Assembly (NCBI GenBank): GCA_947474495.1
Contig: CANJIM010000012.1
Span: 1 to 51,409, forward strand
DNA length: 51,409 bases
Source of the DNA: Rhodospirillaceae bacterium
GTDB taxonomy: Bacteria > Pseudomonadota > Alphaproteobacteria > SMXQ01
Reading direction: 5' to 3'
In this document: one piece after another, positions 1-51,409 of the stretch
Position numbering within the stretch: position 1 is the first letter of the stretch
How the letters are laid out: every line of letters starts with the position of its first letter
Made by a program: the position numbers and the translations under genes
Notes under the pieces: model-generated
The model's input: only the letters and a program-made list of their open reading frames with translations
What the model was told of the DNA's origin: nothing
Databases searched by the model: none

Positions 1-634
1 CCATCTCGCGGATGGTGGCGAGGGTGCCGCGCAGAATCAACTCATCGGGCCAAGTGACGCGATAGGCAATCACGCAGGGACAGTCGGCGCCGTAATGTGG
101 CGTCAGCTCGCGCACCACCTTGGCGAGATTGTTGATCGAAAGGTGGATCGCGAGCACTGCGCCGGTGGCGCCGAGCTTATCTAAGTCCTCGCCCGGTGGC
201 ATGGCCGAGGCGCGCACCGCCGTCCGCGTCAGGATCACTGTCTGGCTGCGCTCAGGCAGGGTCAGCTCGCATTTCAGCGCGGCTGCCGCCGCCGCATAAG
301 CCGAGACGCCGGGCGTGATGTCGTAGGGGATGTTCAGCGCATCGAGCCGCGCCATCTGCTCGGCGATCGCCCCATAGAGCGACGGATCACCCGAATGGAC
401 GCGCGCCACATCCTCGCCCTTGCTATGGGCCTCCACGATCAGCGCCATGATTTCGTCGAGATGCAGCGGCGCCGAATCGATGACGCGCGCCGTCGCGCCA
501 GCTTCCTCGATCACCTCACGCGGCACCAGGGACCCCGCATAGATCACCAGCGGGCAACGCCGGATCAGATTGACGGCGCGGAGCGTGATGAGGTCGGGCG
601 CGCCCGGCCCGGCGCCGATGAAATGCACGGTCAT
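1..634 (-). CDS. cobM: Precorrin-4 C11-methyltransferase, 3' end outside window
   Basis: SAM-dependent methyltransferase of corrin-ring synthesis that methylates C11 of precorrin-4. The 211 codons visible open with MTVHFIGAGPGAPDLITLRA, the GxGPGxxDLITxRA N-terminal motif of the tetrapyrrole methylase superfamily, followed by YAGSLVP and HSGDPSLYGA, both typical of CobM/CbiF. The family is about 250 aa, so roughly 40 C-terminal residues lie beyond base 1. The ATG at 632-634 overlaps the TGA of the upstream cbiG-cobJ gene in an ATGA, which indicates translational coupling and fixes the start. It is the last visible gene of the minus-strand cbiX-cobH-cobL-cobI-cobJ-cobM run. Family assignment is firm; cobalt-free versus cobalt-loaded substrate cannot be read from sequence. 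Confidence 0.95.
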   Translation of the reverse strand, partial: MTVHFIGAGPGAPDLITLRAVNLIRRCPLVIYAGSLVPREVIEEAGATARVIDSAPLHLDEIMALIVEAHSKGEDVARVHSGDPSLYGAIAEQMARLDALNIPYDITPGVSAYAAAAAALKCELTLPERSQTVILTRTAVRASAMPPGEDLDKLGATGAVLAIHLSINNLAKVVRELTPHYGADCPCVIAYRVTWPDELILRGTLATIREM

Positions 635-2433
635 GATGTTTTCTTCGCATGTTTGACGGCGTAGCCGCGCGGCGTGTAGAGCCAATCTTGGGTGCCGCGC
701 GTCATGGTCTTGCTGGTCGAGGCGCCGATCATCACCAAGGTCGTCATGCCCGCGGATTCGGCGCGCAGCTGTTTCAGGGCGATGGTCTGCAGTTTTTCCG
801 TCGGCCGACCGAGATCATGGGCGAGCAGCACCGGCGTCTCCGGCCCGCGTGCCGCCATCAGAATGTCGCGCGCGACGCCGATCAACTCGCGCCGACGCAG
901 CGACACCGGATTGTAGAGCGCGACGACGAAATCGCCCGCCGCCGCCGCGCGCAGGCGCTGCTCGATGGCGGCGCGCGGCGTCAATAAATCGGACAGCGAG
1001 ATGGCGCAAAAATCATGGCCAAGCGGCGCGCCCGAACGGGCGGCGGCCATCTGCATGGCGGAAATGCCGGGCCGCACATGAATGGCGACGCGATTCCATG
1101 CCGGCTTGTTCATGCGCTCGAGCATCTCGAACAGCGGCGCGCCCATGGCGTAAATACCGGGATCGCCCGACGAGATCAGCGCCACGCGTTTGCCCTTCGC
1201 GGCGAGATCGAGCGCCAGCTTGACGCGGGCTTCTTCGGCGCCGAGCGGTAGGGCATGACGTTTGGCGTCCGCAATCAATTCGCTGGCGAGATCGAGGTAA
1301 AGGTCATAGCCGACCGCGTCGGTCGCTTGTAGCAGCGCGGCGCGCGCATCCGGCGTGAGATAGGCGGCATCGCCCGGCCCGAGACCAACGATGTCGAGGC
1401 AGCCCTGCGGCTTGCCGATCGTCTCGCCGTCGATGAGTTTGGGACTGCGCGCGATGGCGACGGTGGCGCGTTTCAAGGCGGTCTTCGGAACGATGAGCGC
1501 CCCGCGCGGGCCGGCGGCGGCCAGCGCCGCCCCTTCGGCGACGCCATGGCAACCGACTGCTTTGAACACCACGGCGGAGGGATTTTTCAAACGCGGTGTC
1601 TTGCGTTCGAGCCGTGCCGCCGTGAAGAAGCGCGCCGGCACGCCGAGATCGGCGGCCAACGCATGCACCGCCGCTTCGTCGGATTTGAGATCGAGCGAGA
1701 CGACGCAGGCGACCGATTGCGGCGCAAGGCCTTGCGCCTTCAATGTGCGGCGCGCTAGCGCGATCACTTCGTTCGGTGCGGCGCCACGCTCGCAGCCGAC
1801 GCCGAGAGCCAGCGTGCGCGGGTGATAGACCAGCTCCAGCTTGCCGGGCTTCACCGCTTTGTCGGTGACATGCAAGATTGCGCGCGCCTTCGGCGATTTC
1901 TTCAGCTTCGCCAGCCACGCAGCCTTGCCGATGACGCGGACAGCCTCGCCGGCAAGCAGCGCGGCGGTCACGGCTTTCGCCGCTGGTGGATTGGCGAGGC
2001 TGTAACCCGGCGGCGGTTCGTCGAGCGCCAGGCCAAGCGTCACATCGCCCGCCGTGGTGACGGCGGCCTGCGTCCCCAGCAACTTGGCGATGCGCCTCGC
2101 CAGTGTGTTGGCGCCGTGATGGCCACCGAGCAAGGGCACGACGGCGCCGCCGTCGTTGCTGAGCGCGATCACCGGCGGCTCGCCGCGCTTGTCGGCGAGC
2201 AGCGGCGCGAGTGCGCGGATCAGGATGCCGGCGGCCATGATGCCGACGATGCTATGCCCGGCCGTGAACAACTGGCGCAAATGTGCCGTCGTGGCGGTAA
2301 AGCCGATCTCGGTTTTGACGCGTGACGACAGGCCGTGAATTTCTGCGCCGGGAAATCTTCGGGCGAGCTTTTTGGCGAGGACCAATCCACCCTGATCGAG
2401 CACCACAATCATAATGGTTTTGGGGGCGATCAT
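631..2433 (-). CDS. cobJ: CbiG-CobJ fusion: cobalt-precorrin-5A hydrolase / precorrin-3B C17-methyltransferase
   Basis: A 600-aa fusion. Residues about 1-135 match the CbiG N-terminal domain (GIMAAGILIRALAPLL, ALSNDGGAVVPLLGGHHGAN). About 205-325 match the CbiG C-terminal/CobE domain (LGVGCERGAAPNEV). From about 345 to the end is a tetrapyrrole methylase of the CobJ/CbiH type (DIVGLGPGDAAYLTPDA, SSGDPGIYAMG, LYNPVSLRR). CobJ methylates C17 with ring contraction; CbiG opens the lactone and releases the two-carbon fragment, a step used in the cobalt-early pathway. Such fusions are known in other bacteria. The gene is coupled by ATGA overlaps to cobI upstream (2430-2433) and cobM downstream (631-634). 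Having CbiG rather than CobG/CobZ beside a CobN-type chelatase is notable. Confidence 0.93.
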   Translation of the reverse strand: MIAPKTIMIVVLDQGGLVLAKKLARRFPGAEIHGLSSRVKTEIGFTATTAHLRQLFTAGHSIVGIMAAGILIRALAPLLADKRGEPPVIALSNDGGAVVPLLGGHHGANTLARRIAKLLGTQAAVTTAGDVTLGLALDEPPPGYSLANPPAAKAVTAALLAGEAVRVIGKAAWLAKLKKSPKARAILHVTDKAVKPGKLELVYHPRTLALGVGCERGAAPNEVIALARRTLKAQGLAPQSVACVVSLDLKSDEAAVHALAADLGVPARFFTAARLERKTPRLKNPSAVVFKAVGCHGVAEGAALAAAGPRGALIVPKTALKRATVAIARSPKLIDGETIGKPQGCLDIVGLGPGDAAYLTPDARAALLQATDAVGYDLYLDLASELIADAKRHALPLGAEEARVKLALDLAAKGKRVALISSGDPGIYAMGAPLFEMLERMNKPAWNRVAIHVRPGISAMQMAAARSGAPLGHDFCAISLSDLLTPRAAIEQRLRAAAAGDFVVALYNPVSLRRRELIGVARDILMAARGPETPVLLAHDLGRPTEKLQTIALKQLRAESAGMTTLVMIGASTSKTMTRGTQDWLYTPRGYAVKHAKKTS

Positions 2434-3131
2434 CGGATCGCCTCATCAGCGCGGCGCACCAGCACGATGGAGAAATAGGGCGCGGCGTCTTCCGCCAAGT
2501 CCGTCACTTTGAACCGGCGTTGTTCGGGAAAGCCGATGCGCTCGATATAGTCGGCACGCTCAAGCAGACCGGCGGCGGCGAGGGCGCGCTTGAGCTTGGG
2601 TAAATGGCGTCCGACCTTGAGAATGGCGGCGGCTTCGCAGGATTGCAGCCGCGCAGCGAGTTGATCTTCCGGCAAGGTGGCCGGGATCAGCGTCAGCGTC
2701 TCGTTACCGGCGACCAGCGGACGGGCCAGCGCGGCGGCGGCCGCGTTGAGCGAGGAGATGCCGGGCACAATGACGACCGGCCAATCCTCGGCGAGCCGCG
2801 CGAACAGATACATGAAGGAGCCGTAGAGGAAGGGATCGCCCTCGCATAGCACGGCGACGTCGCGCCCGGCTGTCAGATGCTTGGCGATATCGCGTGCGGC
2901 GATATCGTAACGCTCCTCATTGGCATCATGGGCGGTGCGGATATCGATGGCGAAGGGCAATTCCGTGCGCCCTTCGGGGATATGCGCCGCCGCGATATTG
3001 CGCGCCATGCTCTCGCCCGACGTCGTCGCTGGATAGGCGATAACGGGTGCAGCCTGAAGAATTTTCAGGGCCTTGAGCGTGATGAGGTCGGGATCGCCCG
3101 GGCCGACGCCGAGGCCGTAGAGGGTGGCCAT
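2430..3131 (-). CDS. cobI: Precorrin-2 C20-methyltransferase
   Basis: Methylates C20 of precorrin-2 (or cobalt-factor II) with SAM. The 233-aa protein starts MATLYGLGVGPGDPDLITLKA, the CobI/CbiL signature, and carries CEGDPFLYGSFMYLF and VPGISSLNAAAA, with a tail ending in FSIVLVRR. The ATG at 3129-3131 was chosen because homology begins there; an in-frame upstream start at 3155 would add eight residues and overlap cobL. No good ribosome-binding site is visible for either start, so reinitiation after the cobL stop at 3137-3139 is likely. Length fits the family at about 235-245 aa. Confidence 0.94.
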   Translation of the reverse strand: MATLYGLGVGPGDPDLITLKALKILQAAPVIAYPATTSGESMARNIAAAHIPEGRTELPFAIDIRTAHDANEERYDIAARDIAKHLTAGRDVAVLCEGDPFLYGSFMYLFARLAEDWPVVIVPGISSLNAAAAALARPLVAGNETLTLIPATLPEDQLAARLQSCEAAAILKVGRHLPKLKRALAAAGLLERADYIERIGFPEQRRFKVTDLAEDAAPYFSIVLVRRADEAIR

Positions 3132-3136
3132 GGGGG

Positions 3137-4339
3137 TCAGGCCTTGATGCTGCAAAGTTGGGTGATGGGATGGAGCGCGTGCCAGCCGCTGGTTTCGCGC
3201 TCGTCGATACGCGAGACGGCGAGGCAGATCAAGTCGCCGCCATGACGCGAGCGATGCTGGACCAGGGCGGCGGCGCTTTTGTCGGTGACGGCGTTGGCGA
3301 CGAGCTTGCCGCCGGGCGGCAGGGCGGCCCAGCAGGCCTCGATGACGCCGGGCGCGCTGACGCCGCCGCCGAGGAAGATGGTGTCCGGCTGCGGCAGGCC
3401 GGCCAGTGCCGCGGGCGCTTCGCCGCGAACGATCCGCAGCTCGGGCGCACCGAGCGCCAGGGCGTTGCGGGCGATGCGGTCGGCACGGATGGGGTCGCGC
3501 TCGACGGCGATCGCTTTCATGGCAGGACCGCTACGCAACCATTCGATCGCGATAGAACCGGCGCCGGCGCCGACGTCCCATAGCAGCTGGCCGGGGCGCG
3601 GCGCGAGGGTCGAGAGCGTCACCGCGCGCGTCTCGCGCTTGGTGATCTGGCCGTCATGCTCGAAGGCGTCGTCGGGCAGGCCGGGTGTCAGGGGCAGCAA
3701 GATCGGCGCGGGGCCGGGCAGGCACTCGACGGCGAGCGTCACCAGATCGCGTGTGCGTGGCACGCCCCATTGCTCGGCCGTCGCGGCGATCACCGTTTCG
3801 TCCACGCCGCCGAGATGTTCGAAGGCCGCGATGCGGCTGAGGCCGAAGCCGCGTGTGACAAGAAGGCCCGCGAGATCGGCGGCTGTGGCGCCGTCCTGCG
3901 CCAAGATCAACAGCTTCGCGCCGGGCTGGATATGGCGCTGCAAACCAGCGAGCGGGCGGCCATGCACCGAAAGGTCGCGAACATCCTGGCGGGCCCACAT
4001 CATGCGGGCGGCGGCCATGGTGAAGGCGGAATGATGCGGCAGCACACGCATCTCGCCGGGCGCGAAGCGGCGCAGGAAGGTGGCGGCAATGCCGTAATGC
4101 AGCGGATCGCCGCTGGCGAGGGCGACAACGCGCTTGCCGCGATGCTCGGCGAGCTTGTCGAGCGCGGCTTCGATCGGCGATTGCAGGGCGATGCGCGGCG
4201 CGCCGGTGAAGGGCGCCATCTCCAATTGGCGGTCGCCGCCGGTCAGCACCTCGGCATTGTCGATCAGCGCGTGCAGGACCGGCGGCAGGTCGTCGAGTCC
4301 GTCGACGCCGACGCCGATCACGGTGAGCCACGGCGTCAT
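3137..4339 (-). CDS. cobL: Precorrin-6Y C5,15-methyltransferase (decarboxylating)
   Basis: A 400-aa two-domain enzyme that methylates C5 and C15 and decarboxylates the C12 acetate side chain of precorrin-6B. Residues 1 to about 200 form a CbiE-type tetrapyrrole methylase (TVIGVGVDGLDDLPP, ASGDPLHYGI). About 215-400 form a CbiT-type Rossmann methyltransferase (LLWDVGAGAGSIAIEWLR, AVERDPIRADRIARNA, IFLGGGVSAPGVIEACW). The ATG at 4337-4339 starts the homology and overlaps the cobH stop in an ATGA. Longer in-frame readings upstream are arginine-rich and lie antisense-like across cobH, so they were discarded. Confidence 0.95.
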   Translation of the reverse strand: MTPWLTVIGVGVDGLDDLPPVLHALIDNAEVLTGGDRQLEMAPFTGAPRIALQSPIEAALDKLAEHRGKRVVALASGDPLHYGIAATFLRRFAPGEMRVLPHHSAFTMAAARMMWARQDVRDLSVHGRPLAGLQRHIQPGAKLLILAQDGATAADLAGLLVTRGFGLSRIAAFEHLGGVDETVIAATAEQWGVPRTRDLVTLAVECLPGPAPILLPLTPGLPDDAFEHDGQITKRETRAVTLSTLAPRPGQLLWDVGAGAGSIAIEWLRSGPAMKAIAVERDPIRADRIARNALALGAPELRIVRGEAPAALAGLPQPDTIFLGGGVSAPGVIEACWAALPPGGKLVANAVTDKSAAALVQHRSRHGGDLICLAVSRIDERETSGWHALHPITQLCSIKA

Positions 4340-4986
4340 GGCACGCTCTCGTTGGTCAGCGCGTCGCCGGCCAGGGCGTTGACGGCCGCCGCCGCGAGCG
4401 CGCTGCCGCCGAAGCGGCCGCGCAGGGTGACGAAGGGAATGTCGCCGGCATCGGCGATCAATGCGGCCTTGGATTCCGCCGCGCCGACGAAGCCGATGGG
4501 AAAGCCGAGGATCAGCGCCGGCCGGGCCGCGCCCTCGGCGATCAATTCGAGCAGGTGGAACAGGGCGGTCGGGGCATTGCCAATGGCGACGATCGCGCCT
4601 TGCAGATGCGGCCGCCACAGATCGACGGCGGCGGCGCTGCGCGTGTTGTTGATGCGCCCCGCAATGGCGGGAACGCCAGGTTCGTCCAATGTGCAGATGA
4701 TCTTGTTGGCGGCCGGCAGGCGGCCGCGGATGATGCCTTCTGCCGTCATGCGCCCGTCGCACAGGATCGCCGCGCCGCCCTGCAGCGCGGCGCGGCCGGC
4801 TTGGACGGCACCCGGCGAGGCGATGATATCCTTGGCGATCTCCGGCAGGGCGCAGGCATGAATGAGCCGCAGCGCCAGCGGTCGCAAGTCTGTGGTCAGG
4901 CCGGACAGATCGGCCGCCTGTTCGACGGCGGCGCGGCTGGCTTGATAAATCGCCTGCGGATCGCGGATGTAGTCGTAACCCGTCAT
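4336..4986 (-). CDS. cobH: Precorrin-8X methylmutase
   Basis: Moves the methyl group from C11 to C12 of precorrin-8X, giving hydrogenobyrinate (CbiC gives cobyrinate in the cobalt-early route). The 216-aa protein has the active-site histidine at residue 43 in RLIHACALPEIAKDI, the position reported for the P. denitrificans enzyme. It also has ILCDGRMTAEGI and the glycine-rich IVAIGNAPTALFHLLELI and GFPIGFVGAAESK motifs. It follows cbiX by 6 nt and overlaps cobL by 4 nt, so it is the second gene of this operon. Length and motifs are complete. Confidence 0.95.
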   Translation of the reverse strand: MTGYDYIRDPQAIYQASRAAVEQAADLSGLTTDLRPLALRLIHACALPEIAKDIIASPGAVQAGRAALQGGAAILCDGRMTAEGIIRGRLPAANKIICTLDEPGVPAIAGRINNTRSAAAVDLWRPHLQGAIVAIGNAPTALFHLLELIAEGAARPALILGFPIGFVGAAESKAALIADAGDIPFVTLRGRFGGSALAAAAVNALAGDALTNESVP

Positions 4987-4992
4987 GCGCGA

Positions 4993-6000
4993 TCAGCGAT
5001 GCCGCTCTTGCGGGTGGGCATGATCGTGATCGTGCGTATGATCATGGGGGTGCTCGTGACCATGATCATGGCCATGGCCATCATGCTCGTGATGATCGTG
5101 AGCCTCGCCAGGCGCGCGGACATGGTGATGATGGCCGACCTGGGCTTGGCCGGCGGCGGCCTCGTAGCCGAGCACCTGCTCGCGATATTTGCACAGGCGG
5201 CAGTTCATCACGTTCATGCCGATATCGGTCTCGCCCATGCGCTCGACGATGGTCTCGATCACCAGCGGGTGGTCTTTCAGATAGTCGGCCTTGAGAATCT
5301 CAATCTCGGGATGGCGCAGGGCGGCTTCATCGGCAGCCGTGTAGACGCGCTTCACCAGCACGCCGGTGAAGAGGAAATAGGGAAATACGACGATACGCTT
5401 GAAGCCGAGCTTGGCGGCGCGGTCGAGCGCGGCGCCGACCTTGGGGTCGGTGACGCCGGAGAAGGCGACTTCGGCCCAGCCGTAGCCGAGGCCTTCCCAC
5501 AGCATGCGCGCCAGCTTGGAGATGTTGCCGTTGGCGTCGGGATCGTTGGTGCCGCGCCCGACGACCAGCAAGAGACTATCGGCGCGTGCGATGCCGCTGG
5601 CGGACTTGGCCTCCGCTTCGGCGATGCGCGCTCCGGCGGCGGCGATCAATTTGGGTTCGAGCGCCAATTCGCGGGCGAATTCGACGGCGACGTCGGGCCG
5701 GACGGCGGCGAAGCTGTTGAGTTCGGACGGAATGTCATTCTTCACATGGCCTGCTGCGAACAGCATGATCGGCAGGGCAATGATCTTGCGCGCGCCCTGA
5801 TCGTAGAGCGTATCCAAGCTCGTGCCGATATTGGGCGCGGCGAATTCGAGATAGCCGCGGTCGACCGGCATGGGCGCCAGACGTGCCGTCACGGCCTGGT
5901 AAAAAGTCTCGAATTCGGCGACGCCGTCGGTGTCGCGGCTACCATGGCCGCAGAGCAGCACGGCGGTTTGCGGGTCGCCCGCTTTTTTCTCGAGTGTCAT
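4993..6000 (-). CDS. cbiX: Sirohydrochlorin cobaltochelatase with CxxC and His-rich tail
   Basis: Inserts Co(II) into sirohydrochlorin, the cobalt-early entry step. The 335-aa protein holds two chelatase half-domains. The catalytic histidines are visible in LLCGHGSRD (His19) and LFAAGHVKNDIP (His85). A MNCRLCKYR motif (Cys267, Cys270) matches the MxCxxC cluster-binding motif known from long CbiX proteins. Residues 290-334 contain 20 histidines alternating with D, E and G, a plausible cobalt or nickel store. It is the first gene of the minus-strand cbiX-to-cobM operon and starts only 50 nt from the divergent cobD. The start at 5998-6000 gives the expected MTLEKK...AVLLCGHGSR N-terminus. Confidence 0.93.
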   Translation of the reverse strand: MTLEKKAGDPQTAVLLCGHGSRDTDGVAEFETFYQAVTARLAPMPVDRGYLEFAAPNIGTSLDTLYDQGARKIIALPIMLFAAGHVKNDIPSELNSFAAVRPDVAVEFARELALEPKLIAAAGARIAEAEAKSASGIARADSLLLVVGRGTNDPDANGNISKLARMLWEGLGYGWAEVAFSGVTDPKVGAALDRAAKLGFKRIVVFPYFLFTGVLVKRVYTAADEAALRHPEIEILKADYLKDHPLVIETIVERMGETDIGMNVMNCRLCKYREQVLGYEAAAGQAQVGHHHHVRAPGEAHDHHEHDGHGHDHGHEHPHDHTHDHDHAHPQERHR

Positions 6001-6050
6001 GGCATACCTTTGTGATGGACGGCGCGGGGCCGAATCCCCAGGATGCGGCC

Positions 6051-7112
6051 ATGTTGACCGACTTGCTGGGCGCTGACTTTACCGTATCGACGCAGCAAAC
6101 GCTGCGGGATCTCTTGCCGGGGCCGGACGGCCCGCCGCCGGCCTTGCTGTTGCTGCTCGCCTTGATGCTGGATTGGCTGACCGCCGGCTTCGGCTGGGCC
6201 TGGCGCGTCCTGCCCCATCCGGTCGCCTGGATCGGCGGATTGATCGGCTGGTTCGAGCGCCGGCTCAATCGCCCATTCAACGAGGGGGGCCGCTCGCGCG
6301 GCGCGCTCCGGCTGCGCGGCGCGCTGACCGTGGTGATCGTCGTCGGTCTCGCCGGCGGCATCGGCTGGGCCATCACACAGGCTGGCCGCATGCTGCCCTA
6401 CGGCTGGCTGATCGAACTGTTCGCCATGACCGTCATGTTGGCGCAGCGTAGCTTGTTCGCCCATGTGCGCCGTGTCGGCAGGGGGCTGCGATTGGGCGGC
6501 CTGGAAGGCGGCCGTGCGGCGGTCGCCCATATCGTCGGCCGCGACGTGCAGGCCCTCGACGATTACGGCGTGGCGCGGGCCGCCATTGAAAGCAGCGCCG
6601 AAAATTTCAGCGACGCGGTGGTCGCGCCGGTCTTCTGGTATCTGCTGCTCGGCCTGCCGGGCCTGCTGGCCTACAAGGCGGTCAACACGCTCGATTCGAT
6701 GATCGGCTATCGCACGCCGCGCTACGAGCAATTCGGCAAGGTCGCGGCGCGGCTGGACGACGCGGCCAACCTGATCCCGGCGCGGCTTTCGGCATTGATC
6801 CTGACGCTCGCGGCCTTGGCGACGCCGACCGCCAATGCTTGGCGCGCGCTCGTCACCGTTCTGCGTGACGCCAAGAAGCACCGCTCGCCCAACGCCGGCT
6901 GGCCGGAAGCGGCGATGGCCGGCGCGCTCGGCCTCGCGCTCGCCGGTCCGCGTCCCTACCATGGCCAGATGCAACCCGGTCCCTGGATCGGCGACGGCCG
7001 CGCCCGCACGACGCCGCACGACATCACGCGTGCGCTCTATCTCTATGTGATCGCCTGCCTCTTGGTGATGGCGATCACGGCGGCCCTGAGTCCGTTCATC
7101 AACTGGCATTGA
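6051..7112 (+). CDS. cobD: Adenosylcobinamide-phosphate synthase (CobD/CbiB), integral membrane
   Basis: Attaches aminopropanol (or its phosphate) to adenosylcobyric acid. The 353-aa protein is an inner-membrane protein with several hydrophobic helices and the CbiB hallmarks HPVAWIGGLIGWFERRLN, AIESSAENFSDAVVAPVFWY, NTLDSMIGYRTPRYEQFG and PNAGWPEAAMAGAL. The ATG at 6051 was chosen because AGGA at 6040-6043 sits 7 nt upstream; an in-frame ATG at 6015 would add 12 residues without a ribosome-binding site. It is the only plus-strand gene inside the minus-strand cob block, and its last 14 nt overlap the end of cobQ tail to tail. Confidence 0.93.
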   Translation: MLTDLLGADFTVSTQQTLRDLLPGPDGPPPALLLLLALMLDWLTAGFGWAWRVLPHPVAWIGGLIGWFERRLNRPFNEGGRSRGALRLRGALTVVIVVGLAGGIGWAITQAGRMLPYGWLIELFAMTVMLAQRSLFAHVRRVGRGLRLGGLEGGRAAVAHIVGRDVQALDDYGVARAAIESSAENFSDAVVAPVFWYLLLGLPGLLAYKAVNTLDSMIGYRTPRYEQFGKVAARLDDAANLIPARLSALILTLAALATPTANAWRALVTVLRDAKKHRSPNAGWPEAAMAGALGLALAGPRPYHGQMQPGPWIGDGRARTTPHDITRALYLYVIACLLVMAITAALSPFINWH

Positions 7113-8610
7113 CGCGGGCTCCTGCGATCTCAAGCAGCCGTTCGACATCGACATGATCGGCGATATGGCCTGCGAGCTTATCGAGAGTCGTATCGATCGA
7201 CACCTCGTAATTGTCGAGCTTGGACGCGACGCCCAGTTCGGCGAGGAACGCGCGGCGGAAGGCGTCGGCGCCGAACAGGCCGTGCAGATAGGTGCCGGCG
7301 ATGCGGCCGTCGTCTGACCGTGCGCCTTCGGCTTGGTTCCCGATGATGGCAAAGGGCATGTCGCGGCCTGGGCCGTCGCTGACGCCCATGTGCATTTCGA
7401 AGCCGCCGATCGGCTGGCCGCTCGCTACATGGCTACCGCTGACATGGCGCAGCATTTTCGTTGCCGTCATTTCGGTGTCGATGTCGAGCAGGCCGAGGCC
7501 CGCCGTCTCGCCGGCGGGGCCTTCGATGCCGAGCGGATCGCGCACGATGCGGCCGAGCATCTGATAGCCGCCGCAAATGCCGAAGACTCTGCCGCCGCGC
7601 TCGAGATGGGCAGCGATGTCGGCGTCCCAACCCGACTCGTACAGGGTCTGCAAATCGGCGCGCGTCGCCTTGGAACCGGGGAGCAGGATCATGTCGGCTT
7701 GCGGCAAGGCTTCGCCCGGCGCGACGATGGTCAATCGCACATTGGGTTCGGCAGCGAGCGGATCGAGATCGTCGAAATTGCCGACGCGCGGCCAGCGCGG
7801 TGCAACGATGCGCACGGTCTTTTCGCGCTTGGCATCGTCGTTATCGTGCGCATGGGTGCTGCGCGCTTCGGTGCGGCTCGGCAGCGCCATGCCGTCTTCC
7901 GCCGGCAGCTTGGCAGCGTCCTGGAACCACGGTAGTACGCCGAGGCAGGGCCAGCCGGTGTGCGTCTCGATGATGTCGATGGCCGGCGCGAACAGCGCGG
8001 GATCGCCGCGAAACTTGTTGATGACATAGCCCTTCACGCGGGCGCGTTCGCCCTGCGAGAGAAGCGCATGGGTGCCGACGAGCGAGGCGAGCACGCCGCC
8101 GCGTTCGATGTCGGCAACCAGGATCACCGGCAGGTCAGCCGCTTCGGCGAAGCCCATATTGGCGATGTCGTTGTCGCGCAGGTTGGCTTCGGCGGGGCTG
8201 CCGGCGCCCTCGGCAATGATCAGTTCGGCGTCCGCCTCGATGCGCGCAAAGCTGTCGAGCACATGGGGCATCAAGCCGGGCTTGAGGTCGCGATAGCCGG
8301 TGGCGCTGGTGGTGCCTTGCGTCTGGCCGCGCACCACCACCTGGGCCGTGCGTTCACCTTGCGGCTTCAAAAGCACCGGGTTCATGTCGGCGCGCGGCGG
8401 CGTGCGGCAGGCCTTGGCCTGCAGCGCCTGGGCGCGGCCGATCTCGCCACCGTCGACAGTGACGGCGGCGTTGTTCGACATGTTCTGCGGCTTGAAGGGG
8501 CGCACCGCGAGGCCGCGGTCGGCGAACAGGCGGCAGAGGCCGGCGACGACGAGCGACTTGCCGACGTCCGAGCCGGTGCCTTGCACCATGAGGGCAGCAA
8601 CCTTGGTCAT
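7099..8610 (-). CDS. cobQ: Cobyric acid synthase, glutamine-hydrolysing
   Basis: Amidates the b, d, e and g side chains of adenosylcobyrinic acid a,c-diamide using glutamine and ATP. The protein has about 503 aa. The N-terminal dethiobiotin-synthetase-like ATPase shows VQGTGSDVGKSLVVAGLCR and the CobQ marker RPFKPQNMSNNAAVT. The C-terminal class I amidotransferase-like domain shows the nucleophile region VFGICGGYQMLG and GTYLHGLF. A start at ATG 8608-8610, 1 nt after the cobO stop, is preferred; a GTG at 8625 would add five residues and overlap cobO. The histidine/aspartate-rich linker near residue 260 (HAHDNDD) is unusual but minor. Confidence 0.95.
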   Translation of the reverse strand: MTKVAALMVQGTGSDVGKSLVVAGLCRLFADRGLAVRPFKPQNMSNNAAVTVDGGEIGRAQALQAKACRTPPRADMNPVLLKPQGERTAQVVVRGQTQGTTSATGYRDLKPGLMPHVLDSFARIEADAELIIAEGAGSPAEANLRDNDIANMGFAEAADLPVILVADIERGGVLASLVGTHALLSQGERARVKGYVINKFRGDPALFAPAIDIIETHTGWPCLGVLPWFQDAAKLPAEDGMALPSRTEARSTHAHDNDDAKREKTVRIVAPRWPRVGNFDDLDPLAAEPNVRLTIVAPGEALPQADMILLPGSKATRADLQTLYESGWDADIAAHLERGGRVFGICGGYQMLGRIVRDPLGIEGPAGETAGLGLLDIDTEMTATKMLRHVSGSHVASGQPIGGFEMHMGVSDGPGRDMPFAIIGNQAEGARSDDGRIAGTYLHGLFGADAFRRAFLAELGVASKLDNYEVSIDTTLDKLAGHIADHVDVERLLEIAGARVNAS

Positions 8611-8611
8611 C

Positions 8612-9217
8612 TTAGAATTCGACACCGGCTTGCGCCTTCACGCCGGCGCGGAAGGGATGTTTCACCAAGGTCATTTCGGTCACGAGATCGGCGGCCTCGA
8701 TCAGCTCGGGCTTGGCATTGCGGCCGGTGATGATCACATGGGTGTCGTACGGCTTGGCCGCCAGCGTGGCGAGCACGTCGGCGATGTCGAGGTAGTCGTA
8801 GCGCAGGGCGATGTTCAATTCATCGAGGACGATCATGCGATAGCTTGTATCCATGATCAGACGCTTGGCCTCGGCCCAGGCCGCTTCGGCGCTGGCGATA
8901 TCGCGGGCGCGATCCTGGGTGTCCCAGGTGAAGCCTTCGCCCATGGCGCGGATCGTCACCTGATCGGGAAATTTCTCCAGCACCGTGCGCTCGCCGGTGT
9001 CCCACTTGCCCTTGATGAATTGCACGACGCCGACGCGCATGCCGTGGCCGACGGCGCGCAGCGCCATGCCGAAGGCCGCTGTCGACTTGCCCTTGCCGGT
9101 GCCGGTGTGGACGATGACGAGGCCCTTTTCGATGGTCTTGCCGGCCATCATCTTGTCGCGCGATTGCTTGCGGATGCGGGCTTTTTCATTCGCGCGTTCA
9201 TTGAGGTCGTCGGTCAT
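8612..9217 (-). CDS. cobO: Corrinoid adenosyltransferase, CobO/CobA type
   Basis: Transfers the 5'-deoxyadenosyl group of ATP to reduced cob(I)yrinic acid a,c-diamide. At 201 aa it matches the family. The P-loop lies at residues 38-46 in VIVHTGTGKGKSTAAFGMA, followed by VGVVQFIKGKW, MGEGFTWDTQD, IVLDELNIALRYDYLD and the C-terminal HPFRAGVKAQAGVEF, all characteristic of the CobA/CobO family rather than PduO. The ATG at 9215-9217 overlaps the cobN stop (ATGA). Extended readings upstream into cobN are out of family and arginine-rich. Confidence 0.96.
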   Translation of the reverse strand: MTDDLNERANEKARIRKQSRDKMMAGKTIEKGLVIVHTGTGKGKSTAAFGMALRAVGHGMRVGVVQFIKGKWDTGERTVLEKFPDQVTIRAMGEGFTWDTQDRARDIASAEAAWAEAKRLIMDTSYRMIVLDELNIALRYDYLDIADVLATLAAKPYDTHVIITGRNAKPELIEAADLVTEMTLVKHPFRAGVKAQAGVEF

Positions 9218-12200
9218 AAGGCGGCTTCCTTGCCGGAGAGTGTCATCAGGTCGTGGATGGCGCGGTTGGAGCTTGGCTTCCACAGGCCGCGCTCTTGCGC
9301 TTCGAGCAAGCGTGCGCTCATTTCCTTGAGCGCGGCCGGGTTCACCTCCGCAACGAAGGCCTGCACGGTGGGATCGGCGATATAGGCGTCGTAAACCGCG
9401 TCGAAATGGTGATCGGCGACGGCGCCTGTCGTCGCCGCGAAGGCGAAGAGATAATCGACCGTCGCCGCCATCTCGAAGGCGCCCTTGTAGCCATGGCGCA
9501 TGACGCCCTTGAGCCATTTCGGATTGACGGCGCGAGCGCGCACGACGCGGCCGATCTCCTCGCGCAAAGTCCGGATGCGCGGGCTCTCCGGGCGCGAATG
9601 GTCGTTGTGATAGATCTCGGGCGCCGCCCCGCGTGCTGCGGTCACGGCGGCGGCGATGCCGCCTTCGAACTGGTAGTAATCGTCGGAATCAAGCAGGTCA
9701 TGCTCGCGGTTGTCCTGGTTGTGCAGCACTGCCTCGACGCGGGCGAGGCGCTTGCCGAAGGTGTCGTGGGCCGGCGCGCCTTCGCTGCCGGCGCCATAGG
9801 CGTAGCCGCTCCAGGCGACGTAAGCCTTGGCGAGATCGCCGGCTGTCGTCCAACCACGCTCGTCGATCAGCGCCTGCAGTCCGGCGCCGTATGCCCCTGG
9901 CTTGGAGCCGAACACGCGGTAGGTGGCACGGCGTTCGGCATCCTGGGCTGTCGCGCCCGATGCGATCAACGCCGCCTGCTCTTCCTTGGCGCGCGCGGCG
10001 AGCGGATTGTCGGCGGGCGGTTCATCGAGCGCGGCGACGGCGCGGGCCGCAGAATCGAACAGATCGATCAGGCCGGGGAAGGCGTCGCGGAAAAAGCCGG
10101 AGACGCGCAGCGTCACATCGACGCGCGGCCGATTTAAAATGGACAGCGGCAGGATCTCGAAGCCGGTGACGCGGCGCGAGGCATTGTCCCAGGTCGGCCG
10201 CACGCCCATCAGCGCCAAGCCTTGCGCGATGTCGTCGCCGCCGGTGCGCATGTTGGACGTGCCCCAGGCCGACAGCGCGACGGCGCGCGGATAGTCGCCC
10301 TTCTCCTGGGCATGCCGTTCGATCAGCAGCGTCGCCGACTTCCAGCCGAGCGTCCAGGCGGCGGGGGTCGGCACGGCGCGCGTGTCGACCGAGTAGAAAT
10401 TGCGCCCCGTGGGCAATACGTCGGGCCGGCCGCGCGTCGGCGCGCCGCTCGGGCCCGGGGACACGAAGCGTCCGGCGAGGCCGGTGAGCAGGCCCGTGAG
10501 TTCGGCCGCGCCGCAGGCGGCGACGGCAGGACGGAGATGATTGTCGATCTGCGCCATGACGTTTTGCGTAAGCTGCCATGCGGCCTCGGGCGTGGCTTCG
10601 CCGGCGACCAGCCGGCGCGCGAGCAGCTCGAGGCGCTCGACCGTGTCGCCGGCCGTGCGCCACGGCGCGTCCTGCGCGAGCGATGCGGGGCGCGGGCCGC
10701 CCCAAGGCGCGGCCATATCGCAGGCGAGCGGATCGACGTCGAGCGCGAGATCGCTGGCGAGGGCGCGCAGCAGAGAGGTTTCGCCCTCGACGCCCGCGCG
10801 GGGCACGCGGGCCAGCGCGACGAGCAAGTCGGTGAGTTGATCCCCTGTGGGGCTGGCGCCGAAGATATGCAGCCCGTCGCGAATTTGCAGTTCTTTCAAT
10901 TCGCAGAGATAGCCGTCGAGTTTGGCGAGCGCGTCGATCTCGCCGGTTTCCGGCGCGATGCCGCAATCGGCGGCGATGCCGTGGCGGCGCGCCAGATCGA
11001 GGATCTCGCCCGACAGCAATTTGCAGCGGCGCGGATCGACGCCGGAGGCTTCGAAATATTCGTCGACCAGCCGCTCGAGATCGCGCAATGGGCCGTAGGA
11101 TTCGGCGCGCGTCAGCGGCGGCGTTAGATGATCGACGATGCAGGCGCTCGCGCGGCGCTTGGCCTGGGTGCCTTCGCCGGGATCGTTGACGATGAAGGGG
11201 TAGAGATGCGGCAGGGGTCCGAGCGCAGCTTCGGGCAGGCAGTCTTCTGATAGGGCGAGCGCTTTACCGGGCAGCCATTCGAGATTGCCGTGCTTGCCGA
11301 GATGGATGATGGCGTCGGCGCGGAAGGCCTCGCGTAGCCAAGCGTAAAAGGCGAGATAGCCGTGCGGCGGCACCAGGGCCGGATCGTGATAGCTCTGACC
11401 GGGATCGATATTGTAGCCGCGCGCCGGTTGCAGGCCGACAGCGACAGCGCCGCAGCGGAAGGCCGCGATGGCGAAGCGGCCGCAGTCGGTGTCGCCCGCA
11501 CGATAAAAGGGATCGTTCTCGGGCGCGCCCCAGCGTGCCGTCACGGCGTCGCGCACGGCTTTGGGCAGGGCTGCGAAAAACAGTTGATAGTCGGCGAGCG
11601 ACAGGCTTTCGCTTTCGAGTCCGCGCTTGCTGTGATCGTTCGTCTGCCCGGCGAGCACGCGCGCCACGAGTTCGGCGCCGTCTCGCGGCAGATCGCGCAG
11701 ATCGTAGCCCGCCTTTTGCAGAGCCTTGAGGATGACGACGGCGGAGGCGGGCGTGTCGAGCCCGACGCCGTTGCCGATGCGGCCGTCGCGGTTGGGATAG
11801 TTCGCCAGCACCATGGCGATGCGGCGCTCGCCGACGGTTTTGCGACGCAGCTTGGCCCAGCCGCCGGCCAGTTCGGCGACGAAGCGCAGGCGGTCGGGAA
11901 TCGGGGCATAGGCGACGACGTCAGCCTGCGTCAGTGTGTCGCGCGCGGCGGAGGCTTTGAAGGAGACGGCGCGAGTAATCAATCGGCCGTCCACTTCGGG
12001 CAGCGCGACATTCATGGCGATATCGCGCGGACTGAGTCCGCGCGTGCCGCTGCGCCAGGCGGCTTGCGTGCCGCCGGAGAAAATCACCTGCAGTTCGGGT
12101 GCATCGAAGGCCGGCGCGTAGGTCTCGCCGGGCGTTGCGCGCGAAAAACCGGTGGCGTTGAGGATGACATCGGGCGGCGCGGCGCCGAGCAATTGATCGA

Positions 12201-12945
12201 CGATGGCGGCGGCTTGCGGCTCGCGCAAGGAGGCGGCGTAGATCGGCAGCGCGTTGAGCCCGGCGTTATCCAGCGCGGCGATCAAGCCGTCGACGGCGGC
12301 GAGATTGCCGGCCTGCAGCAACGCGCGATAGAACAGGATCGCCGCGACGGGGCGATCGGTCTGCCAATGTGTTTGCAGATCGGACATGCTGTCGGCGCCG
12401 CCGGGATAGTACAGGCCAACCCGCATGAGCGGCTTCGGTTCCTGCCATTCGGCCTCGCACACCGCCAGGGACGCGCCATAGCGCAGCAGATTGCCGGCAT
12501 TGTCCGGCCCGCCCTCGGCCATGTATCGCCACAGACGATGCACCGCTTCGGCCGGCAACGTGCTGTCCGCCATCAGATCGGCGTCGGGCGCGTCGTCGCC
12601 GGGCAGACAGGCGAGGCGGATGCGCTTGGCGCGGCAGACGGCGACAATTTCGCCGATGCCATAGGGCCAATAGCCGCGCCCGCCGAGCACGCGCAAGATG
12701 ACGAGCTTGGCCTTGGCGATCACGCTCTCGACATAGAGATCGACCGAATAGTTGTGGCCGAGCGCCATCAAGTTGGCGAGACGGAGGGTCGGCGCATTTG
12801 GACCAAGCGCGCGCTGCGCGTTCGCCAGCAAACTGATCTCGCTGTCGGCGGCGGTGAGATAGACGATGTCGCCCGGCGTCTGGCCGAGATCGACCGCGGC
12901 CGAACCGTCGGCGATCTCGCCCGGTTGCGCCGCGAGAAGATGCAT
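9214..12945 (-). CDS. cobN: Cobaltochelatase large subunit CobN
   Basis: Large subunit of the ATP-dependent chelatase that inserts Co(II) into hydrogenobyrinic acid a,c-diamide; known partners are the AAA+ subunits CobS and CobT, which are not in this window. The 1243 aa are full length for the family. Characteristic stretches include RVLGGRGYWPYG, MVLANYPNRDGRIGNGVGLDTP, DAIIHLGKHGNLEWLPGK, PFIVNDPGEGTQAKRRA, LPTGRNFYSVDTRAVP and FEMAATVDYLFAFAATT. The start ATG shares one base with the TGA of cobW (TGATG), and the stop overlaps cobO by 4 nt, so it is embedded in the riboswitch-led operon. Confidence 0.97.
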   Translation of the reverse strand: MHLLAAQPGEIADGSAAVDLGQTPGDIVYLTAADSEISLLANAQRALGPNAPTLRLANLMALGHNYSVDLYVESVIAKAKLVILRVLGGRGYWPYGIGEIVAVCRAKRIRLACLPGDDAPDADLMADSTLPAEAVHRLWRYMAEGGPDNAGNLLRYGASLAVCEAEWQEPKPLMRVGLYYPGGADSMSDLQTHWQTDRPVAAILFYRALLQAGNLAAVDGLIAALDNAGLNALPIYAASLREPQAAAIVDQLLGAAPPDVILNATGFSRATPGETYAPAFDAPELQVIFSGGTQAAWRSGTRGLSPRDIAMNVALPEVDGRLITRAVSFKASAARDTLTQADVVAYAPIPDRLRFVAELAGGWAKLRRKTVGERRIAMVLANYPNRDGRIGNGVGLDTPASAVVILKALQKAGYDLRDLPRDGAELVARVLAGQTNDHSKRGLESESLSLADYQLFFAALPKAVRDAVTARWGAPENDPFYRAGDTDCGRFAIAAFRCGAVAVGLQPARGYNIDPGQSYHDPALVPPHGYLAFYAWLREAFRADAIIHLGKHGNLEWLPGKALALSEDCLPEAALGPLPHLYPFIVNDPGEGTQAKRRASACIVDHLTPPLTRAESYGPLRDLERLVDEYFEASGVDPRRCKLLSGEILDLARRHGIAADCGIAPETGEIDALAKLDGYLCELKELQIRDGLHIFGASPTGDQLTDLLVALARVPRAGVEGETSLLRALASDLALDVDPLACDMAAPWGGPRPASLAQDAPWRTAGDTVERLELLARRLVAGEATPEAAWQLTQNVMAQIDNHLRPAVAACGAAELTGLLTGLAGRFVSPGPSGAPTRGRPDVLPTGRNFYSVDTRAVPTPAAWTLGWKSATLLIERHAQEKGDYPRAVALSAWGTSNMRTGGDDIAQGLALMGVRPTWDNASRRVTGFEILPLSILNRPRVDVTLRVSGFFRDAFPGLIDLFDSAARAVAALDEPPADNPLAARAKEEQAALIASGATAQDAERRATYRVFGSKPGAYGAGLQALIDERGWTTAGDLAKAYVAWSGYAYGAGSEGAPAHDTFGKRLARVEAVLHNQDNREHDLLDSDDYYQFEGGIAAAVTAARGAAPEIYHNDHSRPESPRIRTLREEIGRVVRARAVNPKWLKGVMRHGYKGAFEMAATVDYLFAFAATTGAVADHHFDAVYDAYIADPTVQAFVAEVNPAALKEMSARLLEAQERGLWKPSSNRAIHDLMTLSGKEAAL

Positions 12946-13991
12946 CAGGCCAAATATCCCTGCAGGCCGCGCGCGATGGCGGCACGATCGAGGCCCTTCT
13001 GGCCGATGATGACGAGGCGGCCATCGCGCGCTTCATTGGCGCCCCACGGCCGGTCGAAATAGCCGTTGAGTCGGGCGCCGACGCCCTGCACCAGATGGCG
13101 CAGATCGCGCCCCGGCACGGATAGGAACCCCTTGAGCCGCAGGATGTCATGGGCGGCGGCCAGCTTGGCGAGCGTCGCCATCAGGCCGTCCATGTCGGCG
13201 ACCGGCGCCAGCGGCAGGCTGAAGCTCTCGAAGTCGTCGTGATCGTGATCGAGCTCCGTCTCATGATGCGACGGGCGGCTGGCGAGATCGTCCTCGGCGG
13301 CGGCCTCTAGCCCAAGCAGAATTTCGATCGGCACCGCGCCATGCTTGGTCGCGACGATCTTCACGCCGCTGCGGCCATGCTCGGCGAGGCGGCTGCGCAA
13401 TTCGGCCTCGACGGTGGCGAGCTCGGCGGCGGTCAAGAGATCGCTTTTGTTGAGGATGACGAGGTCGGCGCAGACCAGCTGGTCCTCGAACACCTCTTCG
13501 AGCGGATTGTCGTGATCGAGGCTGGGATCGGCGGCGGCCTGCGCCGCGACCTTCGCCGGATCGTCGGCGAAGCGGCCGTCGAGCACGGCGCGCGCGTCGA
13601 TCACGGCGATCACGCCATCCACCGTCACGCGCGATTTGATCTCCGGCCAAGTGAAGGCTTTGACCAGTGGCTTGGGAAGCGCCAGGCCGCTGGTCTCGAT
13701 CAGAATGCCGTCGGGCGGCTCGGCGCGACCGAGCAGCGTCTCTATGGTCGGCAGAAAATCATCAGCCACCGTGCAGCAGATGCAGCCGTTGGCCAGCTCG
13801 ATGATGTCCTCGTCGCGGCAGCCTTCGAAGCCGCAGGCGGAGAGAATGCCGCCATCGACGCCGGTCTCGCCGAACTCGTTAACGATGAGCGCCAAGCGGC
13901 GGCCCTTGGCGGCGTTCACCGCATGGCTCATCAGACTGGTCTTGCCGGCGCCGAGAAAGCCGGTGACGACGGTGGCGGGGATGCGCTTCAT
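12945..13991 (-). CDS. cobW: CobW-family G3E GTPase, probable cobalt chaperone
   Basis: G3E-family GTPase believed to deliver cobalt to CobN. The 348-aa protein has the P-loop GFLGAGKTSLM at residues 11-21, the metal-binding CxCC at Cys70, Cys72 and Cys73 (ELANGCICCTV), the NKSD guanine-specificity motif in VILNKSDLL, and a C-terminal CobW_C domain. A histidine/aspartate-rich insertion (HHETELDHDHDD) lies between the domains. It sits between cobP and cobN, with ATGA overlap to cobP and a one-base overlap to cobN. This placement supports the cobalamin role over other COG0523 functions such as zinc homeostasis. Confidence 0.95.
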   Translation of the reverse strand: MKRIPATVVTGFLGAGKTSLMSHAVNAAKGRRLALIVNEFGETGVDGGILSACGFEGCRDEDIIELANGCICCTVADDFLPTIETLLGRAEPPDGILIETSGLALPKPLVKAFTWPEIKSRVTVDGVIAVIDARAVLDGRFADDPAKVAAQAAADPSLDHDNPLEEVFEDQLVCADLVILNKSDLLTAAELATVEAELRSRLAEHGRSGVKIVATKHGAVPIEILLGLEAAAEDDLASRPSHHETELDHDHDDFESFSLPLAPVADMDGLMATLAKLAAAHDILRLKGFLSVPGRDLRHLVQGVGARLNGYFDRPWGANEARDGRLVIIGQKGLDRAAIARGLQGYLA

Positions 13992-14623
13992 AGATCGTTT
14001 CTCCGGCTATCGTCCTTCATGACCGCGTCCTTCATAACGAGCGGCAGGCCAGCGGCCATGAAGACGACGCGGTTGGCGGCGCGCGCCACCGCTTGGTTGA
14101 GCAGGCCCGCTTCGTCGCGAAAGGCCCGTGCCAGCGCGTTGTCGGGCACGATCCCGAGCCCGACTTCGTTGGCGATCAGCGCCACTGGGCCGTTCAAGGC
14201 GTTGAGCGTGGCGATCAAGCGCTCGCGTTCGGCGGCGATATCGCGGCCCGCCAGCAGATGGTTGGTCAGCCACAGGGTCAGGCAGTCGACCAGCACGGCG
14301 CGGCCGCCGCCGGCGACCAGCGCGCCGGCGAGATGCAGCGGCTCTTCCACCGTTTCCCACAAGCCGCCGCGGCGCTCGCGATGAAGCGAGATGCGTTCGC
14401 GCATTTCCGGATCGCGCGCTTCCGCCGTGGCGATGTAAAGCGGCCGCGGGCCATTGGTGCGCGAGGCTTCGGCGATCATGGTTTCGGCATAGGCGCTCTT
14501 GCCCGAGCGGGCGCCGCCGATCACCAGCGTGATGCGGGGCAAGACGGGCAGATAGGCCGTCTGCTGGCTCGATGGATGTTGCGCAGGCACACGGGTTGCG
14601 TGCGAAGACACGGATGACGTCAC
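13988..14623 (-). CDS. cobP: Adenosylcobinamide kinase / adenosylcobinamide-phosphate guanylyltransferase
   Basis: Bifunctional enzyme that phosphorylates adenosylcobinamide and then transfers GMP to give adenosylcobinamide-GDP. Homology starts at residue 30 with RITLVIGGARSGKSAYAE (P-loop), then LYIATAEARDPEMRERISLHRERRG (containing the guanylylated histidine region), VDCLTLWLTNHLL and IANEVGLGIVP. A GTG start at 14621-14623 is supported by GGAGGGAGG 6 nt upstream, which makes a 29-residue non-conserved N-terminal extension. It is the first gene downstream of the cobalamin riboswitch, so B12 supply should control its expression and that of the coupled cobW-cobN-cobO-cobQ. Confidence 0.95.
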   Translation of the reverse strand: MTSSVSSHATRVPAQHPSSQQTAYLPVLPRITLVIGGARSGKSAYAETMIAEASRTNGPRPLYIATAEARDPEMRERISLHRERRGGLWETVEEPLHLAGALVAGGGRAVLVDCLTLWLTNHLLAGRDIAAERERLIATLNALNGPVALIANEVGLGIVPDNALARAFRDEAGLLNQAVARAANRVVFMAAGLPLVMKDAVMKDDSRRNDL

Positions 14624-14629
14624 GGCGAT

Positions 14630-14638
14630 CCTCCCTCC
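14630..14638 (-). promoter_or_regulatory. Strong Shine-Dalgarno of cobP within riboswitch expression platform
   Basis: The minus strand reads GGAGGGAGG six bases before the GTG of cobP, which fixes that non-ATG start. The CGGAGG overlapping this site (14634-14639) is perfectly complementary to CCTCCG at the 3' edge of the aptamer (14667-14672), so the site could be masked by an alternative fold. Which ligand state exposes it cannot be decided by eye. Confidence 0.7.
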
Positions 14639-14656
14639 GAGGAACTGGGTTGCCTC

Positions 14657-14832
14657 AAGCGTGACGCGGAGGTCTCCTGGCTCGCGGTCGTGAAGTCGGA
14701 TCGCCTTCCCAACGCCCCGTTTGAAAGGTTGGCGTCAGTGGCTAAATTGATCCGAGAAAAGCCGCTTACAGTTGCGGGGGCAGCGCCGGCCTCGGCCTTG
14801 CGGCCTCACCGGACTTCCCTGTCGCATCACGG
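14657..14832 (-). ncRNA. Cobalamin (AdoCbl) riboswitch upstream of cobP
   Basis: Read on the minus strand, the conserved elements appear in the canonical order: AGGGAAGTCCGGTGAGG, then CCCCGCAACTGTAAGCGG, then the B12 box AGCCACTG, then TTGGGAAGG, and finally GCGAGCCAGGAGACCTCC. The outer stem can form between CGTGATGCG near 14831 and GCGTCACG near 14658. The element ends about 30 nt before the cobP start with no U-run, which favours control of translation initiation over transcription termination. It should repress cobP-cobW-cobN-cobO-cobQ when adenosylcobalamin is plentiful. Boundaries are approximate. Confidence 0.93.
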
Positions 14833-14901
14833 GCGGGACCGTAGCATGGGAGGGTTCGGGGCGCGAGTCTGCCAACCGTTGAATAGCTGTTCCCGAAAGG
14901 T

Positions 14902-15555
14902 TCAGCGCGGCAGCCAGTTGACCAGATTGATGCGCCAGGGGCGCATGGCGCCGGGGGCCGGGCCGCCGTCGTGGGTCAGCACATGGTCGAGGCGCGTCAG
15001 GGTCACGTTGTCGATTTGGAACGACAAGGCGGCATCCGGGTCCAGGCCGAGCGTGTGGGCGAGGGCGGCGCGGATCGAGCCGCCATGCGCAAAGGCGATG
15101 ATATCGCGCCCGGCATGCTGGTGGTTGACGCGGTCGACGACGCGGCCGACGCGCTTGATCACATCGGCGAAGCTCTCGCCTTCCGGCGGTCGTTCCCTGG
15201 CGGGGTTGCGAATGAAGTCGGCGAAGCTGTCGCCGAGATGGTTCTGCAGCTGCATGTAGGTCATGCCCTGCCATTTGCCGAAATGCTGTTCGGCGATATC
15301 CGGCTCGACGATGAACTCCGGCGGCGCGTGATTGACAAGATGCGGGATCACCGCCTCAGCGGTCTGCTTCGTGCGCTGCAGATGGCTGGTGAGCCAGATC
15401 GCATGCGGCGGCAAGACGGCGGCGAGCGGCGCGAAACATTCGTTGCCCTCGCAGCGCGCCGGCAAATCCTCTTGGCCATAAAGGCGGCGCTGGGGATTAT
15501 CGACCGGCGCGTGGCGTATCCACCACCAGCGCGTGGTGACGATTGGCTCGGCCAT
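14902..15555 (-). CDS. cobC: Histidine phosphatase, probable alpha-ribazole-5'-phosphate phosphatase
   Basis: A 217-aa phosphoglycerate-mutase-like phosphatase with the catalytic histidine in WWWIRHAPVDNP, the second block HFGKWQGMTY, and the distal catalytic histidine in IIAFAHGGSIRAAL. The family includes CobC, which removes the phosphate from alpha-ribazole-5'-phosphate or adenosylcobalamin-5'-phosphate at the end of B12 assembly. That role is inferred from position, 13 nt after cobS and next to cobT and the riboswitch. A general phosphatase role remains possible. It is transcribed with cobS on the minus strand and ends about 70 nt before the riboswitch aptamer. Confidence 0.85.
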   Translation of the reverse strand: MAEPIVTTRWWWIRHAPVDNPQRRLYGQEDLPARCEGNECFAPLAAVLPPHAIWLTSHLQRTKQTAEAVIPHLVNHAPPEFIVEPDIAEQHFGKWQGMTYMQLQNHLGDSFADFIRNPARERPPEGESFADVIKRVGRVVDRVNHQHAGRDIIAFAHGGSIRAALAHTLGLDPDAALSFQIDNVTLTRLDHVLTHDGGPAPGAMRPWRINLVNWLPR

Positions 15556-15568
15556 TATGCGTCCAACA

Positions 15569-16423
15569 TCAAGCTAGGGCCACGACGACGAGCATCATCG
15601 CCGCTTCGCTCATCTGTTGCGCCGCGCCGAGCACGTCGCCGGTTAGGCCACCGATGCGGCGCTTGGCGAACCAGCCGATGAAGGCGGCGGTGCCGGCACC
15701 CACCGCGAAGGCGACAAGGCCGGCGGCGGGGCCGAGGAACAGCAGCGACAGCGCGGCGCCGAGCAGGGCGGCGAGCACCACCTGGTTTTCTTCCGGGCGG
15801 CCCGCTTGTACGGCGAGGCCGTCGTTGCGCGCCGGCGGGATGAAGCGCATCAGCGCCGGCAGAAAGGCGCGGGAGGCGGCGGCCGAGCCGAGCAGCATGG
15901 TCGCCACATGATCGGACCAACCGAGCGAGGTGATGCTGCCGGTCTTGATGCCGACGACGATGATCAAGGCGAGCGTGCCGAAGGTGCCGATGCGCGAATC
16001 GCGCATGATGCGCAGGCGGGTCTCCTTATCCTTGTGCGAACCGGCGCCATCGGCGAGATCGGCGAGGCCGTCCTCGTGCAACGCGCCGGTGAAGAAGATC
16101 ATCGCGCCGATGGCGATGAAGGCGGCGGCTTCCGGCGGCAGTTTGAGGGCGCTGCAGACGGCATAAGCCAGTGCGCCGACGGCGCCGACGATCAGGCCGG
16201 CGAGCGGAAAGGCGCGCGCGCCGTAGCGCAGGGCGGCGCGGGCATCCTGCCCTGCGGGCAGTTTGGGCCGCACCGGCAGAATGGTGAGGAAGCTCAGGGC
16301 GACGATCAGATCGTGCCACCAGCCGGTCAGGATATGGGTCGCCGTATCCTTGTTGGTCTTCTCGGGACCTGGCGCGGGCGTCTCGGACGGAGAATGGGGC
16401 GGTGGCGGCGGCAGATCGGACAT
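15569..16423 (-). CDS. cobS: Adenosylcobinamide-GDP ribazoletransferase (cobalamin synthase)
   Basis: Joins adenosylcobinamide-GDP and alpha-ribazole (phosphate) to give adenosylcobalamin (phosphate) in the inner membrane. The protein has 284 aa with several transmembrane helices. The family signature is GALHEDGLADLADG, with MRDSRIGTFGTLALI and FLTILPVR near the start. The first 30 residues (MSDLPPPPPHSPSETPAPGP...) are a Pro-rich cytoplasmic tail not seen in most homologues. The start at ATG 16421-16423 was preferred to an in-frame ATG at 16549, which would overlap the divergent cobT. In P. denitrificans nomenclature this is cobV. Confidence 0.94.
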   Translation of the reverse strand: MSDLPPPPPHSPSETPAPGPEKTNKDTATHILTGWWHDLIVALSFLTILPVRPKLPAGQDARAALRYGARAFPLAGLIVGAVGALAYAVCSALKLPPEAAAFIAIGAMIFFTGALHEDGLADLADGAGSHKDKETRLRIMRDSRIGTFGTLALIIVVGIKTGSITSLGWSDHVATMLLGSAAASRAFLPALMRFIPPARNDGLAVQAGRPEENQVVLAALLGAALSLLFLGPAAGLVAFAVGAGTAAFIGWFAKRRIGGLTGDVLGAAQQMSEAAMMLVVVALA

Positions 16424-16542
16424 GGAACGGCGCGGCTTTCCTGACAGAAACGATCGGGCTTTGCGGATCGTCCGAACGGTTATAAGACAGTTGCCCCGGC
16501 GATGCCAGACGGCCGCCAGCCCCCATTTCATATGATCTCCGC

Positions 16543-17586
16543 ATGGCATCCGAACCGACTTCGTCCTCTGCCCCTCCTTCGACCTTCGAGGAAATCCGCG
16601 GCCTGCTGACGCGCCTGCCGACGGCCGATGCCGACGCCATCGCCAAAACCCGGGCGCGCGAAGCCCAGTTGACCAAACCGGCCGGTTCGCTCGGCCGCCT
16701 GGAAGAGATCAGCGAATGGCTCGCCGGCTGGCAGGGCCGTCATCCGCCACGCGCAGAACATCCACGCGTCTGCGTCTTTGCCGCCAATCACGGCGTCGCC
16801 GCGCGCGGCGTGTCGGCCTATCCCGCCGAAGTGACGGCGCAAATGGTCGCCAATTTCATCGATGGCGGCGCTGCGGTGAACCAGCTCTGCCAGATGATCG
16901 ACGCGGATCTCCGCGTTTTCGAGATGACGCTGGAGACGCCGACCGCCGACTTCACCGCAACGCCCGCCATGTCCGAGCAGGACTGCGTGCGCGCCATGGC
17001 CTACGGCATGATGGCGGTGGAACCCGGCATCGACGTGCTGTGTCTCGGCGAGATGGGCATCGCCAACACGACCTCAGCCGCCGCGCTCTGCCTGGCGATG
17101 TTCGGCGGCACGGCGCAAGATTGGACCGGTCCCGGCACCGGCGTCGCCGGCGAGCAGTTGGCGCGCAAGCAGGCCGTGGTCGCGGCCGGCGTCGCTCGGC
17201 ATGACTCGGCGCGCGGCAATCCGCTGAAAATTCTGCAATGCCTCGGTGGCCAGGAATTCGCTGCCATCGCCGGTGCCGTGCTGGCGGCGCGTCTCGCGCG
17301 CATTCCGGTGCTGCTCGACGGTTACGCGGCGACCACGGCGGCCGCCGTGCTTTATCAGGTTTCGCCCGATCTGCTCGACCATTGCATGGTCGCCCATTGC
17401 TCGGCCGAGCCGGGCCACAAACGGTTGCTCGCGGCGATCGGCAAGCAACCGCTGCTCGATCTCGGCATGCGGCTCGGCGAAGCGTCGGGGGCGGCGCTTG
17501 CCGTGGCGCTGCTCAAGGCTGCCGTCGCCTGCCACACCGGCATGGCAACGTTCGCTGAGGCGAGCGTCAGCACGAAATCCGAATAG
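16543..17586 (+). CDS. cobT: Nicotinate-nucleotide--dimethylbenzimidazole phosphoribosyltransferase
   Basis: Makes alpha-ribazole-5'-phosphate from nicotinate mononucleotide and 5,6-dimethylbenzimidazole, activating the lower ligand. The 347 aa include LTKPAGSLGRLEEI, FAANHGVAARGVSAYP, LCLGEMGIANTTSAAAL, GTGV and, at the C-terminus, the catalytic glutamate region HTGMATFAEASVS. It diverges from cobS; the 119-nt gap between them (16424-16542) holds no riboswitch, so its control may differ from the cobP operon. Called cobU in P. denitrificans nomenclature. Full length. Confidence 0.95.
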   Translation: MASEPTSSSAPPSTFEEIRGLLTRLPTADADAIAKTRAREAQLTKPAGSLGRLEEISEWLAGWQGRHPPRAEHPRVCVFAANHGVAARGVSAYPAEVTAQMVANFIDGGAAVNQLCQMIDADLRVFEMTLETPTADFTATPAMSEQDCVRAMAYGMMAVEPGIDVLCLGEMGIANTTSAAALCLAMFGGTAQDWTGPGTGVAGEQLARKQAVVAAGVARHDSARGNPLKILQCLGGQEFAAIAGAVLAARLARIPVLLDGYAATTAAAVLYQVSPDLLDHCMVAHCSAEPGHKRLLAAIGKQPLLDLGMRLGEASGAALAVALLKAAVACHTGMATFAEASVSTKSE

Positions 17587-17612
17587 CCGCCTTTGGCGGC
17601 GTGAGCGCGTAG

Positions 17613-18449
17613 CTACTCGCCGAGCTTCATCAACAGGCCGCGCTGGCGCGCGACGTGGAAGCTGTAGAGAAACAGCGCCGCGCCGATGGCGAGATAGACG
17701 ATATTCAATCCGATGGCGGCGGCGAGATGATCGAGGCGAAAGACGCCATCGAACATCACCGCACGCATGCCTTCGAACACATGGGCCGACGGCAAGGCCC
17801 AGGACAGCGGCTGCAGCCAGGCCGGCAGGCTGGCCACCGGGTAGTAAATGCCCGAGACCGGCGCCAGCGCGAAGATCACGATCCAGGCCAGGCTTTCGGC
17901 TCCGAGGCCGAAGCGCAAGATCAGCGCCGAGATCATCAAGCCGGCCGCCCAGCCCATGATCATCAGATTGGCGAAGAAGGCGAGCAGCGGCAGGCCGAGC
18001 GTGTAGATCGAATAATTGTAGAGCAGGATTGCCAATAGCGACGCCGGGACCACGCCGATCAAGGTGCGGATCAGGCTCATCACCATGAGCGAGACGATCA
18101 TCTCATAAGGGCGCAGCGGGCTGACGAACAGGCTCGCCAGATTGCGCGACCAAATTTCCTCGAGGAACGAGACCGAGACGCCGAGCTGGCCGCGAAACAG
18201 CACGTCCCACAAAATGACGGCAGCGATCAGCACGCCCGACGCCTGCGCCACCCAAGAGGAATTGGTGGCGAGGAACTGGTTGATGAAGCCCCACAGCACC
18301 ATTTGCAGCGTCGGCCAATAGGCCAGCTCGAACAGGCGCGGCCATGAGGTGCGCAGTACATAGACATGGCGCATCACCATGGCGCCGATGCGACGTAGCG
18401 AAAAGGCGCGCGGCCTGGGTGCGAGGCTGGGCAGGCGGGTCATGCTCAT
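17613..18449 (-). CDS. ABC-2 type exporter permease
   Basis: Membrane subunit of an ABC-2 family exporter, 278 aa, with about six hydrophobic helices (for example VLIAAVILWDVLFRG and LAWIVIFALAPVSGIYYPVASLP). The FLEEIWSRNLASLFVSPLRP stretch resembles the cytoplasmic coupling region of ABC-2 permeases such as DrrB and NodJ. The start overlaps the stop of the ATPase gene 18446-19210 in an ATGA, so the two form one exporter operon. The substrate is unknown; drugs, lipids or polysaccharides are the usual cargo. It converges with cobT. Confidence 0.9.
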   Translation of the reverse strand: MSMTRLPSLAPRPRAFSLRRIGAMVMRHVYVLRTSWPRLFELAYWPTLQMVLWGFINQFLATNSSWVAQASGVLIAAVILWDVLFRGQLGVSVSFLEEIWSRNLASLFVSPLRPYEMIVSLMVMSLIRTLIGVVPASLLAILLYNYSIYTLGLPLLAFFANLMIMGWAAGLMISALILRFGLGAESLAWIVIFALAPVSGIYYPVASLPAWLQPLSWALPSAHVFEGMRAVMFDGVFRLDHLAAAIGLNIVYLAIGAALFLYSFHVARQRGLLMKLGE

Positions 18450-19210
18450 TGCGCCGCCTCCGGTGCGACGTCGCCATTGCGGGCGATATGCAAGAACACG
18501 TCTTCCAGATCGTCGCGGCCATAGCGCGCCAACAAGGATTGCGGTGATCCGCGATCGACGATGGTGCCGGCGCGCATGATGGCGACATCGGCGGCCATGC
18601 GCTCAACCTCGGCCATATTGTGGGACGCGAGCAGGATGGCGGCGCCGGTCCGCGCCTGATAGTCCATCAGATAGCTGCGGATCCAATCGGCGGTGTCGGG
18701 ATCGAGCGAGGCGGTCGGCTCGTCGAGCAACAAAATCTCGGGGCGATTGAGCAAAGCCTTCGCCAAGGCAACCCGCGAACGTTGGCCGGCCGAGAGATCG
18801 CCGAGCGGGCGCTTGAGAAAATCGCTGGCCTGCAATTCCTCGCAGACTTCGGCGATGCGCGCGTTGAGGTTCGGCAGATCGTAGAGCCCGCCGTAGACCT
18901 TCAGCACTTCGCGCACGGTCAGGCGGCGCGGCAGGTCGACATAGGGCGAAGAGAAATTGATGCGCGCCAGCACGCGGTGACGGTGACGCAGCATGTCCTC
19001 GCCGAGCAGTTCGATGCTGCCGGCGGTCGGCAGCAGCACGCCGAGCAGCATGGAGATGGTGGTGGTCTTGCCGGCGCCGTTGGCGCCAAGCAGCGCGAAG
19101 GTCGTGCCGACGGCGACATCGAAATCGATGCCATCCACGGCAGTGACATCCTTGTAGCGCTTGGTCAGGCCGCGCACGCGGATCACGGGAAGTTCGGGGG
19201 ACTCGAGCAT
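18446..19210 (-). CDS. ABC exporter ATP-binding protein
   Basis: A 254-aa ATPase with Walker A LLGANGAGKTTTISML, signature LSAGQRSRVALAKALLNRP, Walker B ILLLDEPTASLDP and switch histidine LLASHNMAEVERMA. The DrrA/CcmA-like layout and the coupled ABC-2 permease point to an efflux or surface-molecule exporter. ATG starts at 19210. It is the first gene of the two-gene minus-strand operon, preceded by a 39-nt gap after the truncated HlyD-like frame. Confidence 0.92.
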   Translation of the reverse strand: MLESPELPVIRVRGLTKRYKDVTAVDGIDFDVAVGTTFALLGANGAGKTTTISMLLGVLLPTAGSIELLGEDMLRHRHRVLARINFSSPYVDLPRRLTVREVLKVYGGLYDLPNLNARIAEVCEELQASDFLKRPLGDLSAGQRSRVALAKALLNRPEILLLDEPTASLDPDTADWIRSYLMDYQARTGAAILLASHNMAEVERMAADVAIMRAGTIVDRGSPQSLLARYGRDDLEDVFLHIARNGDVAPEAAQ

Positions 19211-19249
19211 GGCTTTATGTAAGACGGACCCGGGGCTCCGCCAAGCGGC

Positions 19250-20407
19250 TTATCTCTCGCGGAACGAGCTTTCCGTCGTACGGCGCACGCGGTCGGTGAG
19301 ATAGGCGAGGATGGAGCGCTTGTCGATCAGCATGTCGACCTGCCCGAGCATGCCTGGGTAGACGACATGCACGCCAGGCTTGTCACCGAGATAGTTCTTC
19401 TCGGTGACGACCTGGACGACGAAGGTCGGCGGCTGGCCCTGCTGTTCGATGCTGGCATCGGCGGCGATCTGCTGCACGGTGCCGTTGAGATAGCCGAACT
19501 TGGCGAAGTCATAGGTCTGGATCTTGACGATCGCCGGCATGCCGACATGGATGTAGCCGATGTCGTTGTTCGACACGCGGGCTTCCAAGATCAGATGCTC
19601 GTCGACCGGCACGATGCGCATCATCGGCTCGTTCGGCGCGATCGACTGGCCGACGGCGAAGACCGCAAGGTTTTGCACGATGCCATTATCGGGTGACTTG
19701 ATGGCGAGATTGATACGCCGCGAGTTCTGCTGCGCCAGGCCCGATTCGGTGGTGTTGAGCTTGGCCTTGGCATCCGACAGGTCGGACAGGACTTGCGCGA
19801 GGTTCTCGGAGGTCACGCTGGTCAGGCGGTTGCGCGCCTCGGCGAGCGCCGAGGTAGCGACGCGCAATTGCTCTTGCGATTGCACGACCTGGCCGCTGAG
19901 ATCGTTGAGCTGCCGCTGGATCGTCAGGTACTGCAGGCGCGGGAAGTAGCCTTCGCCGGCAAGGCTGCCAACGGCACCTTCCTGTTCGGCGAGGATCTTC
20001 TGGCTCTTCTGCTTGGCCTCGATGTCTTTCTTGAGCGCGCCGACCTCGGTCTCGCGCTGGGTGACGACATTGAGCGCCGCTTGGCGACGCTGCTCGACGG
20101 CTTCGCGCCGGGCATTCAATTGACGCAGCTGCTGCTCGATCACCTGCGGCCAGTCGCGATGAATGTCTTCGGGGAAGATCGGCTCATCTTCGAGCGCTTC
20201 GGCTTCGAGGCGGGCGACCTGGCCGATCAGATCGGCGCGGTCTTTTTGCAGGCGGCTGACGTCTTCGCGCAGCACGTCGGGATCGAGTTCGACGAGCACG
20301 TCGCCGGTTTTGACGGTGTCGCCTTCCTTCACATGCAGCGCGGTGACGCGGCCGCCTTCGGGATGGTTGATGAGTTTCACGCGGCCCGCGGGGCGGACCT
20401 GGGCCAT
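19250..20407 (-). pseudogene. HlyD-family type I secretion adaptor, 5'-truncated
   Basis: About 385 residues of a periplasmic membrane-fusion protein of type I secretion. Recognisable parts are the biotinyl-lipoyl hairpin (GRVKLINHPEGGRV, VKEGDTVKTGDVLVELD), a long helical coiled coil, and the beta-barrel/C-terminal part (SPDNGIVQNLAVFAVGQ, YPGMLGQVDMLIDKRS). HlyD proteins normally begin with a cytoplasmic stretch and a membrane helix; these are missing. Upstream of about 20407 the frame stays open but reads the antisense of an RTX gene fragment, so homology stops there. No T1SS ABC ATPase is adjacent. It could be a true rearrangement or an assembly junction. Confidence 0.75.
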
Positions 20408-20776
20408 GCGTTCGATGCCGGCAACGGCGACGACACGGTGACGGGCAGCGACCTGGCCGACACGATCTTCGGCGGCGACGGCCAGGACACGCTGATCGGC
20501 GGCATGGGCAACGACATCCTCGATCTCGGCGCCGCCGATGGCGATGTCGATACCGTTGTGGCGACGCTGAATGGCGGGGAAGACACGGTGTTCAACTTCG
20601 AGGTCGCGAACGACCAGATCGATGTTTCCGTGTTCGATATCGCTGATTTTAGCGAAATTCAGGCCAATTTTGCGATGAATGGTTCGGATGCGGTCGTGAC
20701 CCTGCCGGGTGGCGTGACCATCACTCTGGTCGGCATCAACGACGACGACCTGAACGCGACACACTTCATCCTCTAA
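20408..20776 (+). pseudogene. RTX (haemolysin-type calcium-binding) protein, C-terminal fragment
   Basis: About 122 residues with RTX nonapeptide repeats GGxGxDxLx (IFGGDGQDTLIGGMGNDIL), then a repeat-like NGGEDTVFNF and a C-terminal tail ending DDLNATHFIL, as expected of the uncleaved type I secretion signal of RTX exoproteins. The frame continues 5' only into sequence antisense to the HlyD-like gene, so the N-terminal passenger is lost and no start codon belongs to it. A good terminator follows, so this is the true 3' end of a former gene. The original substrate (protease, lipase, adhesin) cannot be told. Confidence 0.75.
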
Positions 20777-20798
20777 CGGCGGCAACGCCAGAGGCTGG

Positions 20799-20836
20799 AA
20801 GGCCCGACGCCAGAGATGGTGTCGGGCCTTTCTCTT
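20799..20836 (+). terminator. Rho-independent terminator after RTX fragment
   Basis: GGCCCGAC (20801-20808) pairs perfectly with GTCGGGCC (20821-20828) around a 12-nt loop, followed by TTTCTCTTT. It lies 24 nt after the RTX stop codon and would end plus-strand transcription before gmd. Confidence 0.85.
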
Positions 20837-20889
20837 TAAGTGAGGCGGAAAAGCCTTTAGAAACAACACCTAAGCCCGATAATGCGGGC

Positions 20890-20917
20890 TGCAGTGCCAT
20901 TCGATGTGGTGTATAAC
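20890..20917 (+). promoter_or_regulatory. Possible sigma70 promoter of gmd-fcl-hldE
   Basis: TGCAGT (20890-20895) and TATAAC (20912-20917) are 16 nt apart, downstream of the terminator and 59 nt before the gmd start. The -35 match is weak; the call rests on position and the good -10 match. Confidence 0.35.
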
Positions 20918-20976
20918 TCGGCCAAATGGCTTAAGTATCGGAGCCGGCCCGGGCGGGCGGCGACAGTGAGGATGCG

Positions 20977-22023
20977 ATGAAGAAGGCTTTGATTACCGGC
21001 ATCACCGGCCAGGACGGCGCCTATCTTGCCGATTTCCTGCTGCGCAAGGGCTACACGGTCCACGGCATCATCCGCCGCGCCAGTACCTTCAATACGGATC
21101 GCATCGACAATCTCTATAAGGATCCGCACGATCCGAAGGCCAAGTTGCTGCTGCATTACGGCGACATGACCGACGGCACCAGCCTGCGCCGCATCATCGA
21201 AAAGGTGCAGCCCGACGAGGTCTATAACCTCGGCGCGCAATCGCACGTCAAAGTGTCGTTCGAACAGCCGGAATATACCGCCGACGTGGTCTATATGGGC
21301 GCCCTGCGCCTGCTCGAAGCACTGCGCGACTACATCGAAGTGTCGGATCTGCAGGTGAAGGTCTATCAGGCCGGCTCGTCGGAAATGTACGGCGCCTCGA
21401 AGCCGCCGCAGACTGAGACGACGCCGTTCCATCCGCGCAGCCCCTATGCCGTCAGCAAGCTGGCCGCCCATTGGCTCGGCGTGAACTACCGCGAAGCCTA
21501 CGGCATGTTCATCAGCAACGGCATCCTGTTCAACCACGAGTCGCCGATGCGCGGCGAAACCTTCGTCACGCGCAAGATCACGCGCGCCGTCGGCCGCATC
21601 AAGCTCGGCCTGCAGGACAAGCTCTATCTCGGCAACCTCGACGCCAAGCGCGACTGGGGCTTCGCTGGCGATTATGTCGAAGCGATGTGGCTGATGCTGC
21701 AAGAGGACGAGGCGGACGATTTTGTCGTCTCGACCGGCGAGATGCATTCGGTCAAGGAATTCGCCCATATGGCCTTCAAGCTGGCCGAGCTCGATTGGGA
21801 AAAATACGTCGAGATCGACGAGCGCTATTTCCGCCCGACCGAAGTGGACGCTCTGTGCGGCGATTCGAGCAAGGCGCGCAAGCAGCTCGACTGGGCGCCG
21901 AAGGTCGACTTTCCGACTCTCGTCAAGATGATGGTCGATCACGACATGGAATTGGCCAAGCAGGAAGCGACCCTGAAGGCCGCCGGTCATGAGATCGGCC
22001 TGCGCCAGCTTAAGCAAAGCTAA
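20977..22023 (+). CDS. gmd: GDP-mannose 4,6-dehydratase
   Basis: NADP-dependent short-chain dehydrogenase/reductase that converts GDP-D-mannose to GDP-4-keto-6-deoxy-D-mannose, the precursor of GDP-fucose and related surface sugars. The 348 aa begin with the nucleotide-binding motif [19 protein letters not shown], followed by [24 protein letters not shown], the catalytic region QAGSSEMYG and [12 protein letters not shown] (YxxxK), and [13 protein letters not shown]. The ATG is preceded by GTGAGGATGCG. It is followed by fcl after 38 nt, so the two carry out consecutive steps. Confidence 0.96.
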
Positions 22024-22061
22024 GCGAACGGTCGCGGCCATGCATCGAGGGCGGCTCTGAG

Positions 22062-23021
22062 ATGGACAAGACCAGCCGCATTTTCCTCGCCGGCCACCGC
22101 GGCTTGGTCGGTTCGGCGATTCTCCGCCGCTTGCAGGCCGATGGCTTCGCCAATGTCGTCGTCCGCAGCCGTGCCGAACTTGACCTGACCGACGCGCCCA
22201 ACGTCGATGCCTTTTTCAAAAGCGAGCGGCCGAGCCATGTCTTCATGGCGGCGGCGCGCGTCGGCGGCATCGTCGCCAACAACAGCTTCGGCGCCGATTT
22301 CCTGCGCGTAAACTTGCAGATTCAGACCAATGTCATCGACGCCGCTCACCGCTTCGGTGCGCAGAAGCTGCTGTTTCTCGGCTCGTCCTGCATCTATCCG
22401 AAATTCGCCGCGCAGCCGATCCGCGAGGACAGCCTGCTGACCGGCCCGCTCGAGCCGACCAATGAATCCTACGCCATCGCCAAGATCGCCGGCATTGCCA
22501 TGTGCCAGGCCTATCGCAAGCAGTTCGGCTTCGATGCGATCAGCTTGATGCCGACCAATCTCTACGGACCGAACGACAATTTCGATCTCACCAGCTCGCA
22601 TGTGTTGCCGGCGCTGATGCGCAAGATGCACGAGGCGAAGCTCGCCGGCGCGCCGAGCGTGGCGGTGTGGGGTAGCGGCACGCCGCGCCGCGAGTTCCTG
22701 CATGTCGACGACATGGCGGATGCCTGCCTGTTCCTGATGAACGGCTATTCCTCGGGCGACATCGTCAATGTCGGCGTCGGCGAGGACATCCCGATCGCCG
22801 ATCTCGCCCACCTGATCGCCGAGATCGTCGGCTACAAGGGCGAGTTGGCCTTCGATGCCTCCAAGCCGGATGGCACGCCGCGCAAGCTGCTCGACGTGTC
22901 GCGCCTGACGGCGGCGGGCTGGACGGCGCGAACCCCGTTGCGCGACGGCATCGCCAAGACCTATCGTTGGTATCTCGACCATGTGGCCGCGGGCGACGCG
23001 CGCGGCGTCGCCGCCCAATAG
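22062..23021 (+). CDS. fcl: GDP-L-fucose synthase (epimerase/reductase)
   Basis: Epimerises and reduces GDP-4-keto-6-deoxymannose to GDP-L-fucose. The 319-aa SDR enzyme shows IFLAGHRGLVGSAILRRL at the N-terminus, AARVGGIVANN, the LFLGSSCIYPK active-site serine region and SYAIAKIAGIAMC with the YxxxK pair. GSGTPRREFLHVDDMADACL is typical of the WcaG/Fcl family. Gene order gmd-fcl is the usual one, and hldE follows after 15 nt, which suggests one surface-glycan operon. Confidence 0.95.
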   Translation: MDKTSRIFLAGHRGLVGSAILRRLQADGFANVVVRSRAELDLTDAPNVDAFFKSERPSHVFMAAARVGGIVANNSFGADFLRVNLQIQTNVIDAAHRFGAQKLLFLGSSCIYPKFAAQPIREDSLLTGPLEPTNESYAIAKIAGIAMCQAYRKQFGFDAISLMPTNLYGPNDNFDLTSSHVLPALMRKMHEAKLAGAPSVAVWGSGTPRREFLHVDDMADACLFLMNGYSSGDIVNVGVGEDIPIADLAHLIAEIVGYKGELAFDASKPDGTPRKLLDVSRLTAAGWTARTPLRDGIAKTYRWYLDHVAAGDARGVAAQ

Positions 23022-23036
23022 GCCCAGCAGGATTAC

Positions 23037-24512
23037 ATGACGGCAAGCCCCCTCAACGACGCCTCGGCCCTGGCGCAAGCGCTCGAACGCTTGAGCGCGG
23101 CGCGCGTCGTCGTCGTCGGCGACGCCATGCTCGACCGCTTCATCTATGGCGAGGTTGAGCGCATCTCGCCGGAAGCGCCAATCCCGGTGCTGCGCGAGAC
23201 GCGCGAGACGGCGATGGCCGGCGGTGCCGGCAATGTGGCGCGCAACGTAGCTTCGCTCGGTGCAGTCGTCGATTTTGTGTCTTTGATCGGTGACGATGCT
23301 GCAGGCCGAGAACTAAGTTCGATGCTTGCGGCTGAAGCTGGCATCAAGCCGATTCTTGAGGTTCTCGGCGGGCACTTCACTACGGTTAAGACTCGCTACA
23401 TCGCCGGCCACCAGCAGATGCTGCGCGCTGATCGTGAACGCCCCTTCGGTGTTCCGCAAGCGTTGCAGACGCAAATTGCCCAGGGCGTCCATGGGCTGCT
23501 CGGCAAAGCCGGTGCCCTGGTGTTGTCGGATTACGGCAAGGGCGTGCTGGCGCCGAACGGCGCCGCCGAACTGATCGCCGCGGCGCGCAAGGCCGGTGTG
23601 CCAGTCGTCGTCGATCCCAAGGGCACGGATTTTACGCGCTATGGCGGCGCCACGGTGGTGACGCCGAACCGCAAGGAATTGCAGGCCGCGACCGGCATGG
23701 CGACCGACAGCGATGACGCCATCATCGCCGCCGCCCGCAAGTTGATCGGCGATTGCGGCATCGATTACGTGTTGGCGACGCGCAGCGCCGACGGCATGAG
23801 CTTGATCGGCGCGGCCGACGTGCACCATCTGCCGGCCGAAGCGCGCGAAGTGTTCGATGTCTCGGGCGCCGGCGACACGGTGGTTGCCACGGTCGCCGCC
23901 GCGCTCGCCGCCGGCGTATCGCTGCTCGACGCCGCTCGGCTCGCCAATGTCGCCGCCGGCATTGTCGTCGGCAAGGTCGGCACAGCCGTCGCGCGCCGCG
24001 CCGAAATCGCCGACGCGCTGCATGCCGGCGATTTGATGCGCGGCGAACGCAAGCTCGCCGGTCTCGATGCCGCGCTCGATCATGTCGCCCGCTGGCGCCG
24101 CCAAGGCCTGCGCGTCGGCTTCACCAACGGCTGCTTCGATCTCTTGCATCCCGGCCATGTCCATCTGCTCGAACAGGCGCGCGCCGCCTGCGACCGGTTG
24201 GTGATCGGCCTCAACAGCGACGCCTCGGTCAAGCGGCTGAAAGGCGAGACGCGGCCGATTCAGTCGGAAGCCGCCCGCGCCGTGATGCTCGGCTCGCTCG
24301 CCACGGTGGATCTCGTCGTGCTATTCGCCGATGACACGCCGATCTCGCTGATCGAGGCGCTCAAGCCCGATGTTCTCGTCAAAGGCGCCGACTATGCGTT
24401 GAAGGACGTCGTCGGTGGCGCCTTCGTGCAATCATATGGTGGCAAGGTCGTGCTCGCCGAATTGGTCCCCGGCCAAAGCACCACGGCGACGATCTCGCGC
24501 ATGGCGCGTTAA
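23037..24512 (+). CDS. hldE: Bifunctional heptose 7-phosphate kinase / heptose 1-phosphate adenylyltransferase
   Basis: Provides ADP-D-glycero-D-manno-heptose for lipopolysaccharide core or other surface glycans. The 491-aa protein has a ribokinase-like kinase domain (residues about 1-330: VVVGDAMLDRFIYGEVERISPEAP, MAGGAGNVARNVA, catalytic GAGD at 277-280). A cytidylyltransferase-like domain follows (about 355-491: FTNGCFDLLHPGHVHLLEQA, VKGADYALKDVVGG, STTATISRM). The fused arrangement and length match E. coli HldE. An AGGA precedes the ATG. Full length. Confidence 0.96.
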   Translation: MTASPLNDASALAQALERLSAARVVVVGDAMLDRFIYGEVERISPEAPIPVLRETRETAMAGGAGNVARNVASLGAVVDFVSLIGDDAAGRELSSMLAAEAGIKPILEVLGGHFTTVKTRYIAGHQQMLRADRERPFGVPQALQTQIAQGVHGLLGKAGALVLSDYGKGVLAPNGAAELIAAARKAGVPVVVDPKGTDFTRYGGATVVTPNRKELQAATGMATDSDDAIIAAARKLIGDCGIDYVLATRSADGMSLIGAADVHHLPAEAREVFDVSGAGDTVVATVAAALAAGVSLLDAARLANVAAGIVVGKVGTAVARRAEIADALHAGDLMRGERKLAGLDAALDHVARWRRQGLRVGFTNGCFDLLHPGHVHLLEQARAACDRLVIGLNSDASVKRLKGETRPIQSEAARAVMLGSLATVDLVVLFADDTPISLIEALKPDVLVKGADYALKDVVGGAFVQSYGGKVVLAELVPGQSTTATISRMAR

Positions 24513-24535
24513 GACCCCGGCCGGGCCAGCCACTT

Positions 24536-25588
24536 ATGGCAAGCGCTCTCCCCCATCTCTGGCATTTTTTGCTGAACCCGGCGCAGGTGATGAGCGCAGC
24601 AGATGCCGCGCGCTTGCAGCCGGCGATGGCGCGGCTCGCCATGCTGTCGTCACCGGCGACGGCAGACTGGCTGCTTCAGCCGGTTGTGCCGCCGGGCCAC
24701 ATGGCCGTCGCTCCGCAAGATGTGCTTCGCGATCGATTGCAAACCCGCTATCTGCGGGCCGAGACGCGGCGTTGGCTCGCTGCCATCGCCGCCGCCGGCA
24801 TTGAGGTTTTGCCGCTCAAGGGCTTCGCCACCGGTCTGGCGATTTATCCCGAAGCGGAATTGCGCGGGCTGGGCGATGTCGACCTTCTCGTGCGGCAAGC
24901 CGATCTCGCGCCGCTCGTGCGGTTTTTGCGTGTGCAGGGCTTCGTCTTTCGCTTGGCGCAGGGAGCGCAGGTCTGGGGCCTGATCAGCGACGCGAGTTTT
25001 CATCCCTTCGTCGCGCCGGACCGTCAGCTGTCGTTCGATCTGCATGTGCATCCCGACGATTTTCCGCTGCACCGCTCGCTGTCGACGTCGGACGTATTTA
25101 GCGCGGCGCGCGCGGTGACCGATGCGGCGATGGCGCTGCGCATTCCGTGCGATACGCATGTGTTGCTGATGGCGATGAGCCACGCGGCGCGCGACAAATA
25201 TGACCCCAGCGCCGTGCGGAGTGTCGTCGATATGGCGGTGATGATGACGCGGATGGATCAGCCGCCGGATTGGCCGGCGCTCGCGGCGCTGGCTGAGGCG
25301 GGCGGTAATCGCCGCATCCTGCGCTTGGCGGTGCAAGTTTTGCACGGCTTGGGCTTGTCGGCGGAAGCAATCCCGGCGGATTTGCAACGTCCTTTCCGCG
25401 GCCTCGCCGGGTGGGAATTGACCAGGGTGATCGGCGAACTTGCCGATCTGTTTGCCGCGCCGTCGGGAAAATGGGCGTTGCAGCGGCGTGAATGGCTGCT
25501 TACCGGCGGGCCACAGGTTGCGGCCTGGCGCACGGCGCGGCGCTTGCGCGGATTGGTGCGGCCGTGGAGCGGCGTGCCGGAGCTCTAG
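24536..25588 (+). CDS. Nucleotidyltransferase-family protein of a peptide-modification locus (HPr-rel-A-like)
   Basis: 350 aa, related to the uncharacterised nucleotidyltransferase family (Pfam NTP_transf_5 type). Residues 90-119 carry the family core: LPLKG at 92-96 and GDVDLLV at 113-119, with two acidic residues (Asp114, Asp116) that would bind metal. Homologues occur in lasso-peptide clusters such as the paeninodin cluster and in predicted HPr-rel-A loci beside PqqD-like and HprK-like proteins, as here. Its substrate is not known. It lies 23 nt after hldE and converges with the PqqD-like gene, overlapping it by 4 nt, so the partners are on opposite strands. Confidence 0.8.
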   Translation: MASALPHLWHFLLNPAQVMSAADAARLQPAMARLAMLSSPATADWLLQPVVPPGHMAVAPQDVLRDRLQTRYLRAETRRWLAAIAAAGIEVLPLKGFATGLAIYPEAELRGLGDVDLLVRQADLAPLVRFLRVQGFVFRLAQGAQVWGLISDASFHPFVAPDRQLSFDLHVHPDDFPLHRSLSTSDVFSAARAVTDAAMALRIPCDTHVLLMAMSHAARDKYDPSAVRSVVDMAVMMTRMDQPPDWPALAALAEAGGNRRILRLAVQVLHGLGLSAEAIPADLQRPFRGLAGWELTRVIGELADLFAAPSGKWALQRREWLLTGGPQVAAWRTARRLRGLVRPWSGVPEL

Positions 25589-25854
25589 ATTTTCTCGATT
25601 AAGGCGCGTTGGTGCAACTCGGCGATGAAGCGTTGCACGTCGGCGTCGATGGCCTCACGCGGCACATCGGGGTAGGCGAGGGCCAAGGCGTCGCCGGCGG
25701 CTTCGGCGCTGCTCTGTTCGGCGAGAAGGCGCCACAGCGCGGCCGCGATGGCATTGAGATGATAAATCTCGCCACTCTCAGGCAGCACGACAAAAAGATC
25801 GGTATCGACCGGCGTTTCCTTTACGCCAGAGCGGCGGCACCACAGGTCCGTCAT
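25585..25854 (-). CDS. PqqD-family peptide-binding protein
   Basis: An 89-aa PqqD-like protein. It shows the expected pattern: a beta-hairpin start (VDTDLFVVLPESGEIYHLNAIAAALW) followed by the helical LLAEQSSAEAAGDALALAYPDVPREAIDADVQRFIAELHQRALI. PqqD-like domains bind leader peptides of ribosomally made, modified peptides and present them to enzymes. The ATG overlaps the stop of the HprK-like gene (ATGA), so it is co-translated with the presumed kinase. PqqD itself is unlikely, because no pqq genes are near. Confidence 0.82.
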   Translation of the reverse strand: MTDLWCRRSGVKETPVDTDLFVVLPESGEIYHLNAIAAALWRLLAEQSSAEAAGDALALAYPDVPREAIDADVQRFIAELHQRALIEKI

Positions 25855-26726
25855 GCGCTAAGCCTATGGCTGATGCTATTGGCGCCACGCGCTTGCGCCA
25901 TGAGGAGAGCGATGGCTTCGTCGATATCGTTGTAGCTTAAGCGCCAGCAGTGCGCGGCGGCGGTCAGCGCGGCGAAGCGCTCGACCATCTCGGCGGCCGG
26001 CGGCCGCGCGCCGAAATTCTGCTGCAGTAGGAGTTTGATGATTTCGCTGCGCGATGCCGTGGTCAGAGCGGCAGGACCAGTGGCGCGTTCGAGGCGCACG
26101 AAAGCTGTGATGGGGCGCCGTTCGCCGAGTGGCGCCAACTGTTCGCCCGTGAGGGCGACATAGCCATAGCGGGAATTGCGCGAGGCCATACGGTGGAGCA
26201 AGGCGTCGCGCCGATGGTCTCCCAGCGCGTCCGGCAGCGGCAGGCGCGGGCGCGGTGCCAGGCCGATGGCGACGGCGTTAGCGGTCGGACTGCTCAGATC
26301 GATTGGCAGCACGTCGTCGCTGTAAATCCGTCCGCCGGCGGTGGCGAGGGCGGCGGTCAATGTGCTTTTGCCAGCTTGGCTTTCAGCGGGAAAGACGAAC
26401 AAAGGGGCTGCCGGACCTTGTCCGATGGCGACGGCGCCGGCATGCAGACACAACAGGCGCGAGTCGGCCTCGACATAAGCGAGCACCAGATCGGCGAGCA
26501 GGGCGCAGAGGATGTCCGCCGGATTGTCGTAGACGGCCGGAGTTGGCGTCCATTGCGAGACGATTCGCCAGCCAGCCTTATCAGCGGCCACGGAGATGAT
26601 GGGGGCGCTGGCATCTTGCGTGACTTGCCAGCGCCATCCTTGGCTGATGGCGGCCAGGCGGTCGAGCAGATCGACGCAATCGTCAAAGGCGATGGGGCGC
26701 GGGATGCCTTGAAATTGGACGCGCAT
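25851..26726 (-). CDS. HPr-kinase-like protein (HprK-related kinase A type)
   Basis: 291 aa. A P-loop AESQAGKSTLTAALA lies at residues 114-128 and a double aspartate in RIYSDDVLPI at 137-138, the arrangement of the HprK/PEP carboxykinase-like fold. The N-terminal 110 residues include LLCLHAGAVA, common in HprK relatives. True HprK phosphorylates HPr Ser46; relatives in lasso clusters phosphorylate a peptide C-terminal serine. Here no HPr is near and the gene follows a small peptide gene by 14 nt, so the peptide is the most likely substrate (inference). ATG 26724-26726 was chosen; a longer reading would overlap the peptide gene. Confidence 0.82.
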   Translation of the reverse strand: MRVQFQGIPRPIAFDDCVDLLDRLAAISQGWRWQVTQDASAPIISVAADKAGWRIVSQWTPTPAVYDNPADILCALLADLVLAYVEADSRLLCLHAGAVAIGQGPAAPLFVFPAESQAGKSTLTAALATAGGRIYSDDVLPIDLSSPTANAVAIGLAPRPRLPLPDALGDHRRDALLHRMASRNSRYGYVALTGEQLAPLGERRPITAFVRLERATGPAALTTASRSEIIKLLLQQNFGARPPAAEMVERFAALTAAAHCWRLSYNDIDEAIALLMAQARGANSISHRLSA

Positions 26727-26740
26727 CGCCCGTCCCGGCG

Positions 26741-26965
26741 TCAGCTTTTCTTTTTTGGTTCTGTCGGTTCGGTTGGACGCGACGGCCGGCCCCACGGCGG
26801 GCCGCCCTGGGCCTTCGCTTCGGTTAAGGACAGCAGGGTCGGCGCGGCATAGGCGGTACCCGCGGCCAAGCCCAGGCGCGCCAAGGCTTGGCGGCGGTTG
26901 AGGGCCACAGGGGCTTCGGGTTCGGTAGGCGCCTGGGGAAGTGGCGCACGATCATCGGACTTCAT
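26741..26965 (-). CDS. Small twin-arginine-led peptide with Pro-rich, Ser-ending tail; candidate modified peptide
   Basis: 74 aa, not a known family to me. Residues 1-21 are acidic and Pro-rich. Residues 22-52 look like a Tat signal: LNRRQALARLGLAAG, a hydrophobic run, then TEAKA before Gln53, a plausible signal-peptidase site. The remaining 22 residues are rich in Pro, Gly and charged residues and end in KKKS with serine last. An ATG at 26963-26965 with GGAGGA 5 nt upstream is preferred to an in-frame start at 26998. The next genes are the HprK-like kinase (14 nt downstream) and PqqD-like protein, so it may be their target. Export by Tat and phosphorylation are inferences. Confidence 0.72.
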   Translation of the reverse strand: MKSDDRAPLPQAPTEPEAPVALNRRQALARLGLAAGTAYAAPTLLSLTEAKAQGGPPWGRPSRPTEPTEPKKKS

Positions 26966-26998
26966 CACAGTCCTCCATTCTTTGTCCTGACCAGTCAT

Positions 26999-27061
26999 CA
27001 GACAGGAAAACTATATAAATATATATACCAGTCTTTATATTGTCTACGGCATTCCTGTCTG
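26999..27061. repeat. 10-bp perfect inverted repeat bracketing the peptide-operon promoter
   Basis: CAGACAGGAA (26999-27008) and TTCCTGTCTG (27052-27061) are exact reverse complements, 43 nt apart. The -10 and -35 of the minus-strand promoter fall between them. Such a layout fits a bipartite operator, but no regulator is known. Confidence 0.7.
27018..27046 (-). promoter_or_regulatory. Probable sigma70 promoter of the peptide-PqqD-kinase operon
   Basis: On the minus strand TAGACA (27046-27041) and TATATT (27023-27018) are separated by exactly 17 nt, in the only strongly AT-rich patch of this region. It lies about 50 nt upstream of the peptide start codon and faces it. Confidence 0.6.
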
Positions 27062-27240
27062 TCCTTTTTCCATAATTGTTATCCGGCGATCCCGATACAA
27101 GGGCGATTGCCTGCAAGAAAGTCAGACCTAGCCGCTTTAATTGCAGCGCCTCCTTGAACCCGTTACGAAGCGCCGGCTTTTCATCGATATCCGCCCATAT
27201 CCCGGCTGGCATAGGGTTTGCTTCGGATAGAGAGAATTAC

Positions 27241-27345
27241 GGCGCATCGCCTGGATCGTTGGTCCAGGTCGCCAGCTTTTCCCGCCAGCGGGAAATGAGC
27301 GGGGCGCCACCGACCTTGGGGGAGGCCGGTGGCGCCCCGTTTTCG
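27241..27345 (+). ncRNA. Candidate small RNA or leader with three consecutive hairpins
   Basis: Three stem-loops follow each other: CCTGGA/TCCAGG (27250-27268), TTTCCCGC/GCGGGAAA (27278-27295) and the 12-bp terminator stem at 27301-27338. No convincing protein gene lies upstream on this strand, so the terminator must serve a short transcript. Either a trans-acting small RNA, or a leader that attenuates the TAXI gene starting at 27429, would fit. It does not match the SRP, 6S or tmRNA features I know. The 5' end is unknown; 26966-27240 otherwise contains only the promoter and inverted repeat noted separately. Confidence 0.5.
27301..27345 (+). terminator. Strong rho-independent terminator
   Basis: GGGGCGCCACCG (27301-27312) pairs perfectly with CGGTGGCGCCCC (27327-27338), followed by GTTTTCGTTT. 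The T-run on the plus strand gives its direction. It lies about 85 nt before the TAXI-type gene. Confidence 0.88.
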
Positions 27346-27428
27346 TTTCAAGGCAGCTCGGGCGCAACCCTCGCACTCGACCGCCCTATGGCCTATCGTG
27401 CCCGGCGCAATCACGCGCAGGGGACGGA

Positions 27429-28421
27429 TTGTTGAAAAAACTTCTCTTTGGCCTCGTCGTCATCGCGGTGGCGGGGTACGCGCTGTTCAGCGTGATGCAA
27501 GAGCCCGCCCCGCAGTCTGTCAACGACCGCTTCGTGGTGATCGGCACGGGCCGCGAAACCGGCGTGCATTATCCGGTCGGGCAAGCGATCTGCGCTCTGC
27601 TCAACGCCGGTCGATCGGATCATGGCATCCGTTGTAGCGCCCGCACCACAGCCGGCTCGTTCTATAACATCGAGGCCTTGCGTCGCGGCGAGGTCGAATA
27701 TGGCATCGTGCAGTCCGACTGGCAGTATTTCGCCGTGCGCGGTGCCGGTGCGCCGCAGCCGATGCTGTCCTTTCCGGCTTTGCGCTCGATTCTTTCCCTC
27801 CATGGCGAAAGCCTGAGCATCGTCGTGCGGCAAGATGCAAAAATCCGCACATTCGCCGATTTGCAAGGTAGGCGCGTCAATCTCGGCGCGCCAGGTTCGG
27901 GCCAACGCGAAACAGTTCGCCTGCTGTTTGAAAGCCTAGGCCAACAAATCGAGCGCATGGTCATCGCGACGCAATATGCCGCCGAAGAGCAAGCTCGCGC
28001 CTTGTGCGAAGGGTCAACGGATGCGCTCGTCTATCTTGCCGGCCATCCTAACGCGGCGATCGGCGAGGCGTTAAAGGCCTGCAGTACGATAATCCTGGCC
28101 ATTGACGGAGAGCTGGTGGATCGCTTCGTCCGGCAGAATCCTTATTACAGTTCGACGAAGATCCCAGCCAACAGCTATCCCGATCAAAGTCGTGATATCC
28201 CTTCCGTCGGCCTGCTCGCGACCTTGGTGACGACGACGCGCGAAAGCGAAGAGAACGTCTATCAAATGACGCGCGCGATTTACGAAAGCTTCGACAAGCT
28301 CAAAGCGTCGCATCCCGCCTTGGCGGACTTGGATAAAATCGAGACGACCAAGGCCGGCCTGACAGCGCCACTGCATCGCGGCGCCGAACGTTATCTGCGC
28401 GCCGCCAATATGCTGCCGTAG
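27429..28421 (+). CDS. TAXI-family TRAP transporter solute-binding protein (orphan)
   Basis: 330 aa. The N-terminus LKKLLFGLVVIAVAGYALFS is a membrane anchor or uncleaved signal, followed by FVVIGTGRETGVHYPVGQAIC, the TAXI/NMT1_3 family opening, then RCSARTTAGSFYNIEALRRGE and YGIVQSDWQY. Family members bind small organic acids or amino acids outside the inner membrane and feed a TRAP permease. No permease gene is adjacent, so the partner is elsewhere or the protein has a sensing role. The start is a TTG (27429 or 27432) after AGGGGACGG. Confidence 0.88.
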   Translation: MLKKLLFGLVVIAVAGYALFSVMQEPAPQSVNDRFVVIGTGRETGVHYPVGQAICALLNAGRSDHGIRCSARTTAGSFYNIEALRRGEVEYGIVQSDWQYFAVRGAGAPQPMLSFPALRSILSLHGESLSIVVRQDAKIRTFADLQGRRVNLGAPGSGQRETVRLLFESLGQQIERMVIATQYAAEEQARALCEGSTDALVYLAGHPNAAIGEALKACSTIILAIDGELVDRFVRQNPYYSSTKIPANSYPDQSRDIPSVGLLATLVTTTRESEENVYQMTRAIYESFDKLKASHPALADLDKIETTKAGLTAPLHRGAERYLRAANMLP

Positions 28422-28496
28422 CGCCGAGCGCTAGACCAGGCGCCGCTGGGCAAGATATACATCAACCAACATGCAATTCCTCTTCGGCTTCGACTC

Positions 28497-29471
28497 ATGA
28501 CGTCCCACGCTGCCATCGTCACCACCTTGCGCGATTCGGCGGCTGTCATCGAATCGTTCGTCGCCTATCACCGCGCCATCGGCTTCGATCATATTTTCTT
28601 GTTCTTTGACGATCCAGCCGATCCGTCTCTGGGCTGGGCGAGGGCGCAGCCGCATGTCACAGCCATTCCCCGCGATGGCGCGCTACGCGAGGCCTGGAGC
28701 AAGCTGTCGCGCTATGATGAGAATGCGGCCCATACAGAGCGGGAGGTCATGGCGCGGCAGGTGCTCAACGTCCAGCACGCCATGAATTTGGCCCGCGCCA
28801 AAGGCCTCAAATGGCTGCTGCACATCGACGCCGACGAGCTGTTTTATGCGCCGGACGGCGACGCAGCGGCGCATTTCGCCTGGCTGGAAACCACCCCGAT
28901 CGAAACGGTGAGCTACGCCAATTTCGAAGCGGTGCCGGAAACGGAAGAGACCGGCGATTTCTTTCGCGCTGTCACCTTGTTCAAAAAACCGAAGTTGCTT
29001 CGGGCGCCGCCCTCAGCGGATGCCAAAGCGTTAATTGACCGCAGCGGTCAACTGGCGCCGAACTTCTTTCACTTCTACGACAACGGAAAATCGGCGGTAC
29101 GGTTGAACGCAGAAGGCATGCTGCCGAAGGGTGTGCATAGCTTCGTCCGGCCCGGAAAATACGCATCAGCGCAGAGTCCGCAGCAGTTCATTTTGCACTA
29201 CGCCTGTTGTGGGTTCGAGGCCTTCTGGCAAAAATACCAAACGCTCGGACACTTCGCCGATCAATGGTGGAACAAGTACGACATCGTCGCTTCGATCGGC
29301 CCGTTTCACTTGCAAGCGCGTGACGCGGTGATGACCGGCGATGTCGAACAGGCGCGGCGATTTTACCGCGAGCGGGTGATGATCGACGATTCGGAACTGG
29401 TGGCGGCGTTAATGCGCCACAACCTGCTGGCGCGGATCGACGCGCCGCAGAAGATTCTCGCCGCGCTTTAA
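28497..29471 (+). CDS. Glycosyltransferase family 2-like protein
   Basis: 324 aa of the Glyco_tranf_2_4/GT92-like kind, without transmembrane helices. The N-terminus SHAAIVTTLRDSAAVIESFVAYHRAIGFDHIFLFFDDPAD is the typical opening. WLLHIDADELFY supplies the metal-binding DxD, and FILHYACCGFEAFWQKY is a common C-terminal block. It probably adds a sugar to a surface glycan, consistent with gmd-fcl-hldE a few kb away, but acceptor and donor are unknown. The last 4 nt overlap the convergent prfC. Confidence 0.85.
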   Translation: MTSHAAIVTTLRDSAAVIESFVAYHRAIGFDHIFLFFDDPADPSLGWARAQPHVTAIPRDGALREAWSKLSRYDENAAHTEREVMARQVLNVQHAMNLARAKGLKWLLHIDADELFYAPDGDAAAHFAWLETTPIETVSYANFEAVPETEETGDFFRAVTLFKKPKLLRAPPSADAKALIDRSGQLAPNFFHFYDNGKSAVRLNAEGMLPKGVHSFVRPGKYASAQSPQQFILHYACCGFEAFWQKYQTLGHFADQWWNKYDIVASIGPFHLQARDAVMTGDVEQARRFYRERVMIDDSELVAALMRHNLLARIDAPQKILAAL

Positions 29472-31099
29472 GAAATCTCGCGGGTCGCCGCGAAACTCAA
29501 CTTGGGGAAATCCTGCATCGTGCGGTTGAGGTCCCAGCTGTTGCGCGCCAGATAGACCAAGGCGCCGTCGCGATCCTCCGCGCATTGGCCGCGATTGCGC
29601 GCGGTGAAGGATTCGATCTCCGCTTTCTCGCCGCTGATCCAGCGAGCTTGCTCGAAGCCGGCATCCTCGAAGCGCACACTCACTTTATATTCGGCAGCAA
29701 TGCGCGAGGCGAGCACTTCGAGCTGCAAGGCGCCGACGACGCCAACCACCCAGTCCGAGCCAAGCACGGGGCGAAACACCTGCGCGATGCCCTCTTCGGC
29801 GAGGTCGGCGAGCGCGCCGCGCATCTGCTTGGATTTCAGCGGATCTTCGAGGCGGGCGCGGCGCAGGATTTCCGGCGCGAAGTTCGGCAGCCCCGTCACG
29901 CGCAAGGTCTCGCCTTCGGTCAAGGTGTCGCCGACGCGCAGCGTGCCATGGTTCGGAATGCCGATGATGTCGCCCGGCCAAGCTTCTTCGGCCAGTTCGC
30001 GTTCCTGCGCGAAGAAGAAGATCGGGTTCTGCACCGCCATGGTCTTGTCGGTGCGGACCTGGCGCACTTTCATGCCGCGCTTGAAGCGCCCGGCGCAGAG
30101 CCGCATGAAGGCGATGCGGTCGCGATGGTTGGGGTCCATGTTGGCCTGGACCTTGAACACGAAGCCGGACACTTTGGTTTCTTCCGGCAGGATGGCGCGC
30201 GGTTCGGCCGGTTGCGGGCGCGGCGACGGCGCCCAGGCGCCGATGCAGGCGAGCAGTTCCTCGACCGAAAAATCCTTCAAGGCGCTACCGAAGATCACCG
30301 GCGTCATGTGGCCAGCGCGATATGCGTCGGGGTCGAATTCGGGATAGCCGGCCTGGGCGAGCGAAACCTGCTCACGGACTTCGGCGAGCAGCCCTTCCGG
30401 CACATATTGCGCCAGGGCGGGATCATCGATGCCGCTGCAAGCGATGGCGTCGCCATAGGCGTTGTTGCGCGACGGGTCCGTGCGCAGGAAGCGATTGCCG
30501 GGCAGGTCGTAGGCACCGTGGAACAGGCCACCCATGCCGACCGGCCAAACCATTGGCGAGACGTCGAGCGCCAGCGTATCGGCGATCTCGTCGAGCAGTT
30601 CGAAGGGATCGCGCGCTTCGCGATCGACCTTGTTGACGAAGGTGATGATCGGCAAGTCGCGCAAGCGGCAAACTTCGAGCAATTTTCGCGTCTGGCTTTC
30701 GATGCCCTTGGCGGCGTCGATCACCATCACGGCCGAATCGACGGCAGTCAGCGTGCGATAGGTATCCTCGCTGAAGTCTTCATGGCCCGGCGTGTCGAGC
30801 AGATTGAAGGTCAATCCGTCGCGTTCGAAGGTCATCACCGAACTGGTGACCGAGATGCCGCGCGCCCGCTCGATCGCCATCCAGTCCGAGCGCGTGCGGC
30901 GCGCTTCACCGCGCGCGCGCACTTGGCCGGCGGCGCGGATGGCGCCGCCGAACAGCAGCAGCTTTTCGGTCAGCGTCGTCTTGCCGGCGTCCGGATGGGA
31001 AATGATGGCGAAGGTGCGCCGCCGGGCATAGGGCGGCGCGGCAGGGTCCTGCGCGAGCTTGGCGGCGAGCGGAACGGAAAGGGGAGCCGTGTCGGTCAT
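29468..31099 (-). CDS. prfC: Peptide chain release factor 3
   Basis: Translational GTPase that recycles RF1/RF2 from the ribosome after peptide release. The 543-aa protein has G1 ISHPDAGKTTLTEKLLLFGG, the switch region RGISVTSSVMTF, G3 DTPGHEDFSEDTYRTL, G4 FVNKVDREARDPFELLDEI, and the RF3-specific C-terminal domain (MQDFPKLSFAATREI at the end). Length equals the family norm of about 530-550. It stands alone between a glycosyltransferase and an oxidoreductase. Confidence 0.97.
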   Translation of the reverse strand: MTDTAPLSVPLAAKLAQDPAAPPYARRRTFAIISHPDAGKTTLTEKLLLFGGAIRAAGQVRARGEARRTRSDWMAIERARGISVTSSVMTFERDGLTFNLLDTPGHEDFSEDTYRTLTAVDSAVMVIDAAKGIESQTRKLLEVCRLRDLPIITFVNKVDREARDPFELLDEIADTLALDVSPMVWPVGMGGLFHGAYDLPGNRFLRTDPSRNNAYGDAIACSGIDDPALAQYVPEGLLAEVREQVSLAQAGYPEFDPDAYRAGHMTPVIFGSALKDFSVEELLACIGAWAPSPRPQPAEPRAILPEETKVSGFVFKVQANMDPNHRDRIAFMRLCAGRFKRGMKVRQVRTDKTMAVQNPIFFFAQERELAEEAWPGDIIGIPNHGTLRVGDTLTEGETLRVTGLPNFAPEILRRARLEDPLKSKQMRGALADLAEEGIAQVFRPVLGSDWVVGVVGALQLEVLASRIAAEYKVSVRFEDAGFEQARWISGEKAEIESFTARNRGQCAEDRDGALVYLARNSWDLNRTMQDFPKLSFAATREIS

Positions 31100-31384
31100 C
31101 GGCGGATTACGGGCTATTCGGCGATTTGGGGGATAGGCTGGCGCGGGTATAGCGGCTGGATATAACGGCTGGCTGAGGCCTTGGACAGGCTTAATTTCCA
31201 GGGAATTTACCGATTTGGCCGAGCCCCTGCCAGGACGGCTGCGCCGACCTGGCGAACGCGCTTATCGGGCCGAGGCCGCCGCCACGGCCGGCACGTACAG
31301 CTCGCCAGCAGCTTCGACCGATCGCACCTAATTCAATGTCCAACGTTAGTCTTGCGCCACGCCCTGTGGCTGCAGGAGCGTGGA

Positions 31385-32614
31385 ATGGCCGATTCGTCGT
31401 TAAAAACTCTCAATGATCTCCGATCGGGCCGAACGCCGTGGCAAGCGAACGGCGCGGCGCCCGATCGCGATTATCCGGCGCATATCACCTGCGATGTCGT
31501 CATCGTCGGCGCCGGCATCACTGGCGCCTTTCTTGCCGAGCGTTTGACGCGCCGCGGCTTGCGGGTGGTCGTGCTCGATCGCCACATGCCGGAACGCGCG
31601 AGCACAGCGGCCAGCACGGCATTGCTGCTGTGGGAACTGGATACGCCGCTGCGCGACCTGGAAGATCGCCTTGGCTTTGAAACCGCATCCTCCATTTACC
31701 GGCGCTCCGTTCAGGGCGTGCAGGCCATCGCAGCGCTGGTGTCTAGATATGCCATCGCATGCGATTTCATCGCCCGTGACAGCCTCTTTCTTGCCGGCGA
31801 TAAGCTCGACCCCGCCGATTTGCGCGAAGAAGAACGGCTGCGCCGGATGGCAGGGCTCGATAGCCGCTACCTCGCAGCGGGAGCTGTGGAGTCCTGCGGA
31901 TTTCGCGCCGAGGGCGCATTGCGCAGCGGCGGTTCTGCCGAGGCTGACCCGGTGGCGTTGGCGCGCGGCCTCATGACTCTCGCCCAGCAGCGCGGCGCCG
32001 CATTGTTATCGCCGATGACGGCCGTCGCCTATGACGCGACAGTCTCCGGCGTCGCCGTCGCGACCGATCGCGGCACGCAGATCGTCTCTGCCGCGCTGGT
32101 GCTGGCGACGGGCTATGACATGCCGGAGTTCGTGAAGGCGCCGTCCCATCGTCTGTTCTCGACCTGGGCGCTTGCCAGCAATCCCTTGCTGCCACAGTCG
32201 TTATGGCCGGACCGCTGCTTGGTCTGGGAGGCTAGCGATCCTTACCTGTATCTGCGCAGCATGGCCGACGGCCGACTGGTGGTGGGCGGCGCCGATGAAG
32301 AGATCGTTGATGCGGCCGCGCGTGAGGCCCTGATGCCGGCCAAGGCGGCGGAAATCCTGCGGCGGCTCGCCGCGCGCTTTCGCCAATTCGACCGCACGGA
32401 CATCGCCTATGCCTGGTCGGGCTTATTCGGCGTCACCGACGATGGCTTGCCGTTGATTGGTCGGGTCCCCGGCATGGCCCATTGCTATGCCGCGTTCGGC
32501 TATGGCGGCAATGGCATCACCTTCAGCGCCATTGCTGCCGACATCATCGACCGGCTGTTGCGCGGCGAACATGGGGCGGATATGGACAGCTTCGCCCTGG
32601 ATCGACAGGGTTAA
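31385..32614 (+). CDS. FAD-dependent oxidoreductase (DAO family)
   Basis: 409 aa. A Rossmann dinucleotide-binding motif lies at residues 38-54 (VVIVGAGITGAFLAERL), with an acidic residue ending the second strand (RVVVLDRH). The C-terminal flavin-contact block is YAWSGLFGVTDDGLPLIGRVPG, then FGYGGNGITFSAIAADII. This fits glycine/D-amino-acid oxidase-type enzymes that oxidise amines. The substrate is unknown. The ATG at 31385 is used because homology starts soon after; the open frame to 31181 is unlike the family. The 285-nt gap after prfC holds no evident feature. Confidence 0.9.
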   Translation: MADSSLKTLNDLRSGRTPWQANGAAPDRDYPAHITCDVVIVGAGITGAFLAERLTRRGLRVVVLDRHMPERASTAASTALLLWELDTPLRDLEDRLGFETASSIYRRSVQGVQAIAALVSRYAIACDFIARDSLFLAGDKLDPADLREEERLRRMAGLDSRYLAAGAVESCGFRAEGALRSGGSAEADPVALARGLMTLAQQRGAALLSPMTAVAYDATVSGVAVATDRGTQIVSAALVLATGYDMPEFVKAPSHRLFSTWALASNPLLPQSLWPDRCLVWEASDPYLYLRSMADGRLVVGGADEEIVDAAAREALMPAKAAEILRRLAARFRQFDRTDIAYAWSGLFGVTDDGLPLIGRVPGMAHCYAAFGYGGNGITFSAIAADIIDRLLRGEHGADMDSFALDRQG

Positions 32615-32632
32615 ATCTCGCCCGGCGGCTAA

Positions 32633-33643
32633 TTGCCGCGCGCGACTTTGGCGCATACGATAGGAAGTGCAATCGTCCGATCAGTGGGAGCAGGCGACAT
32701 TTCTTTTTCCGGCAATAACCGTTTCGCCTCGCGTCTCGCGCTCTATTGGTCGGGCTTCAGCGGCAATGTGCGCGGCGCGGTCTATGTCACCGTCGGCGCC
32801 CTGTTGCTCACCTGCATGGCGATCCTGGTGAAGTTTCTGGGCTCGCGCCTCGACAGTTTCCAGATCCTGTTCTTCCGCTCCTTCGTCGGCCTTCTGTTCA
32901 TCCTGCCGCTGGCGCTCAAGCAGGGCTGGGGGATCTGCCGCACGACCATCCCGATGATGCATATGACGCGCGGCGGCATCGGCATCCTCGGCAACTTCTG
33001 TTTTTTCTATTCGATCACCCATCTGCTGCTCGCCGATTCGATGGCGCTGCAATTCTCGCGGCCGCTGTTCATGATTCTGCTGGCGGCGGCCTTCCTCGGC
33101 GAAACCGTGGGCTTCAAGCGCGGCACGGCGACGCTGGTCGGCTTCAGCGGCATCCTCATCATGACGCGGCCGTTCGGCCTCGGCGGCGGGCCCGCGACAT
33201 TTGATCTTGGCGTGCTGGTCGGCGCATTGGGTGCCTTCTTCGGCGCGCTGGTCGTCGTTGCCATCAAGCAATTGTCGAAGACCGAGAGCACCACGGTCAT
33301 CATGTTCTATTACGCCTTCTGGGGCGCGATCTTCTCGCTGGTGCCGGCGCTGCTGGTCTGGCAGACGCCGACGCCTGCCGAACTCGGCTGGCTGGTGCTG
33401 GTCGGGTTCTTCGGCATTGTCGGACAGACCTGCATCACACGCGGCGTTTCGATGGCTGACACGACGGTTGTCTTGCCATTCGATTATCTGCGCATCGTCT
33501 ATGCCGCCGTCTTCGGCTTTCTCATGTTCGGTGAGGTGCCCGGGCTGTGGAGCCTCACGGGCGCGCTCGTCATCGTCGTCAGCACGCTTTATATTTTGAC
33601 GCTCGAAGCCAGAACCAAAGCGAAGAAGCGCGTCACGCCATGA
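32633..33643 (+). CDS. DMT-superfamily (EamA) transporter
   Basis: About 336 aa with ten predicted helices in two EamA repeats, for example GAVYVTVGALLLTCMAILVKFLG, FRSFVGLLFILPLALK, FYSITHLLLADSMALQFSRPLF and LLVWQTPTPAELGWLVLVGFFGIVG. Family members export amino acids, nucleosides or other metabolites. The start is uncertain: TTG at 32633 gives this reading, while GTG at 32684 would drop 17 residues; neither has a clear ribosome-binding site. The TGA overlaps the ATG of the dienelactone hydrolase gene. Confidence 0.88.
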   Translation: MPRATLAHTIGSAIVRSVGAGDISFSGNNRFASRLALYWSGFSGNVRGAVYVTVGALLLTCMAILVKFLGSRLDSFQILFFRSFVGLLFILPLALKQGWGICRTTIPMMHMTRGGIGILGNFCFFYSITHLLLADSMALQFSRPLFMILLAAAFLGETVGFKRGTATLVGFSGILIMTRPFGLGGGPATFDLGVLVGALGAFFGALVVVAIKQLSKTESTTVIMFYYAFWGAIFSLVPALLVWQTPTPAELGWLVLVGFFGIVGQTCITRGVSMADTTVVLPFDYLRIVYAAVFGFLMFGEVPGLWSLTGALVIVVSTLYILTLEARTKAKKRVTP

Positions 33644-34329
33644 GCATAGCCGTAATCGAACAAGACATGATCCGCCTCACCGCGGCGGACGGCTTCGCGC
33701 TGGACGCTTGGCTGGCGACGCCGGTGGGCCAGCCGAAGGGCGCCATCGTCATTGCGCAGGAGATGTACGGCGTCACCGACTATCTCAAGCGCGTCACCGC
33801 CTTCTATGCCGGCCAGGGTTATCTCGCGATCACGCCGGCGCTCTATGACCGGCGCGAACGCAATTGCGTGCTCGACTACAACGAGGCGGCCCGTGACCGC
33901 GTGCATGAACTCTACAAGTCGATGGATTGGGACAAGTCACTGCTCGATCTCGACGCCGGCCGGCGCTTCGTCGCCAAGGCCGGGAAAGTCGCCATCATCG
34001 GCTTCTGCTGGGGCGGCTCGCTCGCCTGGATGGCGGCGTGCCGCTACGATTATCAAGCCGCAGTCGCCTATTACGGCTCGGCCATGCCCGATTATGCTAC
34101 CGAAACGCCGCGCTGCCCGGTGATCGCCCATGTCGGCGACGCCGACACCAGCTTCCCGCCGGCGCGCGTTGCCGCCTTCCGCGCGCTGCAGCCGGGCGTC
34201 CCGGTTTACACCTACCCGGACACGCCGCACGGTTTCGATAATGAAACACGGCCGGCGCGTTATCGCCCCGACGCGCATCGTCTGGCGCGTGAGCGGACAC
34301 TGGCATTCCTTGCCCAATATATCGGCTGA
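33640..34329 (+). CDS. Dienelactone hydrolase family protein
   Basis: A 229-aa alpha/beta hydrolase. The nucleophile is a cysteine, Cys123 in IIGFCWGGSLAW, as in dienelactone hydrolases; likely partners are Asp169 (HVGDADTSFPP) and His197 (DTPHGFDNE). AQEMYGVTDYLKRVTAFYAGQGY is the standard N-terminal block. The enzyme class opens dienelactones in chlorocatechol breakdown, but many family members have other ester or lactone substrates. The ATG shares bases with the DMT gene stop, so it is translated with it. Confidence 0.92.
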   Translation: MSIAVIEQDMIRLTAADGFALDAWLATPVGQPKGAIVIAQEMYGVTDYLKRVTAFYAGQGYLAITPALYDRRERNCVLDYNEAARDRVHELYKSMDWDKSLLDLDAGRRFVAKAGKVAIIGFCWGGSLAWMAACRYDYQAAVAYYGSAMPDYATETPRCPVIAHVGDADTSFPPARVAAFRALQPGVPVYTYPDTPHGFDNETRPARYRPDAHRLARERTLAFLAQYIG

Positions 34330-34726
34330 GACGGTCGTTTCGCAGAATCCGCCTTGGCGCACCGCATGAAGGCTCGGAAGATTCGGCTTCGTTGCTGCCA
34401 TCAAGCGGAGGGGTTCGCAGTGTCGCTTGGCACAGGTCTCCGGTGAAAAAATGGAAAGACTTGCTGACGACCGAGCTGGTCGCCGGCGGCAGCTTCATGG
34501 GCCGCGAACGGCGCCGCGCCACGCCGCATCTCGGCTGATGAATCGGCCTGACTCGCGCGGTTTCTCTCATATTTTGAAGGTCAGCAGGGCCGCCGCCTAA
34601 GAATCTTATCTTAGGGGGAGGAACCAACGCGCTTTGGGCGGCGTTTGTCGGAATGAAACCAGTCATTCCTTTGGCGTCCCCCACCGGGCCGGAATGGCCC
34701 ATAAGAAATTTCACGGAGAGCTACAA
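34330..34726. other. 397-nt intergenic stretch with structured 5' region and one tiny reading frame
   Basis: No recognised gene. A 31-codon frame GTG 34443 to TGA 34538 (starting VKKWKDLLTTELVAGG) is possible but has no homology I know. Nearer the lipoprotein gene are a CCTAAG/CTTAGG hairpin around 34599-34618 and a perfect GGAATGA/TCATTCC hairpin around 34651-34670, neither with a U-run, so these may be 5'-leader structure. Confidence 0.4.
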
Positions 34727-35134
34727 ATGAAAACATATCTGCTGGCCGGCGCCGCCATGTTGGCGCTCGCCGCCTGCGCCCAAAAGCCGGCGTCTCTCGG
34801 TCCCGATGTCATCGTGCCGGCCCAAGCGGGGCTCAGCGCCGGGCAGATTCAGCAGCTTGTCGTCGGCAACACCGGTTCCGGCCCGATGAGCGGCTCGCAA
34901 GTTCGCTATATCATCTACACGAGCGCCGACGGCAACGCCGAGATACGTCTGCCCACCGGTATAGAAGCCGGCAAGTGGCGCATCTTGAGCGATGGCCAGT
35001 TCTGCACCAAATGGACGAACTTCCACGACGCCGAGGAATATTGCCAGCGCGTCTATCCGGAAGGCACGGGCTATAAATTCGTCGACCGCAGCATGACCTC
35101 CACTCTCACCTTCGTTCCGGGCCGCGCGCTGTAA
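34727..35134 (+). CDS. Small predicted lipoprotein
   Basis: 135 aa. Lipoprotein signal MKTYLLAGAAMLALAACAQK, with lipobox LAAC and Cys17 as the acylation site. The mature part has a short Gly/Ser-rich stretch, then a compact domain with DGNAEIRLPTGIEAGKWRIL, two cysteines (FCTKW, YCQRV) and STLTFVPGRAL at the end. The pattern resembles periplasmic or outer-membrane small-domain proteins of unknown function. GGAGAG precedes the ATG. A second small lipoprotein follows 46 nt later. Confidence 0.78.
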   Translation: MKTYLLAGAAMLALAACAQKPASLGPDVIVPAQAGLSAGQIQQLVVGNTGSGPMSGSQVRYIIYTSADGNAEIRLPTGIEAGKWRILSDGQFCTKWTNFHDAEEYCQRVYPEGTGYKFVDRSMTSTLTFVPGRAL

Positions 35135-35180
35135 TCGGCGCGCCGTTCGACGCAACATTCTTGATGAAAGGCCTCGCTCC

Positions 35181-35399
35181 ATGAACTCCGTCGATAAAGC
35201 TCCCAACAAGAAAAGCGCCCCGCTGATTCGCGGCGCGGTGATCCTCGGCTCCTTGCTCATGCTGTCGGCTTGCGCTGATGGCGGCCGCTGGGCCGGCTTC
35301 AACAACTGCTCGGCGGATGGCTCGCCGGTGCTGATCGAATATCCCAACGCCCAGGGCAATTACGACACCCTGAACAACGGCCCCTGCAAGAGCCGTTAA
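35181..35399 (+). CDS. Very small predicted lipoprotein
   Basis: 72 aa. A basic N-terminus with KKSAPLIRGAVILGSLLMLSACADGG gives a lipobox LSAC with Cys32 as the likely acyl site, leaving about 41 residues with a WAGFNNCSADGSPVLIEYP region and a second cysteine pair partner near the end (GPCKSR). Function unknown. It is the last gene before a strong terminator and probably shares an operon with the preceding lipoprotein. Confidence 0.7.
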   Translation: MNSVDKAPNKKSAPLIRGAVILGSLLMLSACADGGRWAGFNNCSADGSPVLIEYPNAQGNYDTLNNGPCKSR

Positions 35400-35460
35400 G
35401 TCCGCTGCCGCTTCGGCGGCAATAGGCTCCGACGATCGGCGCATGTAGCGCCAGACTTTG

Positions 35461-35511
35461 ACGGCCACCACACCGGCGCCCCCCGCGCCGATCTGGTGGC
35501 CGTTTTATTTT
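35461..35511 (+). terminator. Rho-independent terminator after the lipoprotein pair
   Basis: ACGGCCACCA (35461-35470) pairs with TGGTGGCCGT (35494-35503), with an inner CGGCGC/GCGCCG stem, followed by TTTATTTT. It ends transcription of the two lipoprotein genes and faces the convergent binding-protein gene. Confidence 0.88.
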
Positions 35512-35533
35512 GTCGATATGAAAATGGGTGCGT

Positions 35534-36484
35534 TCAGTCGGCGAGCACGCGGCCCGTCGCATGCTCGTAATGGCTGAGGTCGAGATATTTGCGCGGCTCG
35601 TTGAGCGCCAGTTTCGGCGTGCCGTAGGCGGTGCGCATCGACAGCACCGTGTTCATGCCGGGAAGATCGATCTCGGCGTGCTTGGCGAGGCCGCCGGCGC
35701 CGGACGTCAGGCTGGCATAGAGCTGCTCGGCGCCTTTGTCGGTCAGGCCCTTGATGCGCTTCATCAGCACCGCTTTCGATGTCGCTTTATCGGCATAGAC
35801 GCGCTCGTGCGACTCGACCGTGGCGCGGATGAAACGCTGGAGAGTCTCGCCGTTCTTGGCTGCCCAGGCGCGGCGCACGCCATAGACGCTGCCCTGATAG
35901 CCGCCGAGCTCGGCGGCGCAATCGGCGAGAATGTTGTAGCCCTCCTCGGCGGCTTCCTGATCGCTCGGCCCGCCCATCACGGCGGCGACGGCGCGGCCGT
36001 CGCGCAGCGCATCCATCCGCAGATGGGTGTTGCCGACCGAGAGGATCGTATAGTCGCGGTCCAGCTTCAGACCGGCCTTCTCCTCGAGCAGGCGGAAAAT
36101 CACGAAGGCATAGCCGGTGTTCGGCGCATCCACCGCCACCACCTTGCCCTTGATATCGGCATAGGACTTGATCTCGGGGCGCGTCACGATGCTGTTCATG
36201 CCCGAATGCACCCCCATCACGGCGACCATGTCGAACGGCACATCCAGCTTGGCGGGGCCCTGGCCTTCGGTATAGGCGATGATGTTGTCGATCGAGGTGG
36301 TGGCGAGATCGTACTTGTCCGCCATCATGTCCTGGATCTGCGGCATCGAGCCTTCAGTGCGGGTGATCGATGCGTCGAGCCCGTGCTTGGCGAAAATGCC
36401 GGCTTCCATGGCGAGCCAGGTCGGAAGGTTGGACGCGCCGCCGAAGCCGATCATGCGCAGTTTAGTCAAATTGTCGGTCGCCAT
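35534..36484 (-). CDS. NMT1/SsuA-like substrate-binding-fold protein without signal peptide
   Basis: 316 aa with the NMT1/THI5-like periplasmic-binding fold: RMIGFGGASNLPTWLAMEAGIFAKHGLDASI, YDLATTSIDNIIAYTEG, and IKSYADIKGKVVAVDAPNTGYAF. Relatives usually carry a signal peptide and serve ABC importers of sulphonates, nitrate or pyrimidines. Here the ATG has GGGAGAG upstream and an in-frame TAA lies 13 codons before it, so no signal peptide can be encoded and the protein should stay in the cytoplasm. No transporter genes are adjacent. The cysteine motif of THI5 is absent, so thiamine-pyrimidine synthesis is unlikely. Confidence 0.85.
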   Translation of the reverse strand: MATDNLTKLRMIGFGGASNLPTWLAMEAGIFAKHGLDASITRTEGSMPQIQDMMADKYDLATTSIDNIIAYTEGQGPAKLDVPFDMVAVMGVHSGMNSIVTRPEIKSYADIKGKVVAVDAPNTGYAFVIFRLLEEKAGLKLDRDYTILSVGNTHLRMDALRDGRAVAAVMGGPSDQEAAEEGYNILADCAAELGGYQGSVYGVRRAWAAKNGETLQRFIRATVESHERVYADKATSKAVLMKRIKGLTDKGAEQLYASLTSGAGGLAKHAEIDLPGMNTVLSMRTAYGTPKLALNEPRKYLDLSHYEHATGRVLAD

Positions 36485-36583
36485 GTCCCTGTCTCTCCCA
36501 TTCCGGTTTATGCGCGAAGTTTAGCGCATGGATTTTTCCTGTCATGGTGATTCCCATGACTCCACGCGCCGGACGGCGGGCTG

Positions 36584-39373
36584 TTAGATCGAGGTTTGAC
36601 GCGGCGCGAAGGCGAAGCGACCGCTGGCGAATAGGGCGAGGCAGGCATCGACCACTGCGGTATCGAACAGCTTGCCGCGCTGTGTGGTGATTTCTTCCAG
36701 TGCTTTATCGAGGCCAAGCGCCGGGCGGTAGGGACGATGCGCGGAGATGGCTTCCACCACGTCGGCGACCGCCATGATGCGCGCGCCGATCGGAATCTCA
36801 TCGCCTTTAAGCTTGTCCGGGTAGCCCGAGCCATCGAGCTTCTCATGATGGCCGCGTACGATCTCGGCGATCGGCCAGGGAAAATCGATATCCTTGATGA
36901 GATCGCCGCCGACTTGGCTGTGGGTCTGGACCAACGCCATTTCTTGCGGCGTCAAGCGCGTCGGTTTGGACAGAAACTCCGCCGGGACGGCGATCTTGCC
37001 GATGTCGTGTACCAGGCCGGCGAGATAGATGCCGTGAACATCGAGCGGGGAAATGCCGATTTCGACGGCGATGGCCCGGGCGAGATCGGCGACGCGCTGC
37101 TGATGGCCCGAGGTGTAAGGATCGCGCAAATCCATCGTTTCGGCGAGCAGGCGAATGGTGCGCTCTAGGCTCTGATTGAGCTTCTCGGTCGTCGCGCGTT
37201 CGCTGGTGCGCAATCGCAATACGCTGATCCCGAACGAGATGTCCTCGGCGAGATCCTGCAGCAGCAGCACCTCCGGCATTTCGAAAGCATCTATTTGATG
37301 GGAGTAGATTGTGAGGGCGCCGAAAGCTTTGCCGTTATCCATCAAGGGTAGCGAGATGCTGGATTTAAATCCGTGGCGCAAAGCCTCGTCGCGCCAAAGC
37401 GCCATCGCCGGATTGGTGGCGAAGTCTTGATTGACCTGAGTCTTGCCGTTCCGGATCGCTATCCCGGTCGGCCCTAGTCCGCGCGGATTATCGCCCCAGC
37501 TGAGTTGCGCTTGGTTCAGATAGTCGATGCCGTCTCCGAAGGTGCCGGCAATGCGGATCGATTGAGCGGCGTCATTTTCCGCCAAACAGACCGCCGCCAT
37601 GCGGTAGCCGCCGACTTCAACGATGGCGCGGCACATGTCGGCATAGATGCTGTCTTCCGTTTGGCTGCGCAGCAGGATGCTGTTGGCCAAACGCGTGGCC
37701 AAGGTGATGCGGTTGGCTTCCTTCAGTGCGGCGTCGGTCGCCTTGCGGGCGGTGATGTCGCGGATCAGGCTTTGGTGATATTGCTTGCCGTCGATCTCCA
37801 GCGTCCGCGAACTGACCTCGACCGGGAAGGACGCGCCATATTTGCGCAGATGCGACGTTTCAAACAGAACGCCGTCAATGCTTTTGGAGGCCTGCCATTG
37901 GCTATCGAGCGCTGCGCGGGCCTGTGGCGCACGTAGCGCCGAGATGTTCAAACCGATGAGTTCATCGCGACGATAGCCATAGGCTGATAAGGCCGCCTCG
38001 TTGGCCTCGACGATTACGCCGTCTTCATCCATCAAGAGATAGATGTCGCGCGCGAGCTGAAAGAATTTGTCGAAATGACTTGCCGCTGCATCGCGGTCGC
38101 GCTGTTGGCCCGTGCGATATGCGAGAAAGCCGAGCTGCTGGTTGCGCCAGAGTAGTCCGGCGATAAAGGCGGCGGTAGCCATGAAGAACAGCGCCAATAG
38201 CACGACGGAAAGGCGGCGTTCATAGATCGGTGCGAGAATCTCGTCTCGATCGGTTTTAGCGATGAAATGCCAAGGCGTACCTTCAATCGGGCCATAGCTG
38301 GCGATCACTGCGACGCCGCGATGGTCAAGCCCCTCGAATTGGCCATTGCCGCTCTCGATCGCTCGGGCCCCGAGGCGATGGTTCGCCCGCAAGTCGGCGA
38401 GTGAACGGGCAGTATTCTCATCACCGTCCTTTGTCTGATTGAGAGTGCGTATGTTCTCGCCTGATTGCTGCAGTATGAGAATCTCCGAGCTTTTGCTGGG
38501 AAACGGCCATGCCTTCGCGGTTTGCAGCAGGCGTCGGGTGGGATCAACGCCGAGGACGACAACACCTGTCGTAATCGATGGAGCCTTGGGGTTTTCGATC
38601 CGCGTCAGAATATTGATGCGGAGGTTTCCGATGGGAGCGAGGTCTAGATCGGGAAAATCGACCAACTCGCTATCGATGGTCTGCGCGGCTTCAAGCACTT
38701 TCCCCTTGCTCGGCGGTGCGATGGACAAGTCCTCGCCGACATGCAGCAGCAGCTCTCCATCGGGCGTAAAAAGACTGACGCGGCTCCAGGCATCGACGCG
38801 CTGGAGTGCATCCGACATGTAGTGCTCAATGCCGCGTTGCAATTCATCGGATTGAATCGGGCCGCCGCTGTAAAGCTTTTCCAAGCCATTCTCGAGCAGC
38901 GAGATATCGAGGCGGCGACCCCTGATCCAATCGCCGATATTATGGGCGTTGAGCCCGCGAACATTCGCTTGCTCGCTGAGCTCTTGTTGGATGAGAAAAT
39001 GCTCGGTGCGGTGTAGGTCCAGATAGCCGAGCGAAATGATGAGCAGGCAGAGGGCGGCGAAGAGCGCGAATATCGGTTTTCTAGTCGCCTGCTCGTCACC
39101 TATTTTCCGATGCTCCGCCAAACGGGCGGCCCCACGGTGGTGAATGCGCAAGGTGATGTAGAGCAGGGCAGCCGCGACGAGAATGAATGCGGGACTGCTC
39201 CAGTCACGCAACTGGCTCTCGCCGACGGGATCGGCGCTCAGCGAGCCGATGATGCGGTCGGAAAAGAACGCATAAAGGCCCGCGAGACCGGCATAGCCGA
39301 TCGCGACCTGGGCCGCAAAGGAGGGGCGCGGCATACGGCCTAGGCCGAGCCGGTGAATTCCGGGGTTCATCAT
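36584..39373 (-). CDS. Membrane PAS-GAF-HD-GYP signalling protein
   Basis: 929 aa, likely a cyclic-di-GMP phosphodiesterase. Order: N-terminal hydrophobic segments (to about 125), a periplasmic sensor region, a membrane helix (VVLLALFFMATAAFIAGLLW, about 395-415), a PAS domain (FFQLARDIYLLMDEDGVIVEANEAAL), a GAF domain (about 575-720), and HD-GYP from about 745. In the last, HDIGK is near residue 789, HHEKLDGSGYP near 842-851 and HRPYRPALG near 879; the metal-binding HD, HH and GYP elements are all present. It is monocistronic. The periplasmic ligand is unknown. Confidence 0.93.
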   Translation of the reverse strand: MMNPGIHRLGLGRMPRPSFAAQVAIGYAGLAGLYAFFSDRIIGSLSADPVGESQLRDWSSPAFILVAAALLYITLRIHHRGAARLAEHRKIGDEQATRKPIFALFAALCLLIISLGYLDLHRTEHFLIQQELSEQANVRGLNAHNIGDWIRGRRLDISLLENGLEKLYSGGPIQSDELQRGIEHYMSDALQRVDAWSRVSLFTPDGELLLHVGEDLSIAPPSKGKVLEAAQTIDSELVDFPDLDLAPIGNLRINILTRIENPKAPSITTGVVVLGVDPTRRLLQTAKAWPFPSKSSEILILQQSGENIRTLNQTKDGDENTARSLADLRANHRLGARAIESGNGQFEGLDHRGVAVIASYGPIEGTPWHFIAKTDRDEILAPIYERRLSVVLLALFFMATAAFIAGLLWRNQQLGFLAYRTGQQRDRDAAASHFDKFFQLARDIYLLMDEDGVIVEANEAALSAYGYRRDELIGLNISALRAPQARAALDSQWQASKSIDGVLFETSHLRKYGASFPVEVSSRTLEIDGKQYHQSLIRDITARKATDAALKEANRITLATRLANSILLRSQTEDSIYADMCRAIVEVGGYRMAAVCLAENDAAQSIRIAGTFGDGIDYLNQAQLSWGDNPRGLGPTGIAIRNGKTQVNQDFATNPAMALWRDEALRHGFKSSISLPLMDNGKAFGALTIYSHQIDAFEMPEVLLLQDLAEDISFGISVLRLRTSERATTEKLNQSLERTIRLLAETMDLRDPYTSGHQQRVADLARAIAVEIGISPLDVHGIYLAGLVHDIGKIAVPAEFLSKPTRLTPQEMALVQTHSQVGGDLIKDIDFPWPIAEIVRGHHEKLDGSGYPDKLKGDEIPIGARIMAVADVVEAISAHRPYRPALGLDKALEEITTQRGKLFDTAVVDACLALFASGRFAFAPRQTSI

Positions 39374-39572
39374 GAGATGGGTGTATGCGTTTTTTATATT
39401 GCAGGAATTTTATCTTGCCCGCTCGAACCTGGTGATCAGGTGAACGTGATGTCGCTAGTCATTCTCATTCGAGTTGCGGATCGCTCTCATGTGGGCCGCT
39501 TGATCCAGGTCAGGGCGGGCACCAGGGCCGCATGCTCCGATGATTTCCGTGACTTTGAACGGGGATTAATCG

Positions 39573-39968
39573 ATGACAAGCGATGCGACTACCACTGAGG
39601 CTGTAAAGCAAGCGAGCCCCTATGAGATGATCGGCGGCGCGGCCACCGTGCGGCGCATCGTTGACCGCTTCTACGACATCATGGACAGCGCGCCGGAGGC
39701 GGCGGGCATCCGCGCCATGCATGCGGCCGATCTTGGCCCGATGCGCGAAACGCTATTCGAATTTCTCAGCGGCTGGCTCGGCGGCCCGCGCAGCTACGCC
39801 AAATGCATCATGTCCGCGCACCGGCCCTTCGCCATCGGCGATGCCGAGCGCGACGCCTGGATGCTGTGCATGCGCCGGGCTTTGACCGACAGCGGCGTGA
39901 CGGGAGAGCTTTACGATCTGCTCGACGACGCCTTCCTGCGCATGGCGAGCGCCTTTCGCAATCGCTGA
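39573..39968 (+). CDS. Group II truncated haemoglobin
   Basis: 131 aa, globin of the trHbII type. Visible residues are the B10 tyrosine in RRIVDRFYDIM, FEFLSGWLGGPRSY, the proximal histidine in SAHRPFAIGDAERDAWMLCM and the G8 tryptophan (AERDAW), all typical of group II. These proteins bind O2 or NO and help with nitrosative or redox stress. The gene stands alone with 199 nt upstream containing no clear feature. Confidence 0.93.
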   Translation: MTSDATTTEAVKQASPYEMIGGAATVRRIVDRFYDIMDSAPEAAGIRAMHAADLGPMRETLFEFLSGWLGGPRSYAKCIMSAHRPFAIGDAERDAWMLCMRRALTDSGVTGELYDLLDDAFLRMASAFRNR

Positions 39969-40265
39969 CAGCACAGGCGAAAAAAGCGCCGTGGTCTAAA
40001 CTTTAGCGTGAATAAAATCGAACTCTGCGCCATGACGCGCCCATATGCCTGAGATTCGGGCAAATTGTGCGGCGCGATCATGGGCCAGCGGCGACGTCTT
40101 ATAGAAGAAGCCGGGTTAGAAAGCGCTTGCTGCCCTCCGCGAGCCACCGTTAGCATCCTCATGTGTCGATAAAGAACACACCGCGGCGCCGCGTTATCCG
40201 GCACATAGCGGAATAACTGCCTACGTCGGTTTTAAAGGACGAGGCAGCAAGGGGAGGGGGTTCGT

Positions 40266-40382
40266 ATGCCAGTTGCGCTCGGCAATTCGAGGCATGTCGG
40301 GAGCCGGGCGTCTGGCGGACCGACAAAGCCCGAACTTATGCCGCATCCGCCCACCCCGGTCAGCCGGTCGATGACGCGATGA
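40266..40382 (+). CDS. Leader ORF overlapping the permease start
   Basis: A 38-aa reading frame (MPVALGNSRHVGSRASGGPT...) with a very strong GGGGAGGGGG 5 nt before its ATG. Its TGA (40380-40382) overlaps the ATG of the permease at 40379-40381, while the permease start has no ribosome-binding site of its own. The frame has no homology I recognise and looks like a translational-coupling leader. The rest of the 39969-40378 gap shows no other feature. Confidence 0.5.
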   Translation: MPVALGNSRHVGSRASGGPTKPELMPHPPTPVSRSMTR

Positions 40383-42151
40383 GCGCCGATCCGATCGCCG
40401 ACAATATGCGGCGGCCCTTGGCCAGCGCGCGCCTCCTGACTTGGTTGCGAGACCATTGGATTAGTCTGGCAGCGGCGGCGGTCCTGGTCTGGATCGTCAT
40501 CATTCCGCTCGCCTACCTCATCGTCTTCAGCTTCCGGTCCGGCACCGCGGCGGCGCCCGGCGATTGGACGCTCGCCAATTATGCGCTGGTCTATACCAGC
40601 CGCATGACGCATGCGGCGCTCGGCAATACGCTGATCTACACCATGATGGTGGCGACGCTCAGCATGGCGATCGCCGGTGGCCTCGCCTGGCTCGTCGAGC
40701 GTACCGACATGCCCTATCGCGGCGCCGCCTGGGTGATGATCCTGCTGCCCATCGCGATGCCCGGCATGCTGTCATCCATGGCCTGGATTCTGCTGCTCGG
40801 GCCACGCACCGGACTGATCAACGTCATCTTGCGCGGCCTGCTGGCGCCGTTCGGTTATGACGCGCCGTCCGGGCCGATCAATATCTACAGCATGGAAGGC
40901 ATGATCTTCGTCGAGAGTGTGCGTGGCAGCACGACATTGTTTCTGATGCTGGTCGCCGGTTTCCGCCTGATGGATCCCGCGCTCGAGGAAGCCGCCTCGA
41001 TGGCCGGCGCGCGCACCGGCTATACGCTGCGCAAGGTCACGCTGCCGCTCATGTTGCCGATGCTGTTGGCGACCTGGATGTATTCCTTCATCGGCACCCT
41101 CGACGACTTCGAAACGCCGCTCCTCATTGGTCTTCCCGCGCAAATCTATCTGTTACCGACCGTCATCTATTTTACGGCTTACCTGAGTTCGAGCTGGGGC
41201 CTTGCCGCCGCCTACGCCACGATCTTTCTGCTGATCTCGGTGATCCTGGTTGTGGTCTATCATCGCGTCGTGCTGCGCCGTACCAGTCAATTTGCCACCG
41301 TCTCGGGTAAAGCTTTCAGGCCGCGACAGATCGAATTGGGCCGCATGCGCTGGCCGGCGCTGGGTCTGGTCATTCTCTACTTCATCCTGGCGGTGATGCT
41401 GCCGTTGCTGATCCTGGTACTGGCGTCGCTGCTGCCGTTCTACCGGGTGCCGTCGATCGAGATGTTCGGCGAACTGACACTCGCCAATTATCAGCAGTTG
41501 TTCTCCAACACGCGCGTCCTGCGTGCTGCAGGCAACTCGCTGTGGGTCTCGTTCTGGGTCGCGACCGGCACCATGATCCTGGCCTTTCTGCTCGCCTGGG
41601 TGATCGTCCGCCAGCGCGTGCCAGGGCGGGTCATTCTCGATTCGATCGCCTTCATTCCGCACGCGATTCCCGCCGTGGTCGTCGCTGTCGCGATGATCAT
41701 GTTCTATCTGTCGCCGGCGATGCATTGGACCGGCCTATACGGCGGCCTGATCGTGCTGTCGTTGGCCCTGGTAACCCGTTTCATCGCCTTCGCCAGCCGC
41801 ACGTCGAATGCGGCGATGACTCAGATCGACGCCTCGTTGGAGGAGGCCGCCTATGTCAGCGGCGCACGGAAAGTGCGCGTGCTGGCGCGCATCCTCTTTC
41901 CGCTGCTGCTGCCGACCTTCGTCGCCGGATGGATTTTCGTGGCGGCGAATGCGTTCCGCAATTTGAACGTCTCGCTCTTGCTGTCGACGCCGCAGAACGA
42001 ATTGATCTCCGTCACGCTCTACGACTACTGGGAGCGCCAAGCGGACTTCTCGATGGCGGCAACGCTCGGGGTCGTGCTCGTCGTCGGCTTGGCGTTGCTC
42101 ACCGTTTTGGCCAGACAGTTAATCGCGCGGGGTTACTCGGGCAACGAATAG
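40379..42151 (+). CDS. ABC importer permease, two fused membrane domains
   Basis: 590 aa, two BPD_transp_1 units in one chain, as in iron(III)/thiamine/2-aminoethylphosphonate importers. Each half has about six helices and an EAA loop: EEAASMAGARTGYTLRKVTLP in the first half, EEAAYVSGARKVRVLARILFP in the second. It forms an operon with the solute-binding protein (42214) and the ATPase (43290). Its start seems to depend on the 38-aa leader frame at 40266-40382. Confidence 0.93.
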   Translation: MSADPIADNMRRPLASARLLTWLRDHWISLAAAAVLVWIVIIPLAYLIVFSFRSGTAAAPGDWTLANYALVYTSRMTHAALGNTLIYTMMVATLSMAIAGGLAWLVERTDMPYRGAAWVMILLPIAMPGMLSSMAWILLLGPRTGLINVILRGLLAPFGYDAPSGPINIYSMEGMIFVESVRGSTTLFLMLVAGFRLMDPALEEAASMAGARTGYTLRKVTLPLMLPMLLATWMYSFIGTLDDFETPLLIGLPAQIYLLPTVIYFTAYLSSSWGLAAAYATIFLLISVILVVVYHRVVLRRTSQFATVSGKAFRPRQIELGRMRWPALGLVILYFILAVMLPLLILVLASLLPFYRVPSIEMFGELTLANYQQLFSNTRVLRAAGNSLWVSFWVATGTMILAFLLAWVIVRQRVPGRVILDSIAFIPHAIPAVVVAVAMIMFYLSPAMHWTGLYGGLIVLSLALVTRFIAFASRTSNAAMTQIDASLEEAAYVSGARKVRVLARILFPLLLPTFVAGWIFVAANAFRNLNVSLLLSTPQNELISVTLYDYWERQADFSMAATLGVVLVVGLALLTVLARQLIARGYSGNE

Positions 42152-42213
42152 CCCGCGCATAACAAAGCGTAAAAAATGCCAATAAGGCACAACACCACCC
42201 AAGGGAGGCTGAC

Positions 42214-43293
42214 ATGAACGCATTAAAATGCCTACTCGTCGCGGCTTGCGGCATGGCGCTGCTGCCCGCAGCGCATGCCGCGGAAAAGAACGCTGCCGGC
42301 TTTACCAGCTACGCCAGCCATGACGAACTCGTCAAAGCGGCCAAGGCGGAATCGGGGACCCTGGCGGTCACCTTCGCGCAGACGCAGGCCGCCGTCGATG
42401 AGGTGGTCAAGCTCTTCACGGCGACTTACGGCATCAAAGCGACGGGACAAGAGGTCGGCAATGCCGACTCGCGCATCATCCTCGAGCTCAAGGCCGGCAG
42501 CCATAAGAGCGACATCGTCCATCTGGAGGAGGAGCTCGGCCTCGGCACCTACTACCCGCATCTCTACAAGATGGACCTGCTCGGCATGGCCGAGAAAAAG
42601 GTCCTGAATATCCCAATTAAGATGATCAATCCGAAGCAGCCGAATGTGGCCGCCCTCGGCAGCGCGTTGGCCGCCGTGTCGTACAACGCCAAGGCCCTGC
42701 CGCCGGACCTCGTGCCCAAGACCTACGAAGATCTGCTCAATCCGAAGCTGAAGAACAGCGGCTTGTTGTGGGTCGACGTTTCGCAGGCCTCGGGTCTCGC
42801 CGCGCTCTTCGTCGTCTGGGGCAAGGACAAGGTCATCGACTACACGACCAAGCTCGGCGAGCAGCGGCCGGTATGGACGACGGGCGCCACGCGGTCGATA
42901 ACGGCCATGGCGGCGGGCGAATATGCCATCGGCTCGCTCAACCATTACCATTCGGTTATCAGAATCCGCGAACAGCGCAAAGCGCCGCATCTGCAAGCGC
43001 TGTTGCTCGAGCCTGTGCCGGTGCGGCTCAACAATATCCTGTCCATCAACGAAAAGTCGGCGATGCCGGCGGCGGCGACCTTGTTCATCGAATTCGTCGC
43101 CAGCGAAAAGGTGCAGGCCATTTTCGACCGTGAGGGCCCCGTCAAGGCTTCGGTTTTCACGGACGGCTCGCTGCCCAATAAGCTGGTCGAGGGCAAGAAG
43201 ATCGCCTTCGTCGGTTGGGATGACATCGATGAGATTGAGCCGCTGCAGAAGCGGATTTTCGAATCGTGGAAGTTCCCGGTCGCGACGAAATGA
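42214..43293 (+). CDS. ABC importer solute-binding protein (AfuA/Fbp-like)
   Basis: 359 aa with a cleavable signal MNALKCLLVAACGMALLPAAHA. The mature protein shows VTFAQTQAAVDEVVKLFTATYGI, AKALPPDLVPKTYEDLLNPKLKN and WTTGATRSITAMAAGEYAIG, a bilobal binding protein of the family that includes Fe(III), phosphonate and polyamine binders. A good GGGAGG precedes the ATG. Its gene sits between permease and ATPase, and a fumarylacetoacetase-family enzyme follows. This suggests an organic substrate rather than iron, but that is inference. Confidence 0.9.
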   Translation: MNALKCLLVAACGMALLPAAHAAEKNAAGFTSYASHDELVKAAKAESGTLAVTFAQTQAAVDEVVKLFTATYGIKATGQEVGNADSRIILELKAGSHKSDIVHLEEELGLGTYYPHLYKMDLLGMAEKKVLNIPIKMINPKQPNVAALGSALAAVSYNAKALPPDLVPKTYEDLLNPKLKNSGLLWVDVSQASGLAALFVVWGKDKVIDYTTKLGEQRPVWTTGATRSITAMAAGEYAIGSLNHYHSVIRIREQRKAPHLQALLLEPVPVRLNNILSINEKSAMPAAATLFIEFVASEKVQAIFDREGPVKASVFTDGSLPNKLVEGKKIAFVGWDDIDEIEPLQKRIFESWKFPVATK

Positions 43294-44543
43294 ACGGTCT
43301 CGGATTGCAAGAGCGGGACGGACCGGCCCCAGACAAATCAACAGGGCCGGCCCGTCCCGTGCAGTTGACGGTGCGGAACCTCGTCAAGACCTTCGCCTCG
43401 CGTCAGGAGATCGTCCAGGTGATCAAGGACGTCTCCTTCACGATCGGCCAGGGTGAATTCTTCACGCTGCTCGGCCCGTCGGGCTGCGGCAAGAGCACGA
43501 CGCTGCGCTGCATTGCCGGTCTTGAAAGGGGCGATCGCGCCCATATCGCGGTCGCCGGCCGCGTGCTCGCCGATACCGACACGGGCGAATTCGTGCCGGC
43601 ATCGGACCGCGATTTCGGCATGGTGTTCCAGAGCTATGCGATCTGGCCGCATATGACCGTCGCGCAAAACGTCGCCTTTCCGCTGCAGGCCAATCAGCGG
43701 CGTCAGAAGTTGTCGCGCAAGGAAATCGCCGAGCGGGTCGAGGAAGCGCTGAACCTGGTGCGGCTGGATCAGTACGGTGGCCGCATCGCCACCAAGCTCT
43801 CGGGCGGCCAGCAACAGCGTCTGGCCTTGGCGCGCGCCTTGGTCACGCGCCCCGACCTCCTGCTGCTCGACGAGCCGCTGTCGAATCTCGATGCCGGCTT
43901 ACGCGACCATATGCGCGGCGAGCTGCGGGCGATGCAGCTGCGCACCGGCGTGACGACGCTCTACGTGACGCACGACCAAGCGGAGGCCTTCAGCATGTCG
44001 GATGTCATCGCCGTGATGGATTCCGGCGTTTTGGTCCAGCAGGGCGCGCCGCGCGATATCTACTGGCGTCCCAAAACCGCCTTTGTCGCGACCTTCGTCG
44101 GCCAGACCAATCTGCTGTCGATCATGCGGCCACCGGTGACGGCCGGGAGCGGCATCGTTTCGGTCGAGACCGGCATCGGGTCGCTGCTGGTCAATCCGGC
44201 GAGCGACCGGCCCATCGGGCCGGGCGATTCCGTCGTCATTCGGCCGGAGGATTTGCAGGTTACGATCGAGCCGCCGCCCGCCGGGCGCGCCAACGTCTTT
44301 CGCGGACGGGTGCGCCGGCCGACATTTCTCGGCGAGAATATCGAACTGGAAATCGAGATCGGCGGCGAGTTGCTGATGACCCGGCAGCATCCGCGGTTCG
44401 CCTTCGGCGCCGGCGACGAGGTCTATGTCGAACTGCCGGTCGATCGCTGCGTTGCCGTATCAGGCGCGGCGGCGGGCGTCGGCTCGCACATTCGCGGCAC
44501 GATCGGTGATCCAGCCACACCGCATAAAAATGCCGCTCAATAA
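43290..44543 (+). CDS. ABC importer ATP-binding protein
   Basis: 417 aa. Walker A LLGPSGCGKSTTLRCIAG, Q-loop MVFQSYAIWPHM, signature LSGGQQQRLALARALVTRP, Walker B LLLLDEPLSNLD, switch VTHDQAEAFSMSD, then a C-terminal TOBE-like regulatory domain (SVVIRPEDLQV, GRVRRPTFLGENIELEIEI). The ATG at 43290 shares bases with the stop of the binding-protein gene (ATGA). This is the POT/CysA-type ATPase used by iron, polyamine and phosphonate importers. Confidence 0.94.
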   Translation: MNGLGLQERDGPAPDKSTGPARPVQLTVRNLVKTFASRQEIVQVIKDVSFTIGQGEFFTLLGPSGCGKSTTLRCIAGLERGDRAHIAVAGRVLADTDTGEFVPASDRDFGMVFQSYAIWPHMTVAQNVAFPLQANQRRQKLSRKEIAERVEEALNLVRLDQYGGRIATKLSGGQQQRLALARALVTRPDLLLLDEPLSNLDAGLRDHMRGELRAMQLRTGVTTLYVTHDQAEAFSMSDVIAVMDSGVLVQQGAPRDIYWRPKTAFVATFVGQTNLLSIMRPPVTAGSGIVSVETGIGSLLVNPASDRPIGPGDSVVIRPEDLQVTIEPPPAGRANVFRGRVRRPTFLGENIELEIEIGGELLMTRQHPRFAFGAGDEVYVELPVDRCVAVSGAAAGVGSHIRGTIGDPATPHKNAAQ

Positions 44544-44563
44544 TTGTCATTAGGGAGAGTCGA

Positions 44564-45400
44564 GTGAAATTCGCGACCTTGCGCACGGGCGAAGTTGTCG
44601 GTCTGACAAAGGAAGGCTATCGACGCGTCAACCGATCCTCGATGATCGAGCTGATCGAAGCCTCTCCGTCCGAGCTGAGCTTCTCCGGCGATCCGATCGA
44701 ATTGCCCGAGAACCTGGCGCCGCCGATCGCCCGGCCGTCGAAAATTTGGGCCGCCGCCGGCAATTATGATCGCGTCAATACCCAGAGCCCGAACGACAAG
44801 AGCGGGCGCGGCCAAAAGACGGACCTGACCAAGGAGGAACTGCTCCACACAGTTTTCCTCAAACCGCCCTCGGCGATCATCGGCGCCGGCGACAGCATCG
44901 CCATCCCGCAAGGAGCCGGCGGTGTCTTTCCCGAACCGGAACTTTGCGTCGTCATCGGCAAGCGCTGCCGGCATGTCAGCGTCGCCGACGCGCCCTCGGT
45001 GATCTTCGGCTATTCCATTCTCGTCGACGTCACGTCGCGTAACTACGGGCCCGGCAAGTCCGGCAAGGAGTTTCGCTGCATCCGCAAGGGGTACGACACG
45101 TTCGCGCCGTTCGGCCCCGTCATCGTCACGCGCGACGAGATTCCGCATCCTGAGAAGGTGACGATGAAGATGTGGATCAACGGCGAGCTGCATCAGGATT
45201 CGTCGACCGAGACGATGATCAACAACTGCTACGAGCTGGTGAGTTTTCTGTCCAAGGTCTGCACCCTGGAGCCCGGCGACCTAATCTCGACGGGAACGCC
45301 GGATTCGCCCGCCTTTCAGCGGCAGCTGGTGGCGGGCGACGTGGTCGTCACGGAAATCGAAGGCGTCGGCAAGATGACGCTCGGCATCCGCAACGGGTGA
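44564..45400 (+). CDS. Fumarylacetoacetate hydrolase family protein
   Basis: 278 aa with the FAH fold: FLKPPSAIIGAGDSIAIP, EPELCVVIGKRCRHVSVADA (metal-binding glutamate), ILVDVTSRNYGPG, KGYDTFAPFGPVIVTRDEI and LEPGDLISTGTPDSPAF. Members hydrolyse acylpyruvates or isomerise/hydrolyse 2-hydroxyhepta-dienedioates. A GTG start follows AGGGAGAG by 4 nt. It is the last gene of the ABC importer operon and probably acts on the imported compound or its product. Confidence 0.9.
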   Translation: MKFATLRTGEVVGLTKEGYRRVNRSSMIELIEASPSELSFSGDPIELPENLAPPIARPSKIWAAAGNYDRVNTQSPNDKSGRGQKTDLTKEELLHTVFLKPPSAIIGAGDSIAIPQGAGGVFPEPELCVVIGKRCRHVSVADAPSVIFGYSILVDVTSRNYGPGKSGKEFRCIRKGYDTFAPFGPVIVTRDEIPHPEKVTMKMWINGELHQDSSTETMINNCYELVSFLSKVCTLEPGDLISTGTPDSPAFQRQLVAGDVVVTEIEGVGKMTLGIRNG

Positions 45401-45502
45401 CGGGGCGCGGCGACTGATTCAGGGCGATGAGGGAAAGTGACCTTGCCCCTGAAGAACGTCTCCCAAGGCTGACAGTGTATCATCAGTTTTGGAGGATCGG
45501 AC

Positions 45503-45796
45503 ATGACGGGATTTGTGCGGGCGCGTTACACGCTGGAGTTCAAGCAGGAGGCGGTTCGGTTGGTCCGTGGGGGCCAATCTCTTTCGTCGGTTGCGCGGGG
45601 TCTTGGCGTCTCGGCGCAATCGATTGATAACTGGGTGAAGGCGGATGCCATCGGTAGCCTGAAAGACGCCAAGGGCAAGCCGGTGAACGCGGACCAAATG
45701 GAGATGACTCGGCTGAGGGCCGAACTGGCGAAGACGCGGATGGAGCGCGACATCCTAAAAAAAGCGGCGGCGTATTTTGCGAGAGAGTCGCGATGA
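45503..45796 (+). CDS. IS3-family transposase OrfA
   Basis: 97 aa, N-terminal helix-turn-helix DNA-binding subunit: LEFKQEAVRLVRGGQSLSSVARGLGVSAQSIDNWVK, then a leucine-zipper-like MEMTRLRAELAKTRMERDILKKAAAYFA. It overlaps orfB by 4 nt. An A7G run near its end can yield the OrfAB fusion transposase by -1 frameshifting, as known in this family. Confidence 0.93.
   Translation: MTGFVRARYTLEFKQEAVRLVRGGQSLSSVARGLGVSAQSIDNWVKADAIGSLKDAKGKPVNADQMEMTRLRAELAKTRMERDILKKAAAYFARESR
45758..45764 (+). promoter_or_regulatory. Probable -1 ribosomal frameshift site (AAAAAAG)
   Basis: AAAAAAG in the orfA codons for LKKA, about 35 nt before the orfA stop, matches the slippery heptamer used by IS3-family elements to make OrfAB. 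Confidence 0.65.
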
Positions 45797-46683
45797 GATA
45801 CGCCTTTATCGAGCGACACGAGAAAGTCTGGCCGATTACGGTGCAATGCCGGGTTCTGGATGTGAGCGCCAGCGGCTACCATCAGCACCGGGTGCGCGGC
45901 GAAGCACCTGACCAGCCGCACCGACGCATCAGCGATATGGCCCTTGTTGTCCACATCAGGGCGGTTTTTGCCGAGATGAAGGGAGCCTATGGCTGGCCGA
46001 GGATATGGCGGGAACTCGCAGCGCGCGGCATTCATGCCGGTAAGGAGCGTGTGCGCAAGCTGATGCGGTCCAATGGGCTTCAGGCGCGGGGAAAGCGGAA
46101 GTTCAAGGCAACCACGAACTCCAATCACGCCCTGCCGGTCTCGCCGAACCTTCTGGAGCGGAACTTTCATGCACCGGAGCCGAACCGGGTCTGGACGGGC
46201 GATATGACCTATATCCCGACGGAAGAGGGCTGGCTGTATCTTGCGGTCGTCATCGATCTGTTCAGCCGACAGGTTGTGGGGTTTGCCATGCAGGAGCGCA
46301 TGACGCGGCAACTTGTGATCGACGCCCTGCGGATGGCTTGGTTCCGGCGGCGTCCGGCATCTGGCCTGATCTTCCATTCCGATCGCGGGAGCCAATATGC
46401 GAGCGGCGATGTCCAGAAGCAGATGAAGGCATTCGGCATGCGAGGTTCGATGAGCCGCAAAGGTGATTGCTGGGACAACGCTGTCACGGAAACGCTGTTC
46501 GGATCACTCAAGGTCGAGCGGCTGCACGGAATGCGGTTCGGCACGCGCCGGGAGGCAAAAGACGAGGTGATGGACTGGCTTCAGCTCTACAATCATCGCC
46601 GGCTTCATTCGACGCTGGGCTATCTCAGCCCAATGGCATTCGAGAAAAAACAGCTTGGCAATGACGCGGCGGTCGCCGGATGA
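45793..46683 (+). CDS. IS3-family transposase OrfB (DDE integrase core)
   Basis: 296 aa with the rve/DDE catalytic core. The first aspartate lies in VWTGDMTYIPTEEGWLYLAVV, the second in GLIFHSDRGSQYAS, and the glutamate in DNAVTETLFGSLKVERLHG. The C-terminus YNHRRLHSTLGYLSPMAFE is typical. The N-terminal HTH_21 part (MKGAYGWPRIWRELAARGI) is present. Appears intact, so the element may be active. Confidence 0.95.
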   Translation: MRYAFIERHEKVWPITVQCRVLDVSASGYHQHRVRGEAPDQPHRRISDMALVVHIRAVFAEMKGAYGWPRIWRELAARGIHAGKERVRKLMRSNGLQARGKRKFKATTNSNHALPVSPNLLERNFHAPEPNRVWTGDMTYIPTEEGWLYLAVVIDLFSRQVVGFAMQERMTRQLVIDALRMAWFRRRPASGLIFHSDRGSQYASGDVQKQMKAFGMRGSMSRKGDCWDNAVTETLFGSLKVERLHGMRFGTRREAKDEVMDWLQLYNHRRLHSTLGYLSPMAFEKKQLGNDAAVAG

Positions 46684-46722
46684 TGGCTCAGCTAAGGGAG
46701 ACGCTAAACAAGGGCAAGTTCA

Positions 46723-46800
46723 CCTCAGGCCCGTGTCTCTTGCCCATTTCTCTTCTCCTTCAGGGTCCAGTCTAAATTAACTTTTGGACCACTCTGAAGG
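46723..46800. mobile_element. Remnants of other IS ends, face to face
   Basis: On the minus strand an IS-like end (TAGACTGGACCC at 46774-46763) is followed by AAGGAG and an ATG at 46747 reading MGKRHGPE, the usual start of some IS3-family OrfA proteins, cut at codon 8 by the IS at 45438-46722. Just to the right, TGGACCACTCTGAAGG (46785-46800) points the other way. The two form an imperfect inverted repeat (CCTTCAG-GGTCCA / TGGACC-ACT-CTGAAGG). The rest of the gap to 47041 is AT-richer with nothing recognised. Confidence 0.6.
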
Positions 46801-47041
46801 GGGCAGATCACAATGGCGGGAAGCAAGGTCTTATATAAGAGGCCTGTCGCATCTGGGCATGTTGATCAGCGCTAGTTGGCGTTAGACTTCCAAATCAACT
46901 GACACATGAGCTCAGTAGGCTCAGGCGATCTGCAAAAATTAGAATGGCAAAGATGTTGAGCGCCGATAATATTTGTACGGCTTTATGTTTGCACGTATTG
47001 GCCATCTCATAACAAAAACGCAAAAGCGGGGAGAGATCGGC

Positions 47042-48076
47042 ATGACATTGAGAATGGCCTCTGTTGGCCTATGTTTCGTAGCGTGTACGGCTCTCCTAGC
47101 GTCTCCAGCCGCGAGCCAGACAGCAGAGGAGTTTTACAACGGTAAGGCGCTGCGCCTGGTCATAAGCAATCCGGCTGGCGGAGACTACGACCTTGGCGGC
47201 CGCACCCTCGCGCGGTTCCTTGTAAAGCATCTGCCGGGCCGTACCACTATCGTGGTTCAGAACATGCCGGGCGCCAGCACCGTCGTAGGCGCAAATTATC
47301 TTTATAACGTGGCGCCAAAAGATGGCACGGTCTTTGGATCTTTCTCCCGCAACCTGCCAGCGCAGGCGGTGTTGGGCAACGACAACATCAAAGCCGACCC
47401 ACGTAACTATGGATGGATCGGAGGCTCATCGCTTCCTAGCCGGGTCTGCGTCGTAAACGCCACATCGCCCGTCAAGACATTTCCGGATCTATTCGTGCAC
47501 GAACTAATCGTCGGCGGCAGCGGTGCGGGATCGTCACTCAGCATCGTTCCGGCTGTCCTTAACCGCGTGCTCGGCACCCGGTTTAAGGTAGTGGAAGGAT
47601 ACAGGGGCTCCACAGACGCGGTCTTGGCGATGGAGCGCAGTGAAACACAGGGCATCTGCCACAGCTTCGGCTCATTCCGTAACGCACACTCTGACATGCT
47701 GCGCGACGGCCGCGTGCGCATCATCCTGCACGCGGAGGAGGCGGCCTTCCCTTATGCCGAGGTTGTTCCGTCAGTCTACGCTTTTGCCAAAACCGAGGAG
47801 CAAAAGCAGCTAATGCGATTTGCTTTCTCTAGCGTTGAGTTCGGCCGCCCCTATGTCACCCCGCCGGGTGTGCCTGCCGACCGTGTGGCCTTCCTTCGCA
47901 AAGTCTTCAAGGAGACTCTGAACGATCCGGAGTTACAAGCGGAAGCCGATAAGCTGGCTTTAGATATGACCTATCGTCCACCGGAGGATTTGGAAAAGCT
48001 GGTGTCGCAGCTTTACGCCACACCCAGCAATCTTCTCGAACGGGCCCGCGAACTTATGCCGGCCGCCGGCGACTAA
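47042..48076 (+). CDS. Bug/TctC-family tripartite tricarboxylate-type binding protein (orphan)
   Basis: 344 aa with a signal peptide (MTLRMASVGLCFVACTALLA..., cleavage after ASQ likely). The mature part opens with AEEFYNGKALRLVISNPAGGDYDLGGRTLARFL, then the family block VVQNMPGASTVVGANYLYNVAPKDGTVFG. Bug proteins bind carboxylates or amides in the periplasm. No tctA/tctB membrane genes are adjacent. The ATG at 47042 has GGGGAGAG upstream, so a longer frame from 46973 is rejected. Codon use is noticeably less GC-rich than left of the IS. Confidence 0.9.
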   Translation: MTLRMASVGLCFVACTALLASPAASQTAEEFYNGKALRLVISNPAGGDYDLGGRTLARFLVKHLPGRTTIVVQNMPGASTVVGANYLYNVAPKDGTVFGSFSRNLPAQAVLGNDNIKADPRNYGWIGGSSLPSRVCVVNATSPVKTFPDLFVHELIVGGSGAGSSLSIVPAVLNRVLGTRFKVVEGYRGSTDAVLAMERSETQGICHSFGSFRNAHSDMLRDGRVRIILHAEEAAFPYAEVVPSVYAFAKTEEQKQLMRFAFSSVEFGRPYVTPPGVPADRVAFLRKVFKETLNDPELQAEADKLALDMTYRPPEDLEKLVSQLYATPSNLLERARELMPAAGD

Positions 48077-48103
48077 TCCAATCGATTTTCAGGGAGGAAG
48101 TAC

Positions 48104-48646
48104 ATGTCTGATACGAGTGTGAAGGAAAAGCGAACGACCGAGGCAAAGCCCAACTATCGTACGAATAAATCGCAACTGCCTGTGCGCCGGGCACGTCCTT
48201 CGGCGGCCGCCAGAGACGATGTCGTGTTGGCCGTCCAACTCGCCTATGGCAACGAGACCAGCCTAATGTTTGCCGAGCGCGGGGCGGATTATCATACCCG
48301 TCCGCACCAGCACGATGCGGAGCAATTGAACTATATCGTCTCCGGCGAGATCTGGTTCTACGTAGACGGGCGAGGCTATCGCTGCGGTCCCGGAGACATT
48401 ATGCGTATTCCGAAGAACAAGGTGCACTGGGCCTGGAACCGCAGTGATCAGACCGCGGTGCTCATCGAAACCCATACCCCTCCGCTTATTGGGAACAACC
48501 CGGAAGCGCGTTCGCTATCTGTACCGTTGCTCGGGCCGAGCGAAGATAAGGAACAGGTACCATACGTCGTCAATGTTGTAGTGCCGATGGACGTGAATGA
48601 AGTCGCGGCGATTGAGCAGCGCGCTTGGGAAGAGGGTGGAAACTAA
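48104..48646 (+). CDS. Cupin-domain protein (copy 1)
   Basis: 180 aa, single cupin. Motif 1 is RPHQHDAEQLNYIVSGEIWFYVDG, with metal ligands in the HxH...E pattern; motif 2 is CGPGDIMRIPKNKVHWAWN. Flanking tails are charged. It is 27 nt after the Bug-protein gene and has a good GGGAGG, so the two are probably co-transcribed. It is clearly related to the facing cupin at 48939-49460 (shared SGEIWF, PGDIMRIP and HWAW). Enzymatic role unknown. Confidence 0.87.
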   Translation: MSDTSVKEKRTTEAKPNYRTNKSQLPVRRARPSAAARDDVVLAVQLAYGNETSLMFAERGADYHTRPHQHDAEQLNYIVSGEIWFYVDGRGYRCGPGDIMRIPKNKVHWAWNRSDQTAVLIETHTPPLIGNNPEARSLSVPLLGPSEDKEQVPYVVNVVVPMDVNEVAAIEQRAWEEGGN

Positions 48647-48823
48647 ACGTTTGGCTTACTCGGTCATCTTTGGGCGACCTACCCCTTAGAAACAAGGGTG
48701 CGCGGCCAGCCCTAGCTGCAGGCCCCCGCATCTTTTCCTGCGCATCGACAGCCACAGCGGATTGTCAGCTAAAAAGGGTAATGCTCACATAGAGCCTTGT
48801 CAGACAATCTTCTACGAGTATTG

Positions 48824-48866
48824 GCCGCGCGGCCGAACCTGTGTTGAAAAGGCACAGCCGCGCGGC
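48824..48866. terminator. Long GC-rich hairpin between convergent cupin genes
   Basis: GCCGCGCGGC occurs at 48824-48833 and again at 48857-48866; being palindromic, the copies pair with each other, and inner CTGTG/CACAG extends the stem. No T-run follows on either strand, so a bidirectional barrier or half-terminator is possible, but intrinsic termination is not proven. Confidence 0.45.
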
Positions 48867-48938
48867 TCCATCTATGAATGTTGTAACTTTCGCATTGCCG
48901 GGTCGAAACAATTGCCGACGTCAAGTCGGCTCCAATAG

Positions 48939-49460
48939 CTAGGCGATCAATGCGTTGTGGGCTTCTTCTTCCGCAATGGCGCGCGCCTCGGTTTTCTTAA
49001 CCTCTTCGAGATCAATCTGGACTCGAGCGTTTTTAGCTATGCGATCTTCGGAGAGTACCTCGTCGTCCGCGAGGAGCGGCACCGCGGCATCCCTGCCGGC
49101 GCCATGGCCGAGCAGTGGCGGTGAATGCGTTTCGATAACGGAACACACATCCTTTGACCGCACCCATGCCCAATGCATTTTGTTGCGCGGGATCCGCATA
49201 ATATCGCCCGGCTTGCAGCACCAGCATTGGTCCTCGACAAAGAACCAGATCTCGCCCGACAGAATATAATTCATCTGCTCGCAATCATGGCGGTGAGGAT
49301 TGGTGTGATAACCTGGGTCACGGTGAGCGATGAGCATGCTCGTTTCTAGCCCGTAAACCCGCTGGGTCTCCTTGAACTCTCCGTCGGGAGTGGTGGTCGG
49401 ACGTGCACGGCGTTTCGGCACATCTGCGAGATTGACGCGGTAGCGCGGTTTCTTTGACAT
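48939..49460 (-). CDS. Cupin-domain protein (copy 2)
   Basis: 173 aa, paralogue of the cupin at 48104-48646. Motif 1 is NPHRHDCEQMNYILSGEIWFFVED and motif 2 CKPGDIMRIPRNKMHWAWVRS. The C-terminus is rich in Glu and Ala. It is transcribed toward copy 1 and away from the acyl-CoA synthetase. Two similar cupins around one catabolic-looking module suggest related substrates or a heteromer. No substrate can be assigned. Confidence 0.87.
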   Translation of the reverse strand: MSKKPRYRVNLADVPKRRARPTTTPDGEFKETQRVYGLETSMLIAHRDPGYHTNPHRHDCEQMNYILSGEIWFFVEDQCWCCKPGDIMRIPRNKMHWAWVRSKDVCSVIETHSPPLLGHGAGRDAAVPLLADDEVLSEDRIAKNARVQIDLEEVKKTEARAIAEEEAHNALIA

Positions 49461-49637
49461 CCTCGTATCCTCCGTTCTCGAATTTTATATAGTTCAAATG
49501 CAGCAGTGTTCTGCTTGCAGACATGGCGGCGCCAGCATCCCTCAACAAATTCATCTTTATGAGGCGATGCGTAGCAGGGGAAACTATCTTACCTGATCCG
49601 CTGAATACTGAAAAGAGCGGCAGCGAAGGAGTCATTT

Positions 49638-51170
49638 ATGTCTGACAACATTTATCTCACGTTTCAGCGTTCGTTTTCGGAGGACCGGTCAGCCATCTTT
49701 CTTGAAGCTGCTGACGGCCGGCAAGTGACATTCTCTGATCTCGAGTGTTTGATTTGCCGCTATGCAAGTGTGCTGGCGGCGAGCGGCGCGATGCCTGGCC
49801 AGCGAGTCGCCGTTCAAGTCGACGCTTCACCTGAGAACATCGCGCTTTATTTAGCCACGCTCAAAATCGGAGCGATTTATTTACCACTTAACACTGCATA
49901 TACAAATTATGAGCTCGACTTTTTTTTGGGTGATGCAACTCCCGCGGTTTTTATCGCGCGGCCCGAGGTAATCGACTCCTTAGAGCCACTCGCCAAATCG
50001 CGCGGCGTGCAAACGACGTTATCTCTTGGGACAAGGGGCGACGGGTCTCTACCAGCTGCGGCCCGAGCAGTTGAGTCTTATCATGGGGTCGTAGCGGTCG
50101 CTAAAGATGACGTGGCCGCAATTCTCTACACATCAGGCACTACGGGCCGTTCTAAGGGCGCGATGTTAACGCACGGGAACCTTCTCTCTAATACCGAAAC
50201 CCTGCACCGTGAATGGGGGTTTGTGCCTGGCGATATACTTCTGCACGCCTTGCCGCTCTACCACATCCACGGGCTCTTCGTAGCCGTGAACATAATGCTG
50301 CTAAATGGCGGCCGTATCTTGCTTCTACCGAGGTTCGATGCAGAGTTGGTCATCCGCCACATGCGTCGTGCAACAGTTTTTATGGGCGTGCCAACTTATT
50401 ATACCCGGCTTCTTGCACACCCTGATTTCACGACAGATTCTGCGGAGAACATCAGGCTTTTTGTGTCCGGCTCCGCGCCGCTTCTGCCTGAGACCTTCGA
50501 TCTTTTCGAAAACCGGACCGGTCACCGGATTCTCGAGCGTTATGGGATGTCTGAAACAGGTATGAATTGCTCCAATCCGTTAGTGGGGGAGCGAAGGCCC
50601 GGCACAGTTGGGTTGCCGCTAACTGGTGTCAGTATTCGCATTGCAGGCAAAGACGGGCGCCCGCTATCTGCGGGCCAAACCGGCGTCATCGAAGTGAAGG
50701 GGCCTAATGTATTTAAGGGATATTGGAAGTTGCCTGAGAAGACTGCTGCCGAATTTCGGACCGACGGGTTCTTCGTCACGGGCGATCTTGGACAGCATAG
50801 CGAAGACGGTTACGTCACGATTGTAGGGCGGGACAAGGATCTGATTATTTCGGGCGGGCTGAACGTGTATCCGAAGGAGGTTGAAGAGGTGCTGGATCGT
50901 CTTCCTGGGATCGCCGAGAGCGCAGTAATCGCGTTGCCGCATGGCGACTACGGTGAAGCTGTCGCGGCTGTGGTCGTTCGCAGCGGAGGTTGTCACCTCG
51001 ATCAAGAGACCGTCATTCGCAGCGCGGCGGAAAAGCTCGCGAAGTTTAAGATTCCAAAAAAAGTGATATTTGTCGATGAATTGCCGCGCAATAGCATGGG
51101 CAAGGTTCAGAAAAACGTGCTGCGCGATCAATATCGCGAATGCTTCACCGTCGAGGGCATGGCTAAATAG
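49638..51170 (+). CDS. Acyl-CoA synthetase, malonyl-CoA synthetase (MatB)-like
   Basis: 510 aa adenylate-forming ligase. ATP-binding loop ILYTSGTTGRSKGAMLTHGNL, then LPLYHIHGLFVAVNIMLLNGG, the A5 block ILERYGMSETGMNCSNPL (close to the MatB form GMTETxMNxSNP), VTGDLGQHSEDGYVTIVGRDKDLIISGG and the catalytic lysine in LPRNSMGKVQKNVLR. MatB makes malonyl-CoA from malonate; a methylmalonate or other dicarboxylate substrate is possible. Codon use is AT-richer than in the cob region. The start ATG follows GAAGGAG. Confidence 0.9.
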   Translation: MSDNIYLTFQRSFSEDRSAIFLEAADGRQVTFSDLECLICRYASVLAASGAMPGQRVAVQVDASPENIALYLATLKIGAIYLPLNTAYTNYELDFFLGDATPAVFIARPEVIDSLEPLAKSRGVQTTLSLGTRGDGSLPAAARAVESYHGVVAVAKDDVAAILYTSGTTGRSKGAMLTHGNLLSNTETLHREWGFVPGDILLHALPLYHIHGLFVAVNIMLLNGGRILLLPRFDAELVIRHMRRATVFMGVPTYYTRLLAHPDFTTDSAENIRLFVSGSAPLLPETFDLFENRTGHRILERYGMSETGMNCSNPLVGERRPGTVGLPLTGVSIRIAGKDGRPLSAGQTGVIEVKGPNVFKGYWKLPEKTAAEFRTDGFFVTGDLGQHSEDGYVTIVGRDKDLIISGGLNVYPKEVEEVLDRLPGIAESAVIALPHGDYGEAVAAVVVRSGGCHLDQETVIRSAAEKLAKFKIPKKVIFVDELPRNSMGKVQKNVLRDQYRECFTVEGMAK

Positions 51171-51409
51171 GAGCAGCACTTTGCGGCGAATGCCGGCTGG
51201 CTGCGGCAAGTTGATGCAGCCTCGGACTCACGGGTTGTTGAACATCGCTCAGCGCTTGGCGATGACACTGTGCGGCTGACGATGATCGATCAGACCAAGT
51301 TGGTTGCGACCGAGATGGGTGATCGCAGCGCAGCCTTCGTTGGGGCGGCGCTATCGATTGATCTGCCCGATGACGTGACCTACAAGCTGAACGGCGAAGC
51401 TGTATTCGG
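51171..51409 (+). CDS. Possible 5' part of a further gene, cut by window end
   Basis: In the same phase as the synthetase and directly after its TAG, the frame stays open to the window end with protein-like sequence (AANAGWLRQVDAASDSRVVEH, MIDQTKLVATEMGDRSAAFV). Possible starts are GTG 51270 or ATG 51282. AGGAG at 51169-51173 would better suit a TTG at 51181 in another frame, which stops after about 33 codons. Not a family I recognise. Confidence 0.3.

What the first reader, a model, noticed from the sequence alone, without database searches (positions are those of the whole stretch)
24536..26965. Minimal HprK/PqqD/nucleotidyltransferase system with its own twin-arginine peptide ending in serine
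Seen: a 74-aa peptide gene, an HprK-like gene 14 nt later, an ATGA-coupled PqqD-like gene, and a convergent nucleotidyltransferase. The peptide has an RR signal-like segment, a likely cut after AKA, and a 22-residue Pro-rich tail whose last residue is serine. Known: PqqD-like domains bind leader peptides. HprK relatives in the paeninodin lasso-peptide cluster phosphorylate the peptide's C-terminal serine, and a nucleotidyltransferase accompanies them. Inference: this locus modifies the peptide by phosphorylation or nucleotidylation of the terminal serine and may export it folded by Tat, without any macrocyclase. Adjacent surface-glycan genes hint at attachment to the envelope.
Basis: partly seen in the sequence, partly recalled or inferred. 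Interest (0 to 1): 0.88.

Follow-up and report, generated by a model that had tools for sequence, protein, structure and literature searches.

The report
Tat-exported linear phosphopeptide system
The locus encodes a short secreted peptide whose export signal also carries the docking motif for a modifying kinase complex; the same set recurs across many proteobacteria and looks like a Tat-exported counterpart of the linear phosphorylated peptides described in 2026 from Bacillota.

Summary
In 385 sampled alphaproteobacterial genomes the peptide and the kinase occur together (32 both, 2 kinase only, 3 peptide only). In 398 genomes of the wider phylum they occur in exactly the same 8. The only two kinases without a peptide have lost the H-K-D-D active site. 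All 39 well-formed peptides carry YxxPx[L/I/V] at a fixed distance from the RR pair, inside the Tat signal. This is the motif that lasso-peptide RREs and LppB bind, and the RRE residues that contact it are largely conserved. Ordinary Tat signals lack it (0 of about 30). Tails are variable, low-complexity and Ser/Thr-bearing. The C-terminal residue is not conserved (Ser in 4 of 39), so the terminal-serine idea fails. The closest known system is LPP (linear polyphosphorylated peptides, Bacillota, Nat Commun 2026), with Tat export in place of the LPP peptidase and exporter. Best reading: an RRE-guided kinase phosphorylates Ser/Thr in the tail, the nucleotidyltransferase may decorate the phosphate, and Tat exports the product near envelope glycans. 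No chemistry is shown here. New variant of a known kind.

The parts
26741..26965 (-). 74-aa precursor peptide with Tat-type signal
   Evidence: SD at 26972-26976; purifying selection; homologues in more than 30 genomes
26810..26896 (-). Conserved Tat-type segment RRQALARLGLAAGTAYAAPTLLSLTEAKA (residues 24-52), ending in AxA
   Evidence: RR, L, G, Y and P invariant in 31 aligned sequences
26834..26851 (-). YAAPTL = YxxPx[LIV], the predicted RRE-binding motif (residues 39-44)
   Evidence: 39 of 39 peptides, Tyr 15 residues after the first Arg in 38 of 39; 0 of 41 control segments; the same motif is bound by lasso RREs and LppB (PMC13381572)
26744..26809 (-). Tail QGGPPWGRPSRPTEPTEPKKKS, the predicted core with Ser/Thr acceptors
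   Evidence: Variable between genomes but Ser/Thr-bearing; the Ser of RPSRP is kept in L022 while the terminal Ser becomes Thr
25851..26726 (-). HprK-like kinase
   Evidence: TIGR04352 E=1.6e-11, sub-threshold; H95, K120, D137, D138 kept in 42 of 44; aligns with HPr kinase 3tqf
25585..25854 (-). PqqD-like RRE
   Evidence: PF05402; nearest solved structures are the lasso RRE TbiB1 and LppB; D72 and N34 align with LppB D70 and N33
24536..25588 (+). NTP_transf_5-family nucleotidyltransferase, optional partner
   Evidence: PF14907 E=4.5e-27; tail-to-tail with PqqD in L022-L025, L043 and L122
27018..27046 (-). Promoter-like site TAGACA-17-TATATT
   Evidence: lies in a block conserved in the congener
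20977..24512 (+). GDP-mannose dehydratase, GDP-fucose synthase and HldE (glycan precursor genes)
   Evidence: hldE is also near the peptide in 12 other fetched loci
17613..20869 (-). ABC-2 permease and ATPase plus HlyD-type adaptor; conserved neighbours of uncertain relevance
   Evidence: homologues near HprK in many distant loci

Best explanation
This is a biosynthetic locus for a linear, phosphorylated, Tat-exported peptide. Shown by sequence: the peptide, the kinase and the RRE form one co-inherited set, and the Tat-type signal contains the RRE-binding motif YxxPx[LIV]. Inferred: before export, the PqqD/RRE holds the peptide by YxxP, which also masks the hydrophobic core of the signal. The HprK-like kinase phosphorylates one or more Ser/Thr residues in the tail. 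Where present, the nucleotidyltransferase adds a sugar or nucleotide to the phosphate. The peptide is then released, exported by Tat and cut after AxA by signal peptidase. The tail ends up in the periplasm or envelope, possibly with surface glycans.
For: Co-occurrence: 32 of 34 kinase genomes and 32 of 35 peptide genomes in 385 Alphaproteobacteria; 8 of 8 in 398 of the phylum. It holds when the genes are 25-120 kb apart or on other contigs. The two kinases without a peptide are the only two lacking H-K-D-D. YxxPx[LIV] occurs in 39 of 39 peptides at fixed spacing and in 0 control Tat segments. The RRE resembles TbiB1 and LppB. The residue that hydrogen-bonds the leader Tyr is kept in 30 of 31. 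HprK and PqqD are fused in several lineages, including Shinella. TatC is present in 16 of 16. Related HprK-like kinases phosphorylate Ser in paeninodin and LPP precursors, and PsmN adds hexoses to phospho-Ser (PMC9266682; PMC13381572).
Against: No biochemistry. No conserved acceptor position in the tails. Three genomes have a peptide hit without a strong kinase: G123, G383, and G241, whose peptide lacks YxxP and whose kinase hit is weak. No PqqD was found beside HprK in family f98 or in G308. Tat rather than Sec use is inferred from the RR pair. The nucleotidyltransferase is missing from many loci. The kinase scores far below the curated cut-off of its nearest named family. The structure model was uninformative.
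Confidence: 0.66

Rival explanations
1. Paeninodin-like use of the terminal residue: the kinase phosphorylates or the transferase nucleotidylates the C-terminal Ser/Thr of the peptide.
For: The window peptide ends in Ser and the congener in Thr. Lasso-associated HprK kinases act on a C-terminal Ser (PMC9266682).
Against: Only 5 of 39 peptides end in Ser or Thr; others end in R, K, H, Q, P, C, A, G and more. In LPP the site is Ser3 of the core, not the end.
Confidence: 0.08
2. The peptide is exported, but the modification is not mainly phosphorylation: kinase and nucleotidyltransferase (and TPR-methyltransferases in some loci) build a phosphosugar link that attaches the peptide to an exopolysaccharide or LPS heptose.
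For: The nucleotidyltransferase, hldE, gmd/fcl and glycosyltransferases lie in or near the cluster in several families. PsmN adds hexoses to phospho-Ser. LPP loci sit in capsule clusters.
Against: Kinase-RRE fusions on the Shinella plasmid and in family f201 lack the nucleotidyltransferase and nearby glycan genes. hldE is also a normal LPS gene.
Confidence: 0.2
3. The peptide is an ordinary small Tat protein and the HprK/PqqD pair acts on something else; the association is regulatory or metabolic.
For: Small Tat proteins of unknown role are common (general knowledge). RegA-like regulators sit beside HprK in some genomes (ORF reading).
Against: Near one-to-one co-occurrence even when the genes are unlinked. 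YxxP is invariant in these peptides and absent in control Tat signals. RRE pocket residues are conserved.
Confidence: 0.06

Closest known systems
Linear polyphosphorylated peptides (LPP; lppA-K-B-S-D-N of Paenibacillus alginolyticus, PMC13381572)
   Same: Discrete RRE, HprK-like kinase, nucleotidyltransferase, no macrocyclase, 1-3 precursors, conserved N-terminal leader with YxxPx[V/L], variable C-terminus, polysaccharide loci
   Different: No SpI-like LppS peptidase or MsbA-like LppD exporter in the locus; the leader is a Tat-type signal; kinase and RRE are often fused; Pseudomonadota instead of Bacillota
Paeninodin / pseudomycoidin lasso-peptide clusters (PadeK, PsmK, PsmN; PMC9266682)
   Same: HprK-like kinase with H-K-D-D residues, RRE, nucleotidyltransferase homologue
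   Different: No lasso cyclase or B2 protease in the locus, no conserved C-terminal Ser, Tyr instead of Trp in the leader motif
NCBIfam HPr-rel-A system (TIGR04352 kinase, TIGR04353 PqqD)
   Same: HprK-like, PqqD-like and nucleotidyltransferase-like genes in glycan clusters; here also found to have a Tat-like small gene upstream
   Different: Window kinase and PqqD score far below the cut-offs (43.9/200 and 17.3/35 bits); their peptides lack the Tyr and have long Cys-containing tails
Sec-signal RiPPs (DUF2063/DUF2282 type; PMC12710340)
   Same: Signal peptide on a RiPP precursor with an RRE-type partner
   Different: Sec rather than Tat; different enzymes; no RRE motif recognised there

Membership tests
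LPP (linear polyphosphorylated peptides) | Discrete RRE related to lasso RREs, with YxxP-binding residues | tested here: met
   nearest TbiB1 and LppB; D72 and N34 aligned to D70 and N33
LPP (linear polyphosphorylated peptides) | HprK-like kinase with H-K-D-D | tested here: met
LPP (linear polyphosphorylated peptides) | NTP transferase in the cluster | tested here: met
   (window); optional in relatives
LPP (linear polyphosphorylated peptides) | Precursor with YxxPx[V/L] leader and variable C-terminus | tested here: met
   the rest of the LPP consensus (HQxIxFET) is absent
LPP (linear polyphosphorylated peptides) | SpI-like leader peptidase LppS | tested here: not met
   No such gene among the annotated neighbours, about 13-36 kb of the window
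LPP (linear polyphosphorylated peptides) | MsbA-like exporter LppD | tested here: not met
   Only DrrAB-type ABC-2 genes and HlyD nearby
LPP (linear polyphosphorylated peptides) | Phosphate on core Ser | not testable with these tools
   Needs mass spectrometry
HPr-rel-A (TIGR04352/TIGR04353) | Kinase above 200 bits | tested here: not met
   43.9 bits; relatives 29-53 bits
HPr-rel-A (TIGR04352/TIGR04353) | PqqD above 35 bits | tested here: not met
   17.3 bits
Paeninodin-type lasso peptide | Lasso cyclase and B2 leader protease | tested here: not met
   None among the annotated neighbours
Paeninodin-type lasso peptide | C-terminal Ser conserved | tested here: not met
   Ser in 4 of 39
Tat substrate | RR motif, hydrophobic stretch, AxA, TatC in genome | tested here: met
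   actual transport not tested

The most novel reading that the evidence does not exclude
A Tat signal peptide doubles as a RiPP leader: the RRE binds YxxP within the hydrophobic core of the signal, so it both guides the kinase and holds back export until modification is complete, as Tat proofreading chaperones do. This would define a broad class of Tat-exported phospho- or phosphoglyco-peptides in Pseudomonadota, and would also supply the missing substrates of the annotated but uncharacterised HPr-rel-A systems.
Probability: 0.5. Interest if true: 0.86.

Novelty: new variant of a known kind. Interest (0 to 1): 0.74.

Why it matters
It would extend linear phosphorylated RiPPs, reported in 2026 and described as restricted to Bacillota, to Pseudomonadota, with a different export route. 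It would give substrates to HprK/PqqD pairs that databases name without knowing what they act on. It offers a direct test of whether one signal peptide can serve both as Tat signal and RRE leader, and whether modification gates export. The link to exopolysaccharide loci suggests a role in envelope or biofilm chemistry.

Tried and rejected
C-terminal Ser as conserved site: rejected. AlphaFold model of HprK: two-sequence alignment, pLDDT 35, useless, so no fold search was run. HPr-rel-A membership: scores below cut-offs. Chance YxxP in Tat signals: 41 RR segments from PF10518 loci, of which about 30 are real signals, none with YxxP in the tested span. Peptide-only genomes G123 and G383: their weak kinase hits are canonical HPr kinases, beside RapZ-like and PTS genes as read from the ORFs. 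Peptides in kinase-only G114 and G195: none. Literature for a Tat signal with RRE and HprK: none found in the held library. Whole own genome as file: not available.

Full report
Observation. On the minus strand: a 74-aa peptide (26965-26741, with GGAGG just upstream), 14 nt, an HprK-like gene (26726-25851), and an ATGA-coupled PqqD-like gene (25854-25585). On the plus strand, convergent: an NTP_transf_5 gene (24536-25588). The peptide is a selected gene: against the congener L022, 38 codons differ, 30 of them silently, and 34 of 44 base differences are at third positions. Its upstream promoter-like block is conserved.

Homologous loci. In relatives the peptide lies upstream of HprK. Profiles were then run over 385 alphaproteobacterial genomes. 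A strong kinase (E<1e-20) occurs in 34 genomes and a peptide in 35; 32 have both (Fisher p=7e-41, overstated because genomes are related, but more than 15 families are involved). The peptide profile was built from peptides next to HprK. The genome-wide scan still finds them only with the kinase when they lie 25-120 kb away or on another contig. In 398 genomes of the phylum, peptide (E<=1e-5) and strong kinase (E<1e-30) hit the same 8 genomes, four of them from another class. The only two strong kinases without a peptide (G114, G195) are the only two of 44 without the H-K-D-D residues.

The motif. In 39 of 39 well-formed peptides the Tat-type segment reads RRxxLxxxG...YxxPx[LIV]...AxA. The Tyr sits 15 residues after the first Arg in 38 and 18 in one. 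About 30 ordinary Tat signals from the same groups have no YxxP in that span. [Y/W]xxPx[LVIAFY] is the motif bound by discrete lasso RREs and by LppB, with crystal structures (PMC13381572). By phmmer the window PqqD aligns best with TbiB1 and LppB. LppB D70, which hydrogen-bonds the leader Tyr, aligns with D72 (30 of 31 in the family). LppB N33, which fixes the kink at Pro, aligns with N34 (Asn or Asp in 30 of 31). The hydrophobic pocket positions are conserved in kind, except F76, which is often Ala or Leu. This predicts a Tyr-type leader.

Tails. After AxA the tails are low-complexity (Gly/Ser, Pro-Ser, Pro-Thr-Lys, Arg-rich, some with two Cys). They carry Ser/Thr in 38 of 39 by parser; the exception is a parsing cut (L114, RPSRPC). 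C-terminal residues vary. In the window and its congener the Ser of RPSRP is kept while the last residue changes from Ser to Thr.

Enzymes. The kinase aligns with HPr kinases around the Walker and DD motifs. Lasso-type kinases need the same four residues (PMC9266682). LppK adds 1-4 phosphates to one core Ser, and PsmN adds hexoses to phospho-Ser. The nucleotidyltransferase is present in or near the cluster in several families but absent beside the kinase-RRE fusions. On a Shinella plasmid the pair is annotated 'hypothetical protein' and 'PqqD family protein'.

Setting. The window has gmd, fcl and hldE on one side. hldE is near the peptide in 12 other fetched loci. Homologues of the window's ABC-2 pair and HlyD recur near HprK. 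In G308 about 39 kb of polysaccharide genes lie between kinase and peptide (by ORF reading). LPP loci are also in capsule clusters.

Judgement. The set works like LPP biosynthesis, but lacks two of its defining parts (SpI peptidase, MsbA-like exporter), apparently replaced by Tat and signal peptidase. It is therefore a variant and not a member. Shown: gene set, co-inheritance, motif, conserved residues. Inferred: binding, phosphorylation, role of the nucleotidyltransferase, export, envelope location.

Noticed in passing
L207-L216 (HPr-rel-A loci): Curated HPr-rel-A systems also have a Tat-like small gene (RRRxLIKGL...P[VMA]xxTL...ALA, about 130-residue Cys-containing tail) near PqqD in about 10 of 12 loci; it matches nothing in Pfam or NCBIfam where tested.
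   Followed up: partly
L115 (G195), L116 (G114): HprK-like proteins that have lost the H-K-D-D residues, in genomes without the peptide.
   Followed up: partly
window 17613-20869 and loci L029, L031, L033, L097, L103, L110, L111, L116, L130, L132, L133: A DrrAB-like ABC-2 pair, often with a HlyD adaptor, recurs near HprK or the peptide across families.
   Followed up: partly
L120, L123, L099, L032: TPR proteins fused to methyltransferase or 2OG-oxygenase domains lie next to the peptide or kinase; possible extra modifiers.
   Followed up: no
L097, L031, L033: A RegA-like response regulator (with RegB-like kinase in L097) lies directly upstream of HprK, judged from the ORF sequences.
   Followed up: no
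L120, L121, L123, L124 (family f98): Peptide and HprK without a detectable PqqD beside them; tails with PSPC...C and PSGPSRP repeats.
   Followed up: no
L135 (G241), L034 (G011): Tat-type peptides without YxxP lie near weakly matching HprK genes; they resemble the HPr-rel-A peptides.
   Followed up: no
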